From positions 8,219,501 through 8,283,500 of the forward strand of contig NC_052474.1 in the NCBI RefSeq assembly GCF_009730915.1: 64,000 nucleotides of DNA. Direction: 5' to 3'. A program made the translations under genes and the position numbers. Below the pieces are notes generated by a model. It did not search any database. It saw only the letters and a list, made by a program, of their open reading frames with translations, and was not told the DNA's origin. Positions 1 to 64,000 of this stretch are shown piece by piece. The DNA is from Dioscorea cayenensis subsp. rotundata (taxonomy: Eukaryota > Streptophyta > Magnoliopsida > Dioscoreales > Dioscoreaceae). Numbering within the stretch: the first letter of the stretch is position 1; each line of letters begins with the position of its first letter.

Positions 1-409
1 ATTCATCTCTCTTTCTTTATGTTTTCTGTTTAATTCTCTATCTTTCTTTGCTTTCTGTTTCTTAAATGAGAAAGATTGTCTCTAGCGTGAAGGAATTGAT
101 TAAAACTAATATATGTTAAGGAATGCCTCAGTCTATCTCTTTATTGGTATAAGGCTATATCAAATTACTGAAGCATTTAAAGTAATTTCAAAGTTGATTC
201 AATGATAATTATATTGAGGAATGTCTTTGTCTATTTATCTATTCATTGGTTGAAAAGTTTGGGTTTAAAAATCTTTAAAGATTTCATCAAATTTTATAGA
301 AAATTTAAAATATCTATATTTAGTTTTAGGTTTTTGTTAATTTGTCATAGATATAGCATGTCATGGACATCAAAGTTGTATAATTTTTGTTCAATGGTAT
401 ATGTCACAG

Positions 410-2174
410 TCAGGAATGGGAAGTGCTCTCGATACCTTATGTGGGCAGGCCTTTGGTGCAAAACAATACTATATGCTAGGCATTTATTTACAAAGAGCCA
501 TGCTTATTCTTAGCCTTGTGAGCATCCCACTTGCTTTTATTTGGGCATTCACTGGTAACATACTTAAAGCAATTGGTCAAGATAAAGAGATATCATTGGC
601 AGCTACGACCTATGCTCGGTATATGATACCAGTTATATTTGCCTATGCCCTTCTACAATGTCACCAGAAGTTCTTGCAGGCACAAAACATAGTATTTCCA
701 ATGATGCTATGCTCTGCCTTCACTGTTATATTTCATATCTTTCTTTGTTGGGTTTTGGTGTTCAAGTTGAGGATTGGATTAAAAGGTGCAGCAATTGCAA
801 ATTCAGTCTCATACTGCATTTCTGTCACTATAATTATAATTTATGTAAGACTATCTCCGAGTTGTAAAGAGACATGGACAGGTTTTTCAAAAGATGCTTT
901 ACATGATATTTCAAGCTTCGTCAAACTTGCTATTCCATCCGCTCTAATGATTTGGTAAACATGATCTTCGTTTTTTTTTGTTGTGTAATTTTATTGCAAA
1001 TGCATATCACTAATGATTTAATTAACATCAATTGTTTGTGTTAATGTTTTAATGTAGTTTGGAATTTTGGACATTTGAAGCACTTGTTCTCATGTCTGGT
1101 CTTCTTCCAAACCCAAAGCTAGAAACATCAGTACTTGCAATTTGGTTAGTACTAAAAAATACAAAGCTATATTTCTTTTATTATTCACAATAACAATATA
1201 CTTATCTCTTTTACAGCCTAAATTCTTCAACACTGGCATTTATGATTCCTTTTGGTATCGGAGCTTCTGTGAGGTTTGTCAAGCATAGTACAAGTTAATC
1301 TTTCGTTTTAATGTTATCTGTACAATTATTAAATTTATTCATATTTGTATTTTGTATTAGTACGCGTGTCTCTAACGAACTAGGAGCTGGACAACCACGA
1401 AATGCTTGGTTAGCAGTGATTGTTGGAGGAATTATTGCCATCTTACAGGGTGTGGTAGTAGGATCAACTTTGATTTTAGGACGGCATGTCTGGGGAAAAT
1501 TATTCAGCAATGAAAAGGATGTTGTGAACTATGTAGCCAAAATGATGCCTTTTCTCGCACTTTCTAATTTCATTGATGCTACACAGAGTGTGCTTACAGG
1601 TATTTATTATTCTTTATTGAATCTTTGGAGCTTAGAAAGTTGTTCATGAAATTTAGAATGCTTTTGTCATTTAGGTACTGCTAGAGGATGTGGTTGGCAA
1701 AAACTTGGTGTAATTGTTAACCTTGGAGCTTATTATGTGGTTGGCATTCCTTTTTCTATATTATTGGCTTTTAAATTTCATCTTAAAGGGAAGGTTGGTT
1801 TAAGTTTAATTCTCTTCTTATTTTATTTTATATGATAATAAGACAATTGAAGTAATACCATCAATTCTAATTATTTATGGTAAAAAATAGGGTCTATGGC
1901 TAGGGATTATATGTGGCCTTTTTGTTCAAGTCCTGTTACTTCTCAGCATTACTTTGTGCACTGATTGGGAGAAAGAAGTAAGGTTTTTTTTTATTTATTT
2001 ATTTATTCGAGCAAATGAGTTTAGATTATATTATTATTATGTTTTTTTTAATTGATTTCCTTTATTGGTTTTTAGGCAAATAAAGCTGTGGAGAGAGTTA
2101 ACAATTCCATTGATATCCATCTATCAAATATTAATCAAGGGGAGGAGGAAAGAAGATCTGATAATGGTCACTAG
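410..2174 (+). CDS. MATE/DETOXIFICATION efflux carrier, 3' seven exons
   Basis: Multi-antimicrobial extrusion (MATE, plant DTX) membrane transporter, expected to export organic cations or secondary metabolites by H+ antiport at the plasma or vacuolar membrane. Exons read at 410-954, 1058-1144, 1217-1273, 1361-1599, 1675-1793, 1891-1977 and 2076-2174, all with GT-AG borders and consistent phase, giving about 410 residues. Family marks: [16 protein letters not shown] at the start, the PNPKLETS segment, and [14 protein letters not shown] in the middle, with many hydrophobic helices. Roughly the first 85-90 residues are missing because exon 1 lies left of the window; bases 1-409 are its intron. 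The frame is open throughout, so this is the only candidate functional member of the local MATE cluster. Substrate unknown. Confidence 0.9.
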
Positions 2175-2480
2175 TTCTTCTTCAATAAAGCGAGTTATTA
2201 AAAGCTTCTAATTATGTATTAATCTCTACAAATTTTCTTTTAAAATATCATGTTATGGTGATAGTATAACATTCTTATAAAATTTCATGCATTTACCATA
2301 ATTTTGTTAATTTAAGTGAAACCACATATGGTTATTTATTCCAGATAAAACTAAGAATATTTTTTAAAATTATTAATTTTGTTTTTAAAATCATGATTTA
2401 TCGGAAAAAATTGAAAGACATTTATAAGATATGTGGAAGTATAAAGATAAGTAATCAGAGTAATATGAGAAATATAAGAT

Positions 2481-2885
2481 GACAAATAAAAGCTAGTATT
2501 TTAGTTCATTATTTATTTATTTAACTATTTACTTTTGTGTAATAGATTTTAATAAATATAATATTAGGATTTCGGATGATAGAGTTTAATTATATACTTA
2601 TATAGGTTAAGGAATGTCAATGACAAATAAAAGCTAGTATTTTAGTTCATTATTTATTTATTTATTTTTGTGTAATAGATTTTAATAAATATAATATTAG
2701 GATTTCGGATGATAGAGTTTAATTATATAGTTATATATGTTAAGGAATTTCGATGAAAAATAAAAGCTAGTATTTTTAGTTCATTATTTATTTATTTATT
2801 TTTGTGTAATAGATTTTAATAAATATAATTTTAGGATTTTGGATGATAGAGTTTAATTATATACTTATATATGTTAAAGAATGTC
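2481..2885 (+). repeat. Three tandem AT-rich units behind the MATE gene
   Basis: Three direct copies of a ~130-140 bp unit begin near 2481, 2622 and 2754, each starting around (GA)AAATAAAAGCTAGTATTTT and ending in a TATGTTAAGGAAT-like segment. The end of the unit also matches the MATE intron near position 113, so the array seems to come from MATE intron DNA amplified between copies A and B. Bases 2175-2480 hold the 3' flank of copy A and nothing else I recognise. Confidence 0.8.
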
Positions 2886-3257
2886 TTCACCTATTTATTT
2901 ACTTAAATAGGGCCATTTCAAATGCATTCGAAGTAATTTCAAAATTGATTCAATAATAATTATATTGAGGAATGTCTTTTTATATTTGTTTATTAATTAG
3001 TATGGGGAGCTTGGTTCTTGAAATCTTTAAAAGTTTTAGAGAATTTAAGATATCTATGTTTGGTTTAAGTTTTTTTTATTAATTTGTTAGAGATATATAA
3101 TGTGTATGGAGTTCGTAGTCACATAATTTTTGTTCTATGGTTTATATCATAGCTAGGAATGGGAAGTGCACTCAATACTTTATATGGATAGATCTTTGGT
3201 GTAAAAGAGTACTATTTGTTAGACATCTATCTACAAAGAATCATGTTTATTTTTAAG

Positions 3258-3690
3258 AGTTGTTAGGATTAGCTTCTGGAAATCTCATAAGTGTTTTTTT
3301 ATAAGTTAAACACTTCTGGATTTTAAAAAAATTGTTTATATTGACTTTTTCTGCAGAAGCAGAAGCTGATAAAAAACCTGAAATACTGCTTACTTTAAAA
3401 AATGGTCATGTGGTGTTTTTGGGAAAAACATTTTAATATGTTTTGAATGCATAATAGTTGAGATATTATAATTATTCAATGAATGACCATTTTAGTAATT
3501 TGTCATTAAAAAAATCTTTTTAAGAATACACACCCAAAGAACTTCACACATATAAAAGTACTTCTGCATTAACTTATCCAAACATAAAATACAAAGAAAC
3601 ACTTAACTTACTCTAAGAAGCACTTTTTTAAAAATCCTTTTACCAAACTGAAAAAAAGTATTTTTTTTAAGTCAATCCAAACACGGCCTT
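3258..3690. mobile_element. MITE inserted in exon 2 of MATE relic B
   Basis: The MATE exon 2 homology stops near 3257 (TTTATTTTTA) and resumes near 3690 (TTAGCCTTCTGAGC), compared with the unbroken TTAGCCTTGTGAGC in copy A. The inserted ~430 bp has imperfect inverted ends: GTTGTTAGGATTAGCTT on the left against GTGTTTGGATTGACTT read inward from the right. A TTA target duplication is possible, which would suit a Tourist/PIF-type MITE. No coding capacity. Family assignment is an inference. Confidence 0.6.
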
Positions 3691-3842
3691 AGCCTTCTGA
3701 GCATATTGATGTTTAAGTTTAGGATTGAATTTAAATGTGAAGTAATTGGAATTTAGTCCCTTAAGGTATTTCTATCATTGTAATTGCAATGTATATGAGA
3801 TTATCTTCGATTTGCAAAGAGACATAAACAAGTTTCTCAAAA

Positions 3843-4237
3843 CTAAATGGAAGCCAAATATGTCATTTGTGCTCAATTCAACCCTAAAGCGTAAGTTGAC
3901 AAGATGGAAGACATTGGCTTATTTATTCAAATTTATATTTTCCAAATTAACTAATGAAAGGCTATTCGTTAGTTTAATATGCCTCTTTGATGTTGGCTAG
4001 TTTATTTTAAATGGTTACATCACAAACAAACCAAGTAAACAAGCTCTGATATCAAGTTAGATATAAACCACTCAGCGGTGGAGTAGTTGGTTGTTAACTA
4101 AGTGGTTGTAGCTTCGAATTTTACACTTGCTTCAACCTAAAAGCTCAAGTTGATTAAACAAGACCGATGCTTATATATTCAAATCTATATTTTTTAAATT
4201 AACTGATGTGGACTATTGGTCACTGTAATACTCAACA
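3843..4237. repeat. Unclassified repeat insertion with two related halves
   Basis: This block interrupts MATE relic B between the exon 2 sequences ending near 3842 and restarting near 4238. It contains two diverged copies of a ~70-bp segment (about 3889-3962 and 4139-4208, both ending in ATTCAAATYTATATTTT and AAATTAACT). A stretch around 4070-4125 looks weakly tRNA-like. It may be a SINE or nested SINE pair, but I could not define ends or a target duplication. Confidence 0.4.
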
Positions 4238-5212
4238 AATGTTTTATACGATATTTCAACATTCATCAAACTTGTGTTTCCATTTGCTTCAATGATTTAA
4301 TAAACATGATCTCCTTTTATTTTTTTCAAAGTGTGGAATTTTATCACAAATACATATAGCTCATGATTCAATTAACATCAAGTGTTGTTGTTCTTGTTGT
4401 TGTTTTAATATAGTTTGGAATTTTGGATATTTAAAGTAGTTATTCTCTTGTTTAGTCCTCTTCCAAACCCTAAGCTAAAAAACACAATACTCATAGTTTG
4501 GTTAGTTTTAAGAGTATCAAAACTATGTTTCTTTTTGCAATTTATAACGACAATGTACTTGTATTTTTACAGTCTAAATTCATCATTATTAGTATTTATG
4601 ATCCCTTTAGGTATTAGAACTTCAGAAAACTTTGTTAAGCATAATACTAGATCATTTTCTCTTTAATATCATTCATATATTTATCAAATTTATCAATATT
4701 ATTCTTTTATATAAGTATGTGTGTTTTTAATGAAGAAATAGTCAAATAACCATGAAATACTCTACTAGCAGTAATTGTGGGAAAATCATTCTTGTCTCAA
4801 AGTGTGTGGTAGTTCAATCAATGAGAAGAAAGTTGTGAATTATATGGTAAGAATGATGCCTTTTCTTGCACTTTCTAATTACAATAATGTTACACAAAAT
4901 GGGTTTACATGTATTTATTTTTCTACATTAAATCTTTGAAGTTTAAGAGGTTGTTCATGACATTTAGAATGGATATGGCATTTAGGTATCGCTAAAGGAT
5001 GTGATTGGTAAAAGCCAAGTTTGGTCGTTGTTAACCTTAGAGGTTATTATATGGTCACCATTCTTTCTTTAATACTATTTGCTTTTCATTTTCATCATAA
5101 AGGGAGGTTAGTTTAAGTTTAATTTTCTTCTCATTTTATTTCCTTTTATGTGATTATTAGTCATTTGAGGCATTGCTATTAATTTTAATTATTTTCTTTT
5201 TTATCAAAGAGG

Positions 5213-6968
5213 GTTTTTTTTTATAAAAGTGGATAAATCACAACTTTATTAAAAGAAAAGGAAAGGGTACAAACCTGAAGAGCAAAAATAAATAGAACCA
5301 AACAACTGAGAAAAAGACAACAAGGCTAGATAGTATGCCATCACCAGGGATAATGTGCTTCTATCAACAAACAAACAGACAACACAAGAAAAAGAGAAGA
5401 TAGTGCGACAGAGAAGTCGAAGATCACCAGAAGGAGACAAAATGACCTCTAACACTGCCAAAGGAGGAGGAAGAGCGGGGGTGAATCACTCCTGAACAGG
5501 TGGATCAGAGGTGTTGCCTTGCTCAGCCGGTCATGAGCCCAAGAAAACTAGAGCTTGCTTAAGTTTCTGAACTGAATCTGTAAGTAAGCGCTGATGTTGT
5601 GGGTCTCTAGCTGCAGAAAACTAGGCGAGAAGCATATGAATCGATTTAGCAATAACAGAGAATAAAGGCGAAAAGGTAGAATTAAAAATGCGGTTATTTC
5701 TTTCTTGCCACATATTCTAGCAAATTGCTCTAAAAATTAAGTCCCACAGAACTCATTGCCTGACATCAATGGACAGTATCCATGTTGTCCAAATCTCTAG
5801 GAGAGAGTATGAAACTGATTGTAAATTTAAGGTTTGTTCAAATAATGCTGAGATACAAATAGCAAATTCACACCTGCGCAAAAGGTGATCAGTTGTTTCT
5901 AAGTCTTTCAAATATAAGACACAGGTGTCGGTCGCATTTTGGGTGTTGCAACCCTTTTTGGCAAAATTAGAAAGAGTTAAAATTCTATCCTCACTTGCAA
6001 GCCAGCAGAAGAGTGAAAATTTACTTCACCATTCAGTTTTCCAAAACTTGGAATGAAAAGCACTACGCATTTCCTCCAACAATTAGGAACTTGTAGAAGG
6101 AACGAATTGTAAAAGTTCTATTGCTTTCCAAATTACAAATTTTCATGTCATCCTAATTACTGGAGCAGTTTGGAATAGATGACCAAAAGGACAAGCTTTC
6201 AGAAAAAGTGGTTGTACAAAAGAATATCTCATGTGAAGGAGAGTCTTGTACAAATTGTTTGATTGTAATCCAAGGAAAATTACAATCGTTGAACAGGTCA
6301 AGCCATAAGTCCTTAGGGGCACAACCCTCTAACCAGTTATCAAACCATAGCAATGTGGAATCACCATTTTTTACAATCATAGAAATATAAGCTCTCAAGG
6401 AAGGTAATATCAATGTAATTCCTGCCCAGAAGAAGGATTTGTTTCTAGGTGGCAAGTGAAACATTGGCCCTCAAGGTCCTCTACTCAGGTAGTTGAAGTT
6501 GATGATTTTGGACCATCAACATTTTTGGCCAGAGTAAATTTTTCACCACCACTTACCAAGAAGGGCTATGTTGAATTCATGTAGGTTAAGAATTTCCCAA
6601 CCTCCCATTTCGTGAGGCCTGCAAACCCTTCTCCAAGCAATTAAATGAAAGCCCTTCGGGCCAAACTTTGGCTCTTTCCGAAGGAAGTCTCTACGAATTT
6701 TATCAATCTCTTTCACTACCCAAATTGGTAAATGAAATTCCGACATCTAGTATGTCTGTATCGAGGTTAGAACAGAGTTAATAAGGGTGAGACGACCCCC
6801 AAGAGAAAGGTATGTAGCTTTCCAAGACATAAGACGAGCGCGAATTGTAAGGATTAATCTCATCCAATGTTATCGTCTCAATCTCTTCCCCGAAAGTGGA
6901 ACTCCTAGATAGGTAAGAGAAAGGCAATCCCTCTGCAGTTAAAAATTGCGGCTGAGGCCTCAAATTTT
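5213..6968 (-). mobile_element. 5'-truncated LINE (non-LTR retrotransposon), 3' part of ORF2
   Basis: Minus-strand coding remnants match the C-terminal part of plant LINE reverse-transcriptase polyproteins: the GGWEILNLHEFNIALLGKWW segment (about 6543-6610) preceded by GPKGFHLIAWRRVCRP, then the SFFWAGI ... VKNGDSTLLWFDNWL segment (about 6300-6430), and a zinc-binding zf-RVT-like region further 3' (about 5700-6150). The frame is broken by stops. The T-run at 5214-5222 on the plus strand would be the element's poly(A) end, so it is inserted in reverse orientation in the intron between exons 6 and 7 of MATE relic B. MATE homology resumes at TGTGGCTTTTCTATTCAAGTG near 6970. The 5' half, including the catalytic YxDD region, is missing. 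Long inactive. Confidence 0.8.
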
Positions 6969-7254
6969 TTGTGGCTTTTCTATTCAAGTGTTATTATATC
7001 TTATCGTCACTCTAGGCACTACTTTTCCACATGAAGCTTTTTTTTTTCTTTTTTCTTTTGGGTACATTTAAGTAAATGAATTTTTATTATATTAATGTTG
7101 TCCTATTTTTTATAAGCAATCTTATTCATGTGGGGTAAGGCAAATAAATCTATGGCGAGTTAAAACTTTATTGACAAATATCTCTCCAATATTGATTGGA
7201 GGGAGGAAGAAATAAAATTTGATAATGGCCACTAGTTTTTTATTTTTACTAATA

Positions 7255-7556
7255 GACGACAAACGCTTCCCATTTAAGGGATTGTCAAAGGGTAGACAGG
7301 TATAGAGGTGTATCAATTATATTATAAACCTCCTAAAAAAATCACCCTACCCTGCAACCTTAAAGGGGTGAGATTACTGTTTCTCCTACAGGGAACTCAC
7401 ACCCAAGCCTGTGAACAATACCAAAATAGTACTGGACCCAAGTGAGCAATGCATGCACAGTACGAAAACAGTACTACCGGAGGAAGGATTTGAATCCTTA
7501 TTTATCCCTTTGCACTCTTATGTCATACCATTAGGCTAATTATTGGGTTATCCAAT
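7255..7556 (-). mobile_element. tRNA-derived SINE-like element
   Basis: An interruption in the 3' flank of MATE relic B. Read on the minus strand it begins with a pol III-like box A (TTAGCCTAATGGTATGA, about 7524-7540) followed by a box B (GGATTCAAATCC, 7486-7497) at tRNA-like spacing. The flank sequence CACTAGTTCTT, continuous in copy A, is split around it. The body (7260-7480) has no coding potential. Exact ends not fixed. Confidence 0.55.
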
Positions 7557-7909
7557 AGTTGACATTGTCACTAGTTCTTGAATAAAAAGAGTTATTAGCA
7601 ACTTGTAATTATGCATTAATTTCTACAAATTTTCTTTTTATAATAGCAATATTATATTGATAGCAAAATGTTAATATCAAGTTGCTAATGGTCGGTATGG
7701 CACAAATATGTAATATTATATTGATAGCATTAATCTCTACTATATTAGCAACATGTCATTATAAAATTTCATGTTTTTATTATAATTTCATTAATTTAAG
7801 GGAGAACTCATATGATTATCTATTTAAAAGTAAATAAAAATAAAAATATTATATAAAAAAAGCAACTATGTTTTTAAATTTTCCTTTTATAATATATTAT
7901 ATTTTTATA

Positions 7910-8998
7910 AGATTAGTCTAAATTCTTCATTATTGGTATTTATGAACCCATTTGTTATCGGTGCTTGTGTGAGGTTTGTCACGCATAATATTAATTCGGC
8001 TTCCTCTTTAATATCATTTATACAATTGTCAAATGTGTCTATATTACACTTGTGTATATGTATATGTATTTCAAATAAATTAAGAACTGGATAACTATAA
8101 ATTGCTCAGCCAGTAGCCATCATCATAGGAGAAATCATTGTTGTCACAAAATATGCGATAGCAGGATCACACCAAGAATGATGTTTCTGCTCGTACTTTC
8201 TAACTTCATCAAATTAGATAAGAGTATGCTTTTATGTATTTATTTTTCTACACTGAATCTTTGAAGTTTAAGAGGTTGTTCATAGTATCTAGAATGTTTA
8301 TAAATTCAGGTTATGCCAAAAGTCACGGATCGCAAAATCTCGGGAGTCTATTAACTTTGGAGTTTATTATGTTGTCAGCATTCCTTCTTTGGTACTATGG
8401 GGTTTTTAATTTTCATTTTTAAGGGAAAGTTAGTTTAAGTTCGATTTTGTTCGTATTGTATTTTATTTTATGTGATAATTAGTTATTTGAAATAATATCA
8501 TTAATTTTAATTATTTTTTTAATATGGTCTTTGATTATATAAAAATTATATATGACCTTTCTATTCAATTGGTATTATTTATTTATTTATTTTTGACAAA
8601 TGTGACCAAGGCTAGGAATTGAACTTCTAGCTGAATTGAACATCCAACTGTACACTCTCAGATAGTGGCACGGGATTTGTGTCACACTAATAGAGAGTGA
8701 GGAATAAATGTATAATATCTAAGTATTATTAATAGTTAATTTAAGTTTGATTTTCTTATAATTTCTTTTATTCCTCTGTGCACTAATAGTGAGCAAGAAG
8801 TAAGCACTTTTTTTTCTTGGTATATTTGAGTAAATATATTTAGGTTATATTATCTTTTGTTATTTTTTGATAATCAATTTAATTCATGTGGTTTTTAGGA
8901 AAACAAAGCTGTGGCTAGAATTAATAATTCTTTGCACATCTATACATCAAATGTTAATTTAAGGGTGGAAGAAAGAAATTTTGACAGTGATTATTAGT
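7910..8998 (+). pseudogene. MATE transporter relic, copy C (exons 4-8 only)
   Basis: Third tandem MATE copy, same strand. Exon 4 homology is at about 7912-7973, exon 5 at about 8065-8240, exon 6 at about 8310-8420 and exon 8 at about 8898-8998, the last keeping the AAACAAAGCTGTGGCTAG start. The exon 7 region is mostly replaced by AT-rich DNA and a SINE-like insertion near 8600-8720. Exons 1-3 are missing, and no long frame is left. The decay gradient A, B, C suggests old tandem duplications with only copy A kept. Confidence 0.8.
8598..8720 (-). mobile_element. SINE-like fragment in MATE relic C
   Basis: The stretch GGAATTGAACTTCTAGC on the plus strand is the reverse of a box-B-like sequence, with a possible box A complement at about 8660-8680. 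Short and decayed; a similar fragment lies near 61530-61610. Assignment is weak. Confidence 0.3.
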
Positions 8999-9640
8999 TC
9001 TTCTTCAATAAAGAGAGCTATAACACCTCTAATTATGCATCAATCTCTACAAATTTTATCCTTTTAATAATGCCAATATTATTGCCGTGATGGCAAAACA
9101 TTGTTATAAATTTTCATGTTTTTCATATAGCTTCATTAATTTGAGTGAAAAGCTCATATGAAGTTTATTTAAAATATAAACCAAGAATATTATATAAAAA
9201 AATATTAATCTTTTTCAATAATATTGATAAATTATTTAATAATTATTTTAAAAATTACATATCAATAAAAATTCATTCTTAATTAAAAAAAATTAAATGT
9301 CAATCCTAACATATTTATTATAATTAATGTCAATTAAATCTGATGAATATGCGAAGTTCAAATTAGAAAAAATTTAATATAATTTTTTAAACTTAATAAT
9401 TTTTTAGTCCTTTTACTATGTTTAAATGAGCCATGTTTTTTTTTAAGGTTTAGAGTTAGGGTTTAGGATTTATGAAGACTGATAGGATTAAATTAAAATT
9501 ATAATGAGACTTAAAAAATTATATTTCAAAGTAAAAAAATTAAAAAAAAAGTAAATTTGAAAAAAAGTAGAGGGCTTGTTTAATTATACCTAAAAATTTT
9601 ACTCTGTTATATACAATTTCAAAGAAAAAGAAGGGTATAT
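8999..9640. other. AT-rich intergenic DNA
   Basis: 3' flank of MATE relic C, then very AT-rich sequence. I see no gene or element with defined ends here. A short GGCTC pentamer run (about 9656-9683) lies just downstream, in the probable promoter/5' leader of the next gene. Confidence 0.6.
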
Positions 9641-9795
9641 GTAGAAGAAAGTACGGCTCGGCTCGGCTCGGCTAGGCTCAGCTGGATTACCACCCTACTT
9701 AGTTTCAGCCAGGCTCATTAGGTCTACATCGCCGCCGCGGCCGCCGCCACCGACGTTGCTGGAACGCACGGAGGCGACCGCCGCCGAAGAAAGGG

Positions 9796-12639
9796 ATGAT
9801 AAAGAGGCGGTTCTTCAAGCAAGATCATGGCGACAAGAGCGCAACGGATTCGGATTCATCCTCTTCCTCTGATCCCAGCCCTAAACCCTCTCAAGAAGAA
9901 GAAGTAGATGGAGATGACGACCCTATCGGCCGAGCTGAGAATGAGGAAGTCGATAAACCTCCATCCCCTTCTCCAGGTTTGAATCTTTATGCTATCAATT
10001 TCACTGTTGTTTGATGTTTGAGAAAAAAAAAATCTTGCTTGTTGTTCCAATGAATCTTTGTTTCGTTTTGAGTGATTTTGAGATGTGTTCATTGATTGTT
10101 ACTTGATTTTAGTGGGGTATTTGATGGCATCCTGCATTCACATTGGGATGAAATATGGACTTTGTTTCTTCTTGCATGGCATCTGAATAGCAGGGAAAGT
10201 GAAAAGAAAAAAAAAAGTTTACAATTTGAGTGAGAAATGAAAATATGTTTTGATCATTGAGACTGCGCAAGTTCTGTTACAAATGTGTATATTATGAAAT
10301 CAGATGGATATCATTGCACAAATTGGGTGCTATATTGGCCAAATTAGGGTTCTTTGAATTTGGAAATCCTGGTCCACAAGCAGTGTCAATTGGCCTATGA
10401 AGACTCGCTTTCACAATGGCTCCCGGGTGGGTTCCCTTAATGAAGCCAGTGCGTATGAGTCGCCGACTCATTGTTCAACAGGCATGTGGTCAGGGATGAG
10501 CCTTGATGATTTTTGCTCTTTTAAGGGCCTTTGAATTTCTTAGACTTTGTCATATGCTGGTTTTATGTTGGCTTTGTATCATTACTACATACCAGAAGAC
10601 CATCCTAGAGTTATTTTGTGACCTTTGGTCAGAAGAACAACCAAGCCAGGTTCCTTATGCAGCAAACAGATTCGGAAAGATAGAAATTTGTAATTTGTTG
10701 TTACAGAAATATCCTAGTTTTCTTACATTCACTTTGTGAGCCTTGCATATATGATAGTTTAGTCTTTTAAACGCTGCTTTCTGAGTTTAATTTTAATATT
10801 GATGAATTGTTTATTTCATTTAATGTGTCTGATGTGTTTGGGTCTTTCTGTTATTTCTCTTTGTTTAGTAATACGTTGGACCTAATTTTTGATAGGTTCA
10901 GGCTATGAAACTGAGGATGGCTCTGCAAATGATAGTGAAGGTGATTCTTCAGGTATTGATTTTCTTATATTGGTATTTACCTGCAACCTTTTGATGATTT
11001 TATTTGATGTATTGATTTCTTTAGCATTTTTCTTTCTTTGATATACCTCTTCTTACAATCAACCACTTGTCAAAATGGAAAGAAGCCATCTATTAATATT
11101 ATGTGCTTTGTAGCAATGAAACAAGTGTAGAATTAGCGGTTTAGGATCATTTGTGAAGTGGATTTGGTGTTATATGAAATAAATACATTGGTAATTTCTG
11201 GATAATTGATCAGGAATTGCATCATTTGTAAAGATTTCATTTTTCTTGTATAATCTAATGGAGATCTCTCTAGGAAGTATTAAAAATTAAGGGGATAGGC
11301 ATTCCTTGGGATAATGCTTCCAACATACTTTAGCTGAAATTTATTTCTATTTGGCTTTATTTATTTTATTAATGTGCGTGGCCCAATGCATCAAGTTATC
11401 CGTTCATTGAACTTTAGTTTGATTCAATATGTTTTTACTTGGAATTTTGTAACTTAATTAAGCTTATTCTATGTTTAGGTTTACTTAGTAATGATAAAGA
11501 AGAGAGCTCTGCAAGAAGTGGAAATCTCAAGGACAATCACTTAGTTATTGATGTTCATGCTGTGGAAAAGGATGACAAACTTTTGAAAGTTGGGGACAAA
11601 CCTTGTGACCCAAATGATCCCATTCAAGCTGAACTAGCCAACTGTATTTTGAAATTGAAATCTGTGTTCAAATGCAGACTTTGCCCCAGAATTATCTTGT
11701 TAAATGAGAACACAGTAAGGACACATCTTAGCTCAAAGGTGAGTAACTGTTTTATTTATTTATGTATGTATTTATTTATACTTGCAACATACAAGAATTT
11801 GATGTTGTGCACTTGATGAACACTTAATTAAACATAAGGTGGTACTAGTTTGATGTCATCTATTTCTTAATTAGCAACCATCTTATATGATTTTAGAAAC
11901 GAAAAATTATTTGAACAGCAAAGGATGCTAGATGAACACTTAATTAAACATAAAGTGGTACTAGTTTGATGCCTTCCATTTCTTCATTAGCAACTATCTA
12001 ATTTGATTTTAGAAACGAAAAATTATTTGAACAGCAGAGGATGCTTGAACTTAGAACCAAGCCTTATCTTTCTGTCTGTGCACCATTTTGCTATCACTGG
12101 AGAGGTTTTCAATGCTTGCAGAGGCATGCCCGTTCCAAGAAGCTCCTAGGTGAAGGGAGGCTAAAGCTGATGCTAAATAGTGATGGAGAGATTGAGGAGG
12201 AACAAGAAACTCATTCTGAAAGGCATGCGAGAACACTAGCTCTTGCCCAGGTCCCTAACTTTGTCAATTATAATCACAGCATGAACCATTATTGGTCGAG
12301 GGATTCTTCAACAGAGCTTGCACCATGCAAATTGTGCACTTAATTGTTACTTATTCATTTTTAACCTTTCAGGAATTGGATGCTCAACCAAGAAAGGATA
12401 AAACACATCAGCGGAAGAGGCAGAGAAGGAAAAAGGTTAATTGTACCTTCTTGTTTCTTTTCTCATATTCCCTTTCTGATCTGTAGTTTATATGCCATTT
12501 TCATTTAGTAGCCTTTGCCAAGGTGGATAAAAGTTTCTTGAACTGATCATATATAGTTTATAATTTATAATCGCAGGACAATGGTTCCAGGCATCCACTG
12601 AAAAAACGTGGAAAGAAAAGGAGTAGAAATTGTGATTAA
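9796..12639 (+). CDS. C2H2-type zinc-finger, basic nuclear/nucleolar-type protein
   Basis: Six exons (9796-9976, 10896-10952, 11479-11738, 12122-12250, 12373-12435, 12577-12639) join in frame to a ~250-residue protein. The N-terminus is basic then Ser/Asp/Glu-rich (residues ~12-60). A single C2H2 finger follows: C-x2-C-x13-H-x5-H, spread over the exon 3/4 junction (CRLCPR ... THLSSKRH). After it comes a conserved block, KLLGEGRLKLMLNSDGEIEE, then ERHARTLALAQ. The C-terminus is strongly basic (RKRQRRKK, KKRGKKRSR), suggesting nuclear or nucleolar location. The start ATG lies just after a GC-rich leader of GCCGCC repeats. Conserved in plants as an uncharacterised protein; a role in RNA or ribosome biogenesis is only a guess. 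No breaks seen. Confidence 0.85.
11815..12046 (+). repeat. 116-bp tandem duplication inside intron 3 of the C2H2 gene
   Basis: Bases 11815-11930 and 11931-12046 are adjacent direct copies with few differences, both starting GATGAACACTTAATTAAACA. The second copy ends about 75 bp before the exon 4 acceptor, so the duplication repeats the likely branch-point region. Confidence 0.9.
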
Positions 12640-13190
12640 AGAGGATGGCTTTTGCAAAACCAGCATTAAGTTAATGCACACCTTCTTGTCATTTTTCCCA
12701 AATGGATATTTTTCAGACATTTTCAGGAGCTACATATTGTTACCTAAAACTTTTACTTTTTTTTTGTTGTAATGTGTTATACAATTAAGGCTTTGGTGTG
12801 CTTAGAGTAATCATCCAGAGTTCTATAGACCTGTTCTTATTTAAATGGTTCCATGAGATAATCCTTCTTTCTTGGCCCCAGGGAGTTCAGCTGGAACCTT
12901 TTGATTTTATTTTTGTTTGATTTAAGTATCAGCTTCACATTTTATGATTATAGGTACACAAAAGTTTGCAAATGTAGTTGTTGATACATTTCAAACTGAT
13001 TGTGGATTAATGAAGCATCAGGAAGTTTTTTTTTTTTTAATGATATATAGTATTACTCAAGTGATTTTAATTATTTGCTTTTCAGTTTGAGTTAGCTTTC
13101 TAACTCAGGCCTGAGTCAAATTTATTACAAGTTAATCCTTACAATTGTTGTCTTTGCAAGTCAATATGTAAATATATTTATGCATATAGA
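12640..13190. other. 3' flank of C2H2 gene
   Basis: T-rich 3'-UTR-like sequence and intergenic DNA; no other gene or repeat recognised. Confidence 0.5.
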
Positions 13191-13202
13191 TAATATATAT
13201 AG

Positions 13203-14152
13203 AGGATGCATCCTCTACCAACGTTCGTTACTATCAACCGTAGGATGTCGTATTGTGCTTATGAATAGTAATACAGTAAAAAGTGGGATGCACAATAATT
13301 TAATCTGAACCATTCAATCAATTTGTGCACAATAGCCGAATAAATCTAAACCGTCGAACACTATTTCTTCTGGACCTACAACAAACATTCTAAAATCCAA
13401 AACTAAACTAATCAACCGACATAACCCATAATTAGCTTTCACTGTAGCTGCTTAATAGTTACTGTGCTTGTCTGTGGACGTTCTACAAACTTCCACAGAT
13501 GGCGTTTCCTCATATATATATATATATATGAGGGTGAGTTTTCTGCATATATTCCTAGATATCTATTTCTCAAACGACCACAAATCATCCACTTTGATGA
13601 GCAATCAGCTCAATAGTAATTGTGAACCATGCCATAAAAATAAATAATTGGGATGACCTCAGTATATACTGTTATAAATAATTGTATAGTGCAAAGTGGG
13701 ATGTATAGTATTTTCATCTCTGTCAATCACAGTCATTGAAACTGATTTGTATCCCTTCTTCCATCGAAAGATTTTTTTTAAAAAAACTGACCGTCCATTT
13801 TTAAACCCAGTACAAGCTTAGCCACAGTTTAAATTTACTGTTGCCCATCTTTTCTCTTCACTTTTGTGCCTCTCTCTCTCTCTTCTGTTTTTTTTTATCA
13901 GAACCATTTGATCATCATCGCAACATTAGCGTAGTCAATCACAGCTATTGAAGTTGATTTGAAACCCCTTTCCTTGGCAAGACTTTTTAAAAAATCACTG
14001 ACCACTCGTTTTCAAATTCAGTATAAGCTTAACCAATGTTTAGATTTACTGTTGACCATCCTCTCTCTTCGCTCTTGTGCCTGTCTCTCTTTTTTGTGTT
14101 CTCTCTTATTTTTGCTTTATTTGCATACACTCTACGAACGTCGGCAAAGGAC
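13203..14152. mobile_element. MITE-like composite with inverted ends
   Basis: The left end (GATGCATCCTCTACCAACG and on) and the inverted right end (GATACGTCCTTTGCCGACG and on) match at about 19 of 24 positions. Inside, related sub-blocks recur: GTGGGATGCACAATA near 13286 and GTGGGATGTATAGTA near 13697, plus two CT-rich stretches ending in ACTCTACGAACG-like sequence. A relative lies at about 56876-57145. Probably two or more nested copies of one non-coding DNA-transposon family. No target duplication identified. Confidence 0.5.
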
Positions 14153-14760
14153 GTATCACCAATGTATATATATATTTCTGCATGACATTCATAATCAATG
14201 GCCAAATAATGTACTCTCAATAACCATTTTTTTGTAATAAACTACTGATAATGAATAAATAGTCTCTCTGAAGTTAAAATATTCACACAAAAAAAAACCT
14301 CATCTTTGATTATTCCCATAGGGTCCTTTTTTTTCTAACAGACTAATTTTCAGACCTTCTGACATAAACATGTTTGATGTTGACTAAAGGTAGCTGATGT
14401 TTTAAAGCAGAAACACATAATTTTATACAAGAATGTCAAATTTTAAGCGGAAACTCATAATATTAAACAAGAAAAGGTAACATATTAAGTGAATACTTAT
14501 GTGATTACCTGTAAACATGTAATGTTAAAAAAAACTATAAATATTAAGCGGGGAGTACATGTTGTAAGAATAAACTGAATGAGTAAGTTACAGAAAACCG
14601 AAAAGAAAGTGTACTGAAAAAAGAAAAAAAAAAGGGTTTGTCTAGAAAATTCAAATGTGAAAGGGTTTGTTTGGGAAATTCAAATGTCAAAGGGTCTGGG
14701 ATGTTTTGACACTATCAAGGATTTATAATTCATTTTCTCATAAATTTAATAACCAACCAT
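14153..14760. other. Intergenic AT-rich DNA
   Basis: No coding, RNA or bounded repeat feature recognised. Two similar GGGTTTGTYTRGRAAATTC segments (about 14634 and 14662) form a short tandem duplication. Confidence 0.5.
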
Positions 14761-14879
14761 TATCTATCTTGAAATAATTTCAGCGCACTAGAGTAATTTC
14801 ACTAGTGATTCACACATTGGGGGAGTCAAACCTTCAACCTCTGGTACGGGCATAATACTGAAAAGTAATTCCTTCCATA

Positions 14880-15790
14880 CCGAAAAATTAATTATAAGAA
14901 CCAATTTAAGTCTTAGATTTCAAAAAGGATGTCTACTAGTGCAGTTCCTATAAACTACATAAACAATAAGAAACTCCATGTTTATATTATTTACCAGTCA
15001 GATAATCTCATTTTCATGCCTCCTGAAAGAAGCTAATCTTTAAATCTGGCTCTTCCACTAATTCTTAATCAAATTTGTTATCTACGAAATAATGAATTTA
15101 CTAATGAGTTTCTAATATGAATTACTCAAGATAATAAAAAGGAGGCTACAAAAATGCTAATCAACTTGAAATCAGTTAAGCATATTGTTTTTTTGTCAAG
15201 ATGAACGGCTATGCCGCTAACAAAGGCAGGGGCATGCACAAATTTCGGCGGAACAAATAAAGGTGAGCCCACGTACACGGCACTGAGACCACTCGCATAT
15301 AACCACTAATACTCACAAAAATGTATCCTCAACCATGATTCAAACTCTCGTCACTTGTAAAGAGTTTTTAATGGAGACCCGGCTACAAATAAATCACTTG
15401 ATCATTGATCAGTTAAGCATATTGTTGACCACCACCAAATAGACCATAACTCACTGGATTGTTGCAACTCACTAATAGTATCATCCATAACTCACTTGTT
15501 CCCCATTGCTTAATTTTCGGCCAACAAAATCACCTGCTGCATCAATCTTACCTAAACTATGCTAAAAATAAAGTTCTTAAGTGCCTCTTAAGAGGCCCAG
15601 GCAGAGTAAGTTCAAGATTAATGGCAAAATAAGCCTAAAATTAAAGGAGCTGAATGCATAACACAGTTATCACAATGCAACTTCAAACCATGTAAAAGTA
15701 AACACTATTAACCAAATTTGGAATTACATCATAAGCATCAGAACCTGCAGCAGAAATAGCCTGGGAGTAAAGTAAGCTAAAGTATACAAT
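14880..15790 (+). repeat. Segmental duplication, left copy (partner 23265-23969)
   Basis: The order of matching blocks (AAGAACCAATTTAAGTCTTAG; AAATTTGTTATCTACGAAATAA; CAACAAAATCA; AGAAATAGCCTGGGA and others) is the same in both places. The left copy contains the SINE at 15190-15407, which the right copy lacks. The duplicated DNA is LIG6 intron sequence. The right copy runs straight into the assembly gap. Confidence 0.85.
15190..15407 (-). mobile_element. SINE S1 with 19-bp target duplication
   Basis: Flanked by perfect direct repeats ATCAGTTAAGCATATTGTT at 15171-15189 and 15408-15426. The paralogous site near 23563 has one copy of this sequence and no element, so insertion followed the segmental duplication. 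Minus orientation: the T-run at 15190 is the tail, and a box-B-like GATTCAAACTCTC complement lies near 15337. Same family as S2 and S3 (shared GGCATGCACAA and CATATAACCACT-like blocks). Confidence 0.88.
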
Positions 15791-16540
15791 CTTTCAGTCA
15801 CTGATGAACATTAACCAGCAAATATGCAGATAGAACGTTTGTAGCTGAAACATCCTCTGTAAAAACCCCAGACACACAATGTAACAAATATCTGCATTTT
15901 CTTAACATCGACATACAATAAGCATTCACAATGTCATGAAATCTCAAGCAAAATCTTTTCTTTTTCCAACAACAACAATAGCAATCAGGAATAAATTTTT
16001 CGCCCTTTAATTCTTTTCACAGTTTTCACAACATACTCAACAGATTCATATTGAGATGGAAACACATACTTCAGATTGCAGTAACTTGTTTCGAAGAAAA
16101 CAGCATGTATGTATATACCTCTCAGAGCGAAGCTCATCAGTGTAACGGGGCAATGGTTGGCATCCATGGCAGCTACATCACAGCCATTAATATCTCAATA
16201 GTCTCACCAAGAGACAATGAGGCAACAAAGAAAGGAGGAACTTCGAGAATATTTCTACAAGCAAACATGCACTGATCTCAGAGCAAAAAAAAATACATAC
16301 TGATTCTTGGTGCATGATACTGATTGGTCAAGATGAAGGACATATCAATGGAGCATGATACTGATTCTCTTTGTCTATGGCCTCTTTCCCTCTCATTATA
16401 AGCTCTTACAATCACATAGCATTGCAAAGATCACCTCATAGATTAGTCCAAATATAGAAAAGTTGAGAAGTTGATGTATATCATTTGTACATGCTACAAA
16501 TTGCCTCTTTGCCATACCATCATCATCTTCTTGCTGGCCA

Positions 16541-16758
16541 AGATGAGCAGTTAGGTCATTAAGAAAAGTATGAGTGTGCACAAGCCTCTGCGGAGCAAGT
16601 GGGGGCGGGCCGTGCACACATGGGTGCTGAGACCATCCGCACACAACCACTACTCACACTTCCAAAAATGTACCCTCACCCATAATTCGAACTCTCACCA
16701 CTTGTGAAAGGTTCTAATGGGAATCTGACTACGAATAGACTGCTTGGTCGTTGGTGCT
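16541..16758 (-). mobile_element. SINE S2 (same family as S1 and S3)
   Basis: Shares with S3 the blocks GCACACATGGGTGCTG and ACCATCCGCACA (here on plus, inverted in S3), a box-B-like AATTCGAACTCTC and the terminal GGTCGTTGG. Lies between the LIG6 relic and the start of MATE relic D, 26 bp upstream of that relic's ATG. No clear target duplication read. Confidence 0.75.
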
Positions 16759-16784
16759 TGCTCTTTCATCTTTAAGCTCTAGAG

Positions 16785-17900
16785 ATGGTGGATGAATTGG
16801 GATTGGAAGAGAGGGTTAATGGAAGAGGCCATATGGTGATAGAAGCCAAAAGGCAGTTATGGTTACCAGGGCCTCTAATAATTGCAAGTATATTGGAGAA
16901 GCTCATCCAAATTATCTCTCTCATGTTGTCAACGACCAAATGATCTATTGGTATATGGGTCGCTGATAGAGCTCTTCATTGAGTGGTGAGAGTTCAATTC
17001 TCGGCTGAGGGCACATTTCTGAGAGATGTGAGCGGTGGTTATGTGCGGATGGTCCCAGCACCCATGTGTGCAATGGCCCCGCCTCCACTTTCTCCACCGA
17101 GACTTGTGCATGCCCCTGACGGTTTAGCATGGCCTTCGGACTGTCTGTTCCTCTTGTCAAAAATAATTAATTAATTAATTAATTAATTAAATTAAATTAA
17201 ATTAAATTAAATTATCTCTCTAATGTTTGTTGGCCATCTTGGAGAGCCTCCTCTCTCTGGTGCTTCCATGGCTGCTTCTTTTGTTGCTGTCACTGGCTTC
17301 AGCTTGTTGGTATTATGGTATATATATTTATCTGTCTTTCTTTATATTTTTCTGTTTATTTTCTTTCCCAACTTCTATACATTATATATTATGTAGTTCT
17401 CTGTTTCTCAAATGAGAAAGCCTGTTGCTAGCATGAAGGAATTGATTAAATCTAATATATAATGATGCTTACCTAAGATTGAGTCCATCTAAAAATTCAT
17501 AAGATATGACTCTCTCATGCAACAATAGCCTAATCAATAATTTGAATGCTGGGAGCCTCATTGAGTTTCCAAATGAGATGCCAACCAAGTCAGGGAAGAA
17601 ACTGCTTACCTAGCCCACTTAAAACTTCAAAGGAGATTTTGTTACTAATAATTGAGGTAGGGAATTAATTAAACCCAGTAATTCTCATTGACTTGATTAA
17701 TAAAATCCTATATCAAGAATAGACAAGTTCAACCAAGGATATAATATGCGTATGGAATTCATATTCACATAATTTTGTTTGATTGTTTATATCACAGTTG
17801 GCAATGAGGAGTGCAATTGATACTTTATTTGAACAAGTCTTTAGCGTAAAACAATGATATTTATTAGCCATTTACCTATAAACAACAGCCATGCTTGTTT
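16785..17900 (+). pseudogene. MATE transporter relic, copy D (exon 1 and start of exon 2)
   Basis: An ATG at 16785 opens a MATE-type first exon: acidic leader, then KRQLWLPGPLIIASILEKLI and ISLM (to about 16927). A SINE with a 19-bp target duplication interrupts it. The exon resumes at about 17209 with ISLMFVGHLGEPPLSGASM and VAVTGFSLL, ending at a good GT donor at 17310. The intron matches bases 55-115 of the window. Exon 2 is recognisable only as a decayed piece (about 17800-17900) with stops. This relic shows what the missing first exon of the MATE gene at the left edge should look like. Confidence 0.85.
16928..17208 (+). mobile_element. SINE S3 inside MATE exon 1, with (AATTA)n tail
   Basis: Flanked by AAATTATCTCTCTCATGTT at 16909-16927 and the same sequence with one mismatch at 17209-17227. 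The tRNA-like head has a box A region near 16940-16970 and box B GAGTTCAATTCTC near 16988. The body carries the family's GTGCGGATGGTCCCAGCAC block, and the 3' tail is a simple AATTA/AAATT repeat (17163-17208). The open frame across the element is incidental. Confidence 0.88.
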
Positions 17901-17904
17901 CTAA

Positions 17905-18240
17905 AGAAAAACATGAACATCTCACATGAGATTTGATACCAATAAACCAAAAAATGATTGGTCAAATTTAACACAATTATTTCAAAAATGTTATTATTAA
18001 AATGCTCCATACGCAAAGCTCTAGCACCACATGCAAAACCCTACTTTTAAAGTCATAAAAAGGGCAAGCTCAACAACATTTATGTTTTCATCTCACATGA
18101 GTTAAAATTCAAATACACCTTTTCAATAAAAACATAAGCATTCAACGCAATTGATTTAATGCCAATTGACCAAATGATTATTAACCAAATTTACCATAAT
18201 TATTTTTGGGACAGAAAGGGGAAAAAACTATCATTTTTAA
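17905..18240 (+). repeat. Diverged direct repeat downstream of LIG6
   Basis: Two related stretches, about 17908-17995 and 18090-18210, share CATCTCACATGAG, a CCAAT..ACCAAA..ATGATT block and AAATTTA-CA-AATTATTT. Origin unknown. No gene in 17900-18535. Confidence 0.5.
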
Positions 18241-18539
18241 AAAATTTCCTCCGCAATAAAGGGATTATAACACTATACGGTGTTTAACTTATAAAAGATG
18301 TTAAGAGTAGACGCTAATTCATACATATACACACAAATATATAACAAAACCTATTTCTTTCTTTCCTCTATGCTCCAACTGTTTGAAGGTATCATCCATG
18401 GAGCAATAAATTGAAGAAAAAAAGAGAACAAAAAGGACATACATCAACTTTATAAAGCACACATCCTGCAATTTACAAAACCAAGCAAAACACAACCCAT
18501 TACAACTAGAATAAACATGCTAGGCCTGATAGTTACTAG

Positions 18540-21500
18540 TCAATCCCTCTTGACATCATTGTTCACATTCATCTTTCGCGTCTGAGAATTAAACATGCAA
18601 GCAATATCCTCCGCTGTGCTACAATCCTCCGGCTTTCTATCTAAAACTGAGCAGACATACCTTGGAAGTCTCACAGAAATACCTCGTGATGGATGAACTA
18701 GACCCATTGCGGCATGGTGAACCGGAGATATAGTCAAGTCTGTTTGACAGTTTCCATGATAGATTATTAGCTACACAAGCTGAAATTCTGTTGAAGAAAG
18801 GAAAAGTGATGTTTATTAGATATACCAGCCCCGCGTATTTCCCAAACAAGTTCAGGGGAGAACCACAGGTCAGGTGATTCATCTGTTTGATAGTATGGTG
18901 GTTTTTTGGACAATATCTTCTCACCGGAAAAGAATTCCTTCATCTGCAAGTACGCATTAATCAATCGCCATTTAGCTGATTATGGCAACGCAGTGATCAA
19001 AATGAGCAGAAGCTGATGAGGTTTTGAAATCTATAGTTTGATATGTTTTAAATGCAACATCATAAGCTTAAACCTTCTTCATCATTGAAACTAACTACAT
19101 TGGCTAACTAAAGGGTGCTTCACCACAGAGATGGTACAATAGTAATAGTGTTCTATGCATATAACTAGTACTTACCTCCTTGTAAAATGAGTCTGTAAAG
19201 CCAGTCATCACTCTGCACACACTTTGATATTCTTCAGCATCAGGATTGTAGCATGCCATTAGAAACGGACTATACCTGAAATATGAGATTGTCAGATAAT
19301 CATCCTGTGTGAAATGCAGTAACTTAGAAGAGAAATAGCACAAGATTCAAACCATCCCGCTTTCCGGCCATTCCCGTGCCAACCACCAATTGGGACCAAG
19401 TCAAGGCTATCACCAACTCCTTCAATATAATCACGTTTGACCTGAAAGAGATGCAAAATGAGTCCAATTATAGGCATTAGTAAAGGATGAACTGTATTTT
19501 TCATACATAAATTTACATAATTAAATTTGTACCTTTAGCCAGGCATCGCTCCGCTTTGATGCAGTATATCCGGCATCCACATCGAGAGATTTCGCCATTA
19601 TTCCTTCACATGAAGAGCTACATGCATCCTGGAAAAATGACGTTATTCTACTCAATGTGCTCTCATCACTGCGGCCAGCCTCATCAGACTCCACCTATAT
19701 TGAGGCAGATATAAAGCTTAGATTCTCATACTTTCATCTTCCTTTTAAATGTTCCCTCACATTTATCAAATTACAATGCTATTTGATCATCATCTTCATA
19801 AGATAGATATTGGATGATGAAATTAGTTAAGGTGTGCTTTGACCAACTTAGGTGAAGCATATTATCATAAACATAAAGCCAGGAAAGGAAATGGAGTGGT
19901 TTTTCAATCTGTTTGTGAGTGCCTGTGGTTTCAACAAACCCTCAGTTATTTGCATAAAGAAGGCATTACGTTGGCCTTTTACCTGAAAAAATGTGAAGGT
20001 TGAGATAGATTTCTAAGCTCCTATTACAGGATGTCATCTTTGTTCCTTTAAAAAATTCAGCTCTATGGGTAGGGAAGTCCCTGTCTCTTACCAAGATGGA
20101 AAGACCCTTCTTTTCAGGGGCTTGCCAGTGATTTTGGGTTCTAAGAAATCTAGTATGGACAACCAAGACAGAGGTTACACGTGTCAATCAGAAGTTCTTT
20201 AGATGCAATTGCCCTGCATCATCTAGCCTGCATAACCACATTATAAAATTACAAGACAGCGCATTGAAAGTTATGCATTTATTTATCTTCAGATTTCTCC
20301 ACATTCTAACCCAGTCAAACAAAAACTCAGTAATCCTATTAAGATATTAAAGATCAGCAAAGTCAGATAAGGCCAACCATATGGGCTGATCATAATAATC
20401 TATGGCTCTCACCTACCTTCAATGAAGGATCCCTTTTGGAATCATATCCATTTCGGTCAAGATGTTATCAACATAATATTGAAATAAATAAATAAATAAA
20501 TAAAAAAAGTCTAAGAGGGAAGGGAATCTTACAAAAGCATCATCTTCAATGTTGAGAGCATACTTAAATAAAAAAAAATAAAAAACAACAACAACGTGAC
20601 ACAAGAAACATACTCACAGTGAATTCCTTGGCATATTCCAAGTAACCCAACTTTTCTTCAAGGAACAAATCTTTCAAGTCTGCAACATTAAAGTAAGACC
20701 AAATGGAACTTCACAAAATATTGCATGCAATATCAGATAATCGCTTTCTAGGTCTACAAGAAAAAAGGAAAATACTAGCTAGACAAGGATGTCTGTTCAG
20801 AAATGGAGAACGTACAATTCCTCCTTTGGCGTAATGGATAAGCCAACAACCTGGAACAAGAATGTTTAACAGCATAATGTCAAAATAACCTGCTATTATC
20901 ACTTAAAAATAGACTTGATTTAATAACTCACAAGAAAAGCACAAAAATAAAACCTAAGCAACACATAAAATATCTATTTTAGAAAAGCACATAATAAAAT
21001 GATAAACCATCTAATTTATTTGCTAAAACAAATAATAGGCATCTCATTTCTAGCTGGCTCTTAAATCCAAAAAATTCTCATGTACACGCAATCAACTTTT
21101 TTGTTAAAATAAAATAACAGAACTAGATGAACCAAGAACAACATGCTCTAGCTAGAAGAAACTCTAATTTTTACACCTCACTCAAACTTCCAAAAATTCT
21201 TCACGTTACATACTTAGGTACTCTGACGAGAGTCTGACATGTCCATTGGAATTGGAAGTACGAGTTTGAAAATTCAAATTTTTAGCAACACCTTTCACCC
21301 AGCTGCTTTGCAATTGTAATAAGTTTTATAGGATACAACTAACATGCTTAGCAGCCCAACCCACACAGTCAACCTAAACTCCTACCCAACTTGCATATCC
21401 TCCTGATCCATCAGCCCTGCCAATTGAAGGGATGAAAGCTACTTTAATTTTATCAACTATACGAGCAACTGCCTGCCTGGAAAGGCTCAACATATAAAGA

Positions 21501-23173
21501 TTGAAATAATAGGAACTTCCAAGTGATCAAAGTACAAACATCAAACAAGCGCTTTCAGTATGGATACACCAATTTTAATGGAAAATAATGTAAAGCATCA
21601 GATTTGCAAGAGTATCCACATAAAATCAGAATGAGACAACAAAGAGAGCTTTAGAAGCATACCGTTCCCCATTAAAAAACATGATGTCAAAGACGAAGAT
21701 GCATATGTCAACCTGCAAGTTCATGCATCTGCTTATGAATACAATAAACCCAAACAAAGTAATTGTTTTGCATATTTGGACACAATAGATACTGGAGGAC
21801 CAATCAGTTGAGTAATGATCATAAATTCAGTTCAAATATGCCAAATAGGCTCTGACTGGCTGGTAATAATTAGAAATTGCAAATTAAATGGGCGGTGACA
21901 GCAACAGTAAAACTCATGGGAATATAACCAACATTGATGGGGTAGTACAACTCCTAGGGATTGGAACTAAACATTGAAGCGAGAATTTTGTTCCAGTAAT
22001 TCGCTGATTGGACACATCATAATAAATCAGGCTAGATATAGTTCATAAGCAGCAACAATAACTGGCTGATTACCACAACTAGGCTGGACAGACTCCAAGT
22101 CACACATATTTTACACATTTAATTTTGTTATTTGACTTATGCAAACAGATTTCAATAAAAGGCAATTGCAGCCACAACCATGAAAGACTTATATTTTAAG
22201 CACTTTTGTGTTTTAAAAAAAAAAATTAAAGTTGGAATTTAAATGTTGAAATACCTTGATGCTATCCATGGATATTGAAGAATTTTTACTACCTCGTTCT
22301 CGTGATGATAGCTCTTGGAAAGACATTAGCTTGTTCCCAATCTTCCTATCAACTCCAACAATCTGAGTTCAACAATCAATTTGTGGTTGGTGAAAATATT
22401 ATCGATCTTGTAAGCAATACATTAGTAATGAATTGAATTTAATAATATTCTCAATTTATTACCTCAGCATCTATTATGAAAGTTGAAACAGCAGGTTTAC
22501 AAAATTCTTTGATTATATTTATCAAATCAGGGAATCTTGCTGTTGTTTCTTTCATTTGTCGTGAAAAAACTTTTACAGATCCATCAGCTAGTCTATGAAT
22601 CTGGGCGCGTTGACCATCATATCTATGAGAGAATAGAACAGAGTCAAAACGCTTGCTAATCACCATGTCTCGACAAAGTTGCTGGGTTAAACTTATCATC
22701 CGATTCAATCATTTCAATAACACATAAGAGTTTATTAGTCCTTATATCTACTCACATAATGTTGTTTGTTATTAAATTATCTTTTTCCGAGATTTAATTA
22801 TTATTATGCAACTTCCAATAAATTTGTGTACTCAATAAATAATTTCTATCTTCTAATGAAATAAAAGATAAGAATCTTGAGTTAAATCAACACTATCAAA
22901 ATCACAACTTCATTTGAAATGCTACACATACTTGAATTCACATGTGAATGCTCTACCCTGAAATAATTTCAGCACTTGAGTGATCCCATTGGTTATTCTG
23001 CAGCAGGAAATATGCCATTCAATCTAGCTTATGAGTGAGGGCACATTCAGCAGTAAATTTAAAGAATGCCTACCTAGCAAGCATAGGGGAATAGGTGTGC
23101 CTGGAAGCATTGCCAAAGATATTACTGAAAAATTTAATTCCTTTGTTTTAACAGAGCGAGGGATAAGCAAATC
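18540..23173 (-). CDS. LIG6: DNA ligase 6-like ATP-dependent DNA ligase, C-terminal two thirds
   Basis: ATP-dependent DNA ligase of the plant LIG6 type, which seals nicks through a lysyl-AMP intermediate in DNA repair. Minus-strand exons: 23074-23173, 22932-22997, 22463-22622, 22255-22362, 21663-21712, 20618-20679, 19533-19694, 19353-19441, 19176-19275, 18826-18943 and 18540-18738. Nucleotidyltransferase motifs are present: K-YDGQRAQIH (the catalytic Lys codon is split across an intron), IIDAE, FDIMFFNG, EGIMAKSLD and SDAWLKVKRDY. The C-terminal OB-fold part ends HPSRGISVRLPR ... CSTAEDIA. About eight codons between exons 21663 and 20679 could not be placed; a mini-exon near 20715-20747 (PRKRLSDI) is possible. 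One base is missing in a C-run near 23083, where PIPPMLAR is expected, shifting the frame. Upstream exons must lie in the gap or are absent. Confidence 0.82.
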
Positions 23174-23264
23174 CTGTCCACAAAACAAAAAGAATGGTGT
23201 ATGTTTATATTACCAACAATCATATACATGAAAAGTCGCTAGATGGGCACAAAACAACATAAAT

Positions 23265-23969
23265 AAGAACCGATTTACATCTTAGATTTTAAAAAGGTAG
23301 TGCAGCTATTGCAAACTATATAAACAACAAGAAACTCGATATTTTTATGGTTTACCATGGTTTACACCACAGATGGTCTCACACTTATACCTTCTGAAAG
23401 ATGCTATCTTCAATCTAGTGCTTCTACCTATTCTTGAAATCAAATTTGTTGTTTACAAATAATGAATTTTACTAATAAGATTCATATGAATTACTCAAGA
23501 TATATATAGGCTACAATATGATGGCTTATAAATGCTCATCTACTCAAAAAGCGTTAAGCATATTGTGTAACCACCAATAGCCTATAACTCATTAGATTGC
23601 CACAACTTCACTAATAGTGTCATCAATTACTCACTAGCTCCCCATGATTAATCTGGGGCCAACAAAATCATCATCCACGAATCACTTGCTTCATCATATA
23701 CTTAAAAATATACCAAAAATAAAGAAGTTCTTTAGTGTCATCGACTTGAGGCTCCAGCCAGACTAAAGTTCAGGATTATCGACCAAAAATGAACATAGAG
23801 AGAGGCATACATAATACAGGTGTTGGCAAGACAACTACAAACCATGTAAGTAAATACTACTAACCAAATTTGAGTTACATCATAAGGTCCGAATGCAAGG
23901 GTAGAAATAGCCTGGGAAGAAGTAAGCTAAAGTAAACTACAGTATACAATTTAAAATGATCTATTTTAA
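23265..23969 (+). repeat. Segmental duplication, right copy (partner 14880-15790)
   Basis: Non-coding DNA upstream of the ligase exons, collinear with 14880-15790 and lacking the SINE. It is cut off by the gap, so the counterpart of the SNM1-like exons (which in the left copy start ~200 bp beyond the duplication) would fall inside the Ns. Confidence 0.85.
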
Positions 23970-24969
23970 NNNNNNNNNNNNNNNNNNNNNNNNNNNNNNN
24001 NNNNNNNNNNNNNNNNNNNNNNNNNNNNNNNNNNNNNNNNNNNNNNNNNNNNNNNNNNNNNNNNNNNNNNNNNNNNNNNNNNNNNNNNNNNNNNNNNNNN
24101 NNNNNNNNNNNNNNNNNNNNNNNNNNNNNNNNNNNNNNNNNNNNNNNNNNNNNNNNNNNNNNNNNNNNNNNNNNNNNNNNNNNNNNNNNNNNNNNNNNNN
24201 NNNNNNNNNNNNNNNNNNNNNNNNNNNNNNNNNNNNNNNNNNNNNNNNNNNNNNNNNNNNNNNNNNNNNNNNNNNNNNNNNNNNNNNNNNNNNNNNNNNN
24301 NNNNNNNNNNNNNNNNNNNNNNNNNNNNNNNNNNNNNNNNNNNNNNNNNNNNNNNNNNNNNNNNNNNNNNNNNNNNNNNNNNNNNNNNNNNNNNNNNNNN
24401 NNNNNNNNNNNNNNNNNNNNNNNNNNNNNNNNNNNNNNNNNNNNNNNNNNNNNNNNNNNNNNNNNNNNNNNNNNNNNNNNNNNNNNNNNNNNNNNNNNNN
24501 NNNNNNNNNNNNNNNNNNNNNNNNNNNNNNNNNNNNNNNNNNNNNNNNNNNNNNNNNNNNNNNNNNNNNNNNNNNNNNNNNNNNNNNNNNNNNNNNNNNN
24601 NNNNNNNNNNNNNNNNNNNNNNNNNNNNNNNNNNNNNNNNNNNNNNNNNNNNNNNNNNNNNNNNNNNNNNNNNNNNNNNNNNNNNNNNNNNNNNNNNNNN
24701 NNNNNNNNNNNNNNNNNNNNNNNNNNNNNNNNNNNNNNNNNNNNNNNNNNNNNNNNNNNNNNNNNNNNNNNNNNNNNNNNNNNNNNNNNNNNNNNNNNNN
24801 NNNNNNNNNNNNNNNNNNNNNNNNNNNNNNNNNNNNNNNNNNNNNNNNNNNNNNNNNNNNNNNNNNNNNNNNNNNNNNNNNNNNNNNNNNNNNNNNNNNN
24901 NNNNNNNNNNNNNNNNNNNNNNNNNNNNNNNNNNNNNNNNNNNNNNNNNNNNNNNNNNNNNNNNNNNNN
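23970..24969. other. Assembly gap (1000 N)
   Basis: Exactly 1000 undetermined bases, a conventional gap size, so the true length is unknown. Open frames across it are artefacts. Confidence 1.
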
Positions 24970-25169
24970 TGATTACTCATATACATGTGTGTGTTTGTAG
25001 ATATTATTTTTTTAATAAAATTTAATTTTGCGTTTATAATGAAGCATGTGTATATATGTATGTTGGATAATTTGTGGACAAGCGTTATTAATTATTTTGA
25101 ATCATAATATTGGCATGACACAAATTATGGATATTATTTGAAAATATAACATATATCTTAATTCAACTA

Positions 25170-25761
25170 ATATTCTAAGAGTAATGATATTTTTACCGAA
25201 TAGATTTCCCGAATAGGTTTTCCGAATGAAGTGGATGTTAAGTTGACATCCATGTCAGCATCCACGTCATTCTTTCTTTATTTTTTTTTAAAAGAAAATT
25301 TTAATTTATTTTATTATCTAAATCCTAAATTTAAACATTTAATCATAAAAATAAACATGTAAATGATAAACCGAAAATCCCTCCCTAAACCATAAACTAG
25401 AAATCACAAACCCCCGCAGGGGGTTTGTGATTTCTTGTTTAGGGTTTAGGGCATAGGATTTAGGGTCTAGGGTTTAGGGCTTAGGATTTAGGGTTTAGGG
25501 TTTAGTATTTATTATTTAGGGTTTAAAATTTAGATTTTTAGTTCATAGATTTTGTAGTATTTGGGTTTATAATTTTAGATATAGTTTTATAATTTTTTTA
25601 ATTTTAAGTATTTAAGAATTTTTAAAGTTCAAATTTAAAGTTTTTATAAAAATATATAATGACGTGGATGAGGATGTGGATGATAAGTTAGGCATCCACG
25701 TCATTCGGAAACCTATTCGTAGAATCTATTCAAGAAAAAAATAGCATCGCTCATATTCTAA
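25170..25761. mobile_element. Mutator-type MITE with 9-bp target duplication
   Basis: Element 25179-25752, flanked by the direct repeat ATATTCTAA at 25170-25178 and 25753-25761. Long inverted ends start GAGTAATGATATTTTTACCG and, from the other side, GAGCGATGCTATTTTTTTC, and continue through GAATAGATT, CGAATAGG and GTGGATG blocks for over 60 bp. The centre is a palindrome (GAAATCACAAACCCCC / GGGGGTTTGTGATTTC, about 25391-25433). One arm is rich in plant telomere-like TTTAGGG units (about 25437-25520). No coding capacity. Confidence 0.9.
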
Positions 25762-26090
25762 TTTAACTATGAATATATTTTGGTCGCTCTCTGCCATCTA
25801 TTCACAAATTTTTAGTTCCCTATAGAGTATAGACGAAGAATTTTGTTTCTGACAAAATAAAAAGAGAGTAGACGATTGAAAGAGAGTATAGTTTATGTAT
25901 AAAATGTGTCTATGTTTATGATCCTTGGAAATATAGTTTATTAATTTCAACAATATATATATATATATAACCCAACTTCTTTTCATTTTTCATGTAAAAA
26001 AAAATGACAATAATTAAATTAGCCCATTTAATTTCTAAAGAAAAACTTGTTCCAAATAAAAAGTTTTTTGTTTTTTATTTTATAAAGGGA
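25762..26090. other. AT-rich intergenic DNA
   Basis: Short (TA)n run near 25952-25968; otherwise nothing recognised. Confidence 0.5.
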
Positions 26091-26094
26091 CATG

Positions 26095-26275
26095 TTCCTA
26101 GTTAATCAAAAAGTGCCCGGAATTAATGTCTCATGCTCTCTCACCTTGAGTTTTTGGGTTTGCACAAAGAGTCCAAACTCTCACAAAGTAAATACCCTCT
26201 ACATGAGTTTCGAACTCGGGCCACCTTCTCCTTTCTCCAAGCGACCTGAGTTAGTGTTGCTGTTGCTATTTACCT
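26095..26275 (-). mobile_element. SINE-like fragment
   Basis: Contains on plus GAGTTTCGAACTCGGGCCACC-like sequence (about 26202-26222), whose complement is a good pol III box B. A possible box A complement lies near 26245-26262. No target duplication found. Confidence 0.35.
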
Positions 26276-26847
26276 GAATTGAACTGAGTAGTTTTGGCAA
26301 AAGTTATTTTTTTTGTTGTAAAAAAGAATGTTTTTAAGAATTTGGCCAAATAATCAATTTTTTTTAAATTTTTTTTAGAGTCAGATCCCCCAACCAATAT
26401 CCAATCAAATTTAAACCGTTGGATCATTTTTACTACCATCAAAGCACCTAAGAAATCCCCTATTAATGCATCTTTAATGGGTAGACTATCATAGAGTTTG
26501 ATGGTCATATCAGCTCATCAACTCATGAAATTATCTCCAATAATAGTTATATTATAAAATGAGATCCACAATCAACCTATTAAATTATCAATTATATAAT
26601 TTTGAGAAAATTTAATTAATTTGTGGATGATATAAAAGCAAAAATTCAGAGCTTCAAGTGGAGAAGAATGTGTTTTGTTTGAGAATGTAGGTATATTTAT
26701 AGAGGTAATATAAAATTTAAAAGCAATATTTACTGGTTGCATAATGTTTATATTTTAAATAATTTAATATTTAAACGTTACCAAACTTTGTTTGAATTTA
26801 AAATTAAAATATTAAAAGTATATGGAGCATCCTAGTTATATATCTTC

Positions 26848-26885
<38 letters not shown>
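26848..26885 (+). repeat. (TG)n(GA)n microsatellite at the PP28 exon 1
   Basis: TG then GA dinucleotides run directly into the codons for KGKPTGRRNFSKHEEM. The usual MGRGKF start of the family is missing here, apparently replaced by the microsatellite. Confidence 0.85.
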
Positions 26886-27307
26886 TTAAAGGGCAAGCCC
26901 ACGGGTCGCAGGAACTTCTCCAAACATGAGGAGATGAGTGAGCTCTTCTATCAATCCCTGTTATTAGAATCATCGTTCTATGATGAATTTGTTTTGTTGG
27001 TTTGGTCCTTTGATTTGATTTGCATCTAAATTGGTTGTTGTTTGTTGCTTGATATTATTTGTGCCTTGCATTTATGTGATTGTTTTAGGGTTTTCTTTTT
27101 CTTGTTTTTTAATAAAGTTGAAATCTTTGTTTGTTCATTGTAGTTTCTATGGTGCGGTTTCGAGTAATTTTAGTAAAATACTGTTCTTTTGTAATGAATT
27201 AGTGAATTCATGTCAGTCTTTTGATTCTTTGTTGATATAGGCCGACTAATTTCGTGTCACTCCTTGCAGTGGCTGGTACTTCTACTCGTCCTCGCACATT
27301 CAAGCAA
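26859..27307 (+). pseudogene. PP28/PDAP1-like phosphoprotein, exons 1-2
   Basis: Exon 1 (to 26937) encodes KGKPTGRRNFSKHEEM and exon 2 (27270-27307) encodes AGTSTRPRTFKQ. Together they match the N-terminus of the 28-kDa heat- and acid-stable (casein-kinase substrate) phosphoprotein family. Splice sites are intact and the phases agree. No in-frame ATG lies upstream of the KGKPTG segment because of the GA repeat; the first in-frame ATGs are the M at the end of exon 1 and the one created by the exon 1/2 junction. The next exon exists twice (28604 and 33729), on either side of the lipase gene. Confidence 0.75.
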
Positions 27308-27448
27308 GTAAGCACTCTTTTATTTGTGCGTATATTTTGATATATGATCTCTTTTGGGGAATGATGAAGAAACACAGCTATATCCTAAGAGACTAATCAC
27401 TCCAAGCTCGAAAGCAGCTGTGGAAGACATACATTTTGATTAAATCAA

Positions 27449-28031
27449 TGTTTTCAGACCCAGATCGGCCGGTCGGACCGGGTTGACCTAGACATGCCCT
27501 TAAGATCAGATTTTGAACTTTTAAACCGGCCGATCGGACCATGACCTGGTGACCTGGCCGGGTCATCAACCCGGGTTTGCATCTAATTTTTTTAATTTTA
27601 TTTTATTTTATAATATCCTAATGTTTGGGGTGTAAAATTGTAAAACTAAGAAAGGGGGAGACCGAGGGTATATTTTTTTATGTTTTTTTATGCATTTCTT
27701 AGTTGTTTATTTCCTAGTTAAATCTTTTTATGTTTTTCAATTAATTTTGTACTAGTTTATTTTTATATTATTTAGCGTATTTCACATTTTTTTAATGTGG
27801 TGTACTTCAATATTTATTTATGTAAAAATACTTGCTTAAAAATTTGAAAAAGTCATGTTTTTATATTTTTATTCTTCAATATTTGATTTTTTTAATTATA
27901 TATAACTAAAATTTATATTATTTTTAATAAAAATTGTTGACCCCGGTTCAACCTTGATTCAACCTGGTTGAACCCCTCGACTCTTGACCCCTAACCTTTT
28001 CCGAGTCGATGCCCGGTCCGGGTCTGAGAAC
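27449..28031. mobile_element. hAT-like MITE in PP28 intron 2
   Basis: Ends are imperfect inverted repeats: TTTTCAGACCCAGATCGG on the left and TTCTCAGACCCGGACCGG read inward from the right. GC-rich CCGGGTTGACC-type blocks at both ends surround an AT-rich centre, a layout common in plant hAT-derived MITEs. It ends a few bases before the left copy of the 28038/33166 duplication and is absent from the right copy. No clear target duplication. Confidence 0.65.
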
Positions 28032-28037
28032 CTTAGA

Positions 28038-28652
28038 TTATATAGAAAATTAAACTATTGAATTATTGAATAATGAATAACTATAAGACTTGTTTATGCT
28101 AGTGTCATAAAAGAAGGGCTTGACCAGCATGCTTTTCAATACATGAAAGGAAAACTATTTACCATGTTTCAAAACCTAACTTTATCTATGTACCTCCATA
28201 ATGTCATGGCTGACTTGAAAAATCATGTGCTTGTTTTGTGTTTGGATTATATCTAGATGATTATCCCATCTCTGATTGAGGTTTGTTGTTAAAGGCTTAA
28301 AGCCACTTGAATTCCTTCAAATTGCAGAGCTGTTCTGTAAATAATTATTTATTATTTTTTCTCCGGTAGAAAGTATGCACCTGTCTTAACTAAGACAAGT
28401 AAAAGCAACTTGATTTGGTTGAAACAAAGTGGACCAAGGTTGTTTTTGCTGGCAACTAGTTCACATTAATGGTTTCATGTACATGCTGGTGCAAGTTTTT
28501 GACTGGTCTTTAGATAAATAATATTTCACCTGAAGAAATTTTGATGATCTGGAACTTTCATGAGTGCTACATAAAATAAAGATCTATTCTTAATGTGTGA
28601 CAGGAGGAAGCTGACTATGAGGAAAAGGAGGAATCTGAGCATGAATCTGAGA
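28038..28652 (+). repeat. ~610-bp direct duplication, left copy
   Basis: Collinear with 33166-33778 over intron 2 and the first part of PP28 exon 3, from ATAGAAAATTAAACTATTGA to GAATCTGA, with scattered differences. The homology stops inside the exon, and unrelated lipase-gene sequence begins at once. Confidence 0.92.
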
Positions 28653-31600
28653 TTTCCTGGCTGATGAGATCATCTGATTTCATGGCTGATGAGATTTCCA
28701 CAAAGAAACCACATTGCTTGTTTTCTCAATCTCTTGTTCTTCTTATCTTCTTGCTTGCTTTGGCTTCATCTTGTCAAGGCTTGCTGCAAGCAGACAGCAG
28801 TTCAGCTGCTGTGAAGCAAAATGTGACCAGAGTCTCAGCAGTGTTTGCTTTTGGAGACTCAACTCTGGACTCAGGAAACAACAACTACTTAGTCACACCT
28901 TACAAGAGTGATTTCTTGCCTTATGGTAAGGATTTCTTTGGCCATAAACCCACTGGCAGGTTCACCAATGGAAGACTCCTCACTGACTTTGCAGGTAATT
29001 CTCTTCTCTCTCTCTGTCTTTCTCTCTTGGAGAGAAGAAAAGGAACTGATTTTATTGTGTTTGACTTTGATTTGAGAATGAAATTGTTGAGGAAATCAAG
29101 GGAATCCATTATACATTTTATATTTTTTTAATTTTACCTTTCAACTGTATATGTAGGCATTGAGCACAAGAAAATCACAGTTAGATGACTTGTTTTTAGG
29201 CGTTGTGTTCAACAATTTCTGCTAAAAGAAGAAATTTTTTTGTTTGATGTTGAGGGATTTTGTTATGATCTCATCAAAATTACCATCAGGACAGCAGACA
29301 CAATTGTGCTTGTATTTGTGCCAAAACTTTTCAATCCAATAGCATTCAACCTTCATCGCAAGTTTCGCTAGAGGTAGTCTTCCACCATCTAACATCTTCT
29401 GACATTAGAAATTGGTTCCATTGAGTTTTATTTTCCTTTCACTTCATCTGCCATCACTCCCTGTGAAATTCTCACACCATATTTGTACCAAGTATTGCAT
29501 AAACATATCCATCTAGCACCCCAACATATACAAATAATTACAGGGTTAAGAGTACTATTGTTTTCTGTACATACTCTATAGTACATTTTGTGCTTCTGTA
29601 TTTTAAAAATATGTATTATCATCCTTATACTATAAGTATAGATTTTTTAGTTTAATTAATGATGAAATGGATATTAAAGGTTTAGTTGAAGCCAGGTTGG
29701 GTCCGTGTGGAAAAGGTTGCCGTGTGGAAAATAATATTTTTTTTAAATTTACAGCCAATCATTTGAGCCCAATTTAAATATATACAAACTAAAGTGAACT
29801 TTACATGCATAGTACAAGGGTCACAGTGAATGTTTTTAAAATATAAAGACCAAAGTACACTCTATATCACAGTAAAATAACCAGGATTACACTTAGGCCT
29901 TGGTAATAATATGATTAAAACTTTTGTTTTAGCGTACTGGCATCATGGGCTATATAAACCGGGTTACATATTCCATTTAGTTTAGTGATATTTAAATCAT
30001 CTTAATTGAATAAATATAAGAGATAAGAGGAGTGGAAAGGGTTCTCTAAATAGAGATTGGTGGACTCTTCCTGGTGTTTTTTTAAGACAAGAGGTTGTTT
30101 TTTTACTTTCTCTGTTGATCCGTTGTATTTAACAAGAATCTTGGCTTCTTTTGCCTTGTAGTTAACAAAGAAATGAAGTATTTTCCAATTCTGTTCTTAC
30201 TTCCTGGTATCAATAGGTTTAATCTCATTGATTAGCTTTTGTTCTGAACTTTATATCAGAGATAATATCTTTATATATTCTTTAGGATATTGGTTTCAGC
30301 ATTGCCAGTGGGCACAGGCAGAGTTGAGGAATCTCGTTTTTTGGTTATAATTCTTTTTCTACTATACTTTTTATTAGATTTTAAAGTGGGGGTTAGCTGC
30401 CCTCCATCAATTTGTTGTTTGAAGTATAAGTTTGAGAAATGAAAGGAAACATGTAGTGTTATCTATTGTACTGATCCTTCATTGTTTAACACTCCTCGGG
30501 CAGATGCTTTAAATGATGGAAAAGTATTGAAACAATGAAGAAACCAAGATGGTGAATGGTCCTTCTTTTGAGAATGAAATGGTCAAGCAAATGCAAGGAA
30601 AATTTTAGATAAGAATGTTCTTTTTTCTTTACTTCATTGTTCAACACTTACTTCCATTCACCAAAGCGTAACATAGTCAATAACATTCTTTGTTTTTCTC
30701 TTGTTAAAAAGTTCATGAGATAGTGTTTGACAGTAGGAATAAAGGAAGAATAAACCATGATTCTTGAATAACAGGCAAACAACCGATGAATATGAGAGAA
30801 TAGAATGAGGTATTCTATTCCCTTACTCATGTAATAATTCCCTTTTCTCAATAATAGCTAATTCATCCTTGGAGTAGTATTAGTTTATTCTTGAGATTAT
30901 TCTCCTCTCTTGCTAAACAAGGGGCTAAGAATAACTGCTGTTTATTGTCTATTATTCTATTCCAGTACCTAATTTCATCCTTTATTCTTTATTCGCTATT
31001 TTCTGTTCTAATACTACCAAACACTACATTAATTTTTGAATCATTAAGCATTACATAAGTATATGTTGAATTGAATCATTTTAAACTTGAATTTCAAATG
31101 TGAAGCTTCATATGTTGGTCTCAAAGAGGAGGTGCCTGCTTACTTAGACCCTTCACTAAGTCTTGATGATCTGATTACTGGTGTCTGCTTTGCATCTGCT
31201 GGCTCTGGATTTGACCCTTTAACAGCAGAAATCAATGTAATTAATTAAACATCTCTCTCTTAATTCTCTTCTCAATTATATGCTAATTTTTATAATGATG
31301 CTGTGATTCTCTTTGTTTTGTTTCGGGTTCTACATAGCAAGTAATTCCAATGGGTGAACAAATAGATTATTTCAGAGTTATCTGTCAAGAATAGAACTGC
31401 AGGTTGGGCCGGATAGAATGGATAAGATAATGAACAATGCCGTGTTTATTATAAGTGCTGGAACAAATGATTTTGCTGCTAATTACATCCCTCTTCCAAT
31501 CAGAAAGAAGATGTTCTCAATTGCAGATTATCAAAACTTTGTCCTGCAAAATCTACAAGAATTCCTACAGGTATGCTTGTGTCTAATTTAGTTTTCATTC

Positions 31601-32742
31601 AGCATATTTAATAGATGAACCAAGATTTTTGCATATGGAACTGTGACCCTAATGTTATGCATGTTTTGGAAATTTTGGAAAGGGAATACACAAATTAGGA
31701 GCTAGAAAAATGGCAGTGGTAGGACTTCCTCCAGTTGGGTGTTTGCCAGTGATTATCACTCTATTTGGATTTGGTGATAGAAAATGCATTGAGGCTTTCA
31801 ACTCCATGTCCATCATTTACAACAATAAGCTCAAAGATATCTTGCGAAAGGCCTCAACAGTGTTACAAGGGGCCCAACTCATATATGTGGATGTCTTTAC
31901 TCCTTTATATGACTTCATTCTCTCTCCAAACAAGTATGGTGAGTATATGATCTCATTTCTTTATTTCTTTATTTAACAATTAATGCAAACTTAATCTAAT
32001 TGCTAATTGATTTTTTAAGGTAAAATATGTTTTCTTTCCATATGCACTTTTAGATTTGGTTGAAGTTACGGACAATATTATTATCTGAAATAAACATTCA
32101 TAAACTTAAAAACCGGTCACTTTTATTCTTAAATAGTTTAGTTTGCACTCTTTATTGGTTCACGAACCAAATCACCCTGATTTGAAATTCATATACTTAA
32201 ATGACCAAAAATACGGAGTTGTAGAAACAAATGTTATTATTAATCGTTTAGTTATTGTATCTTATACTTGATTTTAGGATAGATCAAAGATAACATATGG
32301 CACACTAAATTTGTATGTTGTGTACAATTATATATATATAATTTTGATGGATGTGGTATCATTTTGTCACCATTATCGGTCTCACTTCGATAGGACATTC
32401 ATCAACATCATGTTGTCAAAACCTAATTTGCTTTGCCATAATCCCCATACACAAATAATTAAATAGAATAATTACTTTGCTTTTAAGAAGTTATAATTTT
32501 GCAATAAAAATTAATATTTTTCTCTTGATGTTATTTGATTAGGGTTTGAGGAGACCATGGTGGGATGTTGTGGAACAGGGATGGTGGAGGCAGGGTTGGC
32601 ATGCAATGCAAACTCTCTTGTTTGCATTGATGCATCAAAGTATGTATTTTGGGATTCAATTCATCCCACTGAGAAGACATACCTCACACTCTTCAACTAT
32701 TTTAAGCCTTTAATAGATAACTTCTTGGAGTCATCTAATTAA
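28604..32742 (+). CDS. GDSL-type esterase/lipase, fused in frame to a PP28 exon
   Basis: Secreted SGNH/GDSL hydrolase. Exons: 28604-28994 (ATG 28664), 31106-31236, 31338 or 31376-31570, 31683-31938 and 32543-32742. A signal peptide (SLVLLIFLLALASSCQG) precedes FAFGDSTLDSGNNN (block I, catalytic Ser). Then come SAGTNDF (block III Asn) and DSIHPTE (block V Asp and His). In exon 3 one base is missing (GATTATTTCAGAGTTATC), giving a stop; using the AG at 31374-31375 as acceptor restores an open ~370-residue protein lacking about 13 residues. The acidic PP28 exon at 28604 (EEADYEEKEESEHESE) is in frame with the lipase, so transcripts starting at the PP28 promoter could encode a fusion. Substrate unknown. 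Confidence 0.85.
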
Positions 32743-33165
32743 TCTCAATTGCATCACAGCATTGAATCTGGTGCATTTTTGATTAATTTGGGTATTGAGC
32801 TTATTTTATTGGAGATTGATAATTTCTTCAATTTTAGTTTAGAACTCTTTAATTGTTGGCTTGTTGGTGTTATTTGTACTTGTGATGTTCAGTGGATTCA
32901 GAAGGGAAACTGATTGAGTTTTAAGTATTTGTTTCATATAATTGAATAATCATAGTGTTCGAGATATTTAATTACTAAAATTAATGTTAATTGTTGTATT
33001 TATATAAGAGAATATTGTTGTTAATTTGTTATATATGTATATATTAAATAATTATATTACATTTAATTTTTTGGTAAATAGGAGTTTGGTAGAAACAGTG
33101 ATGCTAGTGAATTAAAAAATTATATTACATTTAATTCACTAGCATTTAATAATTATATTACATTT
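32743..33165. other. 3' flank of the lipase gene with small repeats
   Basis: ATTATATTACATTTAAT occurs three times (about 33050, 33117 and 33150). An inverted repeat, ATGCTAGTGAATTAAA (33101-33116) with its complement at 33130-33145, lies just before the right copy of the duplication. Confidence 0.7.
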
Positions 33166-33778
33166 AATATAGAAAATTAAACTATTGAATTATCGCATTA
33201 TGAATCACTATAAGACTTGTTTATGCTAGTGTTGTAAAAGAAGGGCTTGACCAGCATGCTTTTCAATACATAAAAGGAAAACTACTTACCATGTTTCAAA
33301 ACCTAACTTTATCTATGTACCTCCATAATGTCATGGCTGACCTGAAATCATGTGCTTGTTTTGTGTTTGGATTATATCTAGATGATTATCCCACCTCTGA
33401 TTGAGATTTGTTGTTAAAGGCTTAAAGCCATTTGAATTTCTTCAAATTGCAGAGCTGTTCTGTAATTTATTATTATTTATTTTTTCTCTGATAGAAAGTA
33501 TGCACCTGGCTTAGCTAAGACAAATAAAAACAACTTGATTTGGTTGAAACAAACTGGACCAAGGTTGTGTTTGCTGGCAACTAGTTCACATTAATGTTTT
33601 CCTGTACATGCTGGGTGCCAGTTTTTGACTGATCTTAGATAAATATTATTTCACCTGAAGAAATTTTGATGATCTGGAGCGTTTATGAGTGCTACATAAA
33701 AGAAGGATCTATCCTTAATGTCTGACAGGAGGAAGCTGACTATGAGGAAAGGGAGGAATCTGAGCATGAATCTGAAGA
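33166..33778 (+). repeat. ~610-bp direct duplication, right copy
   Basis: Partner of 28038-28652. Here the acidic exon is complete and continues through DDSEEETE to a GT donor at 33801, so this copy keeps the ancestral PP28 structure. Confidence 0.92.
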
Positions 33779-35823
33779 TGATTCTGAAGAAGAGACTGAG
33801 GTTTGTTAGCACTTAATCTTGTTTTGTCGTTGCATTATTGTGCCATTTTCTATCTGCCTGAGCAGGGCTGTAAAGATTTTCCTTGTTGCTTTATGTCGAG
33901 CTCTATCCTGTTTTAAAGTTTCTTGCTCAAAAATCTTCAGGCTGGCTCTATTTACTCAGTTTGCAGCTTTATTATTAATGTTCAGCCTTTGTTTTTCGCA
34001 TGCCACTGTGGGCCAGCTTTAGGCCATCAACAGCTTCTATCATGCAGTTCATGGCCACGGTTTGCTTCTGAAGCTTCAGACATAAACTCTCTTTATGATT
34101 GTTGCATTTCCTTTGATTATAATGATGCTAACTGCAGAAAGGAGACGCTGAGGGTCTTATTGAGGATAGCAAATCCAAAATTTGGTTTCAACCAAAGACT
34201 GGCAATAGTCGAAAGCAAATGTAAGTAGGATTATCTTTCCCTTCTTTATGAAATAACAGTGTTAATCATAATTCTTTCAAGAATGACGTTGCACGATTCC
34301 ATACTTCCACTGAGATGTATGAGCACATAGTAGAATTTCTACAAGATTACATCAGAGTATAGTTTAAATAGAGGTATAGTGTGAGTTTGCAGATGTTCTT
34401 TATCTAGTATACATGTTGGCTGCATCTTTTTGGAAAACCAAATTGCCAAATATTCTGAATTGGATCATTAATAACCATTTCTAAACATTAGATGAATCTT
34501 AACAATATTTGTTCTTGATGCTTACTGTGAAAAGTCTATCACCTATTCTTATTCAGCAGTTGAGTGCTGCCCTTGATACTACACATTTGTCCATATGAGT
34601 TTGAGCTGTATTTTTATTGAAATTCAAATTTTCTTTACAAAAACTCTAACATCAGAGCTTCACTGAGCCATGATTGTAAGTCTATACAAGTTTCAGTCAG
34701 ATTAAAATCGATCTTCTCATGAGGGCCTCGCATCTCAAAACTGCCAGAACGTCCATCAGTCTTGCACTTGCTTTTCTGCTTTTATGTGTTTTCCCCAAGG
34801 AAATGAAACGAGATGATAAATGAGTGACGTGGTGTCACGGTTTTTATGCATTATTGAACACCGCCATTTCAGTCACGAGTGCATGCTAAATATTAGTGCT
34901 ACTGTGTTATATATTGCATCTTCATTCCTATTTAATGGGTATCTAAATGGCGAAAAGTAACGAAGTGAGTTGCTTCTATTGTGCAGGTGAATATAGCATC
35001 TGAACTCTCAAAGCATGAAAGGTATGTGGAAGTTTGGGTGGGATTATATCCTAATTGTTTTGATCCAACGATTCTGTACTCAGTATTGCACAGTCCCTTT
35101 CTTGTTCTCATCTCAATAGAAAAAAAAGATTGCTTTGTTCATCCCATCCAAGAAAATTTTAATTCTTCTTTTTCATCTGGAGTAGTTGGTTGACTAATCT
35201 GACCACAAGTTTGTTGGTTCTCGTCTGATTTTTCTGATAGCTGCTTATTGGTCACATAACGAACTAAAGTATAGTGAATAATAATCAATAATCTGATGTG
35301 GACCTTAACAGTTTGTTGAGTTACTTGAAAAACTACTTTGAGCATAAAAATTCATTGGTTTTTTTTTTTTTTATTTGCCACTATTAATTACATGTTATTT
35401 GTTTTGTTGTTATCCAAGAAATATGCTGCTTATGTGGTATCTGAAATGGAATGTTAAATTCATTCAGTTAAATCTCTGTTTGTTTTGTAATAATTACTAC
35501 AAGTTTCATTTGTCCTTTCCATCTAGAAGTTTTTTCAGTCTTATGGAATACAAAAGGTTCATTTTTGGTTGGATAGGCTATCTTTAGTGTACCAAAACTT
35601 GATGGTTTAATTTTCTCATATTTAGTTTGTAAATGTTCATCTGGTATTTGCATCCTCGGAACAGTTTACTCTTGTTTCTCTGTATATTTAAAAGGTTTAA
35701 TTATTGTTATGACGAGACTATGTTCCATATAGGGAGGAGATAGAGAAACAAAAACTCGCCTGACTGCTACATGAGGCTGCAAGAACTGGGACAGACAGAA
35801 CAAGCTAGAAAAGATCTAGGTAA
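33729..35823 (+). pseudogene. PP28/PDAP1-like phosphoprotein, exons 3 onward (broken)
   Basis: Exon 3 (33729-33800) encodes EEADYEEREESEHESEDDSE. Exon 4 (34138-34220) starts KGDAEGLIE, then loses frame and has a stop. Exon 5 (34987-35021) encodes VNIASELSKHER and joins to EEIEKQK at 35733. There an in-frame TGA and a one-base shift occur before YMRLQELGQTEQARKDL returns in another frame. The exon order and the ELS-ER-EEIEKQK motif are those of the PP28/PDAP1 family, found in eukaryotes as a small phosphoprotein of unclear function. A possible last-exon remnant (AKEIKKKAG) lies near 36972. With the start lost too, this is a decayed gene. Confidence 0.75.
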
Positions 35824-37974
35824 AAGTTGGAGAATTTTTCTGACTTTTTCTATCGAATTTTATTTTTGTCATTGTATTATCTTAATTGAAATCCAAAGAA
35901 TGTTGTTATACAGTGTGTGAGTTAATTCTCTTTTTTGTGATAATGGGTTTTCTGGCCTATGCATTTTTTTAACTGAGAAGTGGCTCTAACCAATCTGGTG
36001 CAAAACCATTTATACCTCTGTTGTAATGATGTTCCTCAACTGGAATGATTAATTTTGTGTTAGAAAATTATCTAATAATCAAGATGTTGTTGATCCTAAC
36101 CCAATCACTGTTAACATATGTGTATTGTAATTTCCAACATGTTCCTGATCTAGTAGTGTTGTTAGCATAATACAATCACATAGCATGCGTCATGATGCTA
36201 AATTTGATTGATATAAAGAAATAAGTAGGGAAATAGACATTTTGAAGTTCCCATTTTTGCATATTTCTCGTCGGCCCTATTATTCAAGAAAGGCCTCATG
36301 GTAATTTTGTAGCTTGGAGATTGTATTTATGGTCCCTGAGGGTAGAATAATGACATATTATGTGACTGAAAAGAAGTGAAAATAGAGGGTTGTTCTGGGT
36401 TGCACTAGTTTTATGACTTCTCTACGCCTTAGCCAGGAGTGACCCTAATGGTCCAAGTCTGATCTGAATCATGTTTTGTTTTGATTACTAACAAGTAGGT
36501 TTAGAATAATTACTTATAATCACAATCATCAAGTTTTCATGAAAGGGCTTATAATTTCTTTGTCCTCAGCAGTGAGGGTACTTAAATTCCCAGGAACTAT
36601 ATGCCGAGAAAATCTTGGTTCAAAGGTATTGTTTGCGAGTTACATCTTTTAAGCATACGATGATTTTCTTTTCTTTCGTGCGAGTGCGTCTAATTTTGGT
36701 ACGGAAACAATGGAGTCGAGGGTGCAAAGAAACGAGAAGAAGAAAAGCCGGTTTTGTTTTCCTGGTTTAATGCTGTTATATTTTCATACGAGAATTCTGT
36801 CTCAAAAACATGATTTCCTTCCAAGATCGCTTTGTCAGCAACTTTGACCCTCCTTCTGCTATCCATTCTTTGTTTTAACCATCTGCATGTTCTGAGTCTC
36901 AACCATTACTGCATCTATCACACTCAGAACTCCTTGCAATTCATGATTAGACCTCTCTTTTATATTTCCAGCAAAAGAAATCAAAAAGAAAGCCGGAACT
37001 GGGAGTGAGTGTTCTTGGTCTTATGCTACAAGCTAAGAAAGGATCATGCTTTTTACAAGTATCTACGCAAATTTTATAGTCAGTTCATACAATGATATTA
37101 CACACCTACCTATCAGATGCATGGGTATAATTCTTGGGGATTTATTTATACTCTTTTATAGCCTTTTGAGGTTATTATTCTTTTTGTTTGTTTAGCTCTC
37201 AGACAATAGCTATTTACTATAGCACTTGATTCTCAAGCTTTTTGCTTATGTTCTGCATCAATAAGCAGAATGGCTTTTTACACTAAAATCTCTAATTTTG
37301 GTGGTAAACCTTTAATTGCTTGTGATGATGAATTAGCCCTGAAACAAATACAATTCATATTTGATGAACAATAGTTCATTTTCAACCTGAAAATGGGAAA
37401 CATATTTCTTAGTAGTAATGTAGAAGTACTCTAGTGTGTGTGCGCAAAGATGCAATATTGAAACCCTGTGCTAGAGCACTGTTGTACTACTGTGCTTATA
37501 CTGTTCATACAATATTTGGAGTTCACTTTCATTTATAGTACTATTTCAAATTGATTCGGTGTGTCCTCTTGAGGGAGATGTTATATCTTTTTCTTCTAGA
37601 GTTACATGATAAAGAAAAATCTAATTTAGTTTTGTTTTAAAATAATTTTAGAGATGTAGTATGGTATCGATTTTCAATGTCAGCAGCATGGTCGATTAAT
37701 AAATTTTAAATGATCGATCAAATCATTATGTCTATCTCTTGGTAATATTTATATAATCTATTTCTTGATAATCTTTTAACGTGTTTGTCATTTGTATCAA
37801 TATATAAATATATGTAGATTTTATAAATTAATATGGCAACTATCAATATGTGTGTACACTTGAGCAATCGAATTTAAGATATGTCCAATTCTCTGATTGA
37901 TATTTTTCATACGGATGGAAAATGACATTAAAAAGACATAATAAATAAAAATGAGAGTGATGATAAATCACCAA

Positions 37975-38009
<35 letters not shown>

Positions 38010-39450
38010 AGTTGCATGAATTGAGAAATGTTGTATTGGTAGGATGCCATCAACCACCATCCATAATTCAGTTTTTAAGTTGCAAGTCTTGTTTTAAAAA
38101 TAAATAAATACTTTTTGCTTGATTAAATTAGCATTGGGTGCAATGTGGGTCCTATTGGTCCTCACCACCCACCTTCCTTCTTTTCCTTCTCTCTCTCTCT
38201 CAAGTATATTGGAAATGCTAAAGAATGGCGAACAAATGCATGTGGCCTCATGTTATTCTGATTATATTTTGTTACTTAATTAAGAAACTTTCAATTTCCA
38301 AATCTTGCTAAAGCTGAACTGTCAAGAGTTTGAATCTCTCCCAATTAAAATGATTAAGAGTTAATAATTTTTCGGCATTCATTAAAGAAAAACTAAAATG
38401 ACTGAGAGTATACGGTTTCTCGGCATTCATAATTTTTTTTTATTATTTTTAATTATGTAAGAATTTTATTATAAAAAATAGTCTCATTGTATAAGATGTT
38501 AGTGTGAATATTTAACAATATTGAATTTAAGTTTCATTTGGATACGATGATGATAATTAACTTTTGATTATGGGTTTAGATTTGCGATCGAATTTTTATG
38601 TATCGTTTGGTGATCAGGAGACTCAGACAATTAAAGTTTTTTAGTTGTGCACATTCCCCTGATTGCATATGTGATTACTATATTTATTATATATATATAT
38701 TACAGTTTTTATGATATTTAATGTATTTTAATTAATAATTTTATTTCACGAGAAATCTGAAGTGGAAACAATCAACACTTACAAAATCAAGCTCACTAAT
38801 TATTCTCACTAGAATATTATGAGTTCAAACCTAAACAAATAAATTTGGTTCATTTTAACATCTAAATATGTTATAGTTGCTATTGTTGTGACAAATATTG
38901 TTGTATGTAAAAATCTAAAATAAACAAATTTGACCAATTCAATCATTAAAATAAATTATTTTTGAGTTAATATGATAATTGTTAATTTTAATCCAAAAAA
39001 TTAAAAATAACAACAACTATAAATATTATTAATCAATGCTATTCTAATTAATCATAATTTGAATGAGAAAAAAATGATTTAATTAATAATTATTTATGAT
39101 TTATAATTATTAGACAAAAATAGTTCTAAATTTTCTCCTTTCATTGTTTGTTTACTTTATTTCACATCATGTGGGCCCACGCTGTCCGACGTGGCAAGCC
39201 TGGTTCTCTTGGCGTGCAATAAGTTATCCAGTCACAGCGATTTTTGCGGGTTCTTCTCAAAACTATTTGCAAATACACCCCTAGAAAAAGTAAATTATTT
39301 TCACATTTACGTACTCTTAAAGTTCATTTTTATCAAAAGTTTCGCTGAATAGTGAAAGCTTTGGATGTATAACTGTAAATATTATATTTGTTTGGGTGTA
39401 GATATAAAAATGTATAAATATACCCCATGAAAAGAAATTTTTAAAATTAA
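35824..39450. other. Intergenic region
   Basis: 3' flank of the PP28 relic, then AT-rich DNA with (TA)n runs at about 37976-38004 and 38683-38699. No other gene or bounded repeat recognised. Confidence 0.5.
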
Positions 39451-39469
39451 TAACTAAATAAATAGAACC

Positions 39470-40970
39470 ACCACCCATTTCAGGTTCAATCGTGTTCCCA
39501 TTTCTCTTCGGGAACGAATCCCTCCTGCGAATTCTTCGCGGCATCGTCGGCGATCGCTGAGAGAATCTGTGAGTTTTACCGATCGTGGATCATGTCCTTG
39601 TATTTTGTGTGAATTTTCCTGCTTGGTGATTGTTTGATCGATTTTTTGTCCCATGATTTTTGGGCTTTTTTTTGGGATTTTTTCTGCTTGCTTTGCGATG
39701 AGGAAATGGATTGTTAGTGTGCGCTTGTTTGGTAAAGAACATGTTGAATTTGGAGGAAATTTGTTTAATTTTTAAGGATGTCAATTTTATGACAAGCGTA
39801 TGTTGAAAAAATTTAGAGATTATATCTTGAATTTTGATTATCTTTCTCTGTTTGTTTTGGGGATAAATGTTGGTTGTTTAATTTGGATTTTTGTCCTAAC
39901 TGATGATTTATTTGCCAAATTCGCTGAAAAATGTTTAGTTTTTTAATCTAGTTGTAAGTTTAAGATAGGAATGGTGGAGAAATAAGTGGTTTGAAGGGGA
40001 CAATCAAAACTATGGAGTTATTTGATGTTTAAAAAGATGTGATTATGCTTCCATTATGGATTTTGTAGGTATTTTCATGTGTTATTTTCATTTATCTTGT
40101 AGAACTTGTCTTATTTTCATTTATCATGTAAAACTTGTCCATGGATTGCATGTTTGAGCCAGTCTTTAACCATTCGTTTCTATAGCTTACAGAATTTTGA
40201 TAGAAGGTTTATTTCAGCGATTGATAACTGTAAAAATTTTGGAAAAAGGGTAAATTTGCGCAAGATACATAGGAAGGTGATGTGATGCATTTTATGGAAA
40301 AAATAGTGGGAAAAAGTGTTCGTTGAGTGAATTTTGTCAGGTAAGTATGAGTATAAAGTAGTTTCCAATTAGTAACTAATAATTTGTTGGGAGCATGACA
40401 AATTCGGCTGAATTTGATCGCTTTCATAAAGATTTTGGTAATATTCTAGGACACATGAAGAGTTGGTAAATTTTGTTTTTGGCTTTTTTTGAGAATCTTT
40501 TTGTGGAATGTCGTTTTGTGGTACAAATGGAGAAACATAACTTTTCATGCTTCCAATGTTCTAGTTTAGAATCTTTTCCTTGTCACATAGATACTGTGTA
40601 CGTTCATTTGCTCATGCATAAGAGCACCCATATAAGTATTTACTTAATGTTGTTTTCTCATGCATCTGTATCTTGACAATTAAGTTGTCGGTATTGGAGT
40701 TGGCATGAGGACTGGCCTCAGCATAACAGTAAAGTTACCTACACGTTATGTTACCCTTTGTATCACAAGTTCAAGATATGGATAAATTCCATTTCCAAGT
40801 ATAAATCTGAGTGTGTTTAAGTTATCCCCAGTATCTTTAATACTGTTATTGCTAATTTGTTATTGATCTGATGGTGGTCAAAGTCATGCTATCTCCATGT
40901 AATTTATACTTATTTTGATGGATTTCATCCTAATTTTTTTTTGGTTTGCATCTGTTCTCGATCAGGGACA
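39470..40970 (+). promoter_or_regulatory. Probable 5'-UTR exon and leader intron of the RING-H2 gene
   Basis: A GC-richer stretch (about 39480-39570, with TTCGCGGCATCGTCGGCGATCG) ends near a GTGAG donor. The next gene's first coding exon is preceded by a good acceptor (CTCGATCAG, about 40958-40966) 90 bp upstream of its ATG. A long leader intron is common in this E3 family. Inferred, not proven. Confidence 0.5.
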
Positions 40971-41055
40971 ATTATCTGGACACTGAGATTGGGAAAACAT
41001 TTAGTTCCTGCCGCATTGTTAATTCACCTTGGTTTTTAGAAGTAGCTGTCCAGTG

Positions 41056-43655
41056 ATGGGGCAGCGGAACATACAATGCTCCTACCAGATGCCACTTTTG
41101 AAATCAGGGCATGACCAAACCCTTTTTTATCAAGATCATAGCGTCCCTCAACCAAATATGGTTAATCACACTAGTCAAAGCATGCGACCAGAGATAGCAA
41201 TTCCTGGAACTACTACAGATATTGGTCTTAACCAAGTCAGAAACCACGATGATATGAACAAAAATCAATATGGCGTTATCCAAAGTCCCCATCTTGTTAC
41301 AAATACTGATTTTTGCTGGCACAATGCCTTTGTACCCTGATAATCGCCGATCAAGTTCCTTCATTTGCTTGTTTCTCTGTCTCTAGAGACGACAGATCCG
41401 CTGATGAATTTCCATCCTTTAGCATGTCCAGACTAGTAGGAGTTGGCATGGATGAGTATGGTAGACATAATAGTTTTGCGGATTACGTTAGAGCTTCCTG
41501 CAAAAGAAAGAATGCTGCCGTGGTTCCAGGTAACCATTTCCATGATGGGTTAAACAGCTCACATGTTTCTTCATCTTCTCTCTCTGTCATTACTGAGCAA
41601 CCACTGTGGAATGAGCCATATGAATCTGGGTTCAATCTCTTGAATCCCTCTACAGCCACCCCAGCTGTATATGGAGGGATTAATGCTCTGCAAGCCACAG
41701 AAGGATCTCGCAGAAATCTGTGGAGCAGATCTAATGGAACCACAATCCATCCTGATTCTTCAGCAGTGCATCATAGTAATTACTTACACCAAGGGAACTG
41801 TATAGGTCAGTCTGCTCCACCTGACAACTCTTGGATGGCGCCATTTGGGAATAATGCAGGTGGTGGTGGATGTTCCAATTGGAGCAACCCTCATGCTGTA
41901 ACTCATTTGCAAGGTATGCAATTGGATCATGAAAATGTGATACATGCTGGAAATTACTCATTATGGGCTTCTAAAGTAACCTTGTTGTTTCAGGAGCCCC
42001 TGTTCCCTATTTCTTTATTTTTATTGTTTTACAACATCTTGTTTTTGTTTGTTGTGTTTCATTCTTCTGTCAAGCTGCTGGTTTTATTTTTTTCTACTGG
42101 AAAAGGGAAAAAAACTATCTTGCCTGCCTTATTAGAGTTTGGCATTTCAGAACCTTGAATTTTAATTCTCAATGTGGCTTTGGCTTTCTATTTATGAAAT
42201 ATCTTCTCTCTTCTGCATTTCTCTAGTTGACTTGGTTTTTCTTCTGTTTGACTGAATTAAACAACTTTTTTTCATGTAATTAGTTGACAAGCTCCGATGT
42301 AGAACATAATGAGTTTTTTTATGTACGTGTTGGTACTTCTCAGATGATAACTCATCTTTTCAGGAAGATATTTCAGTTCAAGGGATGTGGAGTTGGCGAA
42401 CATGGGTGTGCAGGGATACCAGGAAATTCCATTTAATGCTAATTCTGCTTTCCTTTTCCAGTCAGCTCCTATGCCTAATCCTGCTCCTATACCTAATTTT
42501 CATCACCATCTAGCACCCTTGCATAGCATACAAGTTCAGAATTATGGGCAGCATATTAATTTTCCAGCGCCCCCTTATCAGCTTCCTCTTCACTCTTTTT
42601 GTCCATCCACTATCAATCCTTCATTCAATCCTCTGGATTCTGGTAACAGATTTCTACCTTGCCCGCCACCCAACGCCAAACTCATTTGTGGTCCCCTGCA
42701 GCAACCTCAAACTGCAGTTTCAGTAAGCCACAGAAATTTGAGGATTCTATCAACGGAGGTGCTTCTTCACTTCTGTTTTCTGCTTCTCATGGACTTGTAT
42801 AGATGTGTTTCTTCTACTGTTTTTTTAGGATCTCTGTATAATTTTTCTAGCTAAATACCACATGCTTATGTAATAGCAATGGAAATAATCAATCTTGTCT
42901 TCTAGGATCCTGCTGTATTGGAACTTCCAAGGTTTTATGGTGTTGGGGATGTCACTGACCAGCATAGAGATATGAGACTTGATATCGACGACATGACTTA
43001 TGAGGTTAATGAAATATGTCCTTTCATTGGTTCATTGGCTGCTTGTTTTAACATGGATCTTCACCCAGAAACATGCACCAGTGTAGAACTTATACCTCGA
43101 TTAATATTGAATTTTAATCTGTTTGTGTTTTCCTTATTTCTCGCAACTCTAATCAAAGCTCTCAACATTCACACAGGAACTTCTTGCCTTAGAAGAGCAG
43201 ATTGGAGATGTCAGCACTGGCTTGACAGAGGAATCTATCCTTCAGAATCTAAAGACGAGTTTCCACATCACATCATCTAAATCTTCATTTTCTGATTGCT
43301 CTTCTAGATCTTTTCCAGAGAATGAAACTTGTTCCATTTGCCAGGTATTCTAGAAAACCAACTATTAAGTGTATACTCATTGTTTTCACCATTTGTTGCA
43401 GTGGGTCAAAATTTATCTGAACTATGCATTTGTTACTTATGATCATGATTATATTTTGATGCTTGCGGATAGATTGATGGGTTTCTGTTTTTATTTTTTT
43501 TAAAGGTGGAGTATGAAGAGAGTGAGAGACTGGGAACGTTGAATTGTGGACACAATTACCATGCTGACTGCATAAAGCAATGGTTATTGGTGAAAAACCT
43601 TTGTCCAATCTGCAAAACTTCGGCTTTCGCATCAAATGATAAAAGAGATGCATGA
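41056..43655 (+). CDS. RING-H2 E3 ubiquitin ligase, MBR1/HIP1-like
   Basis: Long plant RING-H2 protein that would transfer ubiquitin from an E2 to targets, like the MBR1/HIP1 group. Exons: 41056-41913, 42364-42758, 42906-43004, 43177-43344 and 43506-43655. Features: N-terminal MGQRNIQCSYQ; mid segment MDEYGRHNSFADYVRASCKR; HRDMRLDIDDMTYE then ELLALEEQIGDVSTGL just before the RING; RING-H2 CSIC ... LNCGHNYHADC ... CPICK with all eight ligands. The exon 2 donor at 41914 was chosen because it keeps frame with exon 3 (GRYFSSRDVELANMG). Near 41335 two stops follow HNAFVP and the reading frame shifts by one base; either a single-base assembly error or an unrecognised splice. The stop codon is about 500 bp from that of the convergent RAB gene. 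Confidence 0.88.
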
Positions 43656-44153
43656 CTATCCAAAAACTATTGTTTTTTTTTGTCTGTTTGTTGGAGAAAA
43701 AACACATCCAATCAATTGTTGTAAATAGAGACGACGCAAAAACAGTGTCCCTTGCAAACGTTGACCCTCACAATTAAGAGGGTGAAATTTGCTCTCTGTA
43801 TAGCAACATTTGTTCCAGTATCAGAAAAACTGTTTTATGAATATGCAAGCAGGAAGTTGGTGATAAAAAGAATCCAAATTCCTTGTTGAATATAAAAACT
43901 ATCTTCATTGAAGAATACCTTATAGAATTAATGCTGCTCAAGTTCACAACAAGCAATTTTTGAATCAAAGTAGAAAATTTTATATTGCTACCAAGTGATC
44001 CAGATAAACAAATGCCACAAACTAGTGCTCTAATAAAACTAGAAGCAACAGAATACAATCAAGAAGACATGATAAAATGTATAATAAACAAGACAACAAA
44101 TAATCTTCATCTTTCCTCAACCTATGGCATACATTTTTGGAATCAGAAACATT

Positions 44154-47096
<2,943 letters not shown>

Positions 47097-47120
47097 CTAT
47101 ATTTATAGGTCTGTAGAAAG

Positions 47121-47150
47121 ATAGAAAGAGAGAGAGAGAGAGAGAGAGCT
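47121..47150 (+). repeat. (GA)n tract in the RAB 5' leader
   Basis: GA dinucleotides about 120 bp upstream of the RAB start codon (CT-rich on the coding strand), typical of plant 5' leaders/core promoters. Confidence 0.8.
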
Positions 47151-47199
47151 GGAAAAATGAAGGAATGAGTTGGCAAAAAGGGTCTCTGTGGAGGAGATG

Positions 47200-48239
47200 A
47201 TGTTTTTAGCTCTTTTACATATATATACCCTTTTTCAATTTTGTATGTTATACTCTCTCAAATCCGTTTTTACTTGTTTATTTGTCTATTTAAATAATTT
47301 TTTTAAAAAATATTAACTATTAATTTTTAAAATTTATCTTAAATTAATGTACTTCTATAATTTTTAATAGGGAGAATTGGTTATAAACCCCTCAAAAGTT
47401 GTTTATCTTCAGAAAAAACATAATCAGATATATATCCCCGAAAAAAATATAGGTAATCAGGATATGCCCTTATGTTGGGATTCCCAGTAATCAAACTCGA
47501 TTAATCTATGCTATAAACTCTGGATTAAACAAAAGGTCTAAAAATAACCCTCATGACAACTTAAAAAACTCTTCAAGGGTATATATGCAATGGTATAATG
47601 GTAATTATATATATTTGTTATTTGTTAATGAATAGTTTTTCAACTAATTTGAACACCAAGGTATATACGCAATTATATATATTATTCAAGGGTATGTATG
47701 CAATTAACTTTTATTTATGGGCAAATATGCAATTTCAAAATTTTTTAAGGGTACACCTGCAAAATCCTTTTTTTAATATATCATATTTAATTACATATTT
47801 TTTTAAATTATATTTTATATAAAAATAATGTTGAAAAATTAAAAAATTTAAATTGTCAACAAATTTTAATTGATTTTCTTAATCAATTATGCAATAGACA
47901 AATAAAAAAGATTGAAAGGAGTATTTATTTATATTATAGGAAAATAAATCAGGCTTATTTAATTTTTTTAATAGTTAATTTTTTAAGGTAAATATACTCT
48001 ATAAATCTTTGTTTTTGAAAATTTATTATTTTATTTTTTTCTTTCATCTTCTTTGATGGATTTATTAATAAAATGAGTTTGCATAATGCAGTTGGGGCTT
48101 TGATGGGCCTGCTCTAACTTCGGCCCATCAGGTTCATCTAGTAATATTCTACGTTACATTAACCCTGGCAAGCGGGGTGGTGTAAAATGAACGATCATAA
48201 AATGAGGGTAAATTTTTGATTTTTTAATTAATTAAATTA
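47200..48239. other. AT-rich intergenic DNA
   Basis: RAB upstream region and flank of the Mutator-like element. Nothing else recognised. Confidence 0.5.
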
Positions 48240-48966
48240 AAATTTTAAGTGGAAATTGTCAAAAAAACCCTTTAAGTTTGTAAAATTGTCAAAAACACCC
48301 CGTTAGTTTTGCAATCCCCAAAAATCCCTCCTTTTAAACTCTATGTTTTTTCAAACCCCCAAACCCTCGTATCGGATGTGAGCGGAGTGAGTTTCAAATT
48401 TTTTTGGACGAAAATGCCCTTGCATGGGGAGTCGTGGGTCTGCACCATCTCGGCGATTTGAGAGGAAGTGGGCGGTTTTCCGTAGAGGTAACCCTAGAGA
48501 GCTAATTTATTTGAGTCGTTTAATTGCTTTTTCTCAACTCACGTCTTCGACTTTTCCATTTCAGTCTGTCTCAAAGTTGTCTCTACGCGAAGCCCTCTGT
48601 AATCGACATTTCATCGACTTTTCCCTTTCCATCGGGTTTTTCTCAACTAGTTGGCATTTCATCGGTTTGAAATCTAAGGTATTGAGTATGGTTTTTATGT
48701 TAATCGCCTCATATAAAGAAAGATTTTTTTCGGTTTTGTTTTGTGCTCCTGCTTTTTGTTGGAAGATATTGAAGTCTGCAGGGGGATTTCTACTGGGGTT
48801 TTGTTAGTCTCGAGGAGATTTCTAGCTGGGGTTTTGTTTTGTTTTGCGATTTTCGTATGTATACACTATCGAATTAGTTTTTTTCGATTGTTATGATTTG
48901 TGTAATATTTATAATGTACATTTCCGTTTCGTTTGATATGGTTGCTAGCTTTTCTAAATGAGGGTT

Positions 48967-49130
48967 GACGTTTAAGAAATGAGATGTTCTGAGTTTAACA
49001 TTTGTTGTCCCTGCTTTAAGTATTCTCGTCTCTGCTTTAACAAAATGGGTCTCTGCTTTAACTTTTTATATCTCTGCTTTAATAAGCGAGAGTTTACCGC
49101 TTAAAACCTTATATTTCCGCTTAAACTTTT
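48967..49130 (+). repeat. Phased GTTTAA/CTTTAA array 1
   Basis: Motif starts at 48970, 48993, 49014, 49035, 49056, 49077, 49100 and 49120, i.e. every 20-23 bp. Four consecutive units share TSYCTGCTTTAA before variable sequence. Lies after exon 1 of the Ulp1-type gene. Confidence 0.85.
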
Positions 49131-50009
49131 GTCAATCATCGCATGTTGAATGTGTTGTTATTATCGCGAGGCTTGTGATTATGGCGGTCAACCCTAGTTA
49201 ATGGCCGATGCTATTTGACACCCGTGAGTGGAGACTTTAGTCGAATTGAAAAAAATAACATGACCCCTCGACATCGGGAGATTATTCGACTGGACACCGC
49301 TTTGCGCTGCTCATCGAGCTAGAAGCTATATACCAGAGAGAGCCCTTCTTGATTCTTTTTTTGCAAAGATACGATGGTCACACCAATAAATTCGGGGATC
49401 GGGAAAGCTCGCCGAGTTTCGAGACCTCAAGATGTGGCCCTCGTGGCTTTGGTCTGCGTTGCGATGGCGACGCGCTGGTCTTTCGGAAGAAGAAAAACCG
49501 GTCGGCGTCGAAGGGCGGTATCTATCAAAGACCTCACGAGAGCACGGAGACTCCATCAAGAGCACTGCTGCAGACTTGTTCGACGGAGGGGAGAATAAGA
49601 TAATTTCGTCAAACTCGATGGTGTACCTCATGGGGACAGATCCTCTTCCCAAATACATCATGCTCGGTTCGAGCTGGATCGTTGATTACGTCGATGATCT
49701 CACCGACCATGGGGCGATCACGCATGGGCGCAGGCGACGCACAAGTGGCTTATGGAGGATATTCCACTGCACCGCCCGAGTGCAAGATAGATGCTGCCCG
49801 GGAAGAAGACCAACACGGGAGTACATTAAGGGTTGCTCGGTCACGCTTTAACGTCCCGGTTTTACTGAGTGACCGAACAGGGGAAGAAAGTCCATTTCGC
49901 GAAGATCCCAAGGATGCTCTGTGCTACGGTGAAAGTACTTACGGGAAGCAAGCGACGGTGAGAAACGAGCTTGTCATCGCTCGATGTAAAAGAGGTAATA
50001 AATCATGGA

Positions 50010-50190
50010 CAATGTTTAACATAAGTCTTTAACGTTTAAACATTTTTATTTAGCGTTTAACTTTAGTATTTACCGTTTAACTCTTATTCAAATACTGGGT
50101 TTAAATATTTTTGTTCTCCGTTTAATTATATTCTATAACGTTTAAATATATAAACACTCTGTTTAAATATAGTTTTTTTATAGTTTAAAA
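50010..50190 (+). repeat. Phased GTTTAA array 2
   Basis: GTTTAA starts at 50014, 50034, 50055, 50075, 50099, 50120, 50140, 50161 and 50183. The sequence between motifs is AT-rich and not conserved. Sits between coding blocks, probably an intron. Confidence 0.9.
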
Positions 50191-51479
50191 TGAATGATTT
50201 CATTTGAAATTGTTTGGTTTACATATGTTAGTTTCCGAGCTGGTTCCGCAAATCTTTGAAGAAGAAATATTTGTTGGGGCCAACCGACGGATGGATGCCA
50301 TTGCTCCGGAACCACTTGCTCGAAGGCGGGATGAGAGGCGACCCTCATCGTGCGCTACTGGGACGCCGCTCTCCCTACTTCCGACCCCACCACGCGCACG
50401 CGATTCCTCGAGCCGGAGAAGCCCTCCCCTACCGCGGCGATTGCAACAACCCCCTACCACGACAACGACGGTCTCCCGAGTGTGGCGGCCACCCGACCAT
50501 GGCAGCCCTCCGACCCGTGGCGAGCCCCCACCCGGTGACATTAGGCGAAGATGTCACCGCAACTCTTATCGAGCATGCGAGATATTGATGACCGAGTTTC
50601 CTCGGCTGTCGCTCGTGTCGAGGCTCCGGAAGGAGCGTTCACGACCGGCTGCGCCATCCCTCGAAAAGAACTCGAAGCACCCGGGACTGAACGAGGCGTC
50701 GGAATTTGACGACGAGGACATCATCGGGAAGGTCGTTCCAAGGCGGCCACATTCGAAGAGACTTACGAAAAAGAGGGAGAACAATCATCGCCTCTGTCTC
50801 CAGCCGTAGCCGACGATGAAACAATAGCAACACCATCGGTGGCGATCGTCGTTGTTGAGAAGGACATCCTAGATGATGCGGCGTTGCACTGTTGAGAAGG
50901 CCGTTAACTCTCTTCTCGATGAAATCCTCGACCCGGTGGAACCGGCTGCCGAGATTGCGGCATCAAAGATGGACACAATCAATGAAGATCAAGAACAAGT
51001 TAAGGGTGTGTCTCCCAATGATGCTGTTGTCATGGCCACGGTTGAGAAGATCGTCGAATCCGTTCTCTGTAGCGCGTGGGACGTGGCCGACGATGATCGC
51101 GACCCAAGCAGGGACACAATTCCCACCACAACAAGAACCATGTAAGGATGTGTCTGCGGTTGATGCTGTCACCGTCGTCCCCGCATCGAAGCCAAACACA
51201 ATCCCACAACAAGAACGACCATTAAGGATGTGTACTGCGGTTGATCGTTTGCCGCCATCGTCCCGCGATCGAAGGAAGATCTTCTTTGAAGACCCCGACC
51301 GAGCAACGAGAGAGATGATCAAGGCCAATCAAAAATTGGACGGGGACGGCTCGGGAAAGCTTTTTATTCGAAGAAGAAGAAATGGGTTGGCTCGAGTCGT
51401 CTTAACAAATACTGAGCGAGGAGTTGATGAGGATCTTCCTCAACTGCGCTATGGACGGGTAAGTGTAAAGTTTTTATGA

Positions 51480-51656
51480 TATTGTTTAAAGGTTTTATTA
51501 TAGTGTTTAACAATTACCTAATAGTGTTTAATACCTTTATGTTATCATTTAATTTGTCTACTTAACATTTAATTATATATAATATCATGTAACAATTGAT
51601 AATATCATTTAAATATTTTTTAATATGGTCTTATTATATCCATTATCGTTTAACTT
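51480..51656 (+). repeat. Phased GTTTAA/ATTTAA array 3
   Basis: Motif starts at 51484, 51505, 51526, 51547, 51567, 51587 (ATGTAA variant), 51607 and, after a double step, 51648. Spacing 20-21 bp. Between linker and protease-like coding parts, probably an intron. Confidence 0.9.
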
Positions 51657-52520
51657 GACAGATCGTAGTGGAAGAATGAGCCATTTATACCACACGCGAC
51701 AAATTATACACGCTGCTTGAGGGAAGGAGATGGTCATCGATGATGTGATGGGACGCTTTCAGTATGCATAATACAAAAAGTCGCTGAGCAAAGAGCCATA
51801 TCCTTACAGAAGCGCGCCCATCACCGGGACCGCTTGCATCTGTTTATGTCCCAAGCTTGCCGACGCACATGACACTGATTATGGCTATGATCGGGATGTC
51901 ATGCATGAAACTGCATGAAGTTCAAATTGTCATCCTCCCGATAATCATGAATGGCCACTTCCATGTCGTCGTCCTGGACAATGATAAACAAGAATACTGG
52001 GCATTATTCTTCATGTCCGAGTACGATAAGGACGCGTTGGACATGGTAAGTTCTTTAATTATGTCCTATTAATATCTGTTTGGTATTTAAATCGCTATTC
52101 TAATCTCGACTTGCATATCTCGACGATGGAATCTATTCGACAATTGTGTCGATATGGAGTTCGGCGAGTCGGCGACGACAAAAGTACCCACTGCATGCGA
52201 CATAGAAACCCCACGCCAAAAACAAGGAAGCGTCGATCATGCCGCCTACGTCATGCGTTTTATCGAGCAATTACTTTGGGGTGAGAAGTTACGGCTCACT
52301 GCAGACGGGAGCGTTCCTTACCTCGGATACGGTATGTTACCCGCATACTTAAGGAGGGAGGCGTAGGCGTCCATGACAAAGGGGGTGCGTCACAGCGGGT
52401 TAAATTTTTGTTTTTCAAGAACATGTCCCCGTATATCCGAATGTCAATTTTATTTTTCGAATGTAAATCCGGACAAATTCAATTCATTGTTTTCGTGTTC
52501 GAAGAGCATGACTTGTATAT

Positions 52521-53030
52521 GTTAATGTAAATTTTTGTTTGTTTTTGAATTGTAAAAGCGGGTTAAATTCCATTCGGGCTTTCATTTCATTGTTTAATTT
52601 ACGTTCTAATTGTGTACATTTCACTTTCATTGTTTAAATATATTATATATCATTTAAACATCAGTTTTAAATATTTCAAAAATACGGTGTACACGCTTTA
52701 AAAATAACATCTGCTCTGCTTTAACTAAATGCATTCATTGTTTAAATAAATATGGGAAGTTGCCCATCAATAACTCGTATATCTCAATGTAAAGTTTGTT
52801 TGTTTTTCAATTGTAAAGGCGGGTTAAATTTCATTCGGCTTTCATTTCATTGTTTAATTTACGTTGTAGTTGTGTACATTTCCGTTTCATTGTTTAAATA
52901 TACCATATATCGTTTAAACATCGGTTGAAATATTTCAAATTACAGTAGTATCCGTTTAAAAATAACAATGTCTCTGTTTAAATACATTCAATTCGTTGTA
53001 AAAGAGTAAGAGTTTAAATATGGAAACAAC
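52521..53030 (+). repeat. 261-bp direct repeat pair with GTTTAA array 4
   Basis: Two copies offset by 261 bp (for example GCGGGTTAAAT at 52558 and 52819), both containing CATTTCATTGTTTAATTTACG and several GTTTAA/ATTTAA motifs. Lies 3' of the Ulp1-type gene. Confidence 0.85.
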
Positions 53031-53256
53031 TCCATCAATACACAATGTTTCCCACGTCATCGTCGACTTATTAACAATACCTAGTCGGCCACGGTTTCAT
53101 TGCAAGATCGTCGATCGTGACCGGATCCATGGCGGCGGGTCGCAATGTAACTCGCGGACATCAAACGCTTGCGACTCGATCCTCTTTCGCTCTAGGCCGC
53201 CCGTGCTACCTTCTCGCTACAGCGGTCGCGAACGAAGCTCACGATTTCCGTCCCGA

Positions 53257-54780
53257 AGGCCTGTCATCGTCGGGTATGGGGAATATAGCTTCCTTGTACG
53301 CAAGTTTGTAATTGTCGACGGTGAAGTACCCGCTAATAAATCGATGTACGTTGGTGTCATGCTCGCATTATTGCTGCGCAAGCGTGTTTGCAAGGGATAC
53401 CATAAACTTGCCACCTTCGACACGAACAAGTTCGATGGCGAGATCCACGAGAGTTGCTGCGATTGGTCGATCAGCTCGTAACGATCATCGACACAACGAC
53501 CAACACGAAGATTTCGGCCGTCCCTCAACAATGATCGCTACCTTGGAATGTATGTCCGGGCATAAGTAGGTCTCCCATTTGTTCGCTTGCTCACGCCCGG
53601 TTACATAACATGCGCATCAACTTGAACCTGGCAAATAAGGTTAAACAAAGACAGTGATGGTTAAATAATCCGTAAACATGTTTAAACATTATTGTAAATA
53701 TTTAAACGAAAGGATTAATATTTAAAGTCAGACAAGTGTAATTAAACAAAGGCCTGTGAATGTTTAAAGGGTAACACTAAATGTTAAGTGTAAACCAACA
53801 TTCGCAGACCTTATGGAGTCGACCATTTTCGTCACCGGTAAATGACGAGCTTCCTTGATCCAAGCATTGAACGACTCCGCGACGTTTGAATACATCTCAC
53901 CCCAACGATCACCTCCGAACAGATAATTCGACCAATGTGCTATATCCGATTTATTAATCAACCAGTGATGAGCTTCGGGTGATGTGGCATGCAGTTCATT
54001 CACGGTATCATCGAAATCTTTAGCCGTGGATGCCCACGCAATGCGGAAGCATATAGACCAGCACTCCTCCCTCAATGCCTTCCCAAGTCTGACATTGGCT
54101 TTCATAAAATTGGCCTTCAAATGTCGAAGACAGTATGCATGTGGTGAAGAAGGGAAGACTCTCGCAATTGCGCTCACAAGGCCCTTGGACCTGTCTGACA
54201 CGAAGGTAATTATCTCATGATAATCTCCATCCTCGTATAAGGCATCGCCTAACTTAGATATGAACCAAGTCCAATTGGCATCGGTCTCGTTGTCGACTAT
54301 ACCGAAGGCGACGTGGAAAAAACCATTGTTTCCATCTTTCCCTGTGGCACCCAGTAGTGTACCCCGATATTTTCCAAGGAGGTGGGTACCATCGAGAAAC
54401 AGCAGCGGCCTGCAAGCCCTCTTGAATCCCACAATACACGCGCTGAAAGAAAAGAATGCACGTTTAAAACGATCACCGTCTCTTTCCACGATCGCAACGC
54501 TGCCGGGATTTGTCTCAGCCACCTTATCCACATACCAAAGCAAACAGTCGTAGCTGGAGATGTCACTGCCGTCGAGGACCACCCGGGCATGCTCTTTTCC
54601 CAACCAAGCCTGCTTGTATGGTATGTGGACACCATGTTCCCGCAACATGTCCTTCTGAATGTCGATGGCCTTGTACAAGGGACGGTCCTTGAGCTTCTGA
54701 ATCACTCGTGCGCTAACCCATTTTTTGGACGCTTTCGGATGTCACTGTCGCGAGGAAGACATATTGTCATCGTTCGAATG
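53257..54780 (-). pseudogene. MURA-type Mutator transposase with SWIM zinc finger (frameshifted)
   Basis: DDE transposase that would bind and cut element ends. A 313-codon open frame (54705-53764) starts MIQKLKDRPLYKAIDIQKDM and contains the MULE catalytic core: LFLDGTHLLGKYRG (first Asp), ITFVSDRSKGL (second Asp), HAYCLRHLKANF (C/H motif) and NVAESFNAWI (Glu). It probably begins further right, where PKASKKWVSARV is legible. It stops at a probable intron containing a phased motif array (53641-53770). The continuation (about 53500-53257) has an intact SWIM zinc finger, CSCRRWQVYGIPCKHACA, then a one-base shift before DTNVHRFISGYFTVDNY. The N-terminal DNA-binding part was not found as an open frame. 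Confidence 0.85.
53638..53775 (-). repeat. Phased TTAAAC array 5 (motif inverted)
   Basis: TTAAAC-type motifs start at 53641, 53661, 53682, 53702, 53722, 53742 and 53764, 20-22 bp apart. This is the complement of the GTTTAA motif, so its orientation follows the minus-strand transposase gene. Confidence 0.9.
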
Positions 54781-54827
54781 AATGTTCTCAACTCAACATG
54801 AGTCTCTGTGTAAACGTCAAGCTTTTT

Positions 54828-55210
54828 TTATGTTTAAACGGATACATATAGTGTTTAAAATAATGGTTAACCTGCTTTAACTAAAAGTCTATATCATGTA
54901 AATAATATGTTATTGTTTAAATTGAATGCTTTCACTTTGACATCGCGTTGAAGATGGGTACCTCTCGGGTCATCTGTTTAAAACATCTTTACGTATTTTC
55001 TTAAACACCGTTGTCATTGTTTAAAGAGTAACTAGAGTATTGTTTAACTTTTTCTATTGTTTACACCGTTGTCATTGTTTAAAGAGTAACTTTTTCTTAA
55101 ACACCGTTGTCGCTGTTTAAACATATTTACGTATTTTCTATTGTTTACAATGACGTTCTTTTGTTTCCCACATTGTTTGTTTTTACTAGGTCTATGTTTA
55201 AATTTCAGAA
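54828..55210 (+). repeat. GTTTAA array 6, upstream of the transposase
   Basis: Starts at 54832, 54853, 54875 (CTTTAA), 54896 (ATGTAA) and 54915 keep the 19-22 bp step. Further irregular copies continue to about 55203, with a short duplicated block (ACACCGTTGTCATTGTTTAA). More scattered copies lie at 55400-55510 and 56190-56300. Confidence 0.8.
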
Positions 55211-55499
55211 GTTCACAGTCAAATAAGCTTGTTTCGTTTTATTTATAAAAGATTTACAACATTTACAACATTTACAACGTCCGCTCGGACTTTGGACACT
55301 CACGACTCGACCCTCGTATAACGAAACAAGTGTCTGTACATTCGAATGCTCACAGCGGTTGCATAACATGCGCATCAACTTGAACCTGCACAACGTACAA
55401 CATTAAAAAAAGGTTAAACAACACATATTCATGAAAACGACTATTAATCAATGTGTCATGGTCGGACTTAAACGAAGATCCTGATAGTTAAACACAGAA

Positions 55500-56180
55500 C
55501 GTAATAGTTGTACATTGACGTAATGTTCTTAAATGGTAACAGAAAGTCTCAAGTGATAAATATCAACCCCGTCTTAAAGGATGTTTCTCGATCTCCCTCC
55601 TCTAGAGAATCCTCCGTAATCACGAAATACGTGAAAAAAATTTCTTTTCTTACCCAAGTCGAAAATGCTCGCTTAATTGCTTGCCCGTCATCCACCATGA
55701 AGAATCCTCCGCGATTCGTGCAATTATGAGAGCATTTCGACTAAGGGCGAAAAAGATAGTTTAACTTGTTGCGTGATTGCGTGCTAAATGATTCTCAAGA
55801 TAAGGAAGAAGGTTCACGAAAACATCCTTTCGAGATAGAGTGGTTGTCCATGGGAAGAGGAGGACAAGGAGGAGGAGGAGGAGGATGATGAGGACGACGA
55901 GGAGTGGTTGTCCATGGGGAGGGTTCTTTCTGGTTATTTATGGTGTGAATTTCACAAGCGAGTCGACTCTTCATATCCGAGAAAAAGTTAAACGCACAGA
56001 TGGTCGACATCGATCGATGAGAACGAATGGGTGTTCGAAAAATTATGTTACCGTGCATAAATTTTAATGCCGTCATTAATTCTTATGCACGGGTTACCAT
56101 AACTCTTGCCACCGCCACGCCACCGCCCAGAATTCGGATCAAAGCGAAAAAGATCACCGCTTTTACGCAGAGACTTTGAG
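55500..56180. other. Right internal part of the MULE
   Basis: A purine-rich stretch of GAGGAGGA codon-like repeats (about 55855-55905) lies between two copies of GTGGTTGTCCATGGG. It could be a remnant of a transposase N-terminal exon, but I see no conserved motif. Confidence 0.35.
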
Positions 56181-56875
56181 AATTTACACGTTAATATGAA
56201 TAGTTATACATGTAAAGATAACGTTAAACGGAGATGGGAAGTATTACACGGATATGACAATTATTAAACATATTAGTAAAATATTTAAACGTTAAACCAA
56301 GCGTAAAAGCCCCTTCAAAAAGGTTGAACATGATGTGATTTGGCGCTTTCCTTTCCCACCATTTTCAGGGCCAAAAATGAGATTTCACAACATGGACCCA
56401 TTTGAAGTGAACGGTAGGGGGTAAAAGGGAAGTTAAACACTAACGGAAGGGCTGTCCGGGGTGTGCAAAAGTAGGAGGGGGTTTTTGGGAAGTTTTGAAA
56501 ATTACGAGGGGTGAACAGTAATTTTCCCAAATTTTAATGAATTAAAAAAATTAATAAATGTGGACAAGTCAGTAATCCGCAATTTTTTAATTAAGAGAAA
56601 TTTAAAACCTTAATTTTTGATGCAGGGAGAGAATCAAATATTACTCTTCTGTTATAGATTTGGTAAAAAAAGGTTTTTTTTTTCAATATAAAAACTATAT
56701 ATATGCATTAAGTTTTCTGAACGTCCGCAGAAAATGAAAAGTTAGAGAAACAAAATAAAGAGAGAGAGACAAGGAGAAAGAGTTATGCTGAAATTCAACA
56801 CTTCTGTGAGAAAGTTCGTAGATAAATTATCTATGAACACCGGCTCTCGTATATATATATATATATATGAGTGGC

Positions 56876-57145
56876 GGATAGTCTTCTATGAACGTTAATA
56901 AATAAAAATTCTACATATGTTAGTGTATTAACTATTGGATTAGTGTGACTAACAGTATAAAAATGAGATGCATAGCTTCTTGCATCACAATCGTTCCATT
57001 AGCCTTAAAAGTGATCCTTCCTCAGTGCATTGTTTATGTTGGCAGCCCTCATTCCTTATCTATCCTTGTCCCTATCTCTCTCTTCTCTTTTATTTTTCTT
57101 TCTTTGCAAACACTCTACAGACTTTCACAAATAACGTATTGTCAT
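56876..57145. mobile_element. MITE-like element related to 13203-14152
   Basis: The left end GGATAGTCTTCTATGAACG resembles the left end at 13203. The right end ACTCTACAGACTTTCACAAA resembles the sequence near 14125. The internal CAGTATAAAAATGAGATGCAT resembles the CAGTAAAAAGTGGGATGCAC block. Ends only approximate. Confidence 0.45.
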
Positions 57146-58285
57146 ATATATAAATATATAATATTTGTTTATTTTCTATAATTGGGTTATAATTTGCTTT
57201 ACACCCTTGTACAAACATCTAATTATGTAATGCTGCTGGAATATATGCTCCTACAACTCGTTTAACTATACATGTATATACATTTTTAAATAATGAACAT
57301 AAATTCCAAATTTTTAGTTTTATTTTTGAAAATTTCTATTTTAGGATCAAAATAAGCACAGCATACATAGTGGATTAATAATGCAATTTCATTTTTATTT
57401 TAAAATCAGTTTATATATATATATATATATATAATTGTGAAATTTTACCATTTAGACATTTTTTGTGAACACACCCTCATAAAATCTCATAATTATATGA
57501 ATGGCTTGCATACATTAAACAAATATAATAAAACTATAAAAAGGTTACTTGAGTTGAGTGTGAAAGGGTTATGATCTCATCATCGTCATCAAAGCCGTCT
57601 TGTTGGACTCGGTTCAATTTGGACAATGTTGAGGGTCTGAATGACACTTTCACACTGTTATCGTCCTTGCAATGTACAACCCTTTTGCTTTCTTTTCATT
57701 CACTCTTCCTTCTTTTTGTTCTTGTCATTTTCTAATTTGTTTAATTTGAACAAGAAATTGTATTTTAATGATTTTTTTATAATATAAACTCATTTTATGT
57801 TTATTAAAGAAAATTCATTTTGAATCCTCCAAATGATAAGTGATAAGGTCACTTAAAAATTTCACCTCTAATTTATAAAAATGCAATTTCAACTTACACT
57901 CATTTTCAACATTGTTTTCAAATGTTAAAAGGCAAACAGTAATGACATTAATAGATCAAGATCACACATAGCATGCAATTGAAGCAATCATATGAAATAT
58001 ATATATATATATATATATATATAAGACTCTCCACATATATAATACTAGAGAAGCTTAATTAGTCCTTGAGAAATACAACAAGATACAAGACATGGATATA
58101 ATACTAATGACAATAAAGGACCATTAAAGACCACAAAAAGAAAAACTCCATTACATCCAAGTTCTCCAATTCCCTTAAACCTGCACCATAGAAACAAAAG
58201 AAACATACATTTATGTTCATTAATTGAGAAAAATGTTATATGTCTCTCCATTGTGATAATTGAATAGAAATTAAACTTAAGGAAA
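57146..58285. other. Intergenic region downstream of the WOX gene
   Basis: AT-rich, with (TA)n runs at about 57412-57434 and 57997-58024. The last ~250 bp before 58289 would be the WOX 3'-UTR. Nothing else recognised. Confidence 0.5.
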
Positions 58286-58288
58286 TGC

Positions 58289-60112
58289 TTAGAAGATGAC
58301 CAAATAGTAGGAAGCTCCATGTTGAAGGGGTTGCAGAGTGACACCAAATTCATCGGTGAGCACTGGTTGGCCGGAGGCGTGGAGGAGGACCGCCTCCTCC
58401 CCGAACGCTTCCCGGACATTCAGCGGCCCGGCCACCACCTCGAACACCACCTCATTTATAAATACCATCAATTTATTCACCCCTCCCATTCCTATTATAT
58501 ATTAATCATCAAGAATAACATAAAAGCAAAAAACCATTAATATGATATATATTTACTTATATATATGTATGAATTACATACATATTTTTTTCTAGTTCTA
58601 GTGTATGTGTGTTAGTGCAGTGTGATTATGTGCATTATTATCCTAAAGCCATGCACACGTTCAATCTAGAAAGAAGTACTACACCTGCTTTAATGGAAGA
58701 CTTAAGAGAAAGTCATTTCAGCAGAGTGGAGGTAAGAAAAGTAAAAAACCCTAGAATCTCAGTGACAAGACAACACAACACAGCAAGTTAGGGTTTCTCC
58801 ATTGATCCATCTCTTCAATCATAGGTGACACTGTTACCCCCTTAACTCTCTGGTTTTTCTTGGCTCTTTTTGAACAATTTCAGTCATTCAAGTGCCAACC
58901 AAGTGTGTGTTCATCTCCCAACATAGACCAAAGATAGAAGACAACACTAACACCAAAATGACAAGACATGAGTACATAGATAGAATGACAGATTGATAGA
59001 TAATATAAACATGATAGACAAGATATAAAAGCACATAAAACAAATAATATATTATTATTTTAACAATAATAATAATAATTATTATTATTCACATACCTTG
59101 TAACTCATTGACATGACTAGTAATAGTATTATTTGCAGTGTTTGTGTTTGTGGTCATCTCAGTGACATCCATAGCACCAGCACCAGCACCAGCTTTTGCA
59201 TTCTCTTGTGAGATAAGATCACTCCAGAGGCCATTCTCCGGAGCAGAGACAACACCCATGAGATCAGAGAAGTAGTATCCCTGCGGTGGTGGTGCTGGGA
59301 AGAAGAAATGCTCACCGGAGAGCTCAGTGTGAGTAGTAGTGCCATGTATCAATGTCTGGTTCACTGATGGTGTAGGTGAAGCTGACAATTCAATGATGGA
59401 ATTTACCATTGAAGTTGGTGGTGGAGGAGTTTTATCTGAACCACCTGATGATCGGTCGGAAGATGATGAAGAAGATGAAGAAGGATCAAAAGCTTTGATT
59501 GCATGACTAGTGTTAGTAATAGCATTAGTAGTGATGGTTGTGGTGTTAGAGCGAGGTGAGCGGCCGGCGAGCTGACGTTGCTTGTGTTTGCTCCGAGACT
59601 TGCGGTTCTGAAACCAATAAAAGACATTGGCGTCGCCGACCTGACCGTACTCCTGAAGCTGAGCTCTTATCCGGCGAATCTCATCTCTGGGAGGATTCAC
59701 CATGCCTGAGTTGAAGATTGCTTCCAAGATCCTGATTTGCTCCGGTTTAGGGTTCCATCTTGGTTTTGGCTCCGGAGTTCTCTCATCATTTACTGAACCT
59801 GCCATGAATAATATGAATTCTCCATTCCATTTTTTTTTCTTTTTAAAAAAAAAAACAAAAACCCTAACCCTAACCTTAACCCTAAAATGAAGTGCAGAAA
59901 GAAAGATACAGACCATAAAGATAAAGATAAAGATAAAGATAATAATGTAGCAATGATGAAGAAGAATAGATACCAGCAGAAGAGAAGGGAGGTTTCTGGC
60001 AGGAGCTTGAAAGGAGAGAAGAAGAGTGGTTGATGTCAGATTGCCATTGGTGGTGAGTGTTGCAAGGTTTGGACTTGAACAAGCTAGGCCAGTGCCTGTT
60101 GGATGAGGCCAT
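58289..60112 (-). CDS. WOX9: WUSCHEL-related homeobox transcription factor, WOX8/9 (STIMPY) type
   Basis: DNA-binding regulator of early embryo and meristem growth. Three exons: 59974-60112, 59097-59798 and 58289-58491, joining to 347 residues. N-terminus [17 protein letters not shown] is the WOX8/9 signature. The WOX homeodomain follows in exon 2 (from [17 protein letters not shown] through [17 protein letters not shown]), including the NPPRDEI loop typical of WOX proteins. A Ser/Thr/Asn-rich middle follows. The last exon carries the conserved C-terminal block FINEVVFEV ... [12 protein letters not shown] ... [19 protein letters not shown]. No breaks. WOX11/12 share the C-terminal block but not this N-terminus. 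Telobox-like and GA repeats lie in intron 1 and upstream. Confidence 0.95.
59862..59886 (-). promoter_or_regulatory. Telobox cluster in WOX9 intron 1
   Basis: AACCCTAACCCTAACC followed by TTAACCCTAAAA, i.e. consecutive AAACCCTAA-type teloboxes inside the first intron. In Arabidopsis, teloboxes and GA repeats help recruit Polycomb PRC2; a similar role here is inference. Confidence 0.7.
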
Positions 60113-60393
60113 GATGATGTTGTTGATGATGATGATGCTGCTGCTGCTGCTTCTTTTGTTTAGAGGAAAGCAAGGCTTTTTCTTTTCAGAAATTAACCCT
60201 TACTGATCTTTTCTCTCTCTCCCGGCCCCTCTGTGTATATATATATATATATATATCTCTTTCTTTATAATCTATCAACCTGTCTGTCTAGATATCAATT
60301 ATATATATATATAGGGATGTGCAATAGGGTTTCAATTCAACAACCACTGTATTCAATCATTCAATGGAAAAACACCATTAAAAACAAAGAGAG

Positions 60394-60915
60394 AAGAAGG
60401 AAAGGAAGGAAAGAAAGAAAGAAAGAAAGAAAGAAAGAGATGATGATGGACCTTGACAGAGTATGCATTAAAGATCAAGTGGAGAAGGCCACTACTGAAA
60501 GTACACTGGAATTCCCTCGTATGCCAAGCAAAACAGACAAGGAAAGAGCCTTCTGCTGGGGCCTTATTAGTAGTACTCTCTCCATCACTGCAAGGAAAGG
60601 TGGTGAGCTTTTCAGAGTGATGGAGATGTGGTTTCAGAGATAGAGTGAGAGATATAAGAAGATGACTTTTTTGATATCTATCTATCTTTCTATCTATCTT
60701 AGACTTGAAGAAGGAGAGAGAGAGAGAGAAAGAGCATTAATGAAGGGATATTTAGTGAGGGATTATTCTAATGGAAGGAGGTTGTTGCAGAAGAGTAAAT
60801 GTTGTGAGGTTTTGAAAGTCAAGAATGGCACGAAAACAGGATTTGATTGGAAAATGGTGAAGTGAGAGAATGAGATAACTATGACACAGAGAGAGAGAGA
60901 GAGAGAGAGAGAGTG
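60394..60915 (+). promoter_or_regulatory. GA/GAAA tracts upstream of WOX9
   Basis: A (GAAA)n tract at about 60412-60437 and (GA)n tracts at about 60713-60732 and 60889-60913 lie 0.3-0.8 kb upstream of the WOX9 ATG, within the likely promoter/5' leader. (TA)n runs sit at 60236-60255. Open frames on plus here are simple-sequence artefacts. Confidence 0.65.
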
Positions 60916-60999
60916 AGGAGTTATGGCTTTGCTTTTGGGGTTATTTCGGGCATGGTGAGGTGTGGCTTGGTTTGGATTGACTCGAGGGCCCTTTTTTTT

Positions 61000-63440
61000 T
61001 CTTCTAATTATTAGAATTTTTTTAATTCTAATTATAAATATTGATTTTTCACTATATATAATTGTTTAAAATGGCTTGACTTTTTTTATTTTTGTTTTTT
61101 ATAAGTTTTGAACTCATCCCTTTTATTAAGAATTATAATCTCTAAATCAGTCCGTGACTAGATATTAAGAATAATATGAAAAATAAATCTTTCTTGATAA
61201 GTGTTTTTCTTTTTATATTAAAATGTTTACATTTAAACTACTTATTTAAATACCACAAGCTTCTATCATTTAAATTAGTATAGTTTTATTTATTTTTATT
61301 TAAAATATGATAAAAATGTATAATTATTTTATTTTTTATTTAATAAAATGTCTACTCATAAGTGTTAGTGTGCGTGTGTATATATATGTGAGTAAATATA
61401 TTTAATGCATGGAAAGGTGTTAATTGTGGTATAATTCGTATTAATTGTTATTAATTGTTGGTGGTAAATGAACTCCATTCAAATTTAGAAACTTAAGTAT
61501 TATTTATTTATTTATTTATGAGAAATGTGAACAAACTAGAGGTGGGATTGGAATCCTTGATCTCTAAATTAGGAGGAGCAGGAATTAAATATATACCATT
61601 ACCTTATTGCAGATGTAGTAATTATTTTAGTTAATTAATATATGGTTATGTGCAAATGTTTCTATAATACTTAATAGGAAAGCAAAGTATTTATATTTTA
61701 ATTTATAATTGGTTAATATGATGTAACAAAAATACTAAAAAAAGTATTAAAAGCACTGGTTTGTGTAGAAAATGATTGAAATTAACCTTATAAATATACA
61801 AGGAGGGTCTTTTCATAGGATGTCATTTAAATTGGTCAAATCGTATATACACTAATTCATAGGATTTCATTAAAACCTGTGAAAATTCTCATGATCTATA
61901 TATGTATATAATAAAGAAAAGTTGTGAATGAAAATGGAACTATACAAGTGTACTTATTGTTAGACATGAGGCCTATGTGGGCAAAAAGGTATGGTTTCCA
62001 ACTTCCAAGAAAATGGAGCTTTTTTTCTGATCCATTAAAGTGAAGACAAGACTTTTTGACCAAAAAAATCTCAAACATTTTCAAACCAATTGGGTTGCAT
62101 TTTTGGGGATTATTCATTTATTTGAGTTAAACCCCTAATCCATTTAATCATGTATAACTTTTTGCCATCTTTACAAAAAAGGGTGAAAAAGAGCCTTTTT
62201 CTTATACTAAATTTTTCAAAAGCATGATATCATTATTATTATTATTTTAAGTAATTGAAAGTTAAACTTATAGAGCAATATAGTATATATAGCATAACAA
62301 TTCTAATTATGATCCAAGTTCTTGTAATGGCTAATATATAGATATATGTGTATATACATATGTATATTTATGTATATCTATATATTTGGTATACTTTTTT
62401 TCAAAAAAATAATAGCCACATGCATTAAAAAAGTAAGAGAATACAACTACAAACAAACAACAAACTAGTTCAGAGAGAGAGAGCAACAAATCGAGAAAAA
62501 TAACAAAAAAAAAGACAACAAAGGTGAATTATTTATAATATTTGGTATAATTTTGTGTGGGTGATTGATGAAATATATAATATGAAGTGTAATTCATAAA
62601 AATGAATTTATGAATAACCAGAGTGAAATGGAAGAAAGACTAGAGAATCAAGCAAAGAACACACATGAGGTGAATATATAATGCATGAATGCATTGATTT
62701 GTCTTCTCATCCGCACATGCTTGATGTGAGATAAGATGCCAAAATATAGGTTTCAATTTATTGTATATTTATTGTTACGAATAAATTACACAACAATTTT
62801 ATGACCACCTTAAAGATTAAAAAAAAACATGAATCAAATTAATGCCACTACCTATATAATTAGAGGACATACAAATTCAATTATCTTATAGCAATACGGT
62901 TAATAATTATATTATAAATTAATGAAAAAAAATTTGACTCCTTGGTGTGAACTAACACTAACTCATTAATTAGAAATAATGTCAAATGATAAATCTTGCC
63001 ACATTTTTAGCACTGAGAATCAGTAAATAAACTAGAGATTGCCCTGACACCACCTACATCTCATTAATATGGAAAAGATCATTTTAGTTAATTACATTGA
63101 GTTGCAGCCTTGCAGTATATATACTATTTAAGCAATCACGTACATACATGCACACCCACTACTATTCACAAACAGTAAAAGAAAACAAAGAAAGACATGC
63201 AGAATAAGAAGAGGAAAAAGAGTAGAATATTAATAAGAGTTAATCCCTATATATACATCAAAATCTCATAACTTCTGTGTTTGGTGGTGTGTCTTTAATT
63301 AATGATATATATATATATATTGGTTGCATATATATATATATATATATATATGGTTCATATCAAGTTCAACATTTATATGACTGCTCATATATAAATATAT
63401 GTGAGTTAGGTAAAGGTTTATTCAATATTCTTTATATCTG
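61000..63440. other. AT-rich intergenic DNA
   Basis: No gene recognised. A SINE-like fragment with a GATTGGAATCCTTGATC box-B-like complement is possible at about 61520-61610. Confidence 0.5.
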
Positions 63441-63459
63441 CCATAAATAAAAAAATATA

Positions 63460-63462
<3 letters not shown>

Positions 63463-63527
<65 letters not shown>
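63463..63527. repeat. (TA)n microsatellite
   Basis: About 32 TA units, preceded by shorter (TA)n runs at 63306-63351. A frame of alternating Tyr/Ile across it is meaningless. Confidence 0.95.
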
Positions 63528-63533
<6 letters not shown>

Positions 63534-63755
63534 GATAGTAAAGGCATAAAGTAGACATGTGGAGAGAGTTGAGGGTGAAGCGGGATAAGCGGGTGCAGGT
63601 GCTGTTGCTGTGTATAACTGGACTGCATGCATGCATGCAACGTTAGCCAACACACATGCACCAAACATGCCCTGCTTCAATGCACCCACATGACCACCAA
63701 AATTATTTATATATATATGATGCATCTAATTAATTCAATACCTTGAATACTATGA

Positions 63756-63757
<2 letters not shown>

Positions 63758-63791
<34 letters not shown>
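63758..63791 (+). repeat. (GA)n microsatellite near the right edge
   Basis: About 16 GA units. A short (ATGC)n run sits at 63624-63638. The rest of 63528-64000 holds nothing I can assign. Confidence 0.85.
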
Positions 63792-63793
<2 letters not shown>

Positions 63794-64000
63794 TGGTTAA
63801 TTAATTATCTAAATATATACAGTGGCACAGAAATCATTGGGGGAAGAATATAAGGAGAGATGTGGGTTGTTTTGGATGCTTGTTTTTTTAATTAATTCAT
63901 CATGTGTTTGTGTCTGTATGTGTGTTTAAGTCCTTCATGCTCCTGGTTTTGATGTTGAGGTTATATCAGTTTAGTTAATTTACTTTTGTGAGATCTAGTT

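Follow-up and report, generated by a model that had tools for sequence, protein, structure and literature searches.

Do the regularly spaced GTTTAA motifs in the non-coding DNA of a Mutator-like element (MULE) of yam serve as binding sites for a protein that the element itself encodes? The question is raised by a 64,000-nucleotide stretch of the Dioscorea cayenensis subsp. rotundata genome (the window), for which the original prediction had described phased GTTTAA arrays in one MULE, together with a DUF1985-like gene. Its dioscorin genes also mark the host as a yam (Dioscorea), a monocot. Systems of this kind are already known from published work in Arabidopsis.

Results

The window MULE and its two genes

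The MULE was placed at positions 48249-56528 by an inverted-pair search, BLAST of its copies and target-site duplications. A 9-bp target-site duplication, AAATTTTAA, flanks it on the left (48240-48248) and on the right (56529-56537); it was seen for the window copy only and, being AT-rich, could have arisen by chance. BLAST matches of the copies that reach the left end start mostly at 48226-48251, and the right end rests on the window copy, the matches of other copies stopping by 56290. In an ungapped search that gave 37 inverted pairs, none of the 25 longest formed an end-to-end terminal inverted repeat (TIR), and one 30-nt AT-rich inverted pair (70%) sits in the flanks, spanning the target-site duplications. 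Judged by these 25 pairs, the TIRs of the MULE are absent or degenerate, which is a VANDAL-like feature. The window copy is decayed, and about 1 kb present in most other long copies is missing from it at 54739-54745.

The main exon of the transposase (53805-54741, minus strand) matched PF10551 at 1e-20, which identifies a Mutator-type transposase and agrees with the predicted assignment of the element to the MULEs. Its 5' part is absent from the window copy; DBD_Tnp_Mut (1.2e-20) and MULE matches were found in copy L045. Gene 2 lies on the opposite (plus) strand and comprises exon 1 (49181-49994), intron 1 (49995-50231), exon 2 (50232-51458), intron 2 (51459-51661) and exons 3-4 (51662-52375), the limits of exon 1 and intron 1 having been set by eye. 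Exons 1 and 2 are broken in the window. Exon 1 carries the PMD/DUF1985 region in better copies, exon 2 a linker without a Pfam domain and exons 3-4 an Ulp1/C48-like end.

Pfam scans found no DUF1985 match in the window's own broken gene 2 frames, and better copies gave a PMD match of 41.7 bits (cut-off, 34.9). When genome matches to DUF1985 (PF09331; cut-off, 35.1 bits) were assigned to copies by position and strand, four family copies exceeded the cut-off (L035, 36.8; L048, 36.1; L047, 36.0; and the copy seen in L012, 36.9 bits), which bears out the description of the gene as DUF1985-like. Scores below the cut-off came from L034 (34.8) and L038 (32.5) in the genome search and from L032 (29.6) and L045 (24.8) in frame scans; a match at C18:18386849 near the copy of L019 was dropped, as its strand does not fit.

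At the other end of gene 2, the exon-4 peptide of L042 matched Peptidase_C48 (PF02902) at 23.7 bits (cut-off, 20.7), the exon-3 peptide of L045 gave no Pfam match, and the DC found in exons 3-4 of 15 of the 19 copies reads DH in the window copy. No DUF287 match appeared in Pfam scans of exon-1 proteins from six copies and exon-2 proteins from two, and a search of the PDB by exon-1 protein sequence returned no relative, the best matches being two chains at E 0.15; a crystal structure of VANC21, mentioned as unpublished in PMC8756742, was not reached in this way. The better copies show that the divergent second gene encodes a PMD/DUF1985 protein with an Ulp1 (C48) protease end, as KIU-type VANC genes of Arabidopsis do. 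The yam DUF1985-Ulp1 MULE family is large, with 132 exon-1 matches scored from 6218 first-look candidates. Between copies, BLAST identity was 89-96% for transposase pieces and mostly 80-87% for gene 2 pieces, so gene 2 is the faster-changing partner.

Phased GTTTAA arrays in the window

Six non-coding segments of the window MULE were found to repeat GTTTAA, or a close variant of it, with a period of about 20.4 bp, in line with the prediction of at least six segments and of a step near two helical turns. The 5' leader of gene 2 (48970-49082, plus strand) carries two GTTTAA followed by four CTTTAA at steps of 21-23 bp. Intron 1 holds nine GTTTAA at 50014-50188 with steps of 20-24 bp, and the nine sites first given as an example, from 50014 to 50183, were all exact. 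Intron 2 has a GTTTAA/ATTTAA array at 51484-51612 and a further GTTTAA at 51648; of the example placed here, GTTTAA at 51484, 51505 and 51526 and ATTTAA at 51547, 51567 and 51607 held, but 51587 reads ATGTAA, which is none of the variants named. The intergenic array (52592-53017) has GTTTAA on the plus strand, with a chain at 52696-52745. The array of the transposase intron (53641-53769, minus strand) reads TTAAAC on the plus strand, which is GTTTAA in the transposase sense, and that upstream of the transposase (54832-55201) has GTTTAA mostly on the plus strand, together with four TTAAAC. The seventh segment, at the right end (55414-56438, minus strand), is sparser than the other six, with two TTAAAC steps (20 bp at 55468/55488 and 21 bp at 56264/56285) and no chain of three.

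A chain was defined as at least three members spaced 19-24 bp apart, and both strands were searched. The observed 36 chain members compare with a mean of 0.07 (maximum, 7) in 500 block shuffles, confirming that non-coding MULE DNA carries phased arrays; exact GTTTAA alone yields chains of 9 and 3, most chains depending on variants. Pair distances of [GCA]TTTAA in the MULE peaked at 20 bp (8) and 21 bp (12), then at 40-44 and 60-65 bp. The density of GTTTAA was 4.58 per kb inside the MULE versus 0.73 in 1-48000 and 0.54 in 56600-64000, and a hexamer forming at least four phased pairs occurred in 3 of 134 intervals of 240 bp inside the MULE and in 0 of 929 elsewhere. Neither strand held a chain in 1-48000 or 56601-64000 (about 55 kb); thus, the claim that the window has no comparable arrays elsewhere stood, and GTTTAA phasing equal to that of the MULE was not found in other window DNA.

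The spacers had been described as unconserved. This holds for intron 1, where the spacers diverge, yet the nine motifs and steps of about 20 bp stay. It does not hold for the 5' leader, nor for part of intron 2; there the spacers repeat as tandem units, so some arrays grew by tandem duplication. The leader and intron 2 units, which share spacers, differ in number among the nine copies compared.

Arrays across the family

When all hexamers were ranked by self-pairs at 19-23 bp, GTTTAA was the most phased in all 19 long copies (288 pairs), and the arrays were thus not missing from these relatives. The best period was 20.4 bp, and the mean of 267 chain steps was 20.64 bp; an explanation by phased siRNAs, with registers of 21 or 24 nt, was set aside because of this period. 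In the 19 long copies, GTTTAA reached 25.5, 31.4 and 26.1 per kb in the leader, intron 1 and intron 2 of gene 2, 14.2 per kb in intergenic DNA, and 19.3 per kb in the transposase intron in the transposase sense. The comparison of coding with non-coding DNA therefore gave 14-31 GTTTAA per kb (sense) in leader, introns and intergenic DNA and 0-0.73 in exons, with 0.2-1.0 expected from composition; exon 2 of gene 2 had a single GTTTAA across the 19 copies. Orientation is mixed upstream of the transposase (GTTTAA/TTAAAC, 5.8/4.1 per kb), the right end is sparse (1.2/4.1 per kb), and the left terminal 690 bp have 1 GTTTAA and 8 TTAAAC summed over the 19 copies.

Among 30 short loci around the transposase, two (L019 and L030) had fewer than three phased pairs, and both miss MULE parts. 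L019 was rejected as a subfamily with another motif; its transposase runs straight into exon 2, without the intergenic part and exons 3-4. L030 and L038 are one and the same copy, and the longer stretch read as L038 holds 12 phased pairs.

One-mismatch forms tend toward the phase (ATTTAA, 135 versus 12; GCTTAA, 28 versus 0), some being out of phase (GTTGAA, 5 versus 4; GATTAA, 1 versus 3.5). The leading G is strongly preferred, with 288 phased pairs of GTTTAA versus 37 of ATTTAA in the long copies. At orthologous places, GTTTAA was retained exactly in 9650 of 12889 cases (74.9%) versus 64281 of 122844 (52.3%) for control hexamers, counts that lack independence, since the copies compared are related. 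Arrays that lie apart share both hexamer and phase, and occur in two orientations. The arrays, their phase, their near-confinement to non-coding DNA and their presence across copies are established, as are the gene architecture and the retention of the motif above that of the spacers.

A different phased word in a paralogous gene

Two paralogous DUF1985 genes, in one copy each, have 49% (L049) and 47% (L050) identity; they were read over 1.6 kb, a stretch that does not establish MULE location or Ulp1. GTTTAA was absent from the non-coding parts of both within this 1.6 kb, including the same intron. Intron 1 of the single L050 copy carries TGTGTA/TGTATA at steps of 20, 20, 20, 21, 21 and 20 bp, and 0 of 2000 shuffles were as strong. 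In the single L049 copy, neither the 5' end nor intron 1 yielded a phased hexamer (P = 0.63); this gene therefore has no phasing, weaker phasing or phasing in another part. Its GTATC word (5 versus 0.9 expected; nominal P, 0.001) was rejected, because it is unphased and came out top among a few hundred 5-mers with no correction applied. L050 is thus one example, in one copy, of a different word, TGTGTA in place of GTTTAA, with the period unchanged. This difference fits the prediction for a VANC protein and its target; L049 has no phased word.

Discussion

We propose that the GTTTAA arrays are putative binding sites for the DUF1985/PMD-Ulp1 protein of gene 2, in a VANC-type, sequence-specific system of anti-silencing, and we put the probability of this reading at roughly two in three. 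The predicted anti-silencing or transposase-binding system agrees in the parts that can be tested on sequence, namely the MULE, the DUF1985 gene and the arrays; binding, cooperativity and anti-silencing, and which element protein (gene 2 or transposase) is the reader, we infer. The gene 2 protein would bind the arrays of its own element. With a spacing of 20-21 bp, the sites would all lie on the same side of the helix, and several protein molecules could therefore bind next to one another and cooperate. A lone hexamer elsewhere in the genome would be insufficient, with density and phase conferring specificity. The bound protein would then counteract DNA methylation and silencing of its own family, as VANC does for VANDAL. 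Arrays may expand by tandem duplication and then be kept by selection, and motif and protein may change together between families.

The arrays could instead bind the MULE's own transposase through its DBD_Tnp_Mut/zinc-finger part, aiding transposition or self-regulation, in a manner similar to TnpA of Spm on subterminal repeats. The strong DNA-binding domain, the arrays common to copies having that transposase and the TTAAAC of the right terminal segment would suit this explanation, but the left terminal 690 bp are nearly empty, mid-element introns are densest, the introns of both genes hold arrays, and the faster partner is gene 2, all of which makes it unlikely. A host transcription or splicing factor exploited by the element would explain why the motifs in introns are oriented with the sense strand of the gene that holds them; however, intergenic and upstream DNA is also filled, partly antisense to the transposase, and the word differs between paralogous genes within one genome, which leaves such a factor very little chance.

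Neutral minisatellites, in which 20-21 bp units were duplicated and then decayed with no protein reader, would account for the shared spacers and variable unit numbers in the leader and intron 2. Intron 1, however, keeps its motifs and steps despite different spacers, motifs are retained above spacers, separate arrays agree in hexamer and phase in two orientations, and near-miss motifs are in phase, so that we regard this origin as distinctly improbable. Phased A/T tracts could also bend DNA or position nucleosomes without a sequence-specific reader, as a step near two helical turns and a TTTAA-rich motif might suggest. The preference for a leading G, the lack of chains in other AT-rich window DNA and the TGTGTA of one paralogous gene argue against this, and we consider it the least probable explanation.

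The proposed reading by the gene 2 protein was compared with known systems. VANDAL21/VANC21 and VANDAL6/VANC6 of Arabidopsis are likewise MULEs without clear TIRs, with a DUF1985 accessory gene, short motifs in dense same-orientation arrays in introns, intergenic and terminal non-coding DNA, and tandem-repeat turnover (PMC5735166, PMC10398659). The motifs differ (YAGTATTAY and AGTTGTCC/AGTTGTAC in Arabidopsis, GTTTAA in yam), and VANC21 was shown to bind and hypomethylate in Arabidopsis (PMC5735166, PMC10398659), both of which are proposed for the yam protein. Gene 2 also differs from VANC21 in the lack of a DUF287 match in our scans, in its Ulp1 end and in its monocot host. Related VANDAL families carry different motifs; in yam, L050 has TGTGTA and L049 no phased word.

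KIU (Kaonashi)-type VANDALs are alike in the Ulp1 domain of the accessory gene and in family-specific motifs; a review dates the capture of Ulp1 to the monocot-eudicot separation and calls the role of the domain unknown (PMC13317346). In KI-MULEs the Ulp1 gene is opposite to mudrA, as gene 2 is to the transposase, and ULP1-carrying MULEs of melon, rice and grapevine also have an Ulp1 gene, including in the monocot rice; phased arrays and anti-silencing are not mentioned in the accessible portion of that source (PMC2528002). The yam family differs from the KIU type in its host, Dioscorea, and in its words, GTTTAA and TGTGTA. For the KIU type, specificity reportedly depends on motif sequence, density and helical periodicity. 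The title of the primary paper (Sasaki et al., EMBO J, 2022, e110070) includes "in eudicots" in one citation and lacks it in another. Among other transposon proteins, TnpA of Spm/En and MURA of MuDR are linked to demethylation of their own elements (PMC10398659). MURA is a transposase acting on TIRs, whereas the yam arrays are densest in internal introns and the leader. TnpA of Spm binds subterminal repeats, again unlike the mainly internal yam arrays.

The novelty lies in the word GTTTAA, in the occurrence of phased arrays in a monocot and in a single case of a changed word at an unchanged period. We tentatively suggest that VANC-type systems could have radiated in monocots, with a private hexamer (GTTTAA, TGTGTA) for each of different DUF1985 families within one yam genome and the two-turn phase fixed; the phase might then be a fixed rule and the word a changeable address, a view we hold with similar reserve. 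The Ulp1 part may be guided by the arrays and, as a SUMO protease, remove SUMO from silencing proteins. If true, the monocot radiation would date such systems back to around or before the monocot-eudicot split, unless horizontal transfer was involved. A hexamer phased at 20-21 bp in the introns of DUF1985 genes is suggested as a signature for finding such systems and their target words. As far as we found in the literature, sequence-specific transposon anti-silencing has been worked out in Arabidopsis alone, and the yam family, with its differing phased words, would provide an independent test of the co-evolution of protein and target and of the purpose of Ulp1.

Results

The Mutator-like element at 48249-56528 is bounded on both sides by AAATTTTAA, and the best 25 of 37 inverted pairs (by length) included no end-to-end pair of the element. 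A Mutator transposase is encoded on the minus strand (PF10551, 1e-20 in the window copy; DBD_Tnp_Mut, 1.2e-20 in the family copy L045). The window copy shows damage. At 54739-54745 it lacks about 1 kb found in most other long copies, and its own frames for the plus-strand gene (gene 2) gave no Pfam match. BLAST with the shorter loci L019 and L030 showed that a piece of the transposase exon/intron border (~53590-53630) is duplicated in the right terminal region (~55341-55389). About 1.2 kb to the left of the element, a Rab-like small-GTPase coding exon was recognized by eye on the minus strand (~46796-47000).

It was originally predicted that GTTTAA and its variants are phased in at least six non-coding segments of this element, with no comparable arrays noticed elsewhere in the window. 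By direct reading, all nine positions of the first example (50014 to 50183) were exact GTTTAA, and six of the seven positions of the second (51484 to 51607) fitted the named variants, position 51587 being ATGTAA. GTTTAA occurred 38 times within the element (4.58 per kb), compared with 0.73 and 0.54 per kb in the left and right flanks. The distances between [GCA]TTTAA sites peaked at 20 and 21 bp, then at 40-44 and 60-65 bp, and chains of at least three members held 36 sites, whereas 500 shuffles averaged 0.07 and never exceeded 7. The chains fell into six segments of the element, and there were none at 1-48000 and 56601-64000. The variants matter, since exact GTTTAA alone leaves the window copy with chains of nine and three. 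A hexamer with at least four phased pairs was found in 3 of 134 240-bp windows inside the element and in 0 of 929 elsewhere. Three phased pairs were reached outside in only 2 of the 929, both from a degenerate, chromosome-internal stretch of telomere-like TTTAGGG at 25430-25530; no other hexamer outside the element had that many phased pairs. The pattern is real and strong.

We then searched the window's genome with the transposase, which gave 40 scored matches at 95-100% from 1920 first-look candidates. In this genome the yam storage protein dioscorin (query, Dioscorin 5 of PDB 4twl) had matches of up to 92-94% in single exons, with clusters on contigs 14 and 801, identifying the host as a Dioscorea and so as a monocot. 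The window copy and 18 further stretches of 8.7-10 kb, some of them incomplete (L039 lacks the left half), made up a set of 19 long copies. Relatives of the element also carry the arrays: phased GTTTAA was present in all 19. In the pooled set, GTTTAA formed more self-pairs at 19-23 bp than any other hexamer (288 pairs), and its distance peaks recurred at 40-43, 60-65, 80-84 and 100-103 bp. The best period was 20.4 bp, and 267 chain steps had a mean of 20.64 and a standard deviation of 0.81. Among 30 shorter loci around the transposase, nine of which duplicate copies already counted, 28 had at least three phased pairs; the other two, L019 and L030, come from copies without parts of the element.

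The comparison of coding and non-coding DNA, with segment borders that we set on the window copy and transferred to the others through one alignment, bore out the predicted placement. Across the 19 copies, plus-strand GTTTAA reached 25.5 per kb in the gene 2 leader, 31.4 in intron 1, 26.1 in intron 2 and 14.2 in the intergenic DNA, versus 0 to 0.73 per kb in exons and 0.2 to 1.0 per kb expected from composition alone. In the transposase intron, the minus strand, which is the transposase sense strand, carried 19.3 motifs per kb. The segment upstream of the transposase, which in most copies includes the ~1 kb missing from the window copy, had densities of 5.8 and 4.1 per kb on the two strands, and the right end had 1.2 and 4.1 per kb. 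The left terminal 690 bp was nearly free of GTTTAA (1 and 8 sites across the 19 copies).

At orthologous places the exact motif was retained in 9650 of 12889 comparisons, versus 64281 of 122844 for control hexamers of equal GC content drawn from the same segments (mean column identity, 0.892 versus 0.859); these comparisons exclude gapped cells and are non-independent through shared history. One-mismatch forms tended to be in phase with intact sites (in versus out of phase: ATTTAA, 135 versus 12; GCTTAA, 28 versus 0; GGTTAA, 28 versus 0), as decayed sites would be, but a few forms showed no such tendency (GTTGAA, 5 versus 4; GATTAA, 1 versus 3.5). The commonest variant, ATTTAA, lacks the only G:C pair of the motif, a change compatible with methylated-cytosine deamination.

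In nine copies read directly, leader units were TCTCTGTTTAA in five, and the window copy and L046 had CTGCTTTAA or GCTTAA at several units jointly. At 48970-49082, the window copy had CTGCTTTAA at several units where L046 had CTTTAA or GCTTAA and five of the nine had CTGTTTAA. The family may thus have undergone a switch of motif. Intron 2 consists of repeated units whose number varies among the same nine copies. Given this variation and the jointly altered leader units, the arrays seem to expand by tandem duplication, with units altering together. The same mode of growth, with concerted unit change, is reported for VANDAL21 in passages of PMC5735166.

The DUF1985-like region proposed for gene 2 was recovered by profile matches in the better copies. 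DUF1985 (PF09331) exceeded its cut-off of 35.1 bits in L035, L047 and L048 in the genome search, and in a further copy seen in L012, assigned by position and strand. It fell under the cut-off in L034 and L038 in the genome search and in frame scans of L032, L045 and L038 (24.8-30.8 bits). Exon 1 of better copies also scored above the PMD cut-off of 34.9 bits (PF10536; 41.7, 40.7 and 41.5 bits). Peptidase_C48 was matched by the exon-4 peptide of L042 (23.7 bits; cut-off, 20.7), the exon-3 peptide of L045 gave no Pfam match, and by visual inspection 15 of 19 copies have the DC pair of Ulp1 proteases. When every pair of copies was compared, including decayed ones, naive pN/pS was 0.48, 0.75, 0.31 and 0.54 for exons 1 to 4 and 0.39 for the transposase. 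These values suggest that the coding sequence was once under constraint, weakly so in exon 2. A search with exon 1 returned 6218 first-look candidates in the 584-Mb genome, of which 132 were scored (75-100% identity), and several exon-1 frames of 267-313 aa were free of stops; the PMD/DUF1985 exon family is large and perhaps recently active.

Two paralogous loci from the DUF1985 list, L049 and L050 (1.6 kb each), were also examined. L049 (49% identity to L032; DUF1985, 36.9 bits) has an intron at the corresponding place, judged by eye; its non-coding parts lacked GTTTAA, and its 5' end and intron 1 showed no phasing of any hexamer (P 0.63). L050 (47% identity; DUF1985, 41.7 bits) has the same intron, and its intron 1 carries TGTGTA (once as TGTATA) at steps of 20, 20, 20, 21, 21 and 20 bp (G000:C6:6803181-6803308, contig 6 of the same genome, minus strand). 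None of 2000 dinucleotide shuffles gave an equally strong phased hexamer, and the two GTTTAA sites of L050 are both exonic. Thus, in one of two paralogues the word has changed at an unchanged period and place, an observation from the single copy L050.

Discussion

Excerpts of PMC5735166 / PMC10398659 give YAGTATTAY as the target of VANC21, and AGTTGTCC and AGTTGTAC as predicted targets of VANC6. As described in parts of a 2026 review (PMC13317346), some VANDALs, termed KIU, have VANC genes with an Ulp1 domain of unknown precise function, captured around the monocot-eudicot separation, and these VANCs target specific motifs of the VANDALs carrying them. Sections of a MULE survey record 'PMD and/or DUF' in half of VANDAL members (PMC6446971). 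MULEs with ULP1 are known in melon, grapevine and rice from portions of PMC2528002, and because rice is a monocot, a monocot carrying this type of gene has precedent. Among the matches listed on VANC systems in monocots and on such elements in Dioscorea, no title or abstract described the present system. We best read the yam family as a VANC-type anti-silencing system of a known kind. For KIU, Sasaki et al. reportedly found in 2022 that specificity is set by motif sequence, density and helical periodicity, with an origin in eudicots; the title of that work has 'in eudicots' in one citation and lacks it in another.

Most likely, the gene 2 protein is the reader of its own family's phased words and counters silencing. 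It would bind these words, the phase may let adjacent molecules make contact and cooperate, and the bound protein would block or reverse silencing, with a predicted effect on methylation. The main rival reader is the transposase, and some motifs do lie at the right end; the lack of the motif in the left terminal region and its peak density in internal introns make this reader less likely. A neutral, decayed minisatellite would leave both the higher retention of the motif and the in-phase near-misses unaccounted for, and bent DNA explains neither the preference for G nor the change of word. What the yam family adds to the known kind is GTTTAA as the word, the phasing of arrays in a monocot host, and a comparison in which the period is fixed and the word has changed.
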